In this document: in pieces, positions 1 to 54,306 of the stretch
How positions within the stretch are numbered: the stretch's first letter is position 1
Layout of the letters: every line of letters begins with the position of its first letter
Source of the DNA: an uncultured Rubrobacteraceae bacterium
GTDB taxonomy: Bacteria > Actinomycetota > Rubrobacteria > Rubrobacterales > Rubrobacteraceae
Assembly (NCBI GenBank): GCA_902806095.1
Contig: CADCVF010000005.1
Span: 1 to 54,306 of the forward strand
Reading direction: 5' to 3'
Length of the DNA stretch: 54,306 bases
Program-made: the position numbers and the translations under genes
The notes under the pieces: model-generated
Database searches by the model: none
Told to the model about the DNA's origin: nothing
Seen by the model: only the letters and a program-made list of their open reading frames with translations

Positions 1-1
1 C

Positions 2-391
2 CCGGGAACCGAGACCGCCGCGGCCCGGGAGGCCTCCGAGATCCTGCACGGGCTGGTGCGGCGCGTCGCCGAGGCTGGTCGTTTGCGCGTCGGGGTGGAG
101 CGCGCGGCGCATATGATCCACGCCGCCGGGGTCGGTGTCACCCTGACCCTCATCGGCGCCGAGCCAGAGGACCGCGATCCCGTGTTGTCTGAGGCGACCC
201 GTGAGGCGATACTCGCGGCCGTGACCACGAATGAGACCGCCGCGGCGGATGAGGAGGGTGCTGGTGATGATCGGGTCGCCAACCGCGCCGTCGCGCTCAA
301 GGCCGTGCTGCCCGAGACAGCCGAGCTCACGCCCGGTGAGCTTGCCTTGATCTCGGAGTGGCTCGACAGGATCGCAGATCCCGCCCGCTGA
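2..391 (+). CDS. TetR-type regulator, C-terminal part (5' end outside the window)
   Basis: The reading frame is open from base 2 to a TGA at 389-391 and has no credible start inside the window. The 129 residues are helical and alanine-rich, with an LHGLVRRVAEAG helix, a HAAGVGVTLTLIG stretch and a closing ALISEWLDRI helix. This is how the ligand-binding C-terminal domain of TetR/AcrR repressors usually reads. The DNA-binding N-terminus would lie to the left. The GTG at 56 lies within the conserved part, so I take it as internal. The assignment rests on overall character, not on a diagnostic motif. Confidence 0.6.
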   Translation, partial: PGTETAAAREASEILHGLVRRVAEAGRLRVGVERAAHMIHAAGVGVTLTLIGAEPEDRDPVLSEATREAILAAVTTNETAAADEEGAGDDRVANRAVALKAVLPETAELTPGELALISEWLDRIADPAR

Positions 392-542
392 GAGAAGGGT
401 GCCGCTCCGAAACCTTCTCGTCCGGGCGATCGGCTATACGTCCCGATCGCCGGCACTTCGGTCCCAGGCCCACTTAGGGAAGGAGGGGCTAGAACCGAGA
501 CCTTTGCCCCCGCCCCGCGACCGTGCGCTGCGGGAAAGGCTA

Positions 543-642
543 CTACTGCAAGGAGAGCACCTCGTAGTTATCCTTGAGGGTAGGGAGGTTGACGGTCCTT
601 GCGAGGCGATTTAGAGCGCCTGACAAAACCTCATCACGCCGG
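543..642 (-). pseudogene. Coding-like remnant between the two TetR genes
   Basis: On the minus strand a frame ending in TAG at 543-545 reads as plausible protein (LARTVNLPTLKDNYEVL near its end) for about 33 residues. It has no start with a ribosome site and runs into the end of the next TetR gene. It could be the tail of a lost gene or chance. The rest of the 392-643 gap shows nothing else I recognise. Confidence 0.25.
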
Positions 643-643
643 C

Positions 644-1318
644 TTAGGGTGCACCTTGGCCATGCCGGCCTGAGCGTCCCCCACCGGGGCTTCCGCCCTC
701 TTCGAGGCTACCCCTAAGCAGCGTGAAGGCTGCCCACCGGGCCACCTCCTCGGCCTCCTTGGCTTTCAGGCCGCACACGTCACGTAACACCACCAGGGAC
801 TCTATCCCAACGCACAAACACATCGCGGCCACCAGCCGCTCGAAGCCTTCCTCCTCCATCCGCTCCCGCGCCGGCTCTAGGGCGTTCTTTATCCAGAGCA
901 CCCGCCGGCCCGCCCTTATGCTGCCCGCTTCCTCTGGCTCCCCCCGCTCTACCGACTGGCCCGGCGGGCGCTCCAGGCCGCGCCTGAGCATGGTCCGGCG
1001 GGCCGCTTCGTGCTCGGTGTTGGAAGACCATATCGCCGCGAATGCGGCCCCGAAGCGACCCTCGAGATCCTCGGGCAGCGCCTCGGCGGCCAGAGCGGCC
1101 TCCAGGTCGGGGACGATGACCTCGGCGAGCAGCGACTCTTGGGTGGGGAAGTAGCGGTAGGCCGTAGCACGCGAGACGCCCGCCGCGTCTGCTACCTCGG
1201 TTACCGATGGCGAAGCGCCCCCGTGCACCAGGCGGCCGGCGGCCTCGATCATCGCTCCCCTGGTGCGACGCCGAACGTTGCTGAAATCTCTCCCCTTCTC
1301 CAAGAAATTCTTGCCCAT
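644..1318 (-). CDS. TetR/AcrR family transcriptional regulator
   Basis: A 224-residue protein. Residues about 10-60 form the TetR helix-turn-helix: a helix ending RRRTRGAMIEAAGRL, then VTEVADAAGVSRATAYRYFPTQ, with the classic YRYF. The rest is a helical ligand-binding domain with a CLCVGIESLVVLRD segment. I prefer the ATG at 1318 over the ATG at 1330 because GGAG lies six bases before it, within the upstream codons. It is transcribed away from the membrane-protein gene at 1502, and an inverted repeat sits in the shared intergenic region. TetR proteins commonly repress themselves and a divergent neighbour, so that neighbour is the first candidate target. The inducer is unknown. Confidence 0.85.
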   Translation of the reverse strand: MGKNFLEKGRDFSNVRRRTRGAMIEAAGRLVHGGASPSVTEVADAAGVSRATAYRYFPTQESLLAEVIVPDLEAALAAEALPEDLEGRFGAAFAAIWSSNTEHEAARRTMLRRGLERPPGQSVERGEPEEAGSIRAGRRVLWIKNALEPARERMEEEGFERLVAAMCLCVGIESLVVLRDVCGLKAKEAEEVARWAAFTLLRGSLEEGGSPGGGRSGRHGQGAP

Positions 1319-1336
1319 CTTCGACTCCATTCACGG

Positions 1337-1363
1337 AACCCGATCGCTTGACTCTGATCGGTT
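1337..1363. promoter_or_regulatory. Candidate TetR operator
   Basis: AACC(C)GATC at 1337-1345 is matched by GATCGGTT at 1356-1363, with about ten bases between the arms. The repeat lies just upstream of the TetR start and in front of the divergent gene, as expected for an autoregulatory operator. Confidence 0.4.
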
Positions 1364-1501
1364 CGCGGAAGCGGGTCAAAAACCCAAACCCAAGCAGACG
1401 AAGTCCGTTAGAGAGCTTCTCAAGGGCTTTAGAGACCAAGCTAGTAGTTCATTGAGCGAAAGTATAGACTAAGGATAAGAAAGTCTAGGGAGGACAAGCG
1501 G

Positions 1502-3142
1502 GTGGATGAAATCAGGAAACGCCTAAGCGATTTGTCATCGCGTTTAGCTTCTGTTGGACGAGTGCGGTTATTGGTAAGCCTCGTCGTAGTCCTGTTCTTG
1601 GCGTGGCTGGTGTCTCCGGTCTTCCACGGCCTGGCAATGGCAGTGTATGTAAACTGGCCTTTCTTCCTTATGGTTGTGGGCGGTACGGTTTTCGGTGCTT
1701 ACCTATGGAACATAGGGGATAAGGACCCAGCCAAGATAGTGGCAGTAGTTGCCGCCATCGCAACCTTGGCCTATCTATTCGCGTCCGCGCCTCTACGGGA
1801 ACTACGGTACTTAGACTCCATAGAAGCTCAAGAGATCAAGGAGATGCCCGACACAACGGGGTTAAGGTTTCTCCCGTACGATGTTGCAGCGCGTTTCGGG
1901 CAGAATACCCAGGACGAACCTACCCTGATGCTTGGGGATTTCGAACCCTTAAGTAACGGCGAGGGTGGGATAGATTGGGTGGCCCCAAGAGAACCCAATG
2001 GTCTCTACAACTCCCTAGTCAACAATCAGGACGGGGTCATGGTCATCCAGCCCGATGGGTCGGCCGAGACCATAAGGCAGGAATTCAAGCGGGGCGAGGG
2101 CATGGCCCTTTACAGGAACGTCGGCTGGCAGCTCAAGAGAGAGAAGTTCTTCGCCCACCATACGAACCAGTACTACGTTCTCGACGGAGAAGAGCTACTC
2201 GGGGTAGTCCCGTATATAAGCTACAGGTTCTCTTTCCCGGTGATGGTTCCTAAGTGGGGTGGAGTTTTGGTCGTTCACCCCGATGGAGAGATAGAGAACC
2301 TCTCTCCCCAGGAAGCCATACAGGATGGGCGCTTCGAAGGAGAGCGGCTCTATCCCGAGCTGTTGGCGAGGAAAGTGGGCGACGTCTGGAAGTACCGCAA
2401 CGGCTACTGGAATACCTGGTTTGCCCACGAAAACGAGGCCCAAATCCCTCAGATAGATCCACCCGAGGACCAGAACACGCTTGATGAGCAGCCTGCTACT
2501 TCTCAGGGAACCTCGACCAACCAGATGCCCTTCCTCATCCCTACAGGAGACGGGCCGCAATGGTTCCTGGCCGCCGAGCCCTACGGCAGGAGTTTCTCGA
2601 TGTACCAGGGGATCTACGTCGATGCCCACCGCGGCGAGATCAACTACTTCAAACCCGACACGGGCAGCGCCTTGATCGGGGTCAACAAGGCCTTGGATTA
2701 TGCTCAGGCTACCTTCCCCAATTACCAATGGGGTCTAAACGCGGTCATACTCGAACCAAGGCCGGTAGTCAAAGACGAGACCCTCTACTGGATGGCCACT
2801 ATCACCAACGCCGACAAAGCGGGGGTTAACCAGACCGTCATGGTCAACGCTTCCAAGCAGGGGGAGGTAACGGTTCTGGAGACCTACGAGGACGTGGTGG
2901 CCTTCGTTGAGGGTGAGGATACCGGTCAGACGGTAAACGTCGAAGGTGGTGATACCTTGGGGGCATCCGAGGAAGCGCCTGCAACATCAGGGACCGAAAT
3001 ACCGGAAGAGCAACCGGCACAACCGGGAAATCGTGCTGGTTCCCAAGAAGCCCCGGTCGATGTCTCTGAGATGAGCGACGAGGAGCTTATCAGAATCATA
3101 AGCGAAGCGGCTAACGAGTTAGAGGGCAGAAAGGAAGAGTAG
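1502..3142 (+). CDS. Large membrane-anchored protein of unknown function
   Basis: A 546-residue protein starting at GTG, with AGGGAGG about eight bases upstream. Three hydrophobic segments (about residues 22-45, 48-70 and 75-95) are followed by a long hydrophilic region, probably outside the membrane. This region holds two related-looking stretches, VVHPDGEIENLSP (near 262) and VDAHRGEINYFKP (near 375), and an acidic, low-complexity tail rich in E, T and P. I do not recognise the family. Base composition is less GC-rich than the neighbours, and an insertion element follows directly, so the gene may be a recent acquisition. The three N-terminal helices suggest a membrane complex component, but nothing shows its role. 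Confidence 0.75.
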   Translation: MDEIRKRLSDLSSRLASVGRVRLLVSLVVVLFLAWLVSPVFHGLAMAVYVNWPFFLMVVGGTVFGAYLWNIGDKDPAKIVAVVAAIATLAYLFASAPLRELRYLDSIEAQEIKEMPDTTGLRFLPYDVAARFGQNTQDEPTLMLGDFEPLSNGEGGIDWVAPREPNGLYNSLVNNQDGVMVIQPDGSAETIRQEFKRGEGMALYRNVGWQLKREKFFAHHTNQYYVLDGEELLGVVPYISYRFSFPVMVPKWGGVLVVHPDGEIENLSPQEAIQDGRFEGERLYPELLARKVGDVWKYRNGYWNTWFAHENEAQIPQIDPPEDQNTLDEQPATSQGTSTNQMPFLIPTGDGPQWFLAAEPYGRSFSMYQGIYVDAHRGEINYFKPDTGSALIGVNKALDYAQATFPNYQWGLNAVILEPRPVVKDETLYWMATITNADKAGVNQTVMVNASKQGEVTVLETYEDVVAFVEGEDTGQTVNVEGGDTLGASEEAPATSGTEIPEEQPAQPGNRAGSQEAPVDVSEMSDEELIRIISEAANELEGRKEE

Positions 3143-3205
3143 CCATCTGAGAGCCGGCGCGGTGCTCTTCAGTCCGGGGTGTGTAGTTACGAGAGTTGAG
3201 GCGAG

Positions 3206-3230
3206 AAAGCCTCCCGCTTTAGCGGAGAGG
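3206..3230 (+). repeat. Left-end hairpin of the IS608-like element
   Basis: The guide AAAG (3206-3209) is followed by a stem formed by 3210-3217 and 3222-3230 with loop TTTA and one bulged A at 3226. A bulged base in the stem is a feature of TnpA-recognised hairpins in IS608. Confidence 0.8.
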
Positions 3231-3295
3231 ATGAATCGCCTACGTGCATCGCAAACAACGTGCTTTCGCCCCTTCCGGTGTGCTACATTGTGTTT

Positions 3296-3694
3296 ATGAC
3301 AATAGGCTACAGACACAACAGAGGGTCGGTTGTCATGCTTAAGTATCATCTCATCTGGGTACCTCGCAGACGGCGCAAGGTGTTGGTCGGAGCCGTAGCG
3401 CACAGGCTTGAAGCGTTGCTCCGCGAGAGAGCCAAAGCGCTTTCCGTCGAGATTGAGCATCTTGCCATCAGGCCCGACCACCTGCACATGTTTGTCAATG
3501 CGCCTCCGTCTCTGGCGGTTAGTCAATTGGTCTACAGGTTCAAGGGCCACACGTCGCGGGTGCTTCGGCAAGAGTTCGCTCACCTTCGGAAGATGCCGTC
3601 CATGTGGACCACCGCATACTTTGCGACAACGGCGGGCCGAGTGTCGGAGGCGACGATTCACAACTACATCGAAGCTCAGAGCACGAGAGCCTGA
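3296..3694 (+). CDS. tnpA: IS200/IS605 Y1 transposase TnpA
   Basis: A 132-residue HUH-type tyrosine transposase that cuts and rejoins single-stranded DNA at the element's hairpin ends. The metal-binding HLH motif is in RPDHLHMFV, and the catalytic tyrosine is in the C-terminal helix (HNYIEAQ). The start is placed at the ATG at 3296 because the protein then begins MTIGYRHNRGSVVML, matching the family's short N-terminus, although the frame opens further upstream. Its TGA (3692-3694) abuts the ATG of tnpB, so the two are probably translated from one transcript. The length is normal for the family, so it looks functional. Confidence 0.9.
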   Translation: MTIGYRHNRGSVVMLKYHLIWVPRRRRKVLVGAVAHRLEALLRERAKALSVEIEHLAIRPDHLHMFVNAPPSLAVSQLVYRFKGHTSRVLRQEFAHLRKMPSMWTTAYFATTAGRVSEATIHNYIEAQSTRA

Positions 3695-4858
3695 ATGAAG
3701 CTGCGGAAGGCCTACAGGTTCAGGATGCGTCCCACAAAGACTCAGGAGGTCGGTCTGTACCGCATGGCCGGAGCGCGTCGGTTCATCTACAACTGGGCAT
3801 TGAGTCGGCGCAAGAGTTACTACGCCGAACACGGCAAGGGCATCTCTGCCAGAGAGCTCTCCTCGGAGTTGACCGCGCTCAAGAGTAAGCCTGAGACGCT
3901 CTGGCTCAAGGAAGCCGACTCGCAGATGCTCCAGCAGGCTCTCAGGGACGTGGATAGGGCCTTCGAGGCGCTCTTCAAGAGGCGTAGCCGCTTCCCCCGG
4001 TTGCGCTCCAAGAAGGCCGGACACTTCACTTTCCGTATCCCCCAGCGCGTCAGAGTCGAGGACGGCAGGGTATACGTCCCGAAGGTAGGTTGGGTTCGTA
4101 TCCGTCAGTCCAGAGGAGTCGAAGGAACGACCAAGAGCGCGACCTTCAAGCGAGACGCTACGGGACACTGGTACGTTGCCCTGACGACCGAGTTCGAGAT
4201 TCCTGACGTAGAACCCCCTGCTCCGGTCAACCCGGTCGGGGTAGACCTCGGTCTCAAGGACCTGTTCGTCCTCTCCGATGGCGAGCGCGTCCGGGCCCCT
4301 CGGTTCGCGAGGACGGCCGAGCGGAGGCTCGGGAGGGTTCAGAAGGACCTCTCCCGGAAGAAGCCGGGTAGCCGTCGCAGGGAGAAAGCGAAGCGCCGTG
4401 TGGCTGGGGTGCATCGCAAGGTGTCGAACCAGAGGAGCGACTTCCTCCACAAGCTGACGACCGACCTGACGCGGGAGTACGACTGTATCTGCCACGAGGA
4501 TTTGAACACGAAGGGGCTTGCGAAAACCAAGCTGTCCCGTTCGGTCCTCGACGCTGCCTTCGGCGAGTTCGTGCGTCAGGTCGAATACAAGGCCACGTGG
4601 AGCTTCAAGCACAGCGTCAGGGTCGGACGCTTCTTCCCGTCCGCAAAGCTCTGCTCCGAGTGCGGCAAGGTTAATGTGAACATGACGCTCTCGGACAGGA
4701 TGTGGCTCTGTGAATGTGGGACTCAGCACGATAGAGACCTGAACGCCGCCAGGAACATCCTGGCCGAAGGAATGAGACTGCTCGCCGCTGGACAGACGGA
4801 GAGCCAAAACGCTCGTGGAGAGCCTGTAAGTCTTCCCAGGGGAAGCACGGCTCGATGA
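3695..4858 (+). CDS. tnpB: TnpB, RNA-guided RuvC nuclease of the IS605 element
   Basis: A 387-residue TnpB (OrfB). In related elements this protein is an RNA-guided DNA nuclease that cuts the empty donor site and so favours retention of the element. The N-terminal part carries the typical RFRMRPTKTQE and FIYNWAL motifs. The RuvC catalytic residues appear as GVDLGLK (D), CHEDLN (E) and HDRDLNAARNI (D). The zinc ribbon is CSECG with CECG. All key residues are present. The last part of the gene together with the right end should encode the guide RNA scaffold. By analogy with ISDra2, whose target-adjacent motif equals the insertion target, TTAC is predicted here. Confidence 0.92.
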   Translation: MKLRKAYRFRMRPTKTQEVGLYRMAGARRFIYNWALSRRKSYYAEHGKGISARELSSELTALKSKPETLWLKEADSQMLQQALRDVDRAFEALFKRRSRFPRLRSKKAGHFTFRIPQRVRVEDGRVYVPKVGWVRIRQSRGVEGTTKSATFKRDATGHWYVALTTEFEIPDVEPPAPVNPVGVDLGLKDLFVLSDGERVRAPRFARTAERRLGRVQKDLSRKKPGSRRREKAKRRVAGVHRKVSNQRSDFLHKLTTDLTREYDCICHEDLNTKGLAKTKLSRSVLDAAFGEFVRQVEYKATWSFKHSVRVGRFFPSAKLCSECGKVNVNMTLSDRMWLCECGTQHDRDLNAARNILAEGMRLLAAGQTESQNARGEPVSLPRGSTAR

Positions 4859-4896
4859 ACCGAGAATCCCGCCGCTTTAGCGGATGGGAGCGTCAA
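4700..4896 (+). ncRNA. Predicted omega/reRNA scaffold of TnpB
   Basis: In IS605 elements the TnpB guide RNA spans the 3' end of tnpB and the right end, and its guide is copied from the flank immediately beyond the element. Here the scaffold would end at TCAA (4893-4896) and the present guide would be read from 4897 onward. The 5' limit is only approximate. The right-end hairpin (4868-4888) is the one element I can see directly. Confidence 0.5.
4864..4896 (+). repeat. Right-end hairpin and cleavage site of the IS608-like element
   Basis: The guide GAAT (4864-4867) is followed by a stem of CCC/GGG and CCGC/GCGG around a TTTA loop, then the cleavage site TCAA (4893-4896). This matches the IS608 right-end code. 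Confidence 0.8.
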
Positions 4897-5418
4897 TAAT
4901 GTCAGTTACTACATTGGAGGAAGCGGAAGGGGAGGGAAAGAAACCCCTCACCATCTAAGGGGAACGCCAGGATGCGGCGGGTAGGGTGTCCCCCCGTTCC
5001 TTCAGATTAAGGGGAGCCGCCGGGTGGCCGGTCCCGCGCTCCCCGACCTGCGGGCGCTACGCCGGGGCGAGTATGTGCAAAGTGAGGCTAACAAAAGCTA
5101 ACACCTTACCCCAGTCCGGGCGCCCACCCCGCGCGGCGCTGCCCTCACGTCCCCTCAGGTTTTGGACGTCGAGGTCTCGGGGATGCCCGAAGAGACGGGG
5201 CGCTAAGATAAGAGATCCGCAAGGATGCAGCCCTGCCTGGAAGTCATCCCATAAATACCACCCAGGCTGGGCAGGAAGATAAACGCTCAGCTCAGATCGA
5301 TCTCGAAAGGGCGAAAAAACGCCAATTAGAGCAAGATCATCAAGTGTATTCTCTAGCAAAAAAGGGAACAAAAAGGAGAAAACCGCCGCGGCGACGACAA
5401 GAGAGACAGGAGAGGATC
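4897..5418. other. Gene-free stretch
   Basis: No convincing gene. The first bases are the right flank of the IS element, so joining 3190 to 4897 rebuilds the empty site. Short GC-rich inverted segments occur around 4950-5030 but form no clear terminator or known riboswitch. The stretch just before the next gene is A-rich and may hold its promoter. Confidence 0.5.
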
Positions 5419-5928
5419 TTGAGCGATTTGAGCGATAAGGTAGTGCCAGAGGATGTCTTTGAAGGTTACGGGGGCGAAAAAGAGAGTCTCTACTCTTACT
5501 CGGCTCTTATGGGCATCTTTAGCCTGATCTTCGCCCTCTTCCTTCTCTTGTCCCGGCTCACAGGACGCCCCATCCCTGAGCGGATAGAGGCGAGGGACAT
5601 CGCGCTGCTAGGAATGGCGGCCCACAAAATGAGTATGGTTGGCTCCCAGGATGCGATCATGAGCCCCCTGCGCGCCCCGGTAACCGAGATCCAAAAGAAG
5701 GAGAGCCCCAAAAAGGTGGACGAGCAGCCAAGGGGCGAGGGCCTTAGGAGGTCCATAGGCGAGCTGCTCACATGCAAGTTCTGCCTCGGCGTGTGGTTGG
5801 CCTCCTTTTTGACCTACGGCCTCGTGCTCGTGCCGCGCCTGACCCGCCTCATAGCCGCCCTTTTCGCCGTCGTCACCGTCTCGGATTACCTCCACCAGAG
5901 CTACAAGATACTCATGAAGAAGGCATAG
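5419..5928 (+). CDS. DUF1360 membrane protein
   Basis: A protein of about 169 residues. The C-terminal half reads as DUF1360: DIALLGMAAHKMS, a SPLRAP motif, then GELLTCKFCLGVWLAS with the conserved CxxC, and a last hydrophobic helix before VSDYLHQ. One hydrophobic helix lies near the N-terminus. I choose the TTG at 5419 because AGGAGAGG sits just upstream. An ATG at 5344 would add 25 basic residues but has no ribosome site. Members are small membrane proteins of unknown function, often near spore-coat or stress genes. The sequence shows no operon partner. Confidence 0.8.
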   Translation: MSDLSDKVVPEDVFEGYGGEKESLYSYSALMGIFSLIFALFLLLSRLTGRPIPERIEARDIALLGMAAHKMSMVGSQDAIMSPLRAPVTEIQKKESPKKVDEQPRGEGLRRSIGELLTCKFCLGVWLASFLTYGLVLVPRLTRLIAALFAVVTVSDYLHQSYKILMKKA

Positions 5929-6005
5929 CGGTGCGGGACGCTAGTCCGCAAGGCGTCACGTTACGGAGGCCTCCTCCGGAGACTACTGCCACGCTAGGAG
6001 CACTT

Positions 6006-6031
6006 CCCTGAGGAGGAACCCTGAGGAGGAA
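6006..6031 (+). repeat. Two tandem copies of a 13-bp unit
   Basis: CCCTGAGGAGGAA occurs twice head to tail (6006-6018, 6019-6031). Each copy contains a ribosome-site-like GAGGAGG, but no gene starts directly after it. It may be a slippage product. Confidence 0.7.
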
Positions 6032-6175
6032 GGTTGCAGACTAACGGGGCCAAAGAGGTGAGGAGAGCTCCCTACTTATTTATCCATTTCCTGCTTGGGG
6101 GTGCTGAGGGAGTCCTGTAAATTAGCCCTTTAGGAGCAGGGAAAAGCATCATTCTGAATGGACTGAGGAGTTTTG

Positions 6176-6622
6176 ATGAGCGAGGACCGGAACGAAGTGG
6201 TCGTCCGCGGAGACGGAGAAGGCTTACACCACGAAGTCTTCGTCGGATCGCACCGGCTGGCGGCGGACGAGCCACCAGAATCGGGAGGGTCCGACCGGGG
6301 GCCCAACCCCTACGATCTACTGCTTGCGTCTTTGGGGGCGTGCACGGCGATGACCCTCACGATGTATGCCCAAAGGAAAGGTTTGCCTCTCCGAGGCGTC
6401 ACGACCCGGCTTCGACACTCGAGAATCCACGCCGACGACTGCGCCGAGTGCGAAACCGAGCAAGGGAGGATCGATTCGATCGAGCTGACAATCGAACTCG
6501 ACGGGCCCCTTAGCGATGAGCAACGCTCTAAACTCCTCGAGATCGCCCGGAAGTGCCCGGTACAACGCACCCTGACCTCACAGAAGGTCATCGAGATTCG
6601 CTCCGGTGGCGAATCCGGCTAG
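6176..6622 (+). CDS. OsmC/Ohr-family protein
   Basis: A protein of about 148 residues, the usual OsmC length. The first conserved cysteine is in LGACTAMTL and the second in KCPVQRTL. These are the redox pair used by OsmC/Ohr proteins to reduce organic hydroperoxides with thiol cofactors. The central NPYDLLLASLGAC motif is typical. The ATG at 6176 is preferred over the TTG at 6173 because GAGGAG (6165-6170) is then five bases away. Both cysteines are present, so it is probably a working cytoplasmic peroxidase-like enzyme. The presence of two further Cys (CAEC) places it nearer the OsmC-like/YhfA side than Ohr. Confidence 0.9.
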   Translation: MSEDRNEVVVRGDGEGLHHEVFVGSHRLAADEPPESGGSDRGPNPYDLLLASLGACTAMTLTMYAQRKGLPLRGVTTRLRHSRIHADDCAECETEQGRIDSIELTIELDGPLSDEQRSKLLEIARKCPVQRTLTSQKVIEIRSGGESG

Positions 6623-6867
6623 GCTCTCTCTGAGAACGATGAAGAATAATTTTGCTGCTAGGCTGCTACCACGGTAGGACGATACGAACTCTACCCCGTG
6701 CTACCCTCCTCCGCGTGTCTGGACGAGGACTTCCAACTCCGAGTACTCTCCATGCCCAGTCAACAGGGCTCGGAAGCGCACCCCCGCCGGCGCGATTGCA
6801 CTCTGACCACGACTAGTGTCTAATGTGGCAAGGGATATCTCGATAACGAGCATGGAGGAGGGTGAAG

Positions 6868-8145
6868 ATGGCGGACGTGGCTAATGAGCGCGAGCCTAGA
6901 ACCGAGGTTCCTTCCACCTTCGGGAGCCGGCTCAGGATCGTGGGACCGGGGTTGATCATAGCGGCTACCGGTGTGGGGGCAGGGGATATGGTCTCCTCCC
7001 TGAACGCCGGCACGGTGTACGGCACGATCTTCCTCTGGGCTATCATCGTCGGGGCGATCGTCAAGTTTTATCTCACCGAGGGGATAGGACGCTGGTACAT
7101 GGCAACTGGCTACACCATCCTCAAGGGCTGGCGCTCACTCGGGCGGTTCGTGAGTGGTTTCTTCGTTGTCTACCTCCTGATTCTGACCTTCGTCTTCGGG
7201 GCGGCGGCCATGTCTGCCGCTGCTCTCGCATTCACCGCGATGTTCCCGATCCTTCCCCTCTGGGCCTGGGCCGTGCTCCACGGTATCTTCGGCTTCCTGA
7301 TCTGCATCACCGGCCGCTACGGGCTCTTCGAGCGGGTGATGGAGGTCTTTGTGGCCCTGATGTTCGTCACCATCGTGGGGCTGGCGATCCTGCTCGCCCC
7401 GAACCTCGGAGAGCTTGCCGGCGGCCTCGTGCCAACGCAGTTCCCTGAAGGCTCCCTGCTCTCTGTACTCAGTCTAATCGGGGGGGTGGGAGCGACCTTC
7501 ACGCTCGCCTCCTACAATTACTGGGTGCGCGAGCGCGGCTGGGGTTCTCCTCCCTGGATCCCGATGATGCGCCTGGACCTTATCGTCGGCTACGCCTTGA
7601 CTGCCCTATTCATGGTGGCGATGCTGGTCGTCGGGGCAGAGATTCTCTTCGCCAGCGGCGAGAGCATCAGCGAAGAGGCAGGGCTCGTGGCGCTCGCTGA
7701 TCCTATACAGGAGCGCTTCGGCGTCGTCGCGCGCTGGCTCTTCCTCATCGGCTTCTGGGCCGCCGCGACCAGCTCGATAGTCGGGGCCTGGAACGGCTCG
7801 GCCTACCTCTTCGCCGACGCCGTGCGGACATCCCGCGACGTACCGGACGAGAGGGCCGAGGAGTACCTCTCGGAGAAGAGTGTGTACTTCCGGGCGATGT
7901 TGGTCTGGATCAGCTTCCCGTCCATGCTCCTGCTCTTCTTCGGCGAGCCGGTACTCCTGATCATTGTCTACGCCGCCATGGGTGCCTTGTTCCTGCCCTT
8001 CCTGGCCATAACGCTCCTCTGGCTCCTGAACTCCCGGCGCGTGGCGCCGGAGCACCGCAACGGGATCGTCGCGAACATAATCCTGGTAGCCTCGGTGTTG
8101 CTCTTCGTTTTTCTCGGGATACAAGAGGTACTCGGTGCCGCCTGA
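6868..8145 (+). CDS. Nramp-like metal-ion transporter with divergent motifs
   Basis: A protein of about 425 residues with 11 or so hydrophobic helices and the Nramp opening GPGLIIAATGVGAGD. In classical Nramp proteins TM1 carries DPGN, which binds Mn or Fe. Here the aligned residues are GAGD. TM6 normally holds MPH, but here the equivalent helix reads GGVGATFTLASYNYW, with no MPH. The fold is therefore Nramp but the substrate is probably different, as in the Nramp-related magnesium transporters or uncharacterised side branches. The ATG at 6868 is chosen over the GTG at 6862 because GGAGGAGG (6854-6861) then has normal spacing. CTCG-ATAA-CGAG at 6839-6850 just upstream is a small palindrome of unknown meaning. 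Confidence 0.85.
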   Translation: MADVANEREPRTEVPSTFGSRLRIVGPGLIIAATGVGAGDMVSSLNAGTVYGTIFLWAIIVGAIVKFYLTEGIGRWYMATGYTILKGWRSLGRFVSGFFVVYLLILTFVFGAAAMSAAALAFTAMFPILPLWAWAVLHGIFGFLICITGRYGLFERVMEVFVALMFVTIVGLAILLAPNLGELAGGLVPTQFPEGSLLSVLSLIGGVGATFTLASYNYWVRERGWGSPPWIPMMRLDLIVGYALTALFMVAMLVVGAEILFASGESISEEAGLVALADPIQERFGVVARWLFLIGFWAAATSSIVGAWNGSAYLFADAVRTSRDVPDERAEEYLSEKSVYFRAMLVWISFPSMLLLFFGEPVLLIIVYAAMGALFLPFLAITLLWLLNSRRVAPEHRNGIVANIILVASVLLFVFLGIQEVLGAA

Positions 8146-8624
8146 ATCACGCTTTGCCTTTTAGTAGATCTCTTCAGTGCTGCTAGAGTGCCACGTGCAG
8201 ATCCACATGGTCTCCGGAAAGCACCGCGCGGAACGCCACGCGCGGCGTTGTCCCAACTTGCGTAGGCCCACCTGAAGGCGGTAGGAGAAGCCTGCATCGG
8301 GGGCGCCGCTCTCATGCGATGAGCCGAACGGTCGTCGCGCCGTCGGGTTCGAGGCGGACGCGGAAGGTTACCCCGTTAGCAACCGAGTAGTTCCATCTTG
8401 TGGAAGGCTGTAGCAAGCCGCCCCGTCGGCGCCTCCCTCGTTACGTGGGATTGAGATTGTCGGAAGTCAGCAGTTACTGTCTCGCCAGAGCACTTAGAAT
8501 ATCTTCTAGATCTGGAGATTTGGATGGCACCGAATCTAGCCGACGATCCTAGAGTATGGTCAAAGGTAGCGGCAGCAGGAACACGAGAGGAGAGCACCGG
8601 ATTAGCACGCCAGGCTCAGCACAT
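8146..8624. other. Long intergenic region with a possible gene remnant
   Basis: No intact gene. On the minus strand, bases about 8395 down to the TGA at 8312-8314 read WNYSVANGVTFRV and then LEPDGATTVRLIA, which looks like a protein tail without a beginning. Upstream frames are closed, so I regard it as a decayed fragment of unknown family. No terminator is obvious. Confidence 0.35.
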
Positions 8625-9770
8625 ATGGCCACCGAAGGTGGCGATCCAACCGAGCAGCGCGTCACCCCCCTCGAGCTGTTCTTCGACCTGGTCTTCGTCT
8701 TCGCCCTCACCCAGGTGACCGGCTTTCTCGCCGATCACCTCACTTGGGTCGGGATGATCCAGGGGGCGGCCCTGCTTGCGGTGTTGTGGTGGGCGTGGGG
8801 TGGATACGCGTGGCTGACCAACGCCGTGCCGGCCGAGGAGGTGATCCCTGCGCGCTTGGTGATCCTCACGGCGATGGCGGCCATGCTGGTTGCCTCTCTA
8901 GCCGTCCCCGACGCCTTCGGGGAGTACGGGGTGCTCTTCGGCCTCTCCTACTTCGTAGTACGGCTCTTGCAGGTGCTCCTTTACGCCCTCGCCACCGGCG
9001 GCACGCCGGAGACCCGCCGGGCCATCCTCCGGCTCTCGACGGGCTTCCTACTCGCCCCGGCGCTGCTGATCGTGGCCGGGTTCCTCGATGGCTTCGCCCA
9101 GGGTGTGCTTTGGATCTTTGCGCTCCTCATCGACTACGGCGTGGCTCTAATCGGCGGTGTCTCGGGCTTCCGCGTACACGCGGGGCACTTCGTGGAGCGC
9201 CACGGCCTCATAATCATCATAGCCTTGGGCGAGTCGATCGTAGCGGTTGGTGTCGGGGTCTCGGGGCTAGCGCTCGGGGCGGGGGTCATCGTCGCCACCG
9301 TACTCGGGGTCGCGCTGGCCGCCGGTCTGTGGTGGGCATACTTCGACCTCGTCCTGCTTGCCGCCGAGCGGAGGCTTAGAAGGGCAAAGGGAGAAGAGCG
9401 GGCGAGACTGGCGCGCGACTCCTACAGCTACCTGCACCTGCCGATGGTGGCCGGGATAATCTTCGTCGCCCTCGGCGTCAAGCAGACCCTGGCTCACGTT
9501 GGAGACCCTTTGGGGATCATCCCGGCCACCGCGTTGTGCGGTGGCGTCGCGCTTTATCTTCTCGGGCACAACGCCTTCAGGTTGCGCGACGTCGGCAGCG
9601 TGAGCGTGCCCCGGTTGGTGGTAACTGTCCTTTGCTGCGCGCTCCTCTCCCTAGCAGTGTCTGTCCCCGCTCTCATCACCCTCGCCATGCTCGCAGTGTT
9701 AATGTGCGCGCTGGCCGCCTTCGAAACGATGCGGTCGCGCGAGTTTCGCCGCGAGCTCCGTGCGCGATAG
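8625..9770 (+). CDS. ltrA: LtrA family (low-temperature-requirement) membrane protein
   Basis: A protein of about 381 residues with roughly ten hydrophobic helices. The family signature RVTPLELFFDLVFVFALTQ stands near the N-terminus, followed by the WWAWGGYAWLTNA helix. ERHGLIIIIALGESIVAVG is the second well-conserved block. LtrA was named from Listeria growth in the cold, and its molecular role is unknown. The start is uncertain. The ATG at 8625 fits the family's short leader, and an in-frame ATG at 8556 would add 23 polar residues. Neither has a clear ribosome site. It appears monocistronic. Confidence 0.9.
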   Translation: MATEGGDPTEQRVTPLELFFDLVFVFALTQVTGFLADHLTWVGMIQGAALLAVLWWAWGGYAWLTNAVPAEEVIPARLVILTAMAAMLVASLAVPDAFGEYGVLFGLSYFVVRLLQVLLYALATGGTPETRRAILRLSTGFLLAPALLIVAGFLDGFAQGVLWIFALLIDYGVALIGGVSGFRVHAGHFVERHGLIIIIALGESIVAVGVGVSGLALGAGVIVATVLGVALAAGLWWAYFDLVLLAAERRLRRAKGEERARLARDSYSYLHLPMVAGIIFVALGVKQTLAHVGDPLGIIPATALCGGVALYLLGHNAFRLRDVGSVSVPRLVVTVLCCALLSLAVSVPALITLAMLAVLMCALAAFETMRSREFRRELRAR

Positions 9771-9951
9771 AGGCCGCAGAATATGGCTCGCAGGAAAAAG
9801 GGGGGAGATCGGCCCAAGAACGCGACGAGTTCTTGAGGGCCGCTGCCTGGGGATTCTTCGAGCACACCGGTTACCATCCTACGGGTCAACTACTATGAAA
9901 CGTGCTGTAGGAAGTTCGCCAGGATGAGTTAGAGGGTATGAAGCACACCAA

Positions 9952-9979
9952 AAGGGCCGGGGTATTAGTCCCGGCCCTT
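9952..9979 (-). terminator. Terminator of the phasin-like gene
   Basis: AAGGGCCGGG (9952-9961) pairs with CCCGGCCCTT (9970-9979) around an 8-base loop, 14 bases beyond the minus-strand stop. Similar GGGCCGGGG-type hairpins end other genes in the window. Confidence 0.85.
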
Positions 9980-9993
9980 CTAAGGCGCTCGTC

Positions 9994-10758
9994 TTAGGAG
10001 TTCTTGTTGGCCCTTATCTTGCGGTCGATCTGCTCGATGAGGGTCTCGCGGTTCTTGTGGTCCTTCTCGAACTCGCGCACCTTCTTGAGCTGCTCGTTGG
10101 GGAGGCCCTCGATCCTCCTGGAGACCTCCGCGACGGACAACCCTTCGTAGTCGGTGGTCTGAAGCGCAGCAAACACAGCGGTCCTCAGCTCGGCCTCGCG
10201 GGTGACCTTCTCGGTCTGCCTGAGGACCTTATCGGTCTGCTCGGTGGCCTCCTCAGAAGCCCTAAGCCCCTGCCTTGCTACCTGCTCTGTTGCCTCAAGC
10301 CCCTGCTGGGTGGCCCGCTGGAAGGTCCTCATGCCCTGCTGTACGTAGGCAAAGGGGCTGAGGAAGTCGCGGTAGGCACCGACCCAACCCTGGGTAAGCG
10401 CACGCATGCTCTCCTGCTGCCTGCTCGCGGTCTTCGCAAGGGCCTCGGCGGTGCGCACGTTTTGCTCGGTCTGCTCGCGCACAACCTCGACGGCTTCGCC
10501 CATCCAGCCCTGCACGAACTGGGCGTTCTTCTGCTGCAGCTTGAGGAGCCTGACGCCGTTGGCGAAGAACTCCTGGGCCGCCCTGGCGTTGTCCTCCTGC
10601 AGCCTCATGAACTCCAGCCCGCCTTCGGCCAGCCCGATGTTCCTGCGCTGGGCTGCGGCGAAGTTTCCGGCGATGGCCTCGAAGGAGTCGCGCTGGGCCT
10701 CGGCCATCTCGTGGGCGGTGCGTGCCGTCTTGTCGATGTTAGTGGTGGTAGCCACCAT
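9994..10758 (-). CDS. Phasin-like coiled-coil protein
   Basis: A 254-residue, almost fully helical protein rich in A, Q, E and R. Residues about 10-120 resemble phasins (AEAQRDSFEAIAGNFAAAQRR, LQQKNAQFVQGWM), the amphipathic proteins that coat polyhydroxyalkanoate granules. The middle (about 140-190) is a Q/E/T-rich coiled coil. The last 60 residues (LSVAEVSRRIEGL, then VREFEKDHKNR) form a separate small helical domain seen in many actinobacterial small proteins. The ATG at 10758 has GGAGG just upstream. A sigma-B-like promoter (10800-10825) and a terminator make it a single-gene unit. Granule binding is inferred from the character of the sequence only. A stress-induced structural role is the alternative. 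Confidence 0.7.
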   Translation of the reverse strand: MVATTTNIDKTARTAHEMAEAQRDSFEAIAGNFAAAQRRNIGLAEGGLEFMRLQEDNARAAQEFFANGVRLLKLQQKNAQFVQGWMGEAVEVVREQTEQNVRTAEALAKTASRQQESMRALTQGWVGAYRDFLSPFAYVQQGMRTFQRATQQGLEATEQVARQGLRASEEATEQTDKVLRQTEKVTREAELRTAVFAALQTTDYEGLSVAEVSRRIEGLPNEQLKKVREFEKDHKNRETLIEQIDRKIRANKNS

Positions 10759-10799
10759 AGTACCTCCATGGTAGATAGTAACTGCTTGCTGCTATGTTC

Positions 10800-10825
10800 T
10801 TACCACACATATGTCCGATGTAAAC
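10800..10825 (-). promoter_or_regulatory. Sigma-B-type promoter of the phasin-like gene
   Basis: Read on the minus strand: GTTTAC, 14 bases, TGGTAA, about 40 bases before the ATG. This fits the GTTT-N14-GGGTA pattern of general-stress sigma factors, with one mismatch in the -10 box. Confidence 0.5.
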
Positions 10826-10850
10826 CGCACGGCTGCAGGCCCTTCTTCAT

Positions 10851-10896
10851 GCCTTTATTCACCGGAGTGCGTGGAAGTGGAAATCTCCGAAATTCG
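10851..10896 (-). repeat. Family A repeat, copy 1 (only inverted copy)
   Basis: Read on the minus strand, it contains CGAATTTCGGAGATT and the cap TTCCACGCACTCCGG followed by TGAATAAAGGC. It is the leftmost copy of the dispersed family and the only one in this orientation. Confidence 0.85.
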
Positions 10897-10998
10897 TTTG
10901 CACAATCGTGCATAGATCGCCCCCAGAAGCGGGAGAATGCCTTCTGAGGCCACTCACGCTGCGTGAGTTGATCTACAGTTGTGATGGTGCATAAAGAT

Positions 10999-11023
10999 CC
11001 GGGGGCGTGAGTAAGCCCCCCGG
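10999..11023 (-). terminator. Terminator of the small basic protein gene
   Basis: CCGGGGGC (10999-11006) pairs with GCCCCCCGG (11015-11023), directly after the stop of the minus-strand gene. Its position supports that gene being real. Confidence 0.75.
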
Positions 11024-11212
11024 TCACCACTCCTCTTCATACACGTCTTCGTAAACGGACCGTTCGGTGCTCTGGCCGCGCGTACGCTCGATAATAATGG
11101 TCTTCCGTGTAGAGCGTTGGACGCGCCTGTTGGTAGCTGAGCGTGTCCGCCTGCCTCTCGACCTACCTCTGCCCGTCGATCGGCCGCTACCTTTCCGCTT
11201 ACGGCGAACCAA
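11024..11212 (-). CDS. Small basic protein with acidic tail, unknown function
   Basis: A 62-residue protein. The first 35 residues are extremely rich in R, K, G and S (RRKRKGSGRSTGRGR), and the last dozen are acidic (YEDVYEEEW). The TTG start at 11212 has a canonical GAGGTG seven bases upstream, and a strong hairpin follows the stop, so expression is likely although the product is small. The basic part could bind nucleic acid or polyphosphate. I recognise no family. The sequence upstream of the start shows no clear promoter. It lies between two copies of repeat family A that face each other. Confidence 0.55.
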   Translation of the reverse strand: MVRRKRKGSGRSTGRGRSRGRRTRSATNRRVQRSTRKTIIIERTRGQSTERSVYEDVYEEEW

Positions 11213-11406
11213 ACTTCCTCACCTCAATTTCTGCGGAAGTATCCACGCCTTGAAGGATGCGACACTAGGCTGCGATTCTCAAGAAAGCATTCACAAAGGT
11301 GCACCTTTATGCACCACCACAACATGTAGATCCAACTCACGCCGGATGTGTAGCCTCAGAAGCCCTCCTCACGGCTCTCAGAGGGGATTTATGCAAGATC
11401 CTGCAA

Positions 11407-11453
11407 GCGAACTTTGGAGAATTTACCTTCCACGCACTTCGGTGAATAGAGGG
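11407..11453 (+). repeat. Family A repeat, copy 2
   Basis: One terminal unit (GCGAACTTTGGAGAA) plus the cap CCTTCCACGCACTTC and GGTGAATAGAGGG, 55 bases before the kinase start. Confidence 0.85.
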
Positions 11454-11507
11454 GGTGCTACCGCGTACACTAGTGCCGAAAGGGTCGAACATCGGAGGAG
11501 GCGAACC

Positions 11508-12284
11508 GTGACCGACGAGGTGCGGCTGGAAGGCGGTTCGATGACGCACGTAGTGCGGGTCGGCGATACGGTTCGGCGGTCCCCAGCTCGGCAGTCGTCA
11601 GCGGCCCAAGCTTTGTTGCGTCACCTGGAATCGGAGGGAGTCGACGGTGCTCCGCGCGCTCTGGGCTTCGATGATCAAGGCCGCGAGACCGTCACATTCA
11701 TCGACGGCGAGCTCGAATTCGTGTGGGACGACGACGTTTTGCCGGCGCTCGGCTCGCTGATTCGTCGACTCCATGACGCCGCAGCGTCGTTCGACTACCT
11801 GCCTCATGCCGGTTCTTGGATCGGGCCGATACGTGCGCCGTTCGAGACGATCTGCCACAACGACATCGTCCCGTGGAACACCGTCTACCGAGACCGGATG
11901 CCTATCGCCTTCATCGACTGGGATGCCGCAGCTCCGGGTCCACGCGCATGGGATCTGGCGTACGCCGCCGCCGCGTTCGTCCCGTTCAGTGCCCCCGACG
12001 ACGCGTTTAACTCGGCGAAGGCGGGCTGGTCGGGTGTTCCGACGAACGTCACGCACCGGGCTGCCAGGCTCCGTGGTCTCCTGGATGGATACGGCATGGT
12101 TCTTGACCAGTCATTCCTCGGGCTTGTCGTCGAGCGGCAACTCGTCATGAGGCGCCATATCCAGGCACTGGCCGACGCGGGCAGTCAACACGAGGTCGAC
12201 CTCGTCAGGGGCGGCTGGCGCAACAGCGCCGACGGGCAAATAGCATGGATCCGCACCAACGCAGCACGCCTCGTTAGCGGCTGA
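11508..12284 (+). CDS. Aminoglycoside phosphotransferase (APH) family kinase
   Basis: A 258-residue protein of the APH/choline-kinase fold. The catalytic loop is CHNDIVPWN (the Brenner-type HxDxxxxN, with D as base), and the metal-binding aspartate is in FIDWDAA, followed by GPRAWDLAYA. Upstream, the nucleotide-binding part is short (VVRVGDTVRRSPARQS). The GTG at 11508 has GGAGGAGG six bases upstream, so the longer open frame reaching back to 11067 is not used. Members phosphorylate small hydroxyl compounds, and resistance to an aminoglycoside cannot be assumed. It stands alone between two family A repeats. Confidence 0.88.
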   Translation: MTDEVRLEGGSMTHVVRVGDTVRRSPARQSSAAQALLRHLESEGVDGAPRALGFDDQGRETVTFIDGELEFVWDDDVLPALGSLIRRLHDAAASFDYLPHAGSWIGPIRAPFETICHNDIVPWNTVYRDRMPIAFIDWDAAAPGPRAWDLAYAAAAFVPFSAPDDAFNSAKAGWSGVPTNVTHRAARLRGLLDGYGMVLDQSFLGLVVERQLVMRRHIQALADAGSQHEVDLVRGGWRNSADGQIAWIRTNAARLVSG

Positions 12285-12314
12285 ACCCCGCCCTGGAGCG
12301 GACGGTGACCTTCG

Positions 12315-12392
12315 GCGAACTTCGTAGAACCCCGTAAAGCGGAAGTTCAACATCGGAGAATTTCCCTTCCACGCACTCGGATGAACAAGGGC
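12315..12392 (+). repeat. Family A repeat, copy 3 (two units plus cap)
   Basis: The first unit begins at 12315, the second has its GAA core exactly 25 bases later, and the cap CCCTTCCACGCACTC with GATGAACAAGGGC follows. Confidence 0.85.
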
Positions 12393-12505
12393 AAGAGAAA
12401 CCCCGGAGTAGACGCGAAGACGCACTGTTGAGAAGATAGGTCACCCACTTCGTCTCGGCTAGGTGTAGCGGGCACAAAAGGAGCAGCACAACCAGAGGGG
12501 GCGGC

Positions 12506-12739
12506 TTGCAGCAGTCAACACTCTTCATGTGGATCGCCACGGCGTTGGGGCTCGTAGCGGCCCTCGCCGCGCTCATCGATCGCGATACGCTCAACGCTAT
12601 AGCTTGGTTCGGCTTCGCTGCGGCCGGGGCCCTTACCGCGAGCGGCACGACGGACCGCTCTAGAGGTCTGGCTTACCTAGCCATAGCGTTGTTGGTGGCC
12701 GCTGTGGCGATACTGGTGGGCGTTTTCCTCACCGACTAG
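12506..12739 (+). CDS. Small membrane protein, three helices
   Basis: A 77-residue protein starting at TTG, with AGAGGGGG just upstream. Three hydrophobic stretches (about residues 6-24, 30-46 and 54-75) fill nearly the whole chain, linked by short polar turns containing IDRD and TDRSRG. It belongs to no family I can name. It faces the CsbD-like gene convergently, with only 17 bases between the two stop codons. A cytoplasmic membrane location is the only safe statement. Confidence 0.65.
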   Translation: MQQSTLFMWIATALGLVAALAALIDRDTLNAIAWFGFAAAGALTASGTTDRSRGLAYLAIALLVAAVAILVGVFLTD

Positions 12740-12756
12740 GGGTCGGCGTCGCTTAC

Positions 12757-12999
12757 CTAGAGTTTGGGTAACGTCTCGCCCATGTTGCCCAGCAAGCCCT
12801 TGTCCTTGAGCTCCTGCTTGTCTCGCTCCTTCTCGGCCTGCTTGGCCGCGGCCTGGGCCTGCCTAGTCTTCTCCCTCTGCTCGGCTTCCTTCTCCGCTTC
12901 GGCTTTTCTCTGCAGGGCCCGGCCCTCTGCCTTCAGGTCCTCGTCTCCGGTGATGGCGCCGGCAGCTTCCTTCATTTTGCCCTTAAATTCTTCCGACAT
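12757..12999 (-). CDS. CsbD-like general stress protein
   Basis: An 80-residue, highly charged protein. It opens with the CsbD pattern EFKGKMKEAAGAITGDEDLKAEGRA, then has a long K/E/Q/A helix (residues about 30-65) and a short tail ending GNMGETLPKL. The ATG at 12999 follows AAGGAGGTGA with ideal spacing. The upstream GTG lies inside that ribosome site and is not used. It is 58 bases downstream of the Zn-motif gene in the same direction and probably shares its sigma-B-type promoter. CsbD proteins are induced by sigma-B in Bacillus. Their biochemical role is unknown. Confidence 0.85.
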   Translation of the reverse strand: MSEEFKGKMKEAAGAITGDEDLKAEGRALQRKAEAEKEAEQREKTRQAQAAAKQAEKERDKQELKDKGLLGNMGETLPKL

Positions 13000-13057
13000 T
13001 CGTGTCACCTCCTTAGTCGTTTAACCGTTCTCCTCTAGCCGTTCTCCTTCTGTGCAT

Positions 13058-13333
13058 CTAAAGACCGGTGAGGTTGCCTACAGGGCCGCCCGCACTGTTG
13101 AGCTTTTCGCATTCTCCACAAAGGGACTTATCGCCGGTGCCCTGCTGAACGTTCTCGGGTGCGATGCTGTTGCCAGTCTGGCAGCTAGGGTTGTTGTGGT
13201 AGACGTCTGAGTTGGGCGAGTGCCACGGTCCCCCACCTCCCAAGCCGCTGGTCGTCCCCCTCACGATATCCGAGGCCCCACCCACGATATCCGAGGCCCC
13301 ACCCACGAGCCCTTTGTCCTTGTCGGTAGCCAT
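13058..13333 (-). CDS. Small protein with Ada-like His/Cys motif, paralogue of 36690-36944
   Basis: A 91-residue protein. The N-terminal third is a low-complexity VGGASDIVGGASDIV repeat. The C-terminal part has VYHNNPSC (H-x4-C), then IAPEN, then LCGEC (CxxC). This order and spacing resemble the zinc-binding fold of the Ada N-terminal domain and of small proteins that carry the same VYH-x4-C, PEN and CxxC pattern. Zinc binding is inferred from that. The ATG at 13333 has GGAGGAGG upstream, and a sigma-B-like promoter lies at 13372-13397. It precedes the CsbD-like gene, probably in one transcript. The paralogue at 36690 shares almost the whole C-terminal half. Confidence 0.75.
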   Translation of the reverse strand: MATDKDKGLVGGASDIVGGASDIVRGTTSGLGGGGPWHSPNSDVYHNNPSCQTGNSIAPENVQQGTGDKSLCGECEKLNSAGGPVGNLTGL

Positions 13334-13371
13334 GCGCTTCCTCCTCCGCTAGCCTGCCGGTTGTTTAATAT

Positions 13372-13397
13372 GTTACCAACTAGTGTTAAGTCCAAAC
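13372..13397 (-). promoter_or_regulatory. Sigma-B-type promoter of the Zn-motif/CsbD-like pair
   Basis: Minus strand: GTTTGG, exactly 14 bases, GGTAAC, about 38 bases before the ATG at 13333. The paralogue at 36690 has the same arrangement (GTTTGA-N14-GGTTAC). Confidence 0.6.
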
Positions 13398-13524
13398 CTC
13401 CAGAAGTCCCAGGAGCACTGCAGGGCGTTTCGCCTCCGTAAGGGCATTATCTAGTTGTTGTGTACACGCCACGAATGCTCCGTCTAGTACATAAGAAAGC
13501 TGCTCGGCATGGGAGCAGGGCTAT

Positions 13525-13570
13525 GCGAACTTCGGAGAATCCCCCTTCCACGAACTAGGGTGAATAGCCC
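13525..13570 (+). repeat. Family A repeat, copy 4
   Basis: A terminal unit GCGAACTTCGGAGAA and a cap with CCCCTTCCACGAACT and GGGTGAATAGCCC. The 13398-13716 gap holds nothing else that I recognise. Confidence 0.8.
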
Positions 13571-13716
13571 TCTCTCAGTGCGCAAAGGTTCTATACCTGG
13601 CATCATGGTCGCATCTTGGGGAGGAAGACCCTGCGCTACATAGCAACGTGACACCTTGCGTCCCGGCTGCTCATAACATCAAGAAGGTTAAGCACCAAGG
13701 CAAAGGAGCTGCGGAT

Positions 13717-14436
13717 ATGTCCAAACCCAACACCACTAGGTGGATAGGTATCGGTCTGTTGGGCGTGCCCATCTACGGAGTGCTGACCTTCTGGACCAGC
13801 CTCGATCCCCAGCCCGATCCGGGCACCCAGCTCAAGGCTTGGGCCCGCTTCGTCACCACCAACGAGTACTTGCTGGAGCACCTGTTCGGCAGCCTGCTCG
13901 GCATGATCTTGGTGATCTTCGGCACCTTCGCCTTAGGCGCCTACCTTGCACGAAGCCGCGCCGGAGGAATGGGGTTGTGGGCTATGGTCATCACCGTCTT
14001 GGGTAACCTCCTGTACCTGACGATCGGTGGGGTCTCTGCCTTGGCCGTACCCGAAGAAGGGCAGGCGGTACTCTCGGGCCTAGAGGAGTACGAGGAGCTG
14101 CCCAACATCCCCGCAGATACCGCGCTCATAGCGATCTACGGGCTAGCCTTCCTGCTCTTGTTCGTGGGCAACGTGCTCCTCGGGGTAGCAATCTGGCGCT
14201 CTGGGACGCTGCCCAAGTGGGCAGGAGCCATCTGGGGCGCATCGGCCGTGTTCGTGTACCTGCTGTCTGCTGTGTGGTTCCTGATCTCGGGCGCCCAGGT
14301 CACGCCGCCAACGGTGCTCGTGGGCATGGTGCTGCTAGTGATAAGCGGGGCGTGGATAGCCTGGAGCGTCCTGAGCCGACCCTCTACTGCCCAGGAGGCG
14401 GTAGGAGGAACAGCGGCCGAGCGAAGGGTGCGCTGA
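13717..14436 (+). CDS. Polytopic membrane protein, six helices
   Basis: A protein of about 239 residues starting at the ATG at 13717, with AAAGGAG eight bases upstream. An upstream in-frame start lacks a ribosome site. Six hydrophobic helices are visible (about residues 9-28, 50-70, 82-105, 132-155, 163-183 and 190-210). The loop between helices 1 and 2 is PQPDPGTQLKAWARFV. The tail is polar. I do not recognise a family signature, and the gene has no obvious partner. It could be a small permease or a membrane-organising protein. Confidence 0.7.
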   Translation: MSKPNTTRWIGIGLLGVPIYGVLTFWTSLDPQPDPGTQLKAWARFVTTNEYLLEHLFGSLLGMILVIFGTFALGAYLARSRAGGMGLWAMVITVLGNLLYLTIGGVSALAVPEEGQAVLSGLEEYEELPNIPADTALIAIYGLAFLLLFVGNVLLGVAIWRSGTLPKWAGAIWGASAVFVYLLSAVWFLISGAQVTPPTVLVGMVLLVISGAWIAWSVLSRPSTAQEAVGGTAAERRVR

Positions 14437-14472
14437 GTGCCGCCTGGCGAACCCCCATGAGACAGCCCACGG

Positions 14473-14519
14473 GCGAAGTTCGCAGATAATCTATTCCACG
14501 TACTCGGGTGAATAAGGGC
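14473..14519 (+). repeat. Family A repeat, copy 5
   Basis: GCGAAGTTCGCAGATAA, then ATTCCACGTACTCGG and GTGAATAAGGGC, 37 bases after the end of the membrane-protein gene. Confidence 0.85.
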
Positions 14520-14527
14520 ATGGAGAA

Positions 14528-14553
14528 GGGCCGAGGCTGCTAGACCCCGGCCC
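14528..14553. terminator. GGGCCG/CGGCCC hairpin next to repeat A copy 5
   Basis: GGGCCG (14528-14533) pairs with CGGCCC (14548-14553), and further pairs follow inside. It resembles the terminators at 9952 and 19466 but lies 160 bases from the nearest minus-strand stop, so the gene it served is uncertain. Confidence 0.5.
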
Positions 14554-14714
14554 GAGCTGCGGCCTCGATAACCTCCACGCCCCCGCCAACACCTTCCCCG
14601 TCCAGACACTGCTCCACCACAGACAACACCCTTCGGCGGGACCTGTGCCGTCGGACTCGGACGGTCCGACGCCCCCGAGCGGTGCCACAAGAAGAAGCGG
14701 CGAGCTGGCGCGGG

Positions 14715-15296
14715 TCAGATCTCGCGCCAGGTCTCGGCGAACGCCAGCGCCGCGGAGCTGCCGAACCATCCCTCCGGCTGATGGATCTCACCGCGCGCCG
14801 CGATACCGTTCACGCGCACTTCGGCCGCGGCGCACGGGCAGGCCACGACCGAGGTCTCGAAGCCGGTGAGGTGGGTCGTCACCTGGAAGCAATCGAGCAC
14901 CTCCCGCCATTCGAGCTCAATCGTGGTGGTGGCGGCGACACAGGAGATCCGGTGGAACCGGTCGCCGCCGGAGACCTCGACGAACCGGGCCGGAACCGGC
15001 GGGCCGGTCTCAATGCCGCGTCCACGGATCGTGTCGTAGTCGCGATAGAAGTGCTCCCAGACGTACTCGGCCAGCTCCGGGTTGTCGGTGTAGATCCCAA
15101 TTGGCGCGCCGGAACCGAGGCCTGACTCGCCGGGATCGGCCCAAATCAGCAGCACGCGACCCGAGCCGACGGGCGAGTATCGCGCTGTCCACATGCTCAC
15201 CAGGACGACGATGTCGTCGCTGCCGGGACGATAGAGAATGATCATCGGATTCTCGCCAGCGATTTTGATGCCGTGCTGGGCGATGGGCTCGGGCAC
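14715..15296 (-). CDS. Conserved-looking protein of unknown function
   Basis: A 193-residue protein starting at GTG, with AGGAG five bases upstream. It reads as a compact mixed alpha/beta protein: MIILYRPGSDDIVVLV, a YSPVGSGRVLLIWADPGESG segment, then YTDNPELAEYVWEHFYRDYD, and a cysteine-containing end (VVACPCAAAEVRVNG). There is no signal peptide or membrane helix. I cannot name the family. The composition of all three codon positions and the ribosome site make it a credible gene. The stretch between its stop and the hairpin at 14528 holds no clear gene. Confidence 0.65.
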   Translation of the reverse strand: MPEPIAQHGIKIAGENPMIILYRPGSDDIVVLVSMWTARYSPVGSGRVLLIWADPGESGLGSGAPIGIYTDNPELAEYVWEHFYRDYDTIRGRGIETGPPVPARFVEVSGGDRFHRISCVAATTTIELEWREVLDCFQVTTHLTGFETSVVACPCAAAEVRVNGIAARGEIHQPEGWFGSSAALAFAETWREI

Positions 15297-15335
15297 GCTG
15301 TCTCCTGATCCGCTGTCACTTCACCCGGCCTCCGG

Positions 15336-15737
15336 TCAGCCGGTGCCGGTCGCCTCGAATGCTCGCACGGTGCGGGACGTCACCGGCCGAGACCGGGTCC
15401 GGGCCGCCCGGTACGCACCGCCGGACGCGCGTCGCAGCCCGATGGGCCGGGCCCCGGAACAACCATGCCACTCCCGGCCTCCCTGAGTCCGGAACGTCGC
15501 CACATCGACCGAAGGGAACTGAGGCGCAGCCTCTACCATCTCCTCGACCATCATCTGCCCATATTTCCTCAAGTACCGCTGGACTTTGCCGACGTACTTC
15601 TGGATCGTTGCGGTCACTGCTTCAATTGAAGCAAGGGCCTTCTGAACTTCCTCAGTCGAGAAGTCGTTGGATTTCAGGATGGTCGTCAGTGTTGTAGCCG
15701 TGGAAGACGCACTATCGGCACCATCCTGTAAAGTCAC
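15336..15737 (-). CDS. Hypothetical helical protein, possibly with a scrambled tail
   Basis: The first 75 or so residues read as a real helical protein (FSTEEVQKALASIEAV, then VGKVQRYLRKYGQMMVEEMVEA). The last 50 are R/S/T/G-rich and look like an out-of-frame continuation, so the original end may have been lost. The GTG at 15737 has only a weak AAAG-type ribosome site. No family is recognised. The whole could be a decayed gene, and the stop at 15336 should be read with caution. Confidence 0.35.
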   Translation of the reverse strand: MTLQDGADSASSTATTLTTILKSNDFSTEEVQKALASIEAVTATIQKYVGKVQRYLRKYGQMMVEEMVEAAPQFPSVDVATFRTQGGREWHGCSGARPIGLRRASGGAYRAARTRSRPVTSRTVRAFEATGTG

Positions 15738-15797
15738 AAGCTTTTCAGAACCAGACAGCGTAGCAACAAGCCCAAATCACCCTTTTCAGACGGTTTC

Positions 15798-16239
15798 TTA
15801 TTCTTCCTCCCCATCCTCCCCACGCCTGTCTCTGTCCTTGAGCCACTGTTCGAACGTCGGCCCGTCGGGCACCACCTCTCTCATGATCGAACGTTCGCCG
15901 GGCCTTGGGTCCTGGTCCTACACAGGGAGGATTGGTAACCAGGGAGAGGTCCACGCCCAGCTCTTGGGCCTTACGCCTGGCGGCCTGCGTGGCGTTCGGC
16001 TGCTACTGGCCTCCGCCGCCCTGGTCCTCGCCTTCGCCCTGCTGGCTTCCTTCTTCCTCCTCTTCATCTCCGCCACCGCCGCCGGTGAGCCCGCCGGTCA
16101 GACCGCCCACGGTGTCCGTGGCCTGCTTGGCCGCTCCTCCCGCAACCTCTCCTGCCTGGTCGGTCACCTGCCCGACCTGATCCGTGACTCCTTCCAGAGG
16201 TCCTCCGCCGTCCTTGCCTTTAGCCTTCTCGTCGCTCAT
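15798..16239 (-). pseudogene. Interrupted small protein with E3-binding-type motif
   Basis: The gene starts well (ATG at 16239, AAAGGAG six bases upstream) and encodes GVTDQVGQVTDQ-type repeats and an acidic, glycine-rich region. An in-frame TAG at 16003-16005 (CAG TAG CAG) ends it after 78 residues. The same frame goes on as ATQAARRKAQELGVDLSLV, which resembles the peripheral-subunit (E3) binding motif. After a one-base frame change near 15915 it continues as VVPDGPTFEQWLKDRD, ending at the TAA at 15798-15800. The original protein was probably about 145 residues. The first 78 residues could still be made. Confidence 0.6.
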
Positions 16240-16655
16240 TACTACTCCTTTCCTTCTCCGGCATTTCTTGCTGCGATTATTTTAAACTGCTGACCTTCCA
16301 CCCCGCAATCGAGGATGAGAGTAGGGTAAAAGCTTCTGCGGCACGAATGCTAAGGACTCTGCCAAACGCCTTAGAAACCTATCCTCATAGCGCGTGGCAT
16401 CCCTGCGGTATTTGGCCTACCCCTTGGTGGAATTTTCTGGAAGTTCTGACGTAGCAAGTCGCAACCGCTCGCAACGAATCCAGGCCACGAATGCGGCCAG
16501 CGCGGTGACAATTGGCACCATAATACCGCACAGCCCCGCCCCGACAGGCCAAGGCCCCCTCCGAGCGAGGGAGCTTGTAACTGCGTACTTCTGAGAATTC
16601 ATATTCCACGCACTCCGGTGAATAGGGCCCTTTGCTGGTGCGTGTACGTAGCGCG
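16240..16655. other. Intergenic region between two minus-strand genes
   Basis: It contains family A copy 6 and an AT-rich stretch (16275-16290, ATTATTTTAAAC) that is probably the promoter of the 16239 gene. Short open frames around 16400-16600 begin inside the repeat and are not convincing. Confidence 0.5.
16583..16630 (+). repeat. Family A repeat, copy 6
   Basis: GCGTACTTCTGAGAATT, then ATTCCACGCACTCCG and GTGAATAGGGCCC, just beyond the end of the methyltransferase gene. Confidence 0.85.
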
Positions 16656-17453
16656 TTAGGTGCGTTTGCGGCAGACCACGATGATGCTCGGGCTAGCCGC
16701 GGTCAAGGGCTCGCCGTCCCAGTCGCCGTAGCGCCGCGCGATGGTGAAGCCGTTGTGGTGCAGCAGCGCCGCGAGCTCCTGCGGGAAGGTGTAGCGCAAC
16801 GCGATGCGCGTGATCTTGGTGCGCTCCTCGGAGCCCTCTTGCCAGCGCCGGTATGAAGTCCAGTGCAGGACCTGGGCGACGTGGTCGTAGGTGCGGCTCC
16901 TCGACTCGCGCACCTCACGACCGTGGGCGTCGGTGTGGGGCGGCAGCGCCTCCTCCTCCGCACGGGTCTCCAGGTAGACGAACAGGCCGTCTGGGTCCTC
17001 GTCCCGGCCCTCACTGGTGCGCCAGCGCGGGTTGCGCGTCTCGAAGGCGAAGAGCCCTTCGTCGTGGAGGTGGGCGCGCACGCGCCCGAGCAGCGCCTCC
17101 TGGTCGGCGTTCGTCAAGAAGGCCTGGAAGGCATTGCCCGTCAAGAAGATCAGCCGGAACCGCTCGTCGAGGTCGAAGTCGCGCGCGTCGCCCTCGACCC
17201 AGCGTATGGGCAGACCGGCGGCCTTGCTGCGCGCCCGTTCCAGCATGCCGGGGACGACGTCCAGGCCGGTCACGGCGAACCCCTTCTGCGCGATGGGGAT
17301 GGCGACCCGACCGGTGCCGCAGGCGATCTCGAGCACCGGGCCTCCGGTCTCCTGCGCGAGCGAGGCGTAGAACGCGACGCCCGTGTCGCTGCTTTCCTGC
17401 CGGTCATAGTCGACCGGATCGGCGAACGCCTCCAAGTTGTCGTGGTCGATCAA
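16656..17453 (-). CDS. Class I SAM-dependent methyltransferase
   Basis: A 265-residue protein with motif I VLEIACGTGRVAIPIA (residues about 45-60), the acidic residue of motif II in VTGLDVVPGML, and a motif near GDARDFDLDERF. The C-terminal part resembles the Methyltransf_25/DUF-type enzymes (LTGNAFQAFL, LLHHNGF, RYGDWDGEPL). The TTG at 17453 is chosen because GGGAGG lies six bases upstream and the protein then begins IDHDNLEAFADPVDYD, typical for this subfamily. The open frame further upstream is arginine-rich noise. The substrate is unknown. It stands alone between family A copies 6 and 7. Confidence 0.88.
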   Translation of the reverse strand: MIDHDNLEAFADPVDYDRQESSDTGVAFYASLAQETGGPVLEIACGTGRVAIPIAQKGFAVTGLDVVPGMLERARSKAAGLPIRWVEGDARDFDLDERFRLIFLTGNAFQAFLTNADQEALLGRVRAHLHDEGLFAFETRNPRWRTSEGRDEDPDGLFVYLETRAEEEALPPHTDAHGREVRESRSRTYDHVAQVLHWTSYRRWQEGSEERTKITRIALRYTFPQELAALLHHNGFTIARRYGDWDGEPLTAASPSIIVVCRKRT

Positions 17454-17661
17454 CGGCTGCCTCCCGAGCGTTGCGATAGCGCGCCAGGCTTTTCGAAGGG
17501 GCGCCCCCCTGCCGTGCTTTTGGCACCCGACCACCGTAGCACGGCGCGGCCAGATCCCGCCAACGCAAGTCCGCCCATAGGTCGCAGATACCAGGCGAGG
17601 TGTGGGTCGGATCACCTAAAGATCGGGAGAGCCCAGGGTTCATGACGAGGTTTAGGACCAC

Positions 17662-17732
17662 GCGAATTTCCGAGAACTGCGTACACGCGAAGTTCGCAGA
17701 ATTACTATTCCACGCACTCCGCTGAATAGAGA
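17662..17732 (+). repeat. Family A repeat, copy 7 (two units plus cap)
   Basis: Units start at 17662 and 17687, exactly 25 bases apart, followed by ATTCCACGCACTCCG and CTGAATAGAG. Confidence 0.85.
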
Positions 17733-17823
17733 GAAAGATAGTCCGAACAGGGGATGCGCCTAGCCACGGTTCGGAAGTACGATGCCCTCGTTGGCGGCAA
17801 GTACGAGTAAGGAGGGCGCTGCA

Positions 17824-18327
17824 GTGAACGAGCCAGTCCATCCAGGCGTCCGTATCGGCCACGTGCATCTGCAGGTCGCCGACCTAAGACGTGCGACGGA
17901 CTTCTACCATGATGTCTTGGGCTTCGACATCACCATGTACGGTCCGGACGAAGTCGGGGTCGATGCGGCCTGGTTGTCGGCCGGCGGCTACCATCACTAC
18001 GTCGCCTTGAACACCTTCCACAGCGCCGGCGGGACGCCCCCACCGCCGGGACACACGGGCCTCTACCACTTCGCCATCCTCTACCCCAACCGAAAGGAGC
18101 TAGCCAAGGCCGTCAAGCGCGTGCTAGATCATGGCCACACCTTGACCGGCACCCAGGACAGCGGCGCGAGCGAGTCGGTGTTCCTGCGTGATCCGGACGG
18201 CAACGGGCTTGAGCTGTACTATGATCGTCCCCGCGAACAATGGATCGACGAACACGGCAAGCCGGTCTTCAGCATGCCACGAAGGTTCGACCCCGAAGAC
18301 TTGTTGGCCGAGTTAGGTTCTACCTAA
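17824..18327 (+). CDS. VOC-family (glyoxalase/extradiol dioxygenase-like) enzyme
   Basis: A 167-residue protein with the vicinal-oxygen-chelate fold. The likely metal ligands are the His in IGHVHLQV, the His in GLYHFAILYP and the Glu in GLELYYDRP. The FLRDPDGNGLELYYDRPREQW block is typical of the CatE-like (catechol 2,3-dioxygenase-type) branch, although the chain has only one module pair. The GTG at 17824 has AAGGAGG about seven bases upstream. It is probably a metal-dependent lyase or dioxygenase, with the substrate not predictable from sequence. It is flanked on both sides by family A repeats and has no operon partner. Confidence 0.88.
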   Translation: MNEPVHPGVRIGHVHLQVADLRRATDFYHDVLGFDITMYGPDEVGVDAAWLSAGGYHHYVALNTFHSAGGTPPPPGHTGLYHFAILYPNRKELAKAVKRVLDHGHTLTGTQDSGASESVFLRDPDGNGLELYYDRPREQWIDEHGKPVFSMPRRFDPEDLLAELGST

Positions 18328-18333
18328 TCTACT

Positions 18334-18378
18334 CGAACTTCGCAGAAGACCCCTTCCACGCATCCGGGTGAATAGGGA
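18334..18378 (+). repeat. Family A repeat, copy 8
   Basis: CGAACTTCGCAGAA, then CCCCTTCCACGCATC and CGGGTGAATAGGG, beginning six bases after the VOC gene stop. Confidence 0.85.
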
Positions 18379-18536
18379 CCGCGTTCTGTCGCTCGGCCCC
18401 GCTCCTGTACCCGCGAACAACCGAACCTATGAGCGTACGCCGTAGGCCCAAGGATGGCTGCACATTTTGGGCCATTTTCTCCCCGGTGGCCGCCGGGGGG
18501 CTTGCCTCCGACCGTGGATATCGGGTTAGATGGGGT

Positions 18537-19331
18537 ATGGCGGACACGAAGAACGCCGGCGAGATCCTCAAGGCAGTTGTCGAGGATGGGCGCGAGGAGC
18601 TGGACCGGGCCTCGCTGGGCCTGGCCTTCAGCGGCGTCGCCGCGGGGCTCAACATCTCGTTCTCGGCCGTGGCCTTGGCGGTCGTCGGGGCGCTGACCGG
18701 CGGCGTGGGGCTTGCCGCTTATCTGGTCTACCCTTTGGGCTTTCTCATCGTCATCCTGGGCAAAGCGCAACTCTACACAGAGAACACGGTGACGCCCGTA
18801 ACCGTGGCGCTCACCGACCCCAGGATCGTGCCCAACATGATGAGGCTGTGGGCGGTGGTCTTCGTCGCCAACGTCCTCGGCGCCACGTTGTTCTCTGCCG
18901 TGATCGTCTACGGGCACATCCTCGACCCCGCTGCTCTGCGGATCCTCTTCGAGGAGGTCTCCCACAAGGCGCAGTACGGCTTCGGGGTCGTGTTCTTGAA
19001 GGCCATCTTCGGCGGGTGGCTAGTCGCCATGATCGCCTGGCTCGTGGCGGCCTCCCAGGACACCATCTCCCAAGTGTTTTTCGTCTTCTCGCTGGCGTTC
19101 TTAATCCCGGCCGCCGGGCTCACGCACTGCATCGCGGGCTCGTCTGAGTTCCTCATAAGCGTCTTCTCGGGCGAGGAGACGTGGGGGGGGTACCTTGGCG
19201 GGTTCCTGGTGCCGACCACCCTGGGCAACACCGTCGGCGGGGTGATCCTGGTGGCCCTACTGAACTACGGGCAGGTGATGGGCTCAAGGGCCAAGACGGC
19301 CTTTTCGGGGGTCACGGACCGGAGAGACTAG
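18537..19331 (+). CDS. Formate/nitrite transporter (FNT) family channel
   Basis: A protein of about 264 residues with six hydrophobic helices and the FNT pattern. The first helix region ends in AALNISFSAVAL-type sequence, LYPLGFLIVILGKAQLYTENT carries the conserved GxAQLYTENT-type motif, and GLTHCIAGSSEFL matches the second half-repeat (H before the pore). It belongs to the YfdC-like branch rather than to FocA or NirC proper. The ATG at 18537 has only a weak GGGG-type ribosome site. Members are pentameric channels for small anions such as formate, nitrite or hydrosulfide. The anion here is unknown. No metabolic partner gene is next to it. Confidence 0.88.
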   Translation: MADTKNAGEILKAVVEDGREELDRASLGLAFSGVAAGLNISFSAVALAVVGALTGGVGLAAYLVYPLGFLIVILGKAQLYTENTVTPVTVALTDPRIVPNMMRLWAVVFVANVLGATLFSAVIVYGHILDPAALRILFEEVSHKAQYGFGVVFLKAIFGGWLVAMIAWLVAASQDTISQVFFVFSLAFLIPAAGLTHCIAGSSEFLISVFSGEETWGGYLGGFLVPTTLGNTVGGVILVALLNYGQVMGSRAKTAFSGVTDRRD

Positions 19332-19386
19332 AGCAGGGGAGTGGACCGTCCCCAAAACCGGGCGGCGCGTGTGGTGGGCACCACAC

Positions 19387-19458
19387 GCGAACTTCCTTGA
19401 ACCCCCTACACCTGAACTTCTGAGAATTAGCCTTCCACGCACTCCGGTGAATAAGGGC
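19387..19458 (+). repeat. Family A repeat, copy 9 (two units plus cap)
   Basis: Units at 19387 and 19412 (25-base period), then CCTTCCACGCACTCC and GGTGAATAAGGGC, between two convergent genes. Confidence 0.85.
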
Positions 19459-19465
19459 AAGAGGA

Positions 19466-19492
19466 AGGGCCGAGACTCTACGCCCCGGCCCT
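19466..19492 (-). terminator. Terminator of the 19533-19904 gene
   Basis: AGGGCCG pairs with CGGCCCT around a loop containing CTCTACG, about 40 bases beyond the minus-strand stop. Confidence 0.7.
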
Positions 19493-19532
19493 CGCCCCTT
19501 CTCGCCTCGGTACTGAGTGTGCCTGCCCTTTC

Positions 19533-19904
19533 CTAACGCTGCTTCTCTTTGCCGCCTCCTCCTAAGAGCTTGTCCGTGGTCCCCCTTACCGTATCGGTGA
19601 CTCCACCTACTTTATCGGTGAGCCCACTTACCGGCTCCGTGACTCCACCTACCGTATCGGTGACCCCGTTTACCGGCCCCTCATCGTCGCTCTGCAAGCG
19701 GGGTACGAGCATCTCCTTGGCCCTCTGAGCGGCTTCCAGATTGTTCTCGAGCACACCGCTGAAGAACTCTACGAGTTCCTGGTCGCCCTCCGCCTGGGCG
19801 TCCTGGATGTAGGTCTTCAAGGACTCTACGTTGTCTGCGGACTGGTGGAGGACGGTGATGAGGTTGTAGTTCTTGTCCTTGGGCTGCCTAGATGCTTCGG
19901 TCAT
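19533..19904 (-). CDS. Small helical protein with GVTDTVGG-type tail
   Basis: A 123-residue protein. Residues 1-75 form a helical bundle that reads like a short ferritin-like or hemerythrin-like domain (NYNLITVLHQSADNVESLKTY, then GDQELVEFFSGVLENN), but I see no full metal site. The tail repeats VTDTVGGVTEPVSGLTDKVG and ends in GGGGKEKQR, the same kind of repeat as in the genes at 13058 and 15798. The ATG at 19904 has GAGGAG upstream, and the longer open frame is not used. A textbook sigma-B-type promoter precedes it, so a stress role is likely. Confidence 0.75.
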   Translation of the reverse strand: MTEASRQPKDKNYNLITVLHQSADNVESLKTYIQDAQAEGDQELVEFFSGVLENNLEAAQRAKEMLVPRLQSDDEGPVNGVTDTVGGVTEPVSGLTDKVGGVTDTVRGTTDKLLGGGGKEKQR

Positions 19905-19947
19905 GGTCTCTGCTCCTCTGATTTGCAGATCCTTACGGCTCTGTCTC

Positions 19948-19974
19948 ATACCCCGATCCGATGTTTCTATAAAC
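19948..19974 (-). promoter_or_regulatory. Sigma-B-type promoter, best match in the window
   Basis: Minus strand: GTTTAT, 15 bases, GGGTAT, about 44 bases before the ATG at 19904. Both boxes fit the general-stress sigma consensus. Confidence 0.65.
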
Positions 19975-19993
19975 ACGCTGGGAGCGCAACCAT

Positions 19994-20090
19994 GCGAACG
20001 TCGGAGGACCCCCAACAGGCGAACTTCTCAGAACTGCGTTAAGGCGAAGTTCCGAGAATGCTCCTTCCACGCACTCCGGTGAATAGGGGC
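19994..20090 (+). repeat. Family A repeat, copy 10 (three units plus cap)
   Basis: Units start at 19994, 20019 and 20044, that is, exactly 25 and 25 bases apart. The cap CTCCTTCCACGCACT with CCGGTGAATAGGGGC follows. It is the longest capped copy. Confidence 0.9.
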
Positions 20091-20131
20091 CGTCCCTCTC
20101 CCGGGCGGGGGCCTGGCGGTCTCCCGAGATC

Positions 20132-20582
20132 TCAGATCAACCAGCGGCCGTCGCTCATCAGCTCGCGGTCGGGCAGCTCGTTCGCCTCGCGCCAGGCCTG
20201 GATGCGGCGCGGCGAGATGCGGAACCAGCGGTACGGTGCGGCCTCCGCGCGGGTCGAAGCCGGTGCGCGCGACGAACCGCTCACAGCGCTGCTGCGCCAG
20301 CGCGTCGATCTCGAGGACCTCGACTTCGCCATCGATCACGGACACGTCGCGGGTGTGGCCCAGCGCCAGCCGAACGGACCGGCTGGCGGCCAAGTTCCTG
20401 CCGGTCGGGCTGTCCGTCGGCGTGGCCATCAGCAGCGCCTCGCCGTCCCAGTCGAAGGACAGCGGCACCAGGTAGGGCGCGCCGTCCGCCGAGGCGCTGG
20501 CCACCCAGAGATCGACGTCGTGGGTGAGCCGATTCTCGGTGTCGCGGCGACGCCGGGAGCGGGGCTCGGGAGCCGGGCTCAG
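20132..20582 (-). pseudogene. PPOX-family flavin/F420 protein, frameshifted
   Basis: A pyridoxamine-5'-phosphate-oxidase-like protein: LTHDVDLWVASASADGAPYLV, SFDWDGEALLMATPT, SPTGRNL, VRLALGHTRD. After the codons for GFDPR the frame is lost. The true end (APYRWFRISPRRIQAW, then LMSDGRWLI) lies in another frame ending at 20132. One extra G near 20240-20254 explains this. The likely start is a CTG at 20582 that overlaps the TGA of the DUF1801 gene, so the two were one operon. Members bind FMN or F420 and reduce or sense small molecules. It is either a young pseudogene or a sequencing error. Confidence 0.75.
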
Positions 20583-21016
20583 CTCGCCGCCCTCTTCACG
20601 AGCGCGCCGATCTTCGCCTCCTCGGCGGCGGCCAGCTCCTTCAGCGCAAACGAGGTCGGCCACATGGCCCCCTCGTCGAGTTTCGCCGCGTCGTTGAAGC
20701 CGAGCGTCGCGTACCGCGCGTCGAACTTCTCGGCGCTCTGGAAGTAGCAGACGACCTTGCCGTCTTTGTTGGCGTAGGCGGGCATCCCGTACCAGGTCTT
20801 CGGCCAGAGGGCCGGCGCGCTGGTCTTGACGATCTCGTGGAGCCGCTCGGCCATGGCGCGATCCGGTCCCTCCATCTCGGCGATCTTCGCCAGCACGGCG
20901 CTCTCCCCTTCAGCCCTCTTCTTGTTCGCGCGCGCTTCCGCCTTCAGCTCTTTCGCGCGCTCCCTCATGGCGGCCCGTTCCTCTTGCGTGAACCTCTCGG
21001 ACTTCTTCGCGCCCAT
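20579..21016 (-). CDS. DUF1801 (YdhG/iron-chaperone-like) protein
   Basis: A 145-residue protein. Residues about 1-45 form a charged K/R/E/A helix ([18 protein letters not shown]). The rest is the DUF1801 domain: [45 protein letters not shown], and [17 protein letters not shown]. The ATG at 21016 has GGGAGG upstream. The domain is related to the YdhG and frataxin-like fold and is often annotated as an iron chaperone, without strong evidence. Its stop overlaps the start of the PPOX gene, so the two were co-translated. Confidence 0.85.
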
Positions 21017-21132
21017 CGTTACCTCCCGTGCGGGTGCTTCCGTGTCCTTGTCCGGCAGGAGAAGTCTACACGCGGCCCCGTGCCCCCCCTTCTCGATTCC
21101 TGATCGGTCCGGTCACCCGTTTGCTGCTAAGG

Positions 21133-21203
21133 GCCGACTTCTTAGAATCCTGTACGGGAGAAGTTCGCAGAACACCCCTTCCCCGAAGCTGGGTGAATGG
21201 AGC
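21133..21203 (+). repeat. Family A repeat, copy 11 (two units plus degenerate cap)
   Basis: Units at 21133 and 21158 (25-base period), then CCCCTTCCCCGAAGC and TGGGTGAATGG. The rest of the 21017-21369 gap shows nothing else I recognise. Confidence 0.8.
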
Positions 21204-21369
21204 AAGCCTCGCCACAAACCCCGCGACCCATAGAAGGAGCAAGATTGGCAGGAATCCGCTTGCGGTTGAGCTCTGCCCAGCCCGGTGCCTCGTTGGGATC
21301 GGGCCGACCGGTGGGCGCCCCGGATTCATCCGTAGTGGGGCTCTCGCGGAGAACCTAGCCTGCCGCCGG

Positions 21370-22641
21370 TCAGGGGGCTCCGGCGCCGTCCTCGGTCGCG
21401 GTCCCCACCTTCGGTTCGCGGAGACGCAAGGAGAGCGCGAAGACGGCGGCCCCGGCCACGGCTATGACCCCGAGGGCGGCCCTCAGGCCGATCGCCTCCG
21501 CCAGGCCCCCCACGAGCGGCGGGCCGAGCAGGAAGCCCCCGTAGCCGATGGTCGTCACCACCGAGACCGCGGAGCCCGCCCGCTCCGGCACCATATTCCC
21601 GGCCACCGAGAAGGCCAGGGGCGCGACCGCCGCGAGCCCGACGCCCACCAGTAGGAAACCGCCCACCACCAGCGCGGGGACCGTCGTGGCGAGCGAGAGC
21701 GTCATCCCGACCGCCGCCAGGGCGCCCGAGCCCACCAGCGTCCGGCGGTTGCCCGCGCGCCCGACCAGCCAGCCGATGGCGAGTCGGCCCAGCGCGTGCG
21801 CCCCGTAGAAGACCGCTACCCCCGACCCGCCGACTACGGCCGTGAGCCCCAAGGTGTCGCGCAGGTATATGCCCGACCAGTGGAACATCTCCCCCTCGGC
21901 CAGCAGACCCAGGAAGGCGATCGCCGCCACCAGCAGGAGCGGGCCGTTGCGGTAGAGCGCCCACCTCCCGCCGGCCCCGCCCTCGGCCTCCGTAGACGCG
22001 ACGGAAGCCTCCCCGCCGAGCGGCCGTTCCCCTTCGGTCCCGGCGGCCTCGGCACGCGGGAACCGGGTGGCCGCGAAGGCCAACACCAGGGCGGCTAGGG
22101 GCACCAGAAGCGCCAGGTACACCAGCCGGTAGTCCACCCCGGCCTGCCGGAGCGCGCCCGCGCCCAGGGATCCGGCCATGGCTCCTCCGGAGAAGGCCGC
22201 GTGCAGGTAGAGCATGAGGCGTCTGCCCGAGAGCCTCTCCAGGTCCACGGCCACGGCGTTCATCCCCACGTCGTAGAGGCCGCTTGCGGAGTAGAGGACC
22301 ACGAGCGTCGCCAGCAGCGCTGGGTAGGAGGAGCCCGCGAGGGCGAGCCCGGCGATCCCAACCCCGAAGGCCGAGGACACCAGGATCAGGTACGCTTTCC
22401 TGCCCAGCCGGTCGGAGGCCCACCCCAGAGCGCCCGTCGAGGCGATCGCCGCGCCAGCCCCGACGAACAGCGCGATGCCGAGCGGCCCGGGGGAGAGGCC
22501 CAGAGCGCCGCTCAGGTCCGCCAGCAGCACGGCGTAGCATCCCGCGAAGAGCCCGAAGAAACCGAAGGCCGAGAGCTCCAGCGCCAGCAACCGCTTCCAA
22601 CTCCTTCCCATCCGCCGGCGGTCCCTCCCGTCTCGGGTCAC
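21370..22641 (-). CDS. MFS transporter
   Basis: A 423-residue major-facilitator protein with 12 predicted helices. Loop 2-3 carries the family motif GWASDRLGRKAYLI, and its counterpart in the second half is FYGAHALGRLAIGWLVGRAGN. The central loop (about residues 195-225) is polar, with E, G and A. The GTG at 22641 gives the longest chain, and the ATG at 22611, with GGGAGGG about 12 bases upstream, is an alternative. The substrate cannot be told; the sequence resembles the FucP/FsrR-like sugar or drug exporters only in a general way. It is monocistronic between family A copies 11 and 12. Confidence 0.9.
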   Translation of the reverse strand: MTRDGRDRRRMGRSWKRLLALELSAFGFFGLFAGCYAVLLADLSGALGLSPGPLGIALFVGAGAAIASTGALGWASDRLGRKAYLILVSSAFGVGIAGLALAGSSYPALLATLVVLYSASGLYDVGMNAVAVDLERLSGRRLMLYLHAAFSGGAMAGSLGAGALRQAGVDYRLVYLALLVPLAALVLAFAATRFPRAEAAGTEGERPLGGEASVASTEAEGGAGGRWALYRNGPLLLVAAIAFLGLLAEGEMFHWSGIYLRDTLGLTAVVGGSGVAVFYGAHALGRLAIGWLVGRAGNRRTLVGSGALAAVGMTLSLATTVPALVVGGFLLVGVGLAAVAPLAFSVAGNMVPERAGSAVSVVTTIGYGGFLLGPPLVGGLAEAIGLRAALGVIAVAGAAVFALSLRLREPKVGTATEDGAGAP

Positions 22642-22762
22642 TCTACGCGGATGGATGGTAGGTTGCCGCGCCTTCGGCCACTATGTGGCGAGGGTACGGG
22701 TGTCTAAGGCGATCCTGCACCATCGGGGGCATCTTATCCCGCCCGAGTTCGTCGCGTAAGAT

Positions 22763-22830
22763 GCCGAACTTCCCGGAACGCCGTACAGCCGAAGTTCGCA
22801 GAACTGCGTTAGCGCGAAGTTGACTTGGCA
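22763..22830 (+). repeat. Family A repeat, copy 12 (three units, no cap)
   Basis: Units start at 22763, 22788 and 22813 with an exact 25-base period (GCCGAACTTCCCGGAAC, GCCGAAGTTCGCAGAAC, CGCGAAGTTG). The usual cap is missing. The copy lies between divergent genes and ends at a sigma-B-type promoter. Confidence 0.8.
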
Positions 22831-22833
22831 GGC

Positions 22834-22859
22834 GTTTTGGCGCTCGTAGCAACGGGTAC
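22834..22859 (+). promoter_or_regulatory. Sigma-B-type promoter of the 22901 gene
   Basis: GTTTTG, 14 bases, GGGTAC, about 41 bases before the ATG. It directly follows the last 25-bp unit of family A copy 12. Confidence 0.6.
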
Positions 22860-22900
22860 ATCAGAGCCATCGTCCTTTTAGGGAAGGAGGACACGAAGAG

Positions 22901-23122
22901 ATGTATTGGTACAACCCAACGACCCGCACCTCCGAGAGGGTACAAGCGCCCTCCACAGACGAGCAAGCCATACAGATGCTCGCGGGCACCCCCGACTCAG
23001 CGGAGTTCATAGGAGAGTACCTAGAGCTGCGCCGCTCGGGATCACCGATAGAGCAAGCCCTGGTATTGGTGGGACACGAGTTTCGCTTGAGGGAGCCGGA
23101 GTATCAGCTGATACTCAGATAG
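22901..23122 (+). CDS. Small soluble protein of unknown function
   Basis: A 73-residue protein beginning MYWYNPTTRTSERVQAP, with DEQAIQMLAGTPDSAEFIGEYLELRR in the middle and PIEQALVLVGHEF near the end. It is acidic and helical, without cysteines or membrane segments. AAGGAGG lies ten bases before the ATG. A sigma-B-like promoter precedes the gene and a family A repeat follows 34 bases after its stop. The name of the family is unknown to me. The promoter suggests stress induction. Confidence 0.75.
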   Translation: MYWYNPTTRTSERVQAPSTDEQAIQMLAGTPDSAEFIGEYLELRRSGSPIEQALVLVGHEFRLREPEYQLILR

Positions 23123-23155
23123 CGGAAGGCGCTTGTGCGCAGCAGAGGATGCCGA

Positions 23156-23201
23156 CCGACTTCGGAGAAGGCCCCTTCCACGCACTCGGGTGAATAAGGG
23201 C
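23156..23201 (+). repeat. Family A repeat, copy 13
   Basis: CCGACTTCGGAGAAG, then CCCCTTCCACGCACT and CGGGTGAATAAGGGC, immediately before a terminator. Confidence 0.85.
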
Positions 23202-23207
23202 TAGAAG

Positions 23208-23245
23208 AAGGGGCCGAGGCTCTTATTAGCCGCCTCCGCCCCTTC
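23208..23245 (-). terminator. Terminator of the 23261-23452 gene
   Basis: AAGGGGC near 23209 pairs with GCCCCTT near 23238, with further GAGG/CCTC pairs inside. It lies just beyond the minus-strand stop. Confidence 0.7.
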
Positions 23246-23260
23246 GCGGATGCTCCTCGT

Positions 23261-23452
23261 TTACGAGAGCAGGTCCTTGAGGTCGCCCTTCTTCTGCTTG
23301 GCCCTCCCCTTCCTCTGATCCGAGCGGCCTTCCCTCTTTTTGCCCTTGTCGCCCGTTAGGGAACCACCCGCCTCCTTGATGCGGCCCTTGGCCCTGTCCA
23401 TCGCCCCCTCGTCCTTGTCGTCCCTGCCGCCGCTACCGCCTAGCAGGCCCAT
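23261..23452 (-). CDS. Short CsbD-like protein
   Basis: A 63-residue, very polar protein. A glycine-rich start (GLLGGSGGRDD) is followed by the CsbD-like core MDRAKGRIKEAGGSLTGDKGKKREGR and a lysine-rich end. The ATG at 23452 has GAGAGGAG upstream. The gene lies 67 bases downstream of the other CsbD-like gene (23520-23782) in the same direction and is probably co-transcribed. It is shorter than the usual CsbD proteins and may be a divergent duplicate of its neighbour. Confidence 0.75.
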   Translation of the reverse strand: MGLLGGSGGRDDKDEGAMDRAKGRIKEAGGSLTGDKGKKREGRSDQRKGRAKQKKGDLKDLLS

Positions 23453-23519
23453 ATGCTTGCTCCTCTCCTCTGCTGTGCCGGCTTGCCGTTCGTTGCCGCC
23501 CGAGGGGCCCCTCCTCCTC

Positions 23520-23782
23520 CTAGCGGCCGGTCAGCCTGTCCGTCATGCCGCCAAGGTCCTCCGCCGCGTCGGTGACGCGCCTAAGGGTCCCTTGTCTTTG
23601 AGCCTCTGCCTGTCGCGCTCCTTCTTCGCTTGCCTGGCCTCGGCCTCCGCTCGCCTGGTCTTCTCCCGCTGCCTGGCCTCGGCCTCGGCCTTCCTCTGCT
23701 GGGCCCTACCTTCGGCCTTCAGCTCCTCGTCGCCGGTTATGGCACCGTAGGCCTCCTTGACCTTGCCCTTGACCTCGTCCAT
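23520..23782 (-). pseudogene. CsbD-like protein with frameshifted C-terminus
   Basis: The N-terminal 55 residues closely match the CsbD-like protein at 12757 (VKGKVKEAYGAITGDEELKAEGRA, then KDKG). After KDKGPL the annotated frame gives ASPTRRRTLAA and stops near 23543. Another frame gives VTDAAEDLGGMTDRLTGR, ending at the TAG at 23520-23522, which looks like the true tail. A one-base change near 23580 explains the shift. The ATG at 23782 has AAAGGAGG upstream. The shortened protein may still be made. A weak GTGTAA-N16-GCGTAT promoter candidate lies about 30-60 bases before the start. Confidence 0.65.
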
Positions 23783-23873
23783 CTGCCTCCTTTCCTGGTG
23801 GGTCCGTACAGGATTAGATACGCGAGGAGGCCGAGGAGGTTACACTCGGGGCCCTCCGAGGTGCATACAGAAC

Positions 23874-23948
23874 AGAGTTCTTAGAACTCCGTGCCTGCGA
23901 ACTTCAGAGAATTACCCTTTCCACCACGCGCTCGGGTGAATGAGGGTA
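23874..23948 (+). repeat. Family A repeat, copy 14 (two units plus cap)
   Basis: The TTC cores are 25 bases apart (23878, 23903). The cap reads CCCTTTCCACCACGC and CTCGGGTGAATGAGGG, with two small insertions. Confidence 0.8.
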
Positions 23949-23954
23949 AGAAGG

Positions 23955-23982
23955 AGGGCCAGGGCGTATAAGCCCCGGCCCT
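23955..23982. terminator. Orphan terminator-like hairpin
   Basis: AGGGCC and GGGC pair with GCCC and GGCCCT around GTATAA. The flanking genes both point away from it, so it may be left from a lost gene. Confidence 0.5.
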
Positions 23983-24034
23983 TCGTGGCTTGAACCCTCT
24001 CGCTCGTCGGCCTCGAGCCGACCCTTCTAGCTCC

Positions 24035-24062
24035 TACTCTAGGCGACGCTCCGCCTAGAGTA
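24035..24062. repeat. Perfect 11-bp inverted repeat
   Basis: TACTCTAGGCG (24035-24045) and CGCCTAGAGTA (24052-24062) are perfect arms around a six-base loop, about 160 bases before the secreted-protein gene. Otherwise the 23783-24220 gap holds only family A copy 14 and the orphan hairpin. Confidence 0.7.
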
Positions 24063-24220
24063 TCCGGATTCCGTAGCGCGATGGTTCCCTAGGGGCAAAT
24101 CTCCCCTTCGCCGTTGTTGGCCTTAGCCTTGCTGTTATCGAGTGCGCGGTGTTGAGAGTAGCGCACGCAAGCAACTTCGGTTAGTCCTGTCAACACACGA
24201 CCAAGGAGGCTGATTTAGGC

Positions 24221-24985
24221 ATGATGCTCTCAATGAAAGCCATGGGGAAGCGCTTCGGCTTGCTCGCAGCGATCGTCGCAGCACTGCTGATAGCCTGCAC
24301 GGGGGTGGTTGTTGCCCAGAGTAGTACCACCGATGCAGGCTACGAGAACCCTAATCCGGGTACTACGCCCACCGATCCGCCCCAAAGCGGTTCCGACACT
24401 GCTAGCAACGTTACTGTAACTACCATAGGGGTCCCAAACGGCGACTTCGAGACCGGCGACTTCACCCACTGGAATGTAGCGAACCAGCCGGGCGGCGGGG
24501 GTGACTGGTTCGTCTACAGTGGCACTAAAAGTCCCCTGACCGGGAAACCCCTGGCAGCCCCACCGCAAGGGGACTTTGCGGCGACTACCGATCAGGGAGG
24601 TCCTGGCTCTCACGTGCTCTACAGGAACATAAAACTCGCGCCTGGGATGAAGCACGAGCTATCGTTCTACCTCTACTACCGCAATCGCGCTGACGAATTC
24701 TTTCCCCGCAATACACTGGACTTCACGGTCGAACCAAACCAGCAGTACCTGGTGGGCATCCTGAGGCCGAAAGCCGATCCCTTCACGTTCGACCCCGACG
24801 ACATACGGACAAGGCTCTTCCGCACCAGGGTAGGCGATCCCAACAGGCTGGCGCCTACCCTAATGACCTTCGGCCTCACACGGTTTGCCGGAAAGACTGT
24901 GCGCCTGCGTTTCGCAGAGGTCGATAACCAGCTCTTTTTCAGAGCTTCGGTCGACAGAGTGAGAGTAACGAGCGAGCCGAAGTAG
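24221..24985 (+). CDS. Secreted protein, beta-sandwich domain
   Basis: A 254-residue protein with a signal peptide: a basic start with KRF, then LLAAIVAALLIACTGVVVAQS, cut probably after VVAQ or AQS. A Thr/Pro/Asn-rich linker follows (residues about 35-68). The rest starts with VPNGDFETGDFTHWNV, the usual opening of galactose-binding-like or carbohydrate-binding beta-sandwich domains, and ends VRLRFAEVDNQLFFRASVDRVRV, as such domains do. AAGGAGG lies 11 bases before the ATG. It is probably an extracellular binding protein, with ligand unknown. A strong terminator follows. Confidence 0.8.
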   Translation: MMLSMKAMGKRFGLLAAIVAALLIACTGVVVAQSSTTDAGYENPNPGTTPTDPPQSGSDTASNVTVTTIGVPNGDFETGDFTHWNVANQPGGGGDWFVYSGTKSPLTGKPLAAPPQGDFAATTDQGGPGSHVLYRNIKLAPGMKHELSFYLYYRNRADEFFPRNTLDFTVEPNQQYLVGILRPKADPFTFDPDDIRTRLFRTRVGDPNRLAPTLMTFGLTRFAGKTVRLRFAEVDNQLFFRASVDRVRVTSEPK

Positions 24986-25003
24986 AGCTAGAAGTAATCC
25001 CCG

Positions 25004-25038
25004 AGAGGGCCGGAGCCTTGATGCCCCAGCCCTCTTTC
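25004..25038 (+). terminator. Terminator of the secreted-protein gene
   Basis: AGAGGGC (25004-25010) pairs with GCCCTCT (25029-25035), followed by TTCTC, 20 bases after the stop. Confidence 0.75.
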
Positions 25039-25171
25039 TCTTGCCCCGAGGTCACGAACTTCGGTAGACAAGGTCGCTACGCTCGTTCTCTGCGGTCTTC
25101 TTCGGCGGCTCGCCTTGATTTGTCAGATAGTTTCTCCAAAAGGTTGGGTGGACAGAGCAAGACAAAGTAAA

Positions 25172-25206
25172 GAGGAGGGCCAGGATCAGGTGCCCCGGGC
25201 CCTCTA
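25172..25206 (-). terminator. Terminator of the DHFR-like gene
   Basis: GAGGGCC (25175-25181) pairs with GGCCCTC (25198-25204), directly after the minus-strand stop. Confidence 0.75.
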
Positions 25207-25212
25207 ATGGAT

Positions 25213-25767
25213 TCAGCCTTGCGCCGGCCGGTAGGTGAGGTAGAGGACGCCCGTGCTGAACGTCTTCGAGTCCACCAACTCCAGCTTTGTCTGCTCTCCT
25301 CCCTCCTCGAAAAGGCGCTTGCCGCTTCCCACCAATATAGGATGGATCATCAACTTCAGCTCATCGAGCAAGCTGTACCGCAGAAGCGAACGGGCCAGCG
25401 CGCCACTTCCGGAGATCACGATGTCCCCGCCCTCCCCCTGCTTGAGCTTCGCGATCTCCTCGGCGACGTTCTCGTTGATGAGCGTAGAGTTCTGCCACCC
25501 GAGAGGCTCCTCGAGGGTCGTAGATACGACGTACTTCTGCATGCTGTTCATCTGAGTGGCCATCGGGTTCTCCTCAGGATCCTGGCCTGGCCAGAAGGCG
25601 GCCCATTCCTCGTAGTTCACCCTGCCCATCAGCATGGCGTCTGCGGTGGCAAAGCCCTCCCCTACTGCCTGGCCCATCTCGTCGTTGAAGTAAGGGAAGT
25701 GCCACTTGTCCGGGGACTCCATCACGCCGTCCAGCGACAGAAACTCCGCGGCAACCACTTTCCTCAT
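25213..25767 (-). CDS. Dihydrofolate-reductase-like (RibD C-terminal) protein
   Basis: A 184-residue protein of the DHFR/RibD-C fold. It begins RKVVAAEFLSLDGVMESPDKW and has DAMLMGRVNYEEWAAFWP (the MGR-x-TYE-type motif), then GGDIVISGSGALARSLL (NADPH-binding loop) and LIHPILVGSGKRLF-type sequence near the end. The ATG at 25767 has AGGAGGAG upstream. These stand-alone proteins are NADPH-dependent reductases of unknown substrate, not true DHFR. The gene is monocistronic, with its own terminator, and family A copy 15 lies upstream of its start. Confidence 0.9.
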   Translation of the reverse strand: MRKVVAAEFLSLDGVMESPDKWHFPYFNDEMGQAVGEGFATADAMLMGRVNYEEWAAFWPGQDPEENPMATQMNSMQKYVVSTTLEEPLGWQNSTLINENVAEEIAKLKQGEGGDIVISGSGALARSLLRYSLLDELKLMIHPILVGSGKRLFEEGGEQTKLELVDSKTFSTGVLYLTYRPAQG

Positions 25768-25830
25768 CCTGATCTCCTCCTACGTCGCTTGTCTCGAGTG
25801 TCCTTAGCATATAGTCTCGCTTCGCAAGTG

Positions 25831-25904
25831 GCGAGCTTCAGAGAACGCCCACAAGGCGAAGTCCGCAGAATTCAACTTGCCACGCCCTCGGGTGAACAAG
25901 GCTG
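25831..25904 (+). repeat. Family A repeat, copy 15 (two units plus cap)
   Basis: Units at 25831 and 25856 (25-base period), then CAACTTGCCACGCCC and TCGGGTGAACAAGG. Confidence 0.8.
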
Positions 25905-25936
25905 TCTCGGTGTCCGTATATACGGGTGAGCACCTT

Positions 25937-25991
25937 TTTGGGGCTCGGCGAAGGAAGAATGAGAATGTTGGGACAACCGCCGAGCCTCGAA
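25937..25991. repeat. Family C stem-loop element, copy 1
   Basis: GGGGCTCGGCG (25940-25950) pairs with CGCCGAGCCTC (25978-25988), with one G-T pair in the stem. An inner hairpin GTTG-GGA-CAAC (25967-25977) directly abuts the 3' arm. The same structure occurs at 40967-41020. Confidence 0.8.
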
Positions 25992-26060
25992 CACAGAGGC
26001 GAACCTCTGGCCTATTAGATACCCATACCATTGAAGTAGAATCCAAAAACATGAGTGAAG

Positions 26061-26085
26061 TGGTACGTACTCGGGTGAATGGCCT
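26061..26085 (+). repeat. Partial family A cap, copy 16
   Basis: GTACGTACTCGGGTG and AATGGCC match only the end of the family A cap. It is the last trace of the family before the transposon. Confidence 0.5.
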
Positions 26086-26096
26086 CTGCGCTACTC

Positions 26097-26173
26097 TCAG
26101 GACTCGGGGCGGGCCGCCTTCTCCTCGGCCCACTCAAGGGCGTAGTCTGCGACCTCTTCTCTGTACCTATTCG
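26097..26173 (-). pseudogene. 3' remnant of a gene cut by the transposon
   Basis: The minus strand reads ANRYREEVADYALEWAEEKAARPES and then TGA (26097-26099). The frame is coherent up to the transposon end at 26174 and then loses sense. The 5' part is not found on the other side of the transposon. Confidence 0.45.
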
Positions 26174-26197
26174 CAGGGTAATTATACCTTGACTGTA
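26174..26197 (+). repeat. Left terminal inverted repeat of the transposon
   Basis: Matches 28751-28774 in inverted orientation at 23 of 24 positions. The mismatch is the third base from the outside. Confidence 0.85.
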
Positions 26198-26223
26198 TAA
26201 GTGCATTGTAGTACTATATTGGC

Positions 26224-27159
26224 TTGGCACCTGGAAACCGCAAAGATCCGCAGAATTACAAGCCTTCGGACTCGCAGTACTCGCTCATGGAGTTCATGCG
26301 CGAGTTTCCCGACGACGACGCTTGCCTTGAGTGGCTTTGGCGCAATCGCTTCTCGCCGCGTGGTGATTCGGCTTACTGCCTGAAGTGCGAGACTCAGCGC
26401 ATTCATCGCCGCTATGGGACGAAGCAGCAACGCCAGTCCTGGACGTGTATCCATTGCGGGCATCACCTGCACCCTACAGCGGGGACGATCTTCCACAAGT
26501 CCTCTACCTCGTTGCATCTGTGGTTCTACGCGATGTATTTAATGACTAGCACCCGCTGCGGCATCTCTGCCAAACAACTAGAGCGGGAATTTGGCGTTAC
26601 CTACAAGACAGCTTGGCGCATGGCGAAGCTCATCCGTCAGGAGTTAATGGTCCAAGACAATCAGCCGTTCGGCGGCGAAGTCGAGATGGACGAAACCTAT
26701 GTCGGCGGGCGTCGTCGTGGCGACAAGCGTGGGCCTCCCTCTGAGGACTCGCACAAGACGCCTGTTTTCGGAATGGTGCAGCGCCGTGGTCGAGTCGCCG
26801 CGATGCCAGTTCGCAACGTCAAAGCAAAGACGCTCATGCCGCACGTCCGTAGGAGGGTGCTGCCGTCCTCTGTTGTCTACACAGACGAACTCAGGTCATA
26901 CGATGGCTTGAAGCGTCGGGGCTACCAGCACGAGCGCATACATCACGCCGAGCAAATCTACGTAAGTGGAGACGTTCACACAAACACCATAGACGGGTTC
27001 TGGTCACTGGTGAAGCGCGGCATAAACGGCGTCTATCACGCGGTTTCAGCCAAGCACTTGCACGGCTACTTAAACGAGTACACCTATCAGTGTAACAACC
27101 AAGGCAAGAACGGCGACCAGTTCAGGAAGCTACTGCTTCGGTCTGCCCTTAGTCACTGA
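26224..27159 (+). CDS. IS1595/ISXO2-family transposase
   Basis: A protein of about 311 residues. The N-terminal zinc ribbon is CLKCETQ with CIHCGH (residues about 58-83), and TAGTIFHKSSTSLHLWFYAMYLM follows, as usual. The DDE-type core shows VEMDETYVGGRRRGDKRG (first Asp) and VVYTDELRSYDG (second Asp). HTNTIDGFWSLVKRG holds the position where most members have Glu (TIEGFW); here it is Asp. That change may weaken catalysis or be tolerated. The TTG at 26224 has no clear ribosome site, and the ATG at 26287 is a plausible alternative. It opens the transposon, 27 bases inside the left repeat. Confidence 0.9.
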   Translation: MAPGNRKDPQNYKPSDSQYSLMEFMREFPDDDACLEWLWRNRFSPRGDSAYCLKCETQRIHRRYGTKQQRQSWTCIHCGHHLHPTAGTIFHKSSTSLHLWFYAMYLMTSTRCGISAKQLEREFGVTYKTAWRMAKLIRQELMVQDNQPFGGEVEMDETYVGGRRRGDKRGPPSEDSHKTPVFGMVQRRGRVAAMPVRNVKAKTLMPHVRRRVLPSSVVYTDELRSYDGLKRRGYQHERIHHAEQIYVSGDVHTNTIDGFWSLVKRGINGVYHAVSAKHLHGYLNEYTYQCNNQGKNGDQFRKLLLRSALSH

Positions 27160-27294
27160 ATCGTTGCTCTTGGACACCCTTTGGAGGTTGCGCATGAACT
27201 CACCGCGCTTGGGGACGGGTATCTCCAAGCCCTTATCGGTCTTTTGGCTTGACTCGCCTTCTTTGGCGAGCTTCTTGCTACGCCTGTCTGCCAT
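27130..27294 (-). CDS. 54-residue passenger protein with GLEIPVPKRGEF motif
   Basis: A short gene on the strand opposite to the transposase, which it overlaps by 30 bases at the 3' ends. It begins MADRRSKKLAKEGESS and has KGLEIPVPKRGEFMRNL in the middle and a polar tail ending GRPKQ. GGGGA lies shortly before the ATG at 27294. From memory, short proteins with a GLEIPVP core sit near ISXO2-type transposases elsewhere; this should be checked. The compositional coherence and the transposon context argue for a real gene. The function is unknown. Confidence 0.6.
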   Translation of the reverse strand: MADRRSKKLAKEGESSQKTDKGLEIPVPKRGEFMRNLQRVSKSNDSVTKGRPKQ

Positions 27295-27315
27295 AATGTC
27301 CCCATTCTATCAGCC

Positions 27316-28101
27316 ATGACCTACCAGCCAGTCTACCAACTCAAGCTAGACCGAGCCGCCGAACACCTGAAGAGCATAGAGACGCAAGAGCGAGTCTAGC
27401 GTCAGGGAAATCCGTGTAGAGTGTGGACCGAGCCGGACATCCAGAGCGGCGACAAGCTCGTGTGGGCCGAAGTCCTCAAGCCTCCGCCCATCATTCTCGC
27501 CCCCATCGTCGGGGACTTCCTCCACAACCTCAGAAGCGCCCTCGACAACCTCGCCTACGAACTCGCCGTCGCACACAAGGGTTCCAAGATGTCCAAAAGC
27601 ATCGCCGACCACTCCGGTTTCCCCATTTTCACAGATAAGGTTAGGTTTGACAAACACGGTGGGCCCAAGATCAGGTGTGTACATCCCGACGCCCGGACAT
27701 TCATCGAGCGATTGCAGCCGTACAACCGACGGGACATACCTGTAACCGCTGACGCCCTCTGGCAGCTCAGTGTGCTCTCCAATAGCGACAAGCACCAGCT
27801 TCCGCATTTCGCGGTAGCCGCGCCCCATCAATTCACCATTCTCTCTACTCCCCCGAGCGACGCTCGGGGAGTCGAGTTCTTCACCGAGCCGTTTGAAGAT
27901 CGCGCAGTAATCGCGAGGCTGGTGATCCCCCTCGGAGCCCACGCGGAAGTGAGCATGCAACGACCTCCTACCTTCGGCATAGCCTTCGGAGAGCGTTCTC
28001 CCGATATAGTCCAGACATTCGGGGTCTTGAGAATTCTCACCCACATCCAACGGTACGTAACCGAACGGGTAGTCCCGCCGCTCGTCAAGGATCTCGCCTG
28101 A
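27316..28101 (+). pseudogene. Passenger gene of HNLRSALD family interrupted by TAG
   Basis: One frame runs from the ATG at 27316 to the TGA at 28099-28101 but has an in-frame TAG at 27397-27399 after 27 codons. Both sides make sense together: a first helix (LDRAAEHLKSIETQER), then TEPDIQSGDKLVWAEV, then GDFLHNLRSALDNLAYELAV, a well-recognisable block of an uncharacterised family. The rest continues normally (LQPYNRRDI, LSVLSNSDKHQLPH) to about 260 residues in all. A truncated product could start at the GTG at 27421. The function is unknown. The interruption suggests decay of the cargo or amber readthrough. Confidence 0.7.
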
Positions 28102-28187
28102 GATCATTTTCCTCCAATAGAAAAGCGGCCCCCGAAGGAACCGCCGATTCGCAAAGAAGCGTCCCCGGTTTCCCGAGGCCTACCTGC

Positions 28188-28478
28188 TTAGGCTGTCAAT
28201 CTTCTTCCGCGTATCACATCTAGATTCGCAAGGAACGCTCGCGGGCTGGCTACCTCGCGTGGTTTGGGAGGTTCTATCGGCAAGAAGTACTCAGCCGGGT
28301 ACAGGTAATCCTCGCCGCTGTCGTCCACCACACGTATCTCATCGTATCTCTCAGCGTTCCTATCTGGCAGAACCCGATAGAACTTCTGCGGTTGCAGCGA
28401 TTCGGGATATTCACCGCTGTCGACGCACAGCGCGAACACCGCATCACCCCGTCTTCCCGTTACGCTCATCCGCTCCAT
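28188..28478 (-). CDS. Small passenger protein, second of a coupled pair
   Basis: A 96-residue protein starting at the ATG at 28478, whose A is the last base of the upstream gene's TGA (TGATG). It reads AVFALCVDSGEYPESLQPQKFYRVLPD, then IRVVDDSGEDYLYPAEYFLPIE and a polar end. It looks like a small beta-rich domain with a short tail (AFLANLD). I do not know a function for the family. The TGATG overlap means translational coupling, so the two proteins probably act together. Confidence 0.7.
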   Translation of the reverse strand: MERMSVTGRRGDAVFALCVDSGEYPESLQPQKFYRVLPDRNAERYDEIRVVDDSGEDYLYPAEYFLPIEPPKPREVASPRAFLANLDVIRGRRLTA

Positions 28479-28720
28479 CAATCCAAATCCCGCTTGATCT
28501 TTTCTTTCCTTCTCCCGATGCCTTGTGCCTCGTACCAATGCAGTTCCACGAACCGGATTTCCCCTGTATTGGTCATCTGTATTGTAGCTTTACCCTTGCA
28601 TTTGCGCCACTTACCCCGACCGTAGCTTTCTTGAAGCCTAGCCAGCTCATGAATCTTGTTGCCTACCGCTATGGTTTCACGATTGCGTATCTGCCCGATA
28701 ACGGTAAACCTGGACACCAC
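28478..28720 (-). CDS. Small passenger protein, first of a coupled pair
   Basis: An 80-residue protein starting at GTG. It begins VSRFTVIGQIRNRETIAVGNKI and has WRKCKGKATIQM, then IRFVELHWYEAQGIGRRKEKIKRDLD at the end. The HWYEA-GIGR-KIKR ending is distinctive and, as far as I recall, occurs in other small uncharacterised bacterial proteins. The gene overlaps the start of the next one. A two-gene, tightly coupled unit on a mobile element invites comparison with toxin-antitoxin pairs, but nothing in the sequence proves that. Confidence 0.7.
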   Translation of the reverse strand: MVSRFTVIGQIRNRETIAVGNKIHELARLQESYGRGKWRKCKGKATIQMTNTGEIRFVELHWYEAQGIGRRKEKIKRDLD

Positions 28721-28750
28721 ACCATTCTACAAAGACCTACTGGGCGTTTC

Positions 28751-28774
28751 TACAGTCAAGGTATAATTACCTTG
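28751..28774 (-). repeat. Right terminal inverted repeat of the transposon
   Basis: Inverted copy of 26174-26197 with one mismatch. It ends 14 bases before the stop codon of the enolase-superfamily gene. Confidence 0.85.
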
Positions 28775-28787
28775 CAACATGTCTTGG

Positions 28788-29927
28788 CTACCAGTTAGTA
28801 ACCGAGCCGTCAGGGCGGTGGAGGTGAGGAAGGTCCGCCATCCGGAAGGGTCGACTCTTGGCCGCTTCCCGATCTAACTCCACGCCCAGTCCAGGGCGCG
28901 CGGGCGGCAGCAGGTGCCCATCCTCCCACTCGGGCTGCACGGGGACGACGTCGGTCAGGAACGTTCCTGGTCTGTAAGGCTGCTCTTGGACACCGAAGTT
29001 GGGGCAAGAGAGGTTCAGGTGCAGGCAGGCGGCCGTCGAGACTGGCCCAAGCGGGTTGTGGACGGCGAGCTTTACGTGGTGGGTTTCGCACATGGCGGCG
29101 ATCTTCTTGGCTTCGGTAATTCCCCCAGCTATGCACAAGTCAATGCGAGCGTAGTCTATCCACTCCTTCTCCACGAGCTCCCTGAACTCCCACTTGGAGC
29201 CGAATTGCTCCCCTGCTGCCAAGGGCACGGCGGTGCGCAGTCGCAGCATCTCGTAGGAGCGGGGGTCCTCCGAACGTAAGGGGTCTTCGATGAAGAAGGG
29301 CCGCAAGGGCTCGGCCTCGCGACAGAGCCGAAGGGAGTCGTGCATCTCGAGACGGGTGTGAACATCGAGGATCATCTCGGTCTCCTCACCCACAGCACCG
29401 CGCACCGCCGCGAGCTGCTCGACGGCGGCGAGCACGGAACGGTAGGGTTGGAAGACCTCGCCATCCTGGGGCAACCCCCAGCGCACGAAGCGCCACCCCT
29501 CCTCCTTGGTCTTCAAGCAGGACTCAACGAGGGCGGATGTGTCCGCGCCTGCTTCCGTGTTGTGCGGGTAGCAGACCACACGGTCGCGGGCTCGCCCACC
29601 GAGGAGTTCGTAGACAGGAACGCCCAAAGCCTTGCCCTTGATGTCCCACAGCGCAAGGTCAACGGCCGAGATCGCCGCCGAAACGGCGTGCCTGGCGGGG
29701 AAGAAGCCTCCCCGAAAGAGTAGCTGCCAGAGGTGCTCGGTACGAAACGTGTCCTCACCTATTAGCAAAGGCTCGAAGTGCTCGATCGCCCCCGTCACCG
29801 CCAGCTCGCGGCCGGTGAGCCCCGCTTCGCCGACGCCGTAGACGCCTTCGTCGGTGTCTACGACCACAAACAGGTAGTTCCGCTCCCCGCCCCATACCGG
29901 GTATGTCTCGATTCCGGTTATCTTCAC
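28788..29927 (-). CDS. Enolase-superfamily dehydratase (mandelate racemase/galactonate dehydratase type)
   Basis: A 379-residue protein of the mandelate-racemase group. Metal ligands are the Asp in ILDVHTRLE, the Glu in FFIEDPLR and the Glu in AAGEQFGS. The catalytic His is in VKLAVHNPLGPVS, and the end HRPDGSVTNW is typical of sugar-acid dehydratases. The N-terminal capping domain runs from KITGIETYPVW. The GTG at 29927 is chosen because GGAGG lies five bases upstream. The open frame to 30077 has no ribosome site. It is probably a cytoplasmic Mg-dependent acid-sugar dehydratase, with the exact sugar unknown. It stops only a few bases from the transposon end but is complete. Confidence 0.9.
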   Translation of the reverse strand: MKITGIETYPVWGGERNYLFVVVDTDEGVYGVGEAGLTGRELAVTGAIEHFEPLLIGEDTFRTEHLWQLLFRGGFFPARHAVSAAISAVDLALWDIKGKALGVPVYELLGGRARDRVVCYPHNTEAGADTSALVESCLKTKEEGWRFVRWGLPQDGEVFQPYRSVLAAVEQLAAVRGAVGEETEMILDVHTRLEMHDSLRLCREAEPLRPFFIEDPLRSEDPRSYEMLRLRTAVPLAAGEQFGSKWEFRELVEKEWIDYARIDLCIAGGITEAKKIAAMCETHHVKLAVHNPLGPVSTAACLHLNLSCPNFGVQEQPYRPGTFLTDVVPVQPEWEDGHLLPPARPGLGVELDREAAKSRPFRMADLPHLHRPDGSVTNW

Positions 29928-29957
29928 ACGTACCTCCAGGTCCCGTGAATCAACGAT

Positions 29958-30227
29958 GGTACACGACAGGTCCGCTTCAAGTAGCCGGCCTACGACCTCG
30001 GCATCCTCATGAGGGAGTGGAGCGGCGAACTGCTTGGCGGCGACGCGGCGAGGTTTGGTCGCGAGAGGTGAGCCCACCTTGCCCGTCTCACGGGAGTCGA
30101 TCCTCGTGCTATCTGGGAGTTGGACTTCGTCGAACGGGTGTCAACAGGGCATCTGGCGAGGCGGGTGGGAGCCAGGCGGCTGGGGAGGGAGATGCTGGAG
30201 GTCGCCGAGGTGTGGGCAAGCTCGTGA
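29958..30227 (+). pseudogene. APH-type kinase remnant
   Basis: The frame ending at the TGA at 30225-30227 reads AYDLGILMREWSGELLGGDAARFGRER, then an in-frame TGA, then AHLARLTGVDPRAIWELDFVERVSTG and LEVAEVWASS. Another in-frame TAG lies just before AYDLG. This is the C-terminal part of an aminoglycoside/hydroxyurea-type phosphotransferase, with two stops and no N-terminus. The region to 30379 holds no further gene. Confidence 0.65.
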
Positions 30228-30379
30228 TTCCGACCGTGCCATGAACGCGGGATGTTTTCTGCTGCCCACACTGCGGACATGTGTACAGTTGGCCATGGCT
30301 ATCAGGCCAGACCGCTGTAAGAGATGGGGGTACACTTACAGGCGGTAGCGCGCGACGGCGGATGAGAGGGAGTGCGACC

Positions 30380-31045
30380 ATGAGGGTGGTGATCTTCGGG
30401 CCTACGGGCGGCACCGGCCGGCGTGTCGTGGAGCGGGCGATCGCTGAAGGACACGAAGTTACCGCTTTCCTCAGAAACCCCTCCAGGATGAGCGCACGCC
30501 ACCAGCGGCTAAGGGTCGTCGTCGGAGACGCGTTCGATTTGGGGAAGGTGCGTGAGACGGTAGCTGCCAATGAGGCGGTGATCAGCGTCCTCGGCTCACG
30601 GCAACCCAGCAACCCACTCCATCCACGCAGACCAGGGGACCCGCATGGAGTGGCTTCGGCCGGTTCCGCGAACATCATCGCGGCGATGAAGGAGCATGGC
30701 GTGCGGCGCCTGGTGTGCCAGACGGCGTGGGGAGTGGGGGAGAGCAAGCAGGATCCTGGGCTCGCTGGTGCGTTCTTCATGAAGGTACTCGTTCCGCCGC
30801 TTCTCAGGGACGAGTACGCAGACAAGGAGGCGCAGGAGAAGATCGTGCGCCAGAGCAATCTGGAGTGGACCATCGTCCGCCCCATGATATTGACCAACGG
30901 GCCCTGGACGAACGACTACCGTGCGGGTATAGATCTGAAACCGGGCCGGCGCCCTTACATCTCTCGGGCAGATGTTGCCGGCTTCCTGATGAGGCAGCTC
31001 GCCGACGATACGTTCATACGCAGTACGCCGGCTATCGGCTATTGA
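30380..31045 (+). CDS. NAD(P)-binding protein (NmrA/atypical SDR)
   Basis: A 221-residue protein starting at the ATG at 30380, with GGGAG upstream. It opens with the Rossmann motif VVIFGPTGGTGRRVV (GxxGxxG), followed by FLRNPSRM and VVVGDAFD. The later AMKEHGVRRLVCQTAWGVG and LEWTIVRPMILTNGP are as in NAD(P)H-binding proteins of the YwnB/BVR-B/NmrA group. ISRADVAGFLMRQL near the end is typical. The catalytic Tyr-Lys pair of classical SDRs is absent, so it is a redox sensor or a flavin-reductase-like enzyme. The longer frame from 30281 lacks a ribosome site. Confidence 0.88.
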   Translation: MRVVIFGPTGGTGRRVVERAIAEGHEVTAFLRNPSRMSARHQRLRVVVGDAFDLGKVRETVAANEAVISVLGSRQPSNPLHPRRPGDPHGVASAGSANIIAAMKEHGVRRLVCQTAWGVGESKQDPGLAGAFFMKVLVPPLLRDEYADKEAQEKIVRQSNLEWTIVRPMILTNGPWTNDYRAGIDLKPGRRPYISRADVAGFLMRQLADDTFIRSTPAIGY

Positions 31046-31078
31046 CCCCGGCCCTCCACCGGAGGTGCACCAGGTCCC

Positions 31079-31302
31079 GAACTGTGCCAAACTGTTCTCG
31101 AAGCCGAGTCGAGCAAGAGGTTCACGGATCGATTCGAGAGGATGACCCTTGAGAGTTGCGGCGGGAAGACGAGGTTACTGGTTGAGATCGTCGGTCACAG
31201 CTGCACGGGATCCTGGATCGCGTCGAGGACCTTGGTCTAGAACTCACCAGCGTGGCAGAAGTGTCTGAGGACGCGCGACCACAGACGCCGGAAGTGACCT
31301 GA
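31079..31302 (+). pseudogene. Small stress-type protein, frameshifted remnant
   Basis: One frame gives SSKRFTDRFERMTLES then GGKTRLLVEIVGHS. A second frame, about one base away near 31200, gives LHGILDRVEDLGLELTSVAEVSE to the TGA at 31300-31302. Joined, they form the end of a small domain common in actinobacteria, in which an LTGPV-type strand is followed by xALHGVLxKIRDLGL. No start with a ribosome site is seen. Confidence 0.55.
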
Positions 31303-31313
31303 ACGGGGGTATT

Positions 31314-31895
31314 TTGGCCAATCAGGGGCAGGGACAAGCGATTATCACAGACCTTGTCGGCAGCTGGTGGACATTATTGCTGAGGGGCCTAGTAGCCGTC
31401 CTCTTCGGCCTGATGGCCATCATCTGGCCTGGGCTCACCCTCGCCGTGCTCGTAATACTGTACGGAGCTTACGCGCTGGTTGACGGCGCATTCGCCCTCG
31501 TGGCGGGATTCAGGGCCGAGCGTGGTACGCGCCGTTCGCTGCTGCTAGTCGAGGGGGTGCTTGGAGTTCTGGCCGGTCTTGTGGCCCTTTTCTGGCCCGA
31601 CATTACCGCATTCGTGTTGCTCTACATCATCGCGTTCTGGGCCATCCTCGCAGGGGCCATGAGGATCATCGCTGCCGTCACACTGAGACAGGAGATAGAC
31701 AACGAATGGTCGATGGGCCTGAGCGGCGTGCTATCCGTGGTCCTAGGCCTGATCCTAGCGGTCCTTCCCGGGGTGGGCCTGGTATCCCTCGCGTGGCTCA
31801 TCGGCGTGTTCGCACTGGGGGTGGGAATCACCTTGATAGTCCTGGCCTTCAGGGTGCGGGGACAACGCTCCAGAGGGACCAACAGGGTGATCTGA
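31314..31895 (+). CDS. HdeD-family (DUF308) membrane protein
   Basis: A 193-residue membrane protein with six helices in three pairs. Each pair is followed by a motif of the WPGLTLAVLVILYGAYALVDG kind (residues about 40-60); a second copy is WPDITAFVLLYIIAFWAILAG. This internal repeat is typical of HdeD. TTG at 31314 with GGGGG upstream is the likely start. HdeD proteins are linked with acid resistance in Escherichia coli. In actinobacteria they are usually single genes of unknown role. The gene ends convergently with the ABM-like gene. Confidence 0.9.
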   Translation: MANQGQGQAIITDLVGSWWTLLLRGLVAVLFGLMAIIWPGLTLAVLVILYGAYALVDGAFALVAGFRAERGTRRSLLLVEGVLGVLAGLVALFWPDITAFVLLYIIAFWAILAGAMRIIAAVTLRQEIDNEWSMGLSGVLSVVLGLILAVLPGVGLVSLAWLIGVFALGVGITLIVLAFRVRGQRSRGTNRVI

Positions 31896-31958
31896 ACCCT
31901 CGGCCCGCAGCCGGGCTAGTAGTCCTCTGGGCGAAGAGGAAGGGGAGACCGGATAATT

Positions 31959-32252
31959 TCAGGCTGACGGCCTTGGTTCCTCTTCGAGAGGATAGAACTC
32001 GGTTTGCCCTATACCCTCGCTGACCCCGGCCTTGTCGTACTCCTGTCCCAGTCTTGCGGACTCGATGCGCCGTCGGGCCCTCTCCAGGCTGTCCCACTCG
32101 AAGAGGACAACCACCTCTTGTGGGTCCTCCGCGTTGCGGAAGATTCGTGCCCCGCGGCACCCGGCGGCCTCCCGGTTGCCTGTGTCGGCGTCGAAGACCT
32201 CCCTCCACCGGGCATAATCGCGGATCCTGTGCCGCTCGAACAGGTAGGGCAT
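31959..32252 (-). CDS. Small dimeric alpha/beta-barrel protein
   Basis: A 97-residue protein beginning PYLFERHRIRDYARWREVFDAD, with CRGARIFRNAEDPQEVVVLFEWDSLERARR in the middle. This is the pattern of ferredoxin-like dimeric barrel proteins (antibiotic-biosynthesis monooxygenase-like). AAAGGAAGAGG precedes the ATG at 32252. No catalytic residue can be assigned, and many such proteins are small oxygenases or stress proteins. The following 250 bases up to the sugar dehydrogenase hold no clear gene. Confidence 0.75.
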   Translation of the reverse strand: MPYLFERHRIRDYARWREVFDADTGNREAAGCRGARIFRNAEDPQEVVVLFEWDSLERARRRIESARLGQEYDKAGVSEGIGQTEFYPLEEEPRPSA

Positions 32253-32505
32253 ACTCCCTCTTCCTTTCCGACCCGCTCGGGCGGGTCAACCCTTACGCGT
32301 CTCGAGCAGGATGCTACACTGACGGAACCCGCGCAACGTCCACGCAATACTCCGTCAAACTCGACTTCCGAGAATCTACGCCTGCTTACGACGGCCAACA
32401 GATCGATCCGGAGCGACTCATGTTCGTAGACGAGACGGGGGCAATGCTTCGCTTGGGAGCCGCGAGGCCAAGCGCTTTAGAAAGCCTACACTTCTCTTTC
32501 AGCGT

Positions 32506-33705
32506 CTAGGCGCCTGTGAAGCGAACCTTTCCGACCGAGTCCGCGCCTTCGCCCCTGCTCAGGTAGTAGAGGCTACCATCTTTGCTTACCTTGAGATCGA
32601 CGGGCCTCTCTAGCCCGCTGGCGAACCCGGAGACGTTCCCTGTAGCTGCATCGAGCCTCCTTATCCATCCGCTGCAGAAGTCCGCAAAGAAATAGTCGCC
32701 TACATAATCACTCGGGAACTGCCTGGTTGCGGGATTGTAGAAGGCGCCACCGGTTATGGCGCAACCGGTGGTGTTCGTGCTGCCATGCCTGTAGGCGAAG
32801 ACGGGATTGCGGTACTTAGAGTCCGACTCGGGACCTTCGTATCGAGGCCACCCGTAGCTCGCTCCCGCGGCCCCCTGGTTGATCTCCTCCCACGTTTGTT
32901 CACCGACGTCGTTGATGAACACCTTGCCCGTTTGGGGCTGAACCGCAAAACTGAAGGGGTTGCGAAGCCCGAGCGCCCAGATGGCGCGGTTTTTCCCTGT
33001 AGCCTGGTCGTAGAAGGGATTGTCCCGGGGAATCGTGCCGCCTTTGTTGATGCGCAACATCTTCCCCTTCAGGTTGTGAAGGGATTGCGCGTTCTCGCCG
33101 CTGGCGTTGTCACCCACAGCCACATAGAGCTTGCCATCCTCACCGAAGTGTATGGCCCCTCCGTTGTGGTTTTTGGCACTGCTCAGGTTATTTAGCCGGA
33201 GGATGAGCCTCTCACTGCCTACAACGGCCCTATCACCATCGGCGGTGACGCGGATCACCCGGTTGTGGGCCGGGGTGGTGCCGGTCGCCTTCTGCGTGTA
33301 GTAGAGATAGACGTAGTGGTTGTTTGAGAAATCGGGGTCGAAGGCGACTCCCAACAGGCCGCGTTCCCCCGCCGAGTCTACCCTGCCAGAGATATCCAAG
33401 AATGTAGCCAAAGTTCCACCAGCCTTTACCACTCGCAGCGTGCCACGTTGCTCGGCTACGAAAAGCCGACCGTCTGGCGCGAACTGCATAGCCGTAGGAC
33501 TCGCCAGGCCACCGACGACCTGCGAGTGCGCAAAGTTAGGCGGGAGCGTTGCGGCGCCTCGCGCAGAGTTCCCTGGGAATGCCAGAACAGCTACGACGGA
33601 TGCCAACAGCGTACAGATCACCACAGCCAGGAGCAGCCCGCCTGGTGTTCTCTTGTCAGAACTAACGGTCTGCGACCTGGCATAGGAAGAACGGGGTACT
33701 CCCAT
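32506..33705 (-). CDS. PQQ-dependent sugar dehydrogenase family protein, exported
   Basis: A 399-residue protein with an N-terminal membrane anchor or signal (LLLAVVICTLLASVVAVLAF, residues about 25-45). The rest is the glucose/sorbosone-dehydrogenase six-bladed propeller: VVGGLASPTAMQFAPDGRLFVAEQRG, RGLLGVAFDPDF, KNHNGGAIHFGEDGKLYVAVGDN, ALGLRNPFSFAVQP and VGEQTWEEIN. The HNGG and GLRNP motifs are conserved. It probably oxidises sugars outside the membrane with PQQ, or acts only as a propeller. The ATG at 33705 leads a basic start typical for export. A palindrome at 33803-33820 lies upstream. Confidence 0.9.
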   Translation of the reverse strand: MGVPRSSYARSQTVSSDKRTPGGLLLAVVICTLLASVVAVLAFPGNSARGAATLPPNFAHSQVVGGLASPTAMQFAPDGRLFVAEQRGTLRVVKAGGTLATFLDISGRVDSAGERGLLGVAFDPDFSNNHYVYLYYTQKATGTTPAHNRVIRVTADGDRAVVGSERLILRLNNLSSAKNHNGGAIHFGEDGKLYVAVGDNASGENAQSLHNLKGKMLRINKGGTIPRDNPFYDQATGKNRAIWALGLRNPFSFAVQPQTGKVFINDVGEQTWEEINQGAAGASYGWPRYEGPESDSKYRNPVFAYRHGSTNTTGCAITGGAFYNPATRQFPSDYVGDYFFADFCSGWIRRLDAATGNVSGFASGLERPVDLKVSKDGSLYYLSRGEGADSVGKVRFTGA

Positions 33706-33802
33706 GGACAGTCTCCTCTCGGCAGCCCGGCTACCTTCTCCTGGTAGAGGCCCGTGGCTTTGCGTCTCCGCCTCGCGGCGGGTTTGCCTTTCTCCAGAAC
33801 GG

Positions 33803-33820
33803 TTGCCAGTATACTGGTAA
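33803..33820. promoter_or_regulatory. Palindromic operator candidate
   Basis: CCAGTATACTGG (33806-33817) is a perfect 12-base palindrome, with TTG and TAA flanks that nearly extend it. It lies about 100 bases before the sugar dehydrogenase and 135 before the divergent methyltransferase. Confidence 0.45.
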
Positions 33821-33954
33821 CGAGCCTGTCGTAACAGTCACCCCGCTGGTCGGTAGCTCAGTAAGTCAGATGTCTGCTCTCACCACCGCCGATGGCTCGT
33901 AGCCGCAGGGGCGATTCGCGGCGCAAGGCGGTGTAGAGGAAACGGAGGCTATTC

Positions 33955-34689
33955 GTGAAGGAGCAGCTCTACTATGACATCGCCGACTGGTGGCCGGTCA
34001 TTTCGCCGCCTTCGGAGTACGCCCAGGAGGCGGCGCTCTATGTGGAGATGATCCAAGCCTCGGCAGGCCGCCCCGGGCGCAATGTGCTCGAGCTCGGCAG
34101 CGGAGGGGGCAACAACGCCTCCCACATGAAGCACGCCTTCGCCATGACCCTCGTCGAGCCCGCAGACGGGATGCGAGAGATCAGCCGCAAGCTCAACCCC
34201 GAGTGCACCCACCTGGCAGGCGACATGCGATCCGTCCGCCTGTGCCGTACCTTCGACGCTGTGTTCGTCCACGACGCTATCATGTACATGACCACCGAAG
34301 ACGACCTGCGCGCGGCGCTCGAGACCGTGAGCACGCACCTCGCGCCCGGGGGCGTGTCGCTCGTCGCCCCGGATGCGACCACTGAGACATTCTCCGAGAC
34401 GACAGAGCATGGAGGTGGTAAGGACAAAGACGGACGTCAGGCGCGCTACCTGGAGTGGACACTTTCGCCCGAGCCTGGCGAGACGACCTACACCGTGCAT
34501 TATGCTTTCCTGCTACGCGAGCCTGACGGAAACGTGCGTGCCGCCCATGATGTCCACCACGAGGGTCTGTTCCCGCGCGCGACATGGCTGCGCTTGTTCG
34601 ACGAGGTGGGGCTAGCCGCGACGCTCGTACCGCGAACCATTGAGGGCGAAGAGTACGATTCGTTCGTCGCGGTGCGCGCCGCGACTTAG
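33955..34689 (+). CDS. Class I SAM-dependent methyltransferase
   Basis: A 244-residue protein. Motif I is NVLELGSGGGNNASHM (residues about 40-55), followed by the acidic position in VEPADGM, GDMRSVRLCRTFDAVFVHDA (motif near the substrate pocket) and LAPGGVSLVAPD. The GTG at 33955 has CGGAGG six bases upstream. The sequence resembles the Methyltransf_25 group acting on small molecules. It is divergent from the sugar dehydrogenase and followed by the universal stress protein gene 106 bases later. Confidence 0.9.
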   Translation: MKEQLYYDIADWWPVISPPSEYAQEAALYVEMIQASAGRPGRNVLELGSGGGNNASHMKHAFAMTLVEPADGMREISRKLNPECTHLAGDMRSVRLCRTFDAVFVHDAIMYMTTEDDLRAALETVSTHLAPGGVSLVAPDATTETFSETTEHGGGKDKDGRQARYLEWTLSPEPGETTYTVHYAFLLREPDGNVRAAHDVHHEGLFPRATWLRLFDEVGLAATLVPRTIEGEEYDSFVAVRAAT

Positions 34690-34795
34690 GCTGGTGGACG
34701 GCGGACGCCTCTGCTACGTGGTCGCTCGCCGCGGGTTTCGGGCCGGTCGGCGGATAGACGGTACATCATCTAGAGTTGGACGAAGGAACGAGATA

Positions 34796-35713
34796 ATGGA
34801 AATATCTCATAGTAGCGTTCTACATCCGAACAAGGTGCTGGTGGCCACCGACGGTTCGGAAGACGCGACGCTCGCCGCACGCGTCGCCACCGACCTTTCG
34901 CGGAGGACCGGGGCGGAGTTACACGTCGCCCACGCCTGGCGCGACCACGTCCAGGTACTCGGCTATCCCACTTTGATGTGGACCGACTACTCAAACATCT
35001 ACGAGCGAAAAGCCGGGCGTCTACTCGACGTGCAGGTAGATTCGATCGAAGCCACGGGTGACGTCTTCGTTCAACCGCACCTCCTTCACGGCCCGCCGAT
35101 CGACGCCATCCTGGACCTTTGCGAGGAACTCCGGCCCGGTCTCCTCGTAATGGGCGCTCGCGGCCTCGGACTTGTCGGGCGCATCTTCGTCGGGAGCGTC
35201 TCCGAAGGCGTCGTCCACCATGCAAGGTGCCCTGTGCTCGTCGTCCGCGGAGGCGAGGATTCATGGCCGCCCGAAAGGGTCATCTCGGGCGACGACGGCT
35301 CCGGGGGCGCAGGGCTCGCGGCGGGACTGGCGGGGGGCCTAGGCGGCCTTTTCGGGGCCGAAGACGTGCTGGTACGGGCCCGCCGGAACCCACCAGAGCC
35401 GATCGGGGGGTGGAGCGCCGAGGATCGCCACAGGCTCGAAGAAATGAGGTCGAGGGAAGAAGTCGATCTCAAAGAGCGGGCCGAGGCGATCCGAAGAGCC
35501 GTAGGCAGGCGTCCGGGGGTGCGGTTGGTCGAAGGGGACGCCACACTCGCCCTGCTGCAGATCGCCGAGGAGGTAGCGCCGCACAAGACCTTGCTCGCCG
35601 TGGGGTGCCGCGGCCTCGGTGCTGTGGGCCGCGCGAGGCTCGGCAGCGTCTCCACGAACGTGCTCAGGGCCGCGAGGGGCCCGGTCCTGATCTACTCGAA
35701 GCATGGCCGGTGA
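34796..35713 (+). CDS. Universal stress protein with two domains
   Basis: A 305-residue tandem UspA protein. Domain 1 begins KVLVATDGSEDATLAAR and has the ATP-binding loop MGARGLGLVGRIFVGSVSEGV, then CPVLVVR. Domain 2 lacks the DGS start (it opens after a glycine-rich linker, GLAAGLAGGLGGLFGAED) but keeps VGCRGLGAVGRARLGSVSTNV and GPVLIYS. So domain 1 probably binds nucleotide, and domain 2 is degenerate in its first half. The ATG at 34796 has AAGGAA upstream. The gene is followed at short distance by a small membrane protein in the same direction. Confidence 0.9.
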   Translation: MEISHSSVLHPNKVLVATDGSEDATLAARVATDLSRRTGAELHVAHAWRDHVQVLGYPTLMWTDYSNIYERKAGRLLDVQVDSIEATGDVFVQPHLLHGPPIDAILDLCEELRPGLLVMGARGLGLVGRIFVGSVSEGVVHHARCPVLVVRGGEDSWPPERVISGDDGSGGAGLAAGLAGGLGGLFGAEDVLVRARRNPPEPIGGWSAEDRHRLEEMRSREEVDLKERAEAIRRAVGRRPGVRLVEGDATLALLQIAEEVAPHKTLLAVGCRGLGAVGRARLGSVSTNVLRAARGPVLIYSKHGR

Positions 35714-35841
35714 CGCCCGATGGTGTCCCGTAAAAGGCCGACTCAAGCCATGTGGGGCGTCTTGGAAGGGATCGAATCGCAGGCAAACCTACACTCGATG
35801 GGTAGGCGATACAGACAATAGATCGAAAGGAGAGGATTATC

Positions 35842-36045
35842 GTGTGGTGGCATGACCTGCTGTGGGGGTTTTGGAATGGGCTTACGGCCTGGATCATCCT
35901 TGTAGTTCACGTGTTCGGCGGCTGGGAACAATATCCATTCTACAACGCCGCCCGAAGCGGGAACTGGTACGACTTGGGGTTCCTGCTCGGTGCCGGCTCA
36001 CCTCTCCTGGGTACTTTGGGCGGGAGAGGCCGAAGGGGTCGATAA
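35842..36045 (+). CDS. Small membrane protein (WWHDLLWGFWNG type)
   Basis: A 67-residue protein starting at GTG, with AAAGGAGAGG upstream. It reads WWHDLLWGFWNGLTAWIILVVHVFGGWEQYP and then GNWYDLGFLLGAGSPLLG, with two hydrophobic segments and a basic glycine-rich end. From memory, similar small proteins occur widely in actinobacteria. Their function is unknown. It is 128 bases behind the universal stress protein and may be part of the same stress unit. Confidence 0.75.
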   Translation: MWWHDLLWGFWNGLTAWIILVVHVFGGWEQYPFYNAARSGNWYDLGFLLGAGSPLLGTLGGRGRRGR

Positions 36046-36235
36046 CCCGCACCATTCAGCCGACATACAGATAAGACTGTAGTCGAGCCGGGAGTGGATG
36101 TCCCATGCCCGGACTCTCGAGGCATCTCACAGGACGCTCGAACCATACTCTCAGTGGCTCCGTCGAGGAGCTACTCGTGAGCTACCAAGGTACTCAGAGC
36201 ACGGACTCTTCCGATGCTCGCGCAAGCAAAGAACT

Positions 36236-36259
36236 GGACCCGGCGGAGAAGCCGGGTCC
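36236..36259 (-). terminator. Terminator of the DUF2795 gene
   Basis: GGACCCGGC (36236-36244) pairs with GCCGGGTCC (36251-36259), loop GGAGAA, 25 bases after the minus-strand stop. Confidence 0.8.
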
Positions 36260-36283
36260 AGGGTAGAACCTTCTTGCTGTGTA

Positions 36284-36502
36284 CTACCTGTTCCCTCGTA
36301 CCGTCTGCAACACCTCGTCGGCATTGTTGAAGGTATCCGTGCTGGAGTTCTTTAGCTGATCGATCACATCTTGTGGTGCGTCGTTGTTCTGGACCTCCGA
36401 TACGACCTCGTCCTTGCTGGCCGGGAAGTTCATGTTCGGCAGGTATTGCTGAAGTTGCCCTAGGTCGAGATTGCTCAGGTCACCCAGATTGCCAAGGCCC
36501 AT
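36284..36502 (-). CDS. DUF2795 family protein
   Basis: A 72-residue protein beginning GLGNLGDLSNLDLGQLQQYLPNMNFPASKDEVV and ending NSSTDTFNNADEVLQTVRG. The NFPASKDEVV and DEVLQTV parts are the DUF2795 core, a small helical domain found in stress-type proteins of actinobacteria and cyanobacteria. The ATG at 36502 has GGGAGG upstream, and the longer frame to 36541 is not needed. A sigma-B-type promoter lies at 36550-36574. The gene is divergent from the Zn-motif gene at 36690, which has the same promoter type. Confidence 0.85.
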   Translation of the reverse strand: MGLGNLGDLSNLDLGQLQQYLPNMNFPASKDEVVSEVQNNDAPQDVIDQLKNSSTDTFNNADEVLQTVRGNR

Positions 36503-36549
36503 GTTCTCTTTCCTCCCATTCTCGCTCTCGCAAAGCTCCAATGCTTTTT

Positions 36550-36574
36550 CTACCCACTATGCCCTCTGCCAAAC
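36550..36574 (-). promoter_or_regulatory. Sigma-B-type promoter of the DUF2795 gene
   Basis: Minus strand: GTTTGG, 13 bases, GGGTAG, about 47 bases before the ATG at 36502. Confidence 0.55.
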
Positions 36575-36627
36575 CAACGCTGCAATCGTCCGAGAGCTTC
36601 GAGCGCCCGCCTGACCTCGACCCGAAT

Positions 36628-36653
36628 GTTTGATCTTCATGCTATCTGGTTAC
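36628..36653 (+). promoter_or_regulatory. Sigma-B-type promoter of the 36690 gene
   Basis: GTTTGA, 14 bases, GGTTAC, 36 bases before the ATG. It stands back to back with the promoter of the DUF2795 gene. Confidence 0.6.
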
Positions 36654-36689
36654 ATATCAGACAATCGAAAGCGATGTGAGGAGGAACAC

Positions 36690-36944
36690 ATGACCACCGA
36701 CAAGGATAAAGGGATCGTGGGCTCGGCCACGGACCGCTTGAGGGAGACCACCGGTTCCTTGCAGGGCGAGGGGCCATGGCACTCGGCCAACTCGGACGTC
36801 TACCACAACAACCGCGCTTGCCAGACCGGTAACAGCATCGCGTCCGAGAACATCGAAAAGGGTACCGGCGGCAAGCCGCTCTGCGGAGAGTGCGAACGGC
36901 TCAACAGTGCGGGTGGTCCAGTAGGCAACCTCACCAACCTCTAG
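36690..36944 (+). CDS. Small protein with Ada-like His/Cys motif, paralogue of 13058-13333
   Basis: An 84-residue protein. It starts TTDKDKGIVGSATDRLRETTG and ends with the motif set VYHNNRACQTGNSI, then SENIEKGTG, then LCGECERLNSAGGPVG. His and Cys in VYH-x4-C plus CxxC can bind one zinc, as in Ada-like domains. The ATG has GAGGAGG upstream. The paralogue at 13058 shares the last 50 residues almost fully but has a longer GGASDIV linker. A strong terminator follows. Confidence 0.8.
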   Translation: MTTDKDKGIVGSATDRLRETTGSLQGEGPWHSANSDVYHNNRACQTGNSIASENIEKGTGGKPLCGECERLNSAGGPVGNLTNL

Positions 36945-36949
36945 AGAAT

Positions 36950-36978
36950 TTTGCAAAGAGGTTTTACCTCTTTGCAAA
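36950..36978 (+). terminator. Terminator of the 36690 gene
   Basis: TTTGCAAAGAGG (36950-36961) and CCTCTTTGCAAA (36967-36978) are perfect arms around TTTTA, right after the stop codon. Confidence 0.85.
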
Positions 36979-37075
36979 CATTTCAGCCAGTCAGCACGTC
37001 AGCATTTCAGCTTGGTTGTGTTCGCTCTTTGCCGATGGCTTACAGCCGAATGAGCGATTCGCAGTAGGTCGATAC
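36979..37075 (+). repeat. Family B repeat, copy 1
   Basis: TTCAGCCAGTCAGCACG, then TCAGCATTTCAGC, followed by a tail with AGCCGAATGAGCGATTC. The tail also occurs at 47915. The remainder of the gap to 37294 shows no gene. Confidence 0.7.
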
Positions 37076-37294
37076 CGTTGCGGATCGTTCATGGCCGCAA
37101 ACGCATCGGCCGGGCGGCGCTTTCGTTACGTGCTCGTAGTCAGCCCGGTCACTGAACATTGTGCAGAGAAGCCTTCTGGCACAAGATACGCTTCCCAGTG
37201 CCGAACAGACGCCCTATGTTGTGCTATGTTAGGGCGCTCGCGAGAGAACGCGGTTGCGGCGTGAGACAGAGATCTATGGTGGAGGGTGTCGGTA

Positions 37295-37738
37295 TTGAGG
37301 ACGATAGAGGCCGAGGGGGCGCGGGTCGAGCGACGTCGATCGGCGGTCGTGGAGATCAGGAAGCATCTCGCTGGACTCTACCGGAGTTTCGTATGGTGGG
37401 CTTCCCTGTATGGGGAGGTGGAAGACCACTACGAGAAGGAGAGGAGGGAGCAGGTCGTCAGGCTTCTCGACGAGCTATCCAACCAGTATCTGCCGCGGTC
37501 CGTGTGGCTCACGGAAGATAGCCGCACGAAGGTCGAGAACTTCGTCAGGAGATCGGAAGAGCTCTGTTCGGAGTTCTCAGCGGAGATAGAGGACAAGGGT
37601 TACCCGCGGGTCAAGCGCAGTATGGAGAGGCGCGTGAGCAAGAAGCTGAGGCCACTCAAGACGGAGGCCGAGGCCGGTCTCGAAGCCGAGCTTGTGGAGT
37701 CCCGTCGCCCGGGGTGGCGCGAACGACTGCGCAAGTAG
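37295..37738 (+). CDS. Helical protein of unknown function
   Basis: A protein of about 147 residues. It is strongly charged and helical: VVEIRKHLAGLYRSFVWWASLYGEVE, then EKERREQVVRLLDELSNQYLP, and a long K/R/E-rich end. The TTG at 37295 has GGAGG about nine bases upstream. A GTG at 37286 overlaps the ribosome site. There is no signal or membrane segment. The TAG stop is the first part of a perfect terminator hairpin, which supports a real gene. No family is recognised. It is flanked by family B repeats. Confidence 0.65.
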   Translation: MRTIEAEGARVERRRSAVVEIRKHLAGLYRSFVWWASLYGEVEDHYEKERREQVVRLLDELSNQYLPRSVWLTEDSRTKVENFVRRSEELCSEFSAEIEDKGYPRVKRSMERRVSKKLRPLKTEAEAGLEAELVESRRPGWRERLRK

Positions 37739-37760
37739 CGATTTGCTGAAGGCAAATCGC
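37738..37760 (+). terminator. Terminator overlapping the stop codon
   Basis: GCGATTTGC (37738-37746) and GCAAATCGC (37752-37760) form a perfect stem with loop TGAAG, followed by GCTTTT. Confidence 0.8.
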
Positions 37761-37850
37761 GCTTTTCAGCTAGTCAGCACGCTCCGGCTTCGCCTCCACT
37801 TGTCAGCTTCCTGGTGGCGGTTCGCTGCTAGAACGGTTGACTGCGAATCT
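37761..37850 (+). repeat. Family B repeat, copy 2
   Basis: TTTCAGCTAGTCAGCACGC, then CTTGTCAGCTTCC and a tail with GACTGCGAATC. Confidence 0.65.
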
Positions 37851-37894
37851 CTCTTCACAAACCGCTTCTTCAAACAATCTATCTCCTCGCCGTC

Positions 37895-37975
37895 CGTCGG
37901 CAAGCTGAAGCGCTGACAAGCCGCCTGCAAGGCGGCGTACTGAAATGCTGATAAGCGAAGGCGTCAGCCGTAGCG
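37895..37975 (-). repeat. Family B repeat, copy 3 (inverted)
   Basis: Read on the minus strand: CTTATCAGCATTTCAG and then CTTGTCAGCGCTTCAGC. It faces copy 2, so copies 2 and 3 form a head-to-head pair. Confidence 0.65.
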
Positions 37976-38950
37976 TGCTTCTTGCACGAGCCGGAGTGTC
38001 TCTTCGGCGCAGCCCCAGGAGAGGGTGATGCCTGATCCCCCGTGGCCGTAGTTGTGGATTCGGGGGACCTCGCCAGGTCGGTCCTCTCGTTCCAGGCGTA
38101 TCTCGGGCCGAGCCGGCCTGAGTCCTACCCTGTGCTCCAGCACCTCGACGCCTGTAAGGCGCGGCTCCAGGTGCGTGCAGCGGCGCATGATGCCGGCCGC
38201 GGTCTCCGGGTCTGGTTCGAGCTCCCACTCGCCCTCCTCGGCCGTCCCGCCGAGGATGCAGTCACCCGAGCGAGGAACGATGTACGTGACGCCTTCAGGA
38301 TTCTCTTCGTCCAGCATGAAACGCTTCAGGCCAGGGTTGCGTACACGCACGACCTGGCCCCGGATCGGCTCCATAGTAGTGTCGTCTACCAGATCCCTGG
38401 CTCCGAGTCCGACGCAATTGACGACCACGCGCGCATCTACTTCGTCGAGCGAGGAGAGGGTACGTTGCTCTACGCTTCCCCCGGCGGCGGCGAAGCGGGC
38501 CATCAGGTACGTAAGGTAGACGGGCATCTCGACCACGGGCGTGGCGAAAGCGTAGCCGTCGATGTAGCCTGGCGGTAGTTCGTCATCGTCGCACCTGCGG
38601 ACGCGCGGCACGGCGCTGGCCCACCACGGGGCGGGGACCCGTTCGCGCCATATCTCCACACCCTCGCGCATGAGGACGCCGCTCTCGGGAGTGTCGGAGA
38701 GCGCCTCGAGGACCTCGAAGGTCCTGCCTCCCCAGGAGAGAACGCTGACTTCGGGGTAGGCTTTGTACGGGTACCAGATCGCGGCCGCAACGCTCGACGT
38801 TGTGGCGTGCGGCAACCTGGCGGCCACGATCCCGGCATCAACCCCGGCCTCCCGCAGACAGATGGCCGCAGTCAGCCCGATCACACCGCATCCCACAACC
38901 ACCACGTCCGCACGGGCCAGAGTTCCCCTTTCACCCCTCATCCCACACAC
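37964..38950 (-). CDS. D-amino-acid oxidase (FAD)
   Basis: A 328-residue flavoenzyme. The FAD-binding Rossmann motif VVVGCGVIGLTAAICLREAG is near the N-terminus. SSVAAAIWYPYKAYPE is the conserved block after it, and GLRPARPEIRLE and IHNYGHGGSGITLSWGCA form the DAO signature near the C-terminus. The enzyme oxidises D-amino acids to keto acids, ammonia and peroxide. A thermostable DAO from Rubrobacter xylanophilus is known, which fits the suggested host. The start is the GTG at 38950; the ATG at 38941 is possible. It is divergent from the ThDP enzyme, with 105 bases between. Confidence 0.92.
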   Translation of the reverse strand: MCGMRGERGTLARADVVVVGCGVIGLTAAICLREAGVDAGIVAARLPHATTSSVAAAIWYPYKAYPEVSVLSWGGRTFEVLEALSDTPESGVLMREGVEIWRERVPAPWWASAVPRVRRCDDDELPPGYIDGYAFATPVVEMPVYLTYLMARFAAAGGSVEQRTLSSLDEVDARVVVNCVGLGARDLVDDTTMEPIRGQVVRVRNPGLKRFMLDEENPEGVTYIVPRSGDCILGGTAEEGEWELEPDPETAAGIMRRCTHLEPRLTGVEVLEHRVGLRPARPEIRLEREDRPGEVPRIHNYGHGGSGITLSWGCAEETLRLVQEARYG

Positions 38951-39055
38951 TATATGTCCTGACGAGTCCTTCCGCGACCTACTCTGGGAGCGAGCGTGTA
39001 GGATGTATGGGTTGTCAGGAGGTGGTCCCGAGGGCCAGGAACTTTCGGAGGACGG

Positions 39056-40708
39056 ATGGCGGATAGCACCAAGAACAAAGCTGGGTACGTCGCGACCGAG
39101 GTCATGGCGCGGGCCGGTGTAAGGCGCCTGTACACCGTGCCAGGCGAGAGCTTTCTGGAGATCCTAGACGCCGCCGAGGAGCACCCCGACCTCTCCCTCG
39201 TCTCGACGCGTCACGAGTCTGGCGCCGCCTTTATGGCCGAGGCTGACGGCAAGCTGACGGGGAGACCGGCAGTGGCAATGGCCACGAGGGGCGTAGGCGC
39301 ATCCAACCTCGCCATCGGGGTGCACACGGCGAGGCAGGACTCGACGCCGATGCTCGTCTTGCTCGGTCAGGTAGAGACGGATTTTCTCGGGAGAGAGGCT
39401 TTTCAGGAGGTGGATCTCGACGCCTTCTACGCCCCGATCACGAAGTGGGCCGCAACGGTCCACCGCGCCGACCGCCTCACCGAATACGTCGCCAGGGGGC
39501 TGAGGATCGCCACTTCGGGCCGTCCTGGCCCCGTCATGCTCGCCCTACCGGCCGACGTGCTCGGCGAGCTGGTACCCCACGATCCTGAGGTCTATGTGCC
39601 TGTCCCACCCCGCTCTGCCCCTGCTACTGGGGATGTCCGGAGCGTCGCCGAACGACTCACAGCCGCACGCCGTCCGGTCGTGATCGCCGGCGGCGGGGCG
39701 CAAAGAGCGCGGGAAGCTTTGATCTCCTTTGCAGAAGCGTGGAGCATCGGCGTCTACGCGGCCTTCCGCAGGCAGGACGTGTTCCCGAACGAGCATCCGA
39801 ACTACCTCGGGCACCTCACGCTCGGTACGCCGCCGGAGACTCTGGAGGCGCTGGAGAGGGCGGATCTCGTCCTGGTGGTCGGCTGTCGTCTGAGCGAGGT
39901 GACGACCCAGGGCTACTCCTTGCCGCACGGGGACCAGGCTGTGATCCAAATAGACATAGACCCGAACGAGGTCGGGGCGACGGTCCCTGCCGGGATCGGC
40001 ATTGTTTCGGATGCGGCTAAGGCTCTCGAGGCATTGGCCGGACAGGCGCCTTCTTCACCCCCGGCGCGGGACTGGGTCGAAGGCCACAGGGCTTACCTCG
40101 ACTCCAGCGCGATACCCCAGGATCGCGCCACTGAAGGCGTCGACCCTGCGCGGGTCGTCGCCGTCATGCGTGAAGGTTTACCCGAGGATGCGCTATTGGC
40201 AAACGACGCTGGGAACTTCTCGATCTTCATTCACCGCTACTGGCGCTACAACCACCGCGGCACGCAGCTTGCCTCGGCGAACGGTGCGATGGGTTACGGC
40301 GTTCCAGCCGCGGTAGCGGCGAAGCTCGCCGCCCCCGACCGGACCGTCGTAGCCCTGTGCGGGGACGGCGGATTCCTTATGACGGGCCACGAGGTCGAGA
40401 CTGCGGTCAGGTACGGCGCCGCCATAATCGTGGTCGTCTTCCGCAACAGGATGCACGGAACCATAGCGATGCACCAAAAGCGGGCGCTCGGCCGCACGGC
40501 CGGGGTCGAGATAGGGGAGGTCGACCTCGCCGGTTATGCCAGGAGCCTCGGCGCCGAAGGCCACACCGTGCGCGACCCAGACGAGCTTGCGCCCGCGCTG
40601 CAGGCCGCACTAGCCTCGGACACCGTCACCTTGCTCGACGTCGTCACCGACCCAGACATTATCAGTCCTTCGACAACGCTCTCCGAGATCAGCGGCGAGA
40701 GTCCCTGA
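39056..40708 (+). CDS. Thiamine-diphosphate enzyme, acetolactate-synthase-like
   Basis: A 550-residue protein with the three-domain layout of ThDP decarboxylases/synthases. The N-terminal pyrimidine domain has VPGESFLEIL and the catalytic Glu in STRHESGAAFMAEA. The middle domain follows (RRPVVIAGGGAQRA). The C-terminal ThDP domain holds GDGGFLMTGHEVETA, with the Asn of the GDG-N motif in VVFRNRMHGTI. The ATG at 39056 has GGAGG just upstream. The lack of an AHAS small subunit nearby suggests another reaction, such as benzoylformate- or sulfoacetaldehyde-type chemistry. It is divergent from the D-amino-acid oxidase, so a keto acid made by that enzyme is a conceivable substrate, but this is inference. 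Confidence 0.9.
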   Translation: MADSTKNKAGYVATEVMARAGVRRLYTVPGESFLEILDAAEEHPDLSLVSTRHESGAAFMAEADGKLTGRPAVAMATRGVGASNLAIGVHTARQDSTPMLVLLGQVETDFLGREAFQEVDLDAFYAPITKWAATVHRADRLTEYVARGLRIATSGRPGPVMLALPADVLGELVPHDPEVYVPVPPRSAPATGDVRSVAERLTAARRPVVIAGGGAQRAREALISFAEAWSIGVYAAFRRQDVFPNEHPNYLGHLTLGTPPETLEALERADLVLVVGCRLSEVTTQGYSLPHGDQAVIQIDIDPNEVGATVPAGIGIVSDAAKALEALAGQAPSSPPARDWVEGHRAYLDSSAIPQDRATEGVDPARVVAVMREGLPEDALLANDAGNFSIFIHRYWRYNHRGTQLASANGAMGYGVPAAVAAKLAAPDRTVVALCGDGGFLMTGHEVETAVRYGAAIIVVVFRNRMHGTIAMHQKRALGRTAGVEIGEVDLAGYARSLGAEGHTVRDPDELAPALQAALASDTVTLLDVVTDPDIISPSTTLSEISGESP

Positions 40709-40806
40709 AGGCCTCCCTACCGTGACGGCCCCAGAATTGCTATAGCTCCGGGCCGAGACCGCGAAGCCTAACCTCATCGAAGAGCAGAGAACTACGGAGC
40801 AAATAC

Positions 40807-40850
40807 ACAGAGCCAGGAGCTAGAAGAACGCTTCTAGCTCCTGGCTCTGT
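40807..40850 (+). terminator. Very long perfect hairpin
   Basis: A perfect 20-bp stem (40807-40826 with 40831-40850) and loop AACG, followed by TCCGTTTCT. It lies about 100 bases beyond the ThDP enzyme. It is most simply a terminator, but the stem is unusually long. Confidence 0.75.
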
Positions 40851-40966
40851 TCCGTTTCTACTTAACGCTGTGGCGGCACTCCACTTACGAATCAACCCAA
40901 GAGGGAGGAGCTTCTCTACTAATTGCTCCCCAGGAATGCCCTCGTATCCGCGGAGGTAGGCATCTC

Positions 40967-41020
40967 TTCGGGGCTCGGCGAAGAAAATGAGATCTGTTGG
41001 GACAACCGCCGAGCCCCGAA
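40967..41020. repeat. Family C stem-loop element, copy 2
   Basis: A perfect 14-bp stem (40967-40980 with 41007-41020; core GGGGCTCGGCG) encloses a GTTG-GGA-CAAC hairpin (40996-41006) that abuts the 3' arm. The 40709-41186 gap contains this element, the hairpin at 40807 and a family B copy, but no gene. Confidence 0.85.
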
Positions 41021-41130
41021 AAGACACAGTATGGCGAGTGTTTCTGAGAACAGGCTGAGAGAGCCGATGGGTATCGTATGAACTGCGCAGAGATAGACAT
41101 CCGAAACTGTCCGAAAAGGTGGTGTCCTGG

Positions 41131-41180
41131 GTCAGCAAGTCAGCACTTTGTTGGCTGAAATGCTGACCGGCTGAAGTGCT
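41131..41180. repeat. Family B repeat, copy 4, hairpin form
   Basis: GTCAGCACTT and AAGTGCTGAC are 10-bp arms around GCTGAAATGCTGACC. Lying right after the minus-strand stop at 41187, it could also terminate that gene. Confidence 0.7.
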
Positions 41181-41186
41181 GACTAG

Positions 41187-41873
41187 CTAGCGTCTACCCA
41201 TATTGTCGAGGTGGTTCCGGATCGTGCTCGCGTACGTTGGGTCTGTGGCCCAAATCCCGTCTCCTAGCTCGCTGATCCTCCTCACCCACCACGCGCGCTG
41301 CTCCTGGGCTGCGCGGGCGTCGTAGAAGCGGTCATGCGGCTTGCCGACGGGCCTCTTGCCCGTGTATGCTGCCATATGGTTGACGTGCATCCTGACACCT
41401 TCGTAGGCGGACGGGGGCACCTCGAAGTCCTTTGGATCGTCACCCACCGTGCCGCCCTTTTTGATACCGGCCATGTTCCATGGTTTGGAGTCTCCTCCGT
41501 AGTATCCTCTCCCGGTCTCGACGATGGCCTGGGCTGCCAGCACGTCAGGCGCTATGTTCCTCCTCGGGGCCAGCCTGTAATAGATTGGGATAGTCTTCAT
41601 GATGTAGCGGCTGCAGTTTATAGAGCGTGCGTACCTCTCTACTGTGGTCTGGCTATAGCGGGGAGCGCCGAGGATCTGGTCGGGTCCGCGGACTGCGGTC
41701 GCTGCGAGTACCGGCTCGGTCCGCGCTTCGACGAGCGCCACCAGACCCGAAGCAAGGAACACCGTCAATGAGATCAAAGCGAGATATCGCAGCACTCCTC
41801 CTGCAGCTGGAGACCTAGGTTCCTTATGCTCAGTCCGCCGAACTATAAAGCACTCGCCAACCAAGGTATACAC
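41187..41873 (-). CDS. Membrane-anchored glucosaminidase/lysozyme-like protein
   Basis: A 228-residue protein with one N-terminal membrane segment (LRYLALISLT-VFLASGLVALV, residues about 28-48). The outer part is a lysozyme-like domain: IAPDVLAAQAIVETGRGYYGGDSKPWNMAGIKKGG carries the catalytic Glu and the NMAGIK-type motif of GH73-like glucosaminidases. YEGVRMHVNHMAAYTGKRP and RRISELGDGIWATDPTYASTI complete it. It should cut peptidoglycan from the cell surface. The ATG at 41873 starts a polar leader. Its 3' end carries a family B hairpin. Confidence 0.85.
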   Translation of the reverse strand: MYTLVGECFIVRRTEHKEPRSPAAGGVLRYLALISLTVFLASGLVALVEARTEPVLAATAVRGPDQILGAPRYSQTTVERYARSINCSRYIMKTIPIYYRLAPRRNIAPDVLAAQAIVETGRGYYGGDSKPWNMAGIKKGGTVGDDPKDFEVPPSAYEGVRMHVNHMAAYTGKRPVGKPHDRFYDARAAQEQRAWWVRRISELGDGIWATDPTYASTIRNHLDNMGRR

Positions 41874-41993
41874 ACATTCGGTTTCTCGGCCCTAACCTAC
41901 GCCACCGGATCCACAAGTTGCTCGGGTTGAAGTTCTGGCTTATCCGGATGCCCGTGTTGTGGTGAGCGGCGTCCTGGAGACCGTTAGGAACGT

Positions 41994-42344
41994 TTGTCTT
42001 TATGGGCCCATATCGAGGCCTCCATAGAACCGGAGTTAGCGGCTACCCGATGGATCATGCCCTTTATGAGGCGCCAGCACGCGTCGGAGGTGAACGCGGC
42101 CCGGTTTTTCGTGGGCAGGCGGTTACACTGGCAGCGCATGGGGGACTTGGAGCGGCGGATAGAGCAAGAGCGTGCCAGGGTCGAAGCCGAGTACCGGCTG
42201 GTCCTGAAGAGTTCGGTCGAGTTCGAGAAACGGATAAGGGACCGCTGGCGGGAGAAGTGCCTGGCCAAGAACCGTCGAATCACCGAGCTGGAGGAACGGG
42301 TCGCGGATTTGGAGCGGCGCCTCGGGGAGAGGGAAGGCCTTTAG
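41994..42344 (+). CDS. Coiled-coil protein of unknown function
   Basis: A 116-residue protein starting at TTG, with AGGAACG upstream. The first 35 residues are mixed. From residue 45 to the end it is one long charged coiled coil (LERRIEQERARVEAEYRLV, ITELEERVADLERRLGERE). No motif identifies it. Its stop is seven bases from the stop of the convergent acyltransferase gene. The composition is consistent with coding, but the weak start leaves some doubt. Confidence 0.55.
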   Translation: MSLWAHIEASIEPELAATRWIMPFMRRQHASEVNAARFFVGRRLHWQRMGDLERRIEQERARVEAEYRLVLKSSVEFEKRIRDRWREKCLAKNRRITELEERVADLERRLGEREGL

Positions 42345-42350
42345 CAGGGT

Positions 42351-44357
42351 CTACTCTTCGGGAAGGTACGACGAGACCAGGCCGGTGTAGATCCGCTGGC
42401 CTTTGGGGCGCAGATGGTAGCCATCGTTGTAGAAGAGTTCAGGCCGGTCCGCGCTCGCCGCGTGCCAATCGACAAGCGCGGTGTTGGGGTATCTTTCCAC
42501 CCCTTCTGCGATCACCTCGTTGTTAGGCTCCTCCCAGGGGCGTGGCACTGTCACGTTGATGAATGCGACCCTGTCGACGTCAGAGAGTGTCCGCATGATC
42601 CGATCGAACTCCCCCCTGGTGAAGGTGCCATTATTGCCAAGGTGGACGACTACCACATCCCCCAGCTGCCTCGAGGCGCGACGGTACTTCAGGATGTCGG
42701 TAGCGGCAGAGACCTGTAGACCGACCTCCGCGTCAACGACCGTAAGCCCCTCTATATCCTTCTGCAGTCCTCCGACGGCGCCGAGCATTACGGAGTCGCC
42801 GATAGCGCTCACGGAGCCGGTAAACCCGGAAGGCCCGGTTCGGCTGCTGTTCCCTGCCTTCGCTCCTCCCCTCGCTTTAGAGTCGGCGGTGCCGGCGCTC
42901 TCGTCCGTCTTCCTCGCGTCGCGCGCCTTTGCTCTGTCGCTCCTGACCGGCGCCTTCCCGTGGTCTGCTTGTTCGAGCGATGGCTTGGCCTTCCTGAGAC
43001 TGTCTATCCCGCTCGTGGAGGGCGCGGCTTGCGTTTGTTCCACGGTATGTACGGACTTCATGGAGGTGAGGTAGGCGGGCTTCTCAGGCGGTTTAGCCTG
43101 AGATACGGCTACGCCGAGCAGCGCGCAGGAGGCCAGTATGGGCACGAGGACCCCGGCCCACTGGAGGCGGAGCCGCCGGCGCAGCGGTCCCTGCGCCTCC
43201 TGGAGCGTTCTCCAGGCCCGTCCAAGGGCGCCGCGGCGTATCGGTGTCTCGACATAACGGTAGGAGAGGTGCGCCAGGATGACGGTCAGGGTCAGGCGCA
43301 GGGCGAGCAGGGGCAACCCGTCGATCGGCACGTCGAGGTCAGGGCGGGTAACCATGAACACCGGCCAGTGCCAGAGATAGATGCCGTAGGATCGTACTCC
43401 GACCCAGCGCAGCGGGGCCGACCCGAGCAAGCGCGCGCCTAAGAGCGTATAAGGGTTGACGACGACCATGATCGTTGCGGTCGTCGCAAGCGCGACGAGC
43501 GCGAAGCCGCCATTGTAGAGGAAGGGCTCAAACTCACCGAGGTTGAGGAAGAACCAGACCAGGGCCCCCAGCGCGGCGAAGCCGACAACGTCGAGCAGGA
43601 GCGGGGCTGTCCACCCCCAGCGGCGACTGAACCGTCCCCGACTAGAAAGCCTGAGCCTGTGATGGCGGGTCTCCGAAGGACTGTACTTCTCGCCCGGTGA
43701 CCACAGAAAGGCGAGCGCGGCCCCGCAGAGCAACCCCGTAGCACGCGTGTCCGTTCCGTAGTAGATCCTGGAAGGATCCACGCCTGGCGCGTAAAGGAGC
43801 ACCATAGCCACCGCCGATGCCGCAGCGCCGAAGAGCGTGACGGTCAGGACGCGCCGTCGCCGCAGGCGCGTCGCCCCGAAATAAAGCCCGAGGGCGAGAA
43901 TCGGTGGCCAGATCAGATAGAATTGCTCTTCGACGGCGAGCGACCACAGATGTTGTAGCAGCGAAGGACGCCCGACGGCTTCGAAGTAAGACTCCTGGCC
44001 GAAGATCAGGTACCAGTTGGTCACGTAACCGAAAGCAGCCAGCACGTCGCCACGCAGCCCTGCCACCTCGCCGGGCAGGAAGACTACGGCGAAGGCCAGG
44101 CTTACCACTAGCAACACGTAGAGCGCGGGGAGGAGCCTCCTCGCGCGCCTGAGCCAGAAGGTCTTCAGATCGATGCGGCCCCTCTGGCGCCACTCAGCGA
44201 GCAGCAGCGCGGTGATCAAGTAGCCGCTGATAACAAAGAAGACCTCTACTCCGAGGAAGCCGCCAGGGATCCAGACCAGGTCGGCGTGGTAAAGGAGTAC
44301 GGCGATGACGGCGAGCGCGCGCAGGCCGTCGAGGCCCGGCCTGTAAGGCAGCCGCAC
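42351..44357 (-). CDS. OafA/YrhL-type acyltransferase with SGNH domain
   Basis: A 668-residue protein. Residues about 5-400 are the acyltransferase-3 membrane domain with ten or so helices: YRPGLDGLRALAVIAVLLYHADL (catalytic His), FFVISGYLITALL, FWLRRARRLLPAL and LWSLAVEEQFYLIWP. A polar linker rich in A, K, S and D follows. The C-terminal SGNH hydrolase-like domain has VSAIGDSVMLGAVGGL (Ser), HLGNNG (Asn) and YNDGYHLRPKG (Asp, His). Such fusions O-acetylate peptidoglycan or surface sugars. The start is the GTG at 44357; its ribosome site is not clear. No glycan cluster is next to it. Confidence 0.92.
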   Translation of the reverse strand: MRLPYRPGLDGLRALAVIAVLLYHADLVWIPGGFLGVEVFFVISGYLITALLLAEWRQRGRIDLKTFWLRRARRLLPALYVLLVVSLAFAVVFLPGEVAGLRGDVLAAFGYVTNWYLIFGQESYFEAVGRPSLLQHLWSLAVEEQFYLIWPPILALGLYFGATRLRRRRVLTVTLFGAAASAVAMVLLYAPGVDPSRIYYGTDTRATGLLCGAALAFLWSPGEKYSPSETRHHRLRLSSRGRFSRRWGWTAPLLLDVVGFAALGALVWFFLNLGEFEPFLYNGGFALVALATTATIMVVVNPYTLLGARLLGSAPLRWVGVRSYGIYLWHWPVFMVTRPDLDVPIDGLPLLALRLTLTVILAHLSYRYVETPIRRGALGRAWRTLQEAQGPLRRRLRLQWAGVLVPILASCALLGVAVSQAKPPEKPAYLTSMKSVHTVEQTQAAPSTSGIDSLRKAKPSLEQADHGKAPVRSDRAKARDARKTDESAGTADSKARGGAKAGNSSRTGPSGFTGSVSAIGDSVMLGAVGGLQKDIEGLTVVDAEVGLQVSAATDILKYRRASRQLGDVVVVHLGNNGTFTRGEFDRIMRTLSDVDRVAFINVTVPRPWEEPNNEVIAEGVERYPNTALVDWHAASADRPELFYNDGYHLRPKGQRIYTGLVSSYLPEE

Positions 44358-44627
44358 CTCAGGTGTGCCCGGCGTTGCAAGAGCACGTCTGTACGGTCCC
44401 TTGCCGCCGATCTCAGCGTCGGCTGTCTGCGGTTGTCGCAGCGTGTGTTTCGTAGGTTCCCGCCCTCCGAGAGTAGGAAGGTGATCCTAGCACAGTCTAA
44501 ATGGGGCATGCAGGATCACGCTAGTGGAAAAGTACTACATATGGTACTAATAGCCAGACTCTTCCCGCTGGTGTCGGATCATGTCCTGACCGATTCCAGG
44601 AATCAGAGGGTGTGAGGTAGAGGTGAA

Positions 44628-44915
44628 CTACCGCTCTTCAGGACGCGGCTCGTGGCTCATGTCGGGGGCACCGGTGAAGCTTTCCTGATTACTCCTGAAG
44701 AGCTCCTCGACATGTAACAGGGCTTGCTCCAGCTCCTCTTCGTCTACGGAGTGGGGAAGATCCAACCTCCCAGCGAGCGTCCTGTCGAGCTCGGCGTCCG
44801 AGAGGGCGCGCACCTCCTCCTCGAGCCTGGCCATCTCGCTCTTCCCCAGGCCTGGCCCCAGGTCGCTGACCATCAGGGCTAGCAGCTTGCGTTCCTTCGT
44901 TTCGCGGTCCGCCAT
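44628..44915 (-). CDS. Small acidic helical protein next to the dynamin gene
   Basis: A 95-residue protein, rich in E, L and D, with KLLALMVSDLGPGLGKSEMARLEEEVRAL and then LPHSVDEEELEQALLHVEELF. There are no cysteines or membrane parts. The ATG at 44915 has GAGGAGG upstream. It lies 57 bases downstream of the dynamin-like gene in the same direction and is probably its co-transcribed partner. I know no function for it. The gap between 44358 and 44627 holds no clear gene. Confidence 0.7.
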   Translation of the reverse strand: MADRETKERKLLALMVSDLGPGLGKSEMARLEEEVRALSDAELDRTLAGRLDLPHSVDEEELEQALLHVEELFRSNQESFTGAPDMSHEPRPEER

Positions 44916-44972
44916 CTTCGCCTCCTCGAAAGTTTCTGGCGTCCGAGTCTACAACGGAAGAGGAGTCGACGT

Positions 44973-46736
44973 TCAGGGGGTTTTCGGTCCGACGCCGGGG
45001 GCGGAGATCTCCTCCTTCAAAGCATTCGTCTCCGCTCCGATGGCGGCGAGGTCCTCACTGGCGCGGGTCATGCGGGTGTGCTCGGACCGGACGAAGCGGG
45101 TGTAAGGGGCTATAGCCTCCCGCATACGCTCGACGGAGCGGTTCAACTCGGCTTCGAACTGACGTCTGACGACCTCGCCCAGGCGCTCACGCAGGGCGCC
45201 AGTCTTCTCACGGAACTCCTCTCGGGCCTTGCGCCGGCGGTTCGGGAGGATAAACAGGCCGTAGCCGGCGATTATCGCGGCGGCGATGATCCCCGTCGCG
45301 TCGAGGAAGCGGGTCGTCGCGATGGCGACGACGACGGCCCCGATACCGACGGCTCCGACCTCGAGCGCAGCGGTCTGGGTAACGGCACCCTGGATGGAGA
45401 GCGCCAGTTTCTCGGACTCGCGCTCCCTGTCGTAGCGTTGCACCACGTCCTGGGCGTTCTTGCCGACAGACTGGAGGAGCCGGCTGCGGTCGTACTCGAA
45501 GCCGTCGCCGACCTCCCCGATCAGCCGTTTGTCGTAATCGGCCTGTCGGCGGCGCTTGACGTACTCGACGACCACGCGCCACTGCTTGAGATTGCGAGCG
45601 ACCATCCAGTCTATGAGCTCGTCGACCCGCTCGTCCACGAGCTCCTCGGTGTCGGCCACGACTTCCCGCTCGAAGCGCTCGCTAACCTTCTCCTGCCGGA
45701 AGAGTTCGCGGATGTTGGCGAAGCGAATGTTCTCCTCCAGCCAGGCGTCACCCCGCTCGTTCATCGTCAGAACTATGTTTTCGATCTCGGCCATGCGCGC
45801 CTCGAAGTCTCTGCCCATATCCTCTTTGTATAGTTCGAGCTGCGACTCGACGTTCTCCGCGGTCCTGAAATCCTCTTCGAGAAGATCCAGGCGTTCGCCT
45901 ACCGCTCCCCTGTAACGCCGGTTCAGCTCGTCCACCACCCCGAGCGGGCTCTCCATCTTCAGCCGGACTCTGCCTTCTTCGTCGAGCAAGTCCGTGACGT
46001 AACTTTCGAGCCTGACGAAGCCGCTTGCCTTCATCAGGGCGTCACGCTCCATGGCGTTCGTCGCCGCCTTGGCCTTGCGAGCAAGGAGGGCCGAGACGAA
46101 GAAGATCGGGGGCGTCAAGCCGAGCGCCGAACGTATGCCGCCCTCCACAAAGGAGCGGACCTCCTCGACTTTCGATTCGTCGGCCAGAAGGTCGGCTTTG
46201 TTGATGACGAGCAGGATCTTCTTCCCCCAATCACGGATCAGCTCGAGGTATCCGCGCTCGCTCTCGGTCAGAGGCCGCTCGGCCGAGGTGACGAACAACA
46301 CCAGGTCACTCCTCGGCACGAAGCTCCTGGAGAGCTCCTCGTGGTGGCGGATGATCGCATTGGTCCCGGGCGTATCGACGATGGCGATCTCCCGCAGAAA
46401 CTCGTTTGGATACCCCTTCTCCAGAACCCCGTCTCTGCGCCCTTTCTCGACGGGTTGGTCGGCATGTCGCAAGACGGTGATGCGGTCCGTCGTCGGCGTG
46501 ACGCCCTCCTCGGCGATGTCGGCCCCGAGCAACGCGTTGATGAACGCTGACTTCCCCGAGTTGAACTCGCCTACGATGACGAGCAAGAACAGCTCTTCCA
46601 GATCGGAGAGTGCCCGCCGGACGAGCTCCACGTCCTCCGATGGCGCGCCGAAGTCCTTGAGGAAAGAGATCAGGCGCTCCAGAAGATCCCGCTCCCTCCC
46701 TACCAGCGCCTCCCAGCGCTCGTCGAGTACCCGCAC
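44973..46736 (-). CDS. Bacterial dynamin-like GTPase
   Basis: A 587-residue protein with a full GTPase set: P-loop [16 protein letters not shown] (residues about 57-72), PTTDRIT (G2), IVDTPGTNA (G3) and INKADLLAD (G4). A long helical stalk follows (residues about 230-430). Two hydrophobic segments (about 447-475 and 478-500) could insert into the membrane as a hairpin, followed by a last helical part. This is the layout of bacterial dynamin-like proteins, which act on membranes during stress, repair or phage attack. The start is the GTG at 46736. The small gene at 44628 follows in the same direction. Confidence 0.9.
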
Positions 46737-46849
46737 TCCTTATGCCGCCCTCTGCATGCAAGCATTATATACGCCCGGCTGTTTCGTGGTGTCCCGCTCG
46801 TGGTAACAAAAAGAGGAACCATCCGGCAAGCGGCATACATGGAGGTTGC

Positions 46850-47818
46850 GTGAACTACAGAACGCTCGGCAGGACTGGCCTGGAAGTCTCTGAGATAGGC
46901 TACGGTGCCTGGGGCATCGCCGGCGACGCCTGGCTCGGTGCGAAGGACGAGGAATCACTGAAGGCCCTGAACAGGGCCGTTGACCTCGGTCTGAATTTCA
47001 TAGACACGGCCCTGGCTTACGGGGAGGGACACAGCGAGCGGCTGGTAGGGAAGCTGATCGAGGAGAGGGACGAGACCATCCACGTCGCCACCAAGGTGCC
47101 GCCGAAGAACAGGGTCTGGCCCGCTCCTGATGGCATCCCCCCTGAGGAAGCGTTCCCAGGAGATTACGTCAGGGAGTGTACGGAGCAGAGCCTCTCAAAC
47201 CTCGGGCTAGACGCTATCGACGTGCAGCAGTTCCACGTGTGGCAAGACGACTGGGTCGGTCGTGGAGATTGGCTGGAGACCGTCGAGGATCTGAAGCGGG
47301 AGGGTAAGATACGATCCTTCGGCGTCTCCATAAACGACCACCAGGCGTCGAACGGGTTGAGGCTGATCGAGACTGGCGCCGTAGATACGGTGCAGGTGAT
47401 CTACAACGTCTTCGATCAGAGCCCCGAGGACGAGCTACTGCCCACCTGCCAGGAGCACGGCGTCGGCGTCATAGTCAGGGTACCTTTTGATGAGGGCTCC
47501 CTGACGGGTAGGATCACACCCGAGACCACCTTCGAAGAGGGGGATTTCCGCAACCACTACTTCCGCGGTGAGCGCAAGCAGGAGGTCTACGACCGCGTGC
47601 GGGCCATCGTCTCCGAGCTAGGGGCGAGCGAGGACGAGATAGCCGAGATAGCGCTGCGTTACATACTGAGCCATCCCGCCGTCTCGACCGTCATCCCAGG
47701 CATGCGCTCCGTCCGCAACGTCGAGCACAACATGGCCGTCGGCGACGGGCAGGGATTGGTGGAGGATCAGGTGCGGGTACTCAAGAATTACCGCTGGGAC
47801 CGCAACTTCTACGCGTAG
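46850..47818 (+). CDS. Aldo/keto reductase
   Basis: A 322-residue protein of the AKR family. It opens [23 protein letters not shown]. The catalytic tetrad is visible as Asp in [12 protein letters not shown] (with Tyr in the same segment), Lys in HVATKVPP and His in QQFHVWQ. The end has the [16 protein letters not shown] block typical of the YdhF/Tas-like NADPH-dependent members. The GTG at 46850 has GGAGG four bases upstream. The upstream ATG frame is not used. It is divergent from the dynamin gene and followed by a family B repeat. Confidence 0.92.
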
Positions 47819-47821
47819 AGT

Positions 47822-47935
47822 AGCACTTCAGCGAGTCAGCACGCTCAGGCTAGCGCCTTCGCTTGTCAGCACTTCAGCTAGTTGTTGCGCTTGACCGATC
47901 GCTCGAAGCCGAATGTGTGATTCGCAAGCAGGACT
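47822..47935 (+). repeat. Family B repeat, copy 5
   Basis: GCACTTCAGCGAGTCAGC, then CTTGTCAGCACTTCAGC, and a tail with AGCCGAATGTGTGATTC as in copy 1. Confidence 0.7.
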
Positions 47936-48008
47936 CTACCCTTGTGAATCCGGTTCTGGATCGTCTGCTAGACTTCGTCGGATACAACGGGAGCAAGGGG
48001 GCAGGGCT

Positions 48009-48299
48009 GTGGTGGATCATCTCGTGTTTATGGCCGTTCGTGAAGGCGCTTCGCCTGAGGAAGTCGAGGATCTCCTCTCGTCTATCCGCGCTTTGAGAGA
48101 CGAGATACCGAGCACCTTGGACCTCTCCGTGGGCGAGGACTTCTCGGGGCGCGCAGGAGGATACACCCACGCCCTCTTCACCCGCTTCGAGGATGCTGCC
48201 GGACTTCAGGAGTACATGGAACATCCAGCACATCTGGCCGTCGTCGAGAAGCTCGACGCCACCACCACTGGCCGCATCGTCGCCAACTACGAGTTCTAG
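48009..48299 (+). CDS. Dabb-domain (stress-responsive A/B barrel) protein
   Basis: A 96-residue protein starting at GTG. It has the Dabb pattern: VDHLVFMAVREGASPEEVEDLLSSIRALRDEIP, then LDLSVGEDFSGRAGGYTHALFTRFEDAAGLQEYMEHPAHLAVVEKL. The EHPAH block is conserved. Members are small dimeric barrels induced by stress, and some are polyketide cyclases. The GTG at 48009 has an AAGGGGG stretch about eight bases upstream. It is followed after four bases by the rhodanese gene, so the two form an operon. Confidence 0.85.
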   Translation: MVDHLVFMAVREGASPEEVEDLLSSIRALRDEIPSTLDLSVGEDFSGRAGGYTHALFTRFEDAAGLQEYMEHPAHLAVVEKLDATTTGRIVANYEF

Positions 48300-48303
48300 G
48301 TCT

Positions 48304-48633
48304 ATGGGGAGTTTCGACTACGAGAACATAACGGCGGGCGGGCTGAAGAGCAGGCTAGATGCAGGAGAACGACCCGTGCTACTCGATGTGCGCGAGCCGT
48401 GGGAGTTCGAGCTCGCAAGCATAGAGGGTTCGAAGCTCATCCCGATGTCCCAGCTAGAGAAACGTTTCACCGAGCTAGATCCTGGCTCCGAGACCGTGGT
48501 GATCTGCCACCACGGCAATCGCAGCTCATACGTTACCCAGGCCCTCGAGCACGCCGGCTTCGAGAAGGTCCTCAACCTCGAAGGCGGCCTCGACGCCTAC
48601 TCCTCCGTGGACGAATCCGTCCCGAGGTATTGA
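48304..48633 (+). CDS. Single-domain rhodanese
   Basis: A 109-residue protein with the rhodanese domain: ITAGGLKSRLDAGERPVLLDVREPWEFELASIEGSKLIP and the active-site loop VICHHGNRSS with Cys as the sulfur carrier, then ALEHAGFEKVLNLEGGLDAY. This is the GlpE/PspE-like type, a cytoplasmic sulfurtransferase. The ATG at 48304 is four bases behind the Dabb gene stop. The ribosome site would lie inside that gene. Both key loops are intact. Confidence 0.9.
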   Translation: MGSFDYENITAGGLKSRLDAGERPVLLDVREPWEFELASIEGSKLIPMSQLEKRFTELDPGSETVVICHHGNRSSYVTQALEHAGFEKVLNLEGGLDAYSSVDESVPRY

Positions 48634-48636
48634 CCC

Positions 48637-48777
48637 CTACCCGTTCCTGGCGATCTCCTCGATCCGTCGGTAGAGGCCTGCGGCGAGATCCTCTGGTTCT
48701 GCGGAGTGTTCGGCGAGCATCCTGGCTACTTGACCGGTCTCGCCGACTATCCTGAAGGTGAGGATGACGGGCTCCAC
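48637..48777 (-). CDS. 46-residue protein
   Basis: A short protein beginning EPVILTFRIVGETGQVARMLAEH and ending AAGLYRRIEEIARNG, with a coherent beta-alpha pattern. The GTG at 48777 is the likely start, although the ribosome site is weak. The longer open frame upstream is low-complexity. The gene converges with the rhodanese gene, with only three bases between the stops. An AT-rich stretch near 48800-48825 could be its promoter. No family is recognised. Confidence 0.45.
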   Translation of the reverse strand: MEPVILTFRIVGETGQVARMLAEHSAEPEDLAAGLYRRIEEIARNG

Positions 48778-48829
48778 CTGGTTCAGGGGCGGTACCTTAG
48801 CATACGTTACTGTTACAATTACTTTGTGG

Positions 48830-49149
48830 AGCGGGAGGGTGCTCCTGAGCAAGAGCACGGACGAGGGGGGACAACACTTGGGTGCAAGTCGTTCGCGAGA
48901 AGACGACCAGTACGCATCGGAAGGCGCGCATGCAGGTCGGCGCGAGGGCGTGCCAGACACATCGCCATTGCTGTCGAAGAAGCTCAAGGTCTACGGCGCG
49001 GTCTCGAGGCAGCGCACTACTGGCTCCTTCCTGGCGAGGTCAAAACCCTCCCCTTCAACGGGCAGCTGGTCAACCACGACCGGCTGCCACAGCAACTATC
49101 ACAGTGTTCCAACCGGCTTGCTGCATCTAAACATATCGGGTATGCTTAG
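48830..49149 (+). pseudogene. Broken partial copy of the AraC regulator's N-terminus
   Basis: KKLKVYGA in one frame and YWLLPGEVKTLPFNGQLVNHDR in another correspond to RELKVFDA and RLLPGEVETLPFKGHLVNLH of the AraC protein at 49234. The copy is frameshifted near 48995 and lacks the DNA-binding part. It looks like the relic of a tandem duplication. Confidence 0.6.
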
Positions 49150-49233
49150 TTCGTTACTCAACGTAGGGTCGGGAACCACGCTTCCTCCCCCTCGACAAGT
49201 GGCGCGAGCAAGTGCGACGAAAGAACGAAGGGG

Positions 49234-50193
49234 TTGGCGGGCACGGATCGTTCAGGGAGCCGCTACGGGCACGTAGCGAATGACACCTCGGCCGACCTGC
49301 TGGAGGGAAGACCGGAAACACCGGTATTACAGTCGCCGGATGAACCGATATTACAGTCGAGAGAGCTCAAGGTCTTCGACGCGATCGAGGTGGGGCATCT
49401 CCGGCTCCTTCCTGGCGAGGTCGAGACCCTGCCCTTCAAGGGGCACCTGGTCAACCTGCACCTGAGCAGCGCCCCGCACCGTCTAGTACAGCGACGCAAC
49501 GAATGTACACACGAGGGGCTCAGGGCCCCGCGCGCCGTCGATGTCGTGCCCGCGGGCACGCCAGCCTACTGGCGTATGGCGGTGGCGTCCGAGCACATTA
49601 GCATGATCCTCACAGATGGGTTCATCCGGCGGGTGGCCGTCGAGGCGGACGCCGACCCCGACAAGATCGAGGTCGTGCCTTTCTTCAATGCCCCCGACCC
49701 GCAGATAGAGGGTATCGGGCTGTCGTTGCTTTCGGAGATGGAAACCGGCGGCCTAGGGGGCGAACTCTACGCCGAGTCGCTGGCTAACGTGCTGACGCTG
49801 CATCTGCTGCGAAACCACTCCTCGCTGGGACGCCGCTCCAGGCGCGGGATCGGGAGCGAAAGCGGTTTCTCAAAACGCGCGCTCGGGCAGGCCACCGATT
49901 ACATAAACGACAACCTCTCGCGCAAGCTGACGCTGACCGAGATAGCGGGGGCTGCGCACATGAGCCCGCACCACTTCGCCCGCTCGTTCAAGGCGGCCAC
50001 CGGGCTCTCGCCGCACCAGTACGTCGTCCAAAGGCGTGTCGAGCGGGCTAAGGTCCTGCTCTCGGGCACCGGCCTTACCACCTTCGAGGTCGCCCGAGCC
50101 GTGGGCTTCTCCAACCAGAGCCACCTGGCCTCCCACGTAAGGCGTCTGCTCGGCGTCTCACCTGGAGCCCTGCGGCGGGAGATTGCGAGCTAG
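49234..50193 (+). CDS. AraC-family transcriptional regulator
   Basis: A 319-residue protein. The C-terminal 100 residues contain two helix-turn-helix units: LTLTEIAGAAHMSPHHFARSFKAATGLSPHQYV and then TFEVARAVGFSNQSHLASHVRRLLGVSPGALR. The N-terminal part is a sensor domain of unknown ligand and contains two near-identical segments (PVLQSPDEPILQS). The TTG at 49234 is the longest start and has no good ribosome site, so the true start may be later. Downstream lies a 20-bp direct repeat, the usual shape of an AraC site, in front of the CPBP gene, which is the probable target. Confidence 0.88.
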   Translation: MAGTDRSGSRYGHVANDTSADLLEGRPETPVLQSPDEPILQSRELKVFDAIEVGHLRLLPGEVETLPFKGHLVNLHLSSAPHRLVQRRNECTHEGLRAPRAVDVVPAGTPAYWRMAVASEHISMILTDGFIRRVAVEADADPDKIEVVPFFNAPDPQIEGIGLSLLSEMETGGLGGELYAESLANVLTLHLLRNHSSLGRRSRRGIGSESGFSKRALGQATDYINDNLSRKLTLTEIAGAAHMSPHHFARSFKAATGLSPHQYVVQRRVERAKVLLSGTGLTTFEVARAVGFSNQSHLASHVRRLLGVSPGALRREIAS

Positions 50194-50220
50194 CGCCCCC
50201 ATTTCCGAAGACTTTCGACA

Positions 50221-50260
50221 AAAAGAGCAAGATTCTGTTCAAAAGAGCAAGAACCTGTTC
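50221..50260 (+). promoter_or_regulatory. AraC-type operator: two 20-bp direct repeats
   Basis: AAAAGAGCAAGA with TTCTGTTC (50221-50240) and AAAAGAGCAAGA with ACCTGTTC (50241-50260) stand head to tail with a 20-base period, two DNA turns. They lie between the AraC gene and the CPBP gene. Confidence 0.6.
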
Positions 50261-50355
50261 GTCAGTCTGCCCCTCGCTCCCGGATAATTCCTTCCGACAG
50301 GCTACACCGGCCGTGGTGCCCGAGAGAGATCCCAACAGGCCGAAGAGGAGAAGAC

Positions 50356-51241
50356 ATGCTGAAGAAGTTACCCGATATCGCGAAGGCGTTATTGTTTTAC
50401 GGTATCGCTTTGTTGCTGGCGCTGGCGGTCGCCCTCATGCCAGGGGCCACTAGCAGGCCGGGGCCACTATCCTCGTCTACATGTTCACACCGCTCGTGGC
50501 GGTCGTCATCATGCTGTTCGTCATCACCCGCGACGGCTACACAAAGGCTGGCTTGAAGTCTCTCGGGCTGCACCGTCTGGGCTTGCGCGCCTGGCCCGCC
50601 GCGCTGCTGGTCCCCTTGCTGGTGATGGGCTTTGCCTACGGGGTGGTGTGGAGTACCGGGGTCGCGGGCTTCGCGGTGCCGGAGAAAACATTTGGCATGG
50701 ATCTCCCGCTGTGGGTAGTGCCGCTGTTCGCCGTTTTCGTGATCGTCCAGGCCAGCCTCACGAACTCTCTGGGCGAGGAGATCGGCTGGCGGGGCTACCT
50801 GCTGCCGCGTCTGGAGTCCCTCGGGATGTGGCGCGCGTCGCTCCTTAGCGGGTTTTTGTGGGGTCTATGGCACCTGCCCATGATCCTGTTGACGACGCTC
50901 TACCATCCGGATGGCAACCGCCTTATCGTCGTCCCGCTGTTCCTCTTCACCGCTACCGTCCTCGGCGTGTTCTTCGGCTACCTGCGCTTCAGGACGGGCA
51001 GCGTGTGGCCCGCCGCCATCGCCCACTCCGCCCAGAACGTGTTCTGGGCCGTGTTCGGCGGCTTCACCGTCGCACCTCGCCGCTGGCGACCGAGTACCTG
51101 GCTGGAGAAAGCGGCATCCTGCCCATAGTCGGATACGCGGTCCTGGCCGGTTTGTTGATGCACGCCCTGACCAGGAGTTCGTCCAAGAAAAACCCGCAAC
51201 CCGCCGAAAACGTCCGAGAGAGTGAGCGCCAACCCGCGTAA
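50356..51241 (+). pseudogene. CPBP-family (CAAX-like) membrane protease, two frameshifts
   Basis: The protein starts LKKLPDIAKALLFYGIALLLALAVALMPGAT. A 17-bp tandem duplication near 50444-50477 (GGGGCCACTA occurs twice) breaks the frame. Removing it gives GATILVYMFTPLVAVV, in phase with the main part. The main part has the CPBP motifs EEIGWRGYLLPRL, WGLWHLPM and AIAHSAQNVFW. Near 51077 a missing base puts the true end (SPLATEYLAGESGILPIVGYAVLAG) in another frame. Members are intramembrane metalloprotease-like proteins. The active motifs are intact, but the gene is probably inactive. Confidence 0.75.
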
Positions 51242-51294
51242 ACGATGGCGCAAGTTAGCCCACCGAGTACACCAACTAGAGAGGAGTGATCGAC

Positions 51295-52056
51295 ATGAGC
51301 ATCAAGGAAGCAAAACAACCCCATGATGCTTCAGTTACGCGGAGCGCCAGAGGGACCATGTTAAGGGGCGTGGCGAGCAAGGCGATGGCGGTGGAGAGGT
51401 ACGCTTCGGCTGTGTTCGGGTTGGCTTTGGTGTTGGGGCTGGTGTTCGGGCTGGCGTCGATGGCTTTGGGCGCGAAAGGAGATTACTTCATCCTCGGTGA
51501 AAACAACCTGGCAGCCGCCCTCACCCGTCTCGAGGGCGACGTCCAGGGCTCAGCCATGGAGGTGGTGAATACCGACACCGGTGATGATGACACCGCCCTC
51601 ACTCTGAAGGTCCAGAGAGGGGAGGCCCCCATGTTGGTGAACTCCTCCGAAAAGGTGCCCTTTCTAAACGCGGACAGGTTAGACGGCTTCGAGCCATCCG
51701 AGATAAAGGGCGCCAAGGCCTACGCTACCGTGGTCCCGAGCAAGATCGGTCCGGGTGGTACCGCCGGTTCCCTTTTGTCGCTGACCAGCGGCTTCGACTT
51801 CGTTAGTCGCGCCGATACCGGCCGATACTGCCTGAGGGCCCCCGGCCTGAATCGTCGCTCTCCCGCCGTGGTCTCGATCAATAGGGATGGCACCGCTAAC
51901 CCCGAAGCCACCGCATCGGCGAGCGTCGACACTACTTCCGGTGGGTGCCCCGAACTCCAGTACGAGGTCGTCACCGAACGGATGATCCTCACCCCCGGCG
52001 GCGACTTGGGTGCCCGAAAGGCCGACGACGTGGGCTTCGTCATTGCGGTGATGTGA
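51295..52056 (+). CDS. Surface protein with one membrane segment
   Basis: A 253-residue protein. After a basic N-terminus comes one hydrophobic helix (FGLALVLGLVFGLASMALG, residues about 38-58). The outside part reads like a phage-tail or collagen-type stalk followed by a beta domain: GDYFILGENNLAAALTRLEGDVQ, ALTLKVQRGEAPMLVNS and FLNADRLDGFE. The cysteines in GRYCLRAP and GGCPELQY may pair. The ATG at 51295 has AGAGGAG upstream. Similar actinobacterial proteins are unnamed. It is probably displayed on the cell surface. Confidence 0.75.
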   Translation: MSIKEAKQPHDASVTRSARGTMLRGVASKAMAVERYASAVFGLALVLGLVFGLASMALGAKGDYFILGENNLAAALTRLEGDVQGSAMEVVNTDTGDDDTALTLKVQRGEAPMLVNSSEKVPFLNADRLDGFEPSEIKGAKAYATVVPSKIGPGGTAGSLLSLTSGFDFVSRADTGRYCLRAPGLNRRSPAVVSINRDGTANPEATASASVDTTSGGCPELQYEVVTERMILTPGGDLGARKADDVGFVIAVM

Positions 52057-52145
52057 GGGGGCCTCCGAAAGAGAGTTTCGTTCGGGCCGAGCTAGCCGAG
52101 GCTCGGCCCTATCCACCCAACGTCGAGAACGTAGGAGGTAAGGCA

Positions 52146-53369
52146 ATGACTACCCAAGGTTCTGTTGGACCGGACAGCCCAATGGGCGAACAGATCACAA
52201 GCAGGAGGCGTTTCCTCAAACAGTCGGCCCTGGCCACCGCGGTTGTTGCCGTCCCCTACCTGGCCGGCAAGCGTGTGGCCTTCGGCAACGAAGGTGCCAA
52301 AGGCGCCGACGCCGCGCTAGATCGGGAACTCGAGGAGCTCGTCGCCATGCGCGGAGGACCCAAGGGCGTCATCGCCATCGTGCAGCGAGGCCAGCACCGG
52401 GAGGTCCACGCTTTCGGGGTCCGAAACCTGAAAGGCGGTCTGCCCCTGCGCGCAAACGACCGCATGCGCATCGCGAGCGCCGCCAAGGCCTTCAGCGGCG
52501 CCGTGGCGCTCTCCCTGGTCAGCAAGGGTCAACTCTCATTGAACGACACTATCGGCGAGCGTCTGCCGGGCCTGCCAGACCGCTGGTCGAAGGTGACCCT
52601 GAGGCAGCTGCTCAACCACACCAGCGGGATTCCGGATTTCTCGCTGGACGAGGGCTACCGAAAGGCGCTCTTCGCCAGCCTCAAGAAGGCGCCACCGCCC
52701 GAGAAGCTGCTCACCTACGTGTACGACGAGGATCTGCTCTTCGAGCCAGGATCTAAGTACCACTACTCAAACTCCGACAACATAGCCGTCGGGCTGATGG
52801 TCGAGTCGGCTACGGGCAGGACCTACGAGCGACAGCTCAGGGAGCATGTGTACGGGCCGCTAGGCTTGAAGAAGACCACGCTGCCAGCGGGTCCCAACCT
52901 CAGAGCGCCCTACATCCACGGCTACGACAACGACCCCTCAGAGCAACCTCCGGAGGACTACAGTGAGATCGTGGCCGCCGGCTGGTCCTGGGCTTCGGGG
53001 GGCATAGTATCGACGCCTTCCGACCTCAACGATTTCATCCGCGGCTACGTCGGCGGCAAGCTCTTCGACAAGCAGACGCGGGCCAAGCAGCGCCGGGTCC
53101 TGGAAGGTGGAAGCTCAGAGCCGCCAGGCCCTGGGAAGAACTCGGCGGGATTGGCCGTCTTCCGCTACGGGACGAAGTGCGGGACCGTGTGGGGCCACAC
53201 AGGCAATACCCCGGGCTACACCCAGTTCATGGCAGCCAGCCCAGACGGCAGCCGCTCGGTAGTGGTATCGGTCAACGAGCAACTCAACCCGAAGGACGGG
53301 GCGCCCGGTGTCTTCAAGGCGCTGCGCAAGGCAGAGGGCCTGGCCGTGTGCGCCGCGCTGACTCGCTGA
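52146..53369 (+). CDS. Exported serine hydrolase, beta-lactamase class C/DD-peptidase type
   Basis: A 407-residue protein with a Tat signal (SRRRFLKQSALATAVVAVPYL). The serine-hydrolase motifs are SxxK in RIASAAKAFSG, YSN in YHYSNSDNIA and HTG in WGHTGNTPGY. LRQLLNHTSGIPDF is typical of the beta-lactamase (PF00144) fold. It is more like D-aminopeptidases or esterases of class C shape than resistance enzymes. The ATG at 52146 has TAGGAGG upstream. It follows the surface-protein gene by 90 bases in the same direction. Confidence 0.92.
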   Translation: MTTQGSVGPDSPMGEQITSRRRFLKQSALATAVVAVPYLAGKRVAFGNEGAKGADAALDRELEELVAMRGGPKGVIAIVQRGQHREVHAFGVRNLKGGLPLRANDRMRIASAAKAFSGAVALSLVSKGQLSLNDTIGERLPGLPDRWSKVTLRQLLNHTSGIPDFSLDEGYRKALFASLKKAPPPEKLLTYVYDEDLLFEPGSKYHYSNSDNIAVGLMVESATGRTYERQLREHVYGPLGLKKTTLPAGPNLRAPYIHGYDNDPSEQPPEDYSEIVAAGWSWASGGIVSTPSDLNDFIRGYVGGKLFDKQTRAKQRRVLEGGSSEPPGPGKNSAGLAVFRYGTKCGTVWGHTGNTPGYTQFMAASPDGSRSVVVSVNEQLNPKDGAPGVFKALRKAEGLAVCAALTR

Positions 53370-53403
53370 GCCTTGGGCCCGGCCGAACGACAGGAGGAAA
53401 AAG

Positions 53404-53970
53404 ATGTGTCCACAGCAGCCTAAATCGCTCACGCGGCGCATGAGGCGGACCGACAGCGTCGATTCGGCCATCCTCGACGACCCCACGGACATCGCGGGGG
53501 CGGAGGACGAGCCGGCGGTGGAGTTACACCTGGCCTTCTACCGCGACGACTACATGCTCGTCTACGAAGGGAACGGCGAGCCGACCTTCGCGCGAGCGAA
53601 CTTCCTCCGAGGCCACGACGGGAGCGTCGAGTGGCTGCGCTACGGCGGACGGCTCTACCGGCACCAGGGGGTTAAGAAGGGTCGCCGGAGACGGGGGAGT
53701 GACCCTTACCTGCAACTACCGGCAGCGAAGTTCGCCAAGGATAGACGGTTTGTAGGATGTGCCATTCCGGATCAGGCCGCTACGCTACTCGTTGTCCCGC
53801 GTTTCGCGACGGACGGGCGAAGGAGCGATAAGGGGGATCCTATGGACGCCCACTTAATCGCCTACGAGCCGGATGCCGAGCAGGGGAAAGCGCTCCGGTT
53901 CTTCGAGGATCTCGCCACCGTCAAGGCCTCCGCGCCATCCCGCTGGGGAGCGGGACGGTGTCGCCGATGA
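53404..53970 (+). CDS. Protein of unknown function
   Basis: A 188-residue protein starting at ATG, with AGGAGG ten bases upstream. It is polar, with VELHLAFYRDDYMLVYEGNG, FLRGHDGSVEWLRYGGRLYRHQG and a lysine/arginine-rich turn. No motif or membrane part is seen. It overlaps the start of the next gene by four bases (ATGA), so the two are translated together. I cannot name a family. Confidence 0.65.
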   Translation: MCPQQPKSLTRRMRRTDSVDSAILDDPTDIAGAEDEPAVELHLAFYRDDYMLVYEGNGEPTFARANFLRGHDGSVEWLRYGGRLYRHQGVKKGRRRRGSDPYLQLPAAKFAKDRRFVGCAIPDQAATLLVVPRFATDGRRSDKGDPMDAHLIAYEPDAEQGKALRFFEDLATVKASAPSRWGAGRCRR

Positions 53971-54306
53971 CCCCGTCCCGAGCGCGCCGGCAAGGGTCCC
54001 CTTCTCGGCGCGGCCGGCTTGGGCTTTGGATCGGGCGCATCCTCGTGGCGCTCGTCGGGCTCGTCGTCGTCGTCTTGCTCGCGGGGCTCCTCTACCAGTT
54101 CGTAGCCACCCGGCTCGCCTACCGGGAGTACCCCGCCCCCGGCGAGATGGTCGCCGTCTCCGGCCACGGCATGCAGCTCTACTGCGCCGGCAAGGCGAGG
54201 GGGGGGCCGACCGTCGTGATGGACTCCGGTATTGGGGGCGGCGTGCTGGACTGGCAGACGGTGCAGCCCAAGGTGGCCGAGTTCGCGCGGGTGTGCTCCT
54301 ACGACC
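53967..54306 (+). CDS. Alpha/beta hydrolase, N-terminal part (3' end outside the window)
   Basis: The frame begins with the ATG at 53967, whose ATGA overlaps the stop of the previous gene, and is still open at the last base. A basic start leads to a membrane helix (ILVALVGLVVVVLLAGLLYQF). After it, GEMVAVSGHGMQLYCAGKA and VVMDSGIGGGVLDWQTVQPKVAEF match the first strands and oxyanion region of alpha/beta hydrolases. The catalytic Ser, Asp and His lie outside the window. It is a membrane-anchored hydrolase, type unknown. Confidence 0.75.
   Translation, partial: MTPSRARRQGSPSRRGRLGLWIGRILVALVGLVVVVLLAGLLYQFVATRLAYREYPAPGEMVAVSGHGMQLYCAGKARGGPTVVMDSGIGGGVLDWQTVQPKVAEFARVCSYD

Follow-up and report, generated by a model that had tools for sequence, protein, structure and literature searches.

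A probably immobile copy of a cargo-carrying IS1595 transposon that appears to enclose a host gene pair

The common picture of an insertion sequence is a transposase and nothing else. In the IS1595 family, ISApl4 is a simple insertion sequence of 712 bp with 8-bp direct repeats (PMC12561309). The family also includes transporter elements (tIS) with passenger genes. Among these, tISCpe8 and MTnSag1 are described with 25-bp repeats and 8-bp duplications (PMC5704250), and ISNha5 is named as a passenger-carrying element (cited in PMC11891212 after Siguier et al. 2009). An IS1595 transposon with passenger genes is a known kind of element.

The elements that we describe here resemble such tIS in their IS1595-family DDE transposase, terminal inverted repeats of about 25 bp, 8-bp target duplications and passengers unrelated to transposition. 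They differ from tISCpe8, MTnSag1 and ISNha5 in that they carry other cargo, with no resistance gene, possess a clade-specific small gene (p54) and have a left end with a -35-like TTGAC. The clade-specific small gene is new, and as far as could be found the p54 clade and its exchangeable cargo are undescribed. One copy departs further from tIS as presented there: it has no target duplication and also encloses what looks like a host gene pair. It lies in the window, the whole stretch of 54,306 nucleotides that was analysed, and consists of the following features.

26177-26197, + strand: left terminal inverted repeat, GGTAATTATACCTTGACTGTA; the same terminus occurs in delimited relatives with exact 8-bp target duplications
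26189-26217, + strand: sigma-70-like promoter TTGACT-17-TACTAT, a consensus match only; inside the left end and just ahead of the transposase start
26224-27159, + strand: IS1595 transposase (Pfam, NCBIfam), 311 aa, TTG start (ATG in the related element L002)
27130-27294, - strand: p54, a basic protein of 54 aa; in 16/16 elements of the window's transposase clade
27316-28101, + strand: HNL, an HNLRSALD-family gene, about 260 aa if intact; in-frame TAG at 27397-27399
28188-28478, - strand: p116, 96 aa from the ATG at 28478, second gene of the putative host pair; not in the conserved element
28478-28720, - strand: p80, 80 aa, GTG start, first gene of the pair; one-base overlap with p116 (TGATG)
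28751-28771, - strand: right terminal inverted repeat, 21/21 identical to the window's left end; keeps the left-end-like TTGAC

The original prediction, an IS1595-type transposase between inverted repeats, is confirmed by both parts of this arrangement. The transposase matches Pfam DDE_Tnp_IS1595 (PF12762, 3.7e-43) and NCBIfam transpos_IS1595 (NF033547, 3.2e-62), both above the cut-offs, and by family it would be a DDE recombinase. Its catalytic positions are D156, D221, D257 and K264, of which D156, D221 and K264 are invariant, and C52, C55, C75 and C78 form a zinc ribbon. The nearest named transposase comes from a Dehalococcoidia assembly (70%). All four predicted further genes are also present: p54, the interrupted HNL, p116 and p80, the last two indeed coupled through their overlap.

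The inverted repeat is real, although not in the predicted 24-bp form. That version (26174/28774) has one mismatch and runs 3 bp past the family's GG terminus on each side, as judged from relatives, whose ends begin GG[T/C]AA. The 21-bp core has none. Chance would produce such an exact pair within 3 kb at a rate of about 7e-10 per site, so coincidence is not the explanation. The window ends are of the family type and align with those of 19 relatives.

To place this copy in its family, we drew on a collection with one genome per species and took the 80 loci whose transposases are closest to that of the window. At each locus we searched for an exact 8-bp duplication bordering matching ends. We found one at 43 of the 80 loci, compared to 0-1 of 80 in a control in which right-hand regions were exchanged between loci. 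The 43 elements have a median length of 2.3 kb and 42 of the 43 are longer than 1.5 kb, while the transposase alone takes up about 0.95 kb. Cargo is therefore the rule in this transposase group. This sets the group apart from simple, single-gene IS1595 insertion sequences such as ISApl4, with which it shares the transposase family and the 8-bp direct repeats.

The window's transposase belongs to a 16-member clade in a tree of 51 transposases (support 99/98). A p54 profile detects the gene in all 16 members and nowhere among the remaining 37 delimited elements (53 elements in total). The p54 consensus is TQxTxKGxEIPVPKRxxFxxxLxKxAK. HNL is present in 11 of the 16. The recurring unit is transposase, the small antisense gene p54 and usually HNL. 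L002, from the same family as the host, holds only these three genes in 1,965 bp and is bordered by a perfect target duplication, TAACGCAA. In the remaining cases p54 accompanies an HNH-like gene (L022, L025 and L037; so labelled from reading the sequence, with no Pfam match), a DUF4145/PD-T7-4-like gene (L026) or an unmatched gene (L023). As a separate observation, L023 contains at 2032-3533 an IS3-type insertion (two overlapping frames, by eye) nested within the larger IS1595 element.

Cargo also varies in another clade. L070 and L079 come from one assembly (elements 4796-7211 and 4796-7377) and share the target site, the target duplication, near-identical ends and an 87%-identical stretch of transposase. 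Their cargo genes are dissimilar. Cargo is thus exchangeable, and comparison shows the same for the cargo gene of the p54 clade. Across a whole section of the IS1595 family, elements normally bear an additional gene or a few of them and swap these between near-identical chassis. In this way they act as compact carriers that transfer genes across phyla, and a search for uncharacterised genes, possibly of defence, has a well-defined starting point in their cargo.

Which of the window's genes are cargo? p54 and HNL move with the transposase, as a module, in several phyla. HNL also occurs without a transposase in many genomes. An HNL profile search of 296 genomes of the host's own phylum found the gene in 24. 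A transposase is present at seven of the 27 HNL loci (in one case partial); p54 stands without a transposase at another seven, several of which are at contig edges, and the last 13 lack both. One transposase-less locus is common to two genomes of the host's genus (L101, L102), between an Rrf2-like gene on one side and a chromate-transporter-like gene on the other (both by eye). HNL is followed there by a degenerate right end (GTGCTGCCGTCAAGGGGATAAGTGCC), so the locus looks like a transposon that lost its transposase. Between these two genomes dN/dS is 0.52 for HNL and 0.58 for p54, compared to 0.07 and 0.11 for the neighbours. HNL is also broken in several copies. Given this and the loose evolution of both genes, HNL is readily lost. 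In the window, the stretch that holds the TAG is an open frame in relatives, and the frame is open again downstream (27421-28101, 226 aa).

The pair p80-p116 behaves differently: it is not seen to travel with the transposase. p80 occurs in 11 of the 296 genomes. Cargo genes in the same order without transposase and repeats had been named in advance as the finding that would speak against a four-gene cargo, and this is what we see for the pair: beyond the window, 12 loci have p80 followed by p116 on the same strand, and all of them lack a transposase. One of the 12 is a second copy in the host genome (L145). Of the other 52 delimited elements, not one contains the pair. Furthermore, the L002 element is inserted inside p116 of such a pair, and the p80 beside this insertion has stops and is decayed. 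The 12 transposase-less loci and the independent insertion into the pair leave a single four-gene cargo unsupported. What stands of the prediction is an IS1595 transposon with p54 and HNL as travelling cargo. p80-p116, judged from its distribution, is a chromosomal host gene pair and not regular cargo. In viral contigs a scan with p80 matched two contigs and one with p116 matched none; a plasmid search with p80 matched one record.

The flanks of the window copy set it further apart. Its left flank ends in ..TATTCGCA and its right flank starts with TTGCAACA. An 8-bp target duplication is absent (ATTCGCAG on the left against TTGCAACA on the right), even when one mismatch is allowed. By sequence the element belongs to the IS1595 family, but this copy may not have arisen by a simple transposition. 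It is single-copy in the host genome. We did not find an empty target site; the sole relative with the right flank (G007, 86%) is on a contig that ends 34 bases past the aligned stretch, and a short search with the left flank gave no convincing homologue. Two things can be seen to the left of the element. A minus-strand reading frame (ANRYREEVADYALEWAEEKAARPES*) at 26099-26176 enters the left end, and no start for it was found beyond the element, which gives the impression of a host gene that was cut and partly lost; a search with this frame gave no convincing homologue. In addition, a dispersed repeat lies at 25880-26064, just left of the element, and at 40960-41020; copies of the stretch left of the element are found at several other places in the host genome (83-86% identical), with similar ones in genomes of the same genus.

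The ends themselves are unusual. Within relatives, left and right ends agree at 15-20 of 21 positions, compared to 21 of 21 in the window copy. TTGAC occurs in 13 of 19 left ends but in only one of 19 right ends (Fisher p = 1e-4), a bias that presumably reflects the role of the left end in driving the transposase. In the window copy TTGAC is present in the right end as well. A classifier of left and right ends is noisy (leave-one-out 16/19 and 11/19). A right end that bears TTGAC and is identical to the left, together with the missing target duplication, suggests a left-type end from another copy.

We therefore favour, with a probability of about 0.65, the reading that this cargo-carrying IS1595 transposon is a damaged copy, probably no longer mobile, in which a host pair became enclosed by a rearrangement of the ends. 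The conserved element measures about 2 kb and runs from the left end with its own promoter through the transposase, p54 antisense to the transposase tail and HNL divergent from p54 to a right end. It would move by DDE transposition with an 8-bp target duplication, as relatives do. p54 and HNL are its passengers, p54 marking one transposase clade. p80-p116 would be a host two-gene operon that is enclosed in the window copy only. Most likely, the original right end next to HNL was lost and a left-type end from another copy took its place beyond the pair. Gene conversion would explain equally well why the two ends are identical. The signs of damage are the missing target duplication, the TAG in HNL, the left-type right end and the third catalytic residue, which is D257 in the window and E in 47 of 51 relatives. 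The last change also occurs in three delimited relatives (L025, L026, L028) and hence does not prove inactivity. A remnant of the original right end is not detectable in the 106 bases scanned after HNL. The best candidate for a relic there is among the highest-scoring 0.8% of window positions; chance alone would produce this within 106 bases, so we rejected it.

Alternatively, the pair was captured before insertion, all 2.6 kb moved together as a genuine four-gene unit and mutation later erased the target duplication. Intact ends enclose all four genes, relatives of up to 4.1 kb do hold several cargo genes, and HNL and p116 run towards each other into terminator-like hairpins, in the manner of settled neighbours. 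However, such a unit would have to be single in its genome, be the one delimited element out of 53 that contains the pair, carry a right end of left type and have lost the duplication beyond recognition with one mismatch. We consider it unlikely. The damaged copy with an enclosed pair remains our preferred reading, and it is a caution that a position inside the repeats is not proof of cargo.

The cargo had also been said to have the look of a defence or addiction module. HNL, p80-p116 or both would then be toxins or abortive-infection proteins, with p54 or p116 as neutralising partner. This impression finds no direct support in the window: for its cargo, searches with PADLOC, Pfam and NCBIfam yield nothing at E <= 0.01, and no toxin-like fold scores significantly. 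The AlphaFold model of HNL (pLDDT 81) consists of long helices, and that of p80 (pLDDT 92) shows two strands followed by a helix and three more strands; neither has a PDB fold match better than E 0.5, and PDB sequence searches with HNL and p80 gave no match. HEPN toxin chains do recur among the non-significant fold matches of HNL (7ae8, 7ae9, 7bxo and 6m6w; E 4-8, TM 0.33-0.41 of the target). The conserved HEPN motif is R-x4-6-H; RSALDH in HNL fits it as R-x4-H in most relatives, with the His replaced in five of 15 rows, including the window (N). Neither partner matches a known toxin or antitoxin family in sequence or fold, as a type II toxin-antitoxin pair would. For the group as a whole the idea is not far-fetched: p54 always adjoins the cargo gene and is divergent from HNL and from the cargo genes of L022, L025 and L037, and cargo in relatives includes a PD-T7-4-like protein, solitary methyltransferases, PIN, SocA and HTH/Gp49 genes. 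The PD-T7-4-like protein (PADLOC PD-T7-4-like, Pfam DUF4145) sits beside p54 in L026, but HNL, p80 and p116 do not match PD-T7-4. Next to the second copy of p80-p116 is a 686-aa protein that reads as a HerA-type ATPase (by eye only). Against such roles, HNL and p54 evolve loosely in the two transposase-less relics, HNL is readily lost, and in L002 p116 is disrupted and p80 has decayed along with it. Either role may apply to the group; for the window cargo we regard both as unlikely.

A bolder version concerns the whole clade: a widespread compact group built on a constant chassis (left-end promoter, transposase, p54), with one exchangeable slot that takes a single anti-phage or toxin-like gene (PD-T7-4-like, HNL, HNH-like), where p54 would be a generic small regulator or antidote of the adjoining gene. 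We offer this as speculation, with the odds heavily against it.

The p54 protein is, in our judgement, probably unstructured. It may regulate or partner the divergent cargo gene. It could instead be a transposition accessory, for example a transposase regulator, and no cargo partner. This is quite conceivable, if short of an even bet, and compatible with the damaged-copy reading. In its favour, the elements with p54 are precisely the 16 of one transposase clade, regardless of which cargo they carry, and the 3' end of p54 overlaps that of the transposase. However, in L026, L032, L037 and L211 other genes lie between p54 and the transposase and p54 still adjoins the cargo gene. Other IS1595 clades (L053, L064, L068, L070, L079) have their own basic gene of 44-60 aa, divergent at the 5' side of the transposase, possibly a counterpart of p54.

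Two further observations were made in passing. At L145 (3500-8100), p80-p116 directly follows two large genes of 686 and 388 aa, the former without a Pfam match; by eye they may be a HerA-type ATPase and a NurA-like protein, a context that occurs around DNA repair or defence genes. Many IS1595 elements of Acidobacteria (L058, L067, L070, L071, L078, L085, L091, L097) carry proteins with MTVCIAA/MTIGIG-type starts, and the two that were tested (L058 and L067) match the Pfam Proteasome family weakly but above the cut-off.
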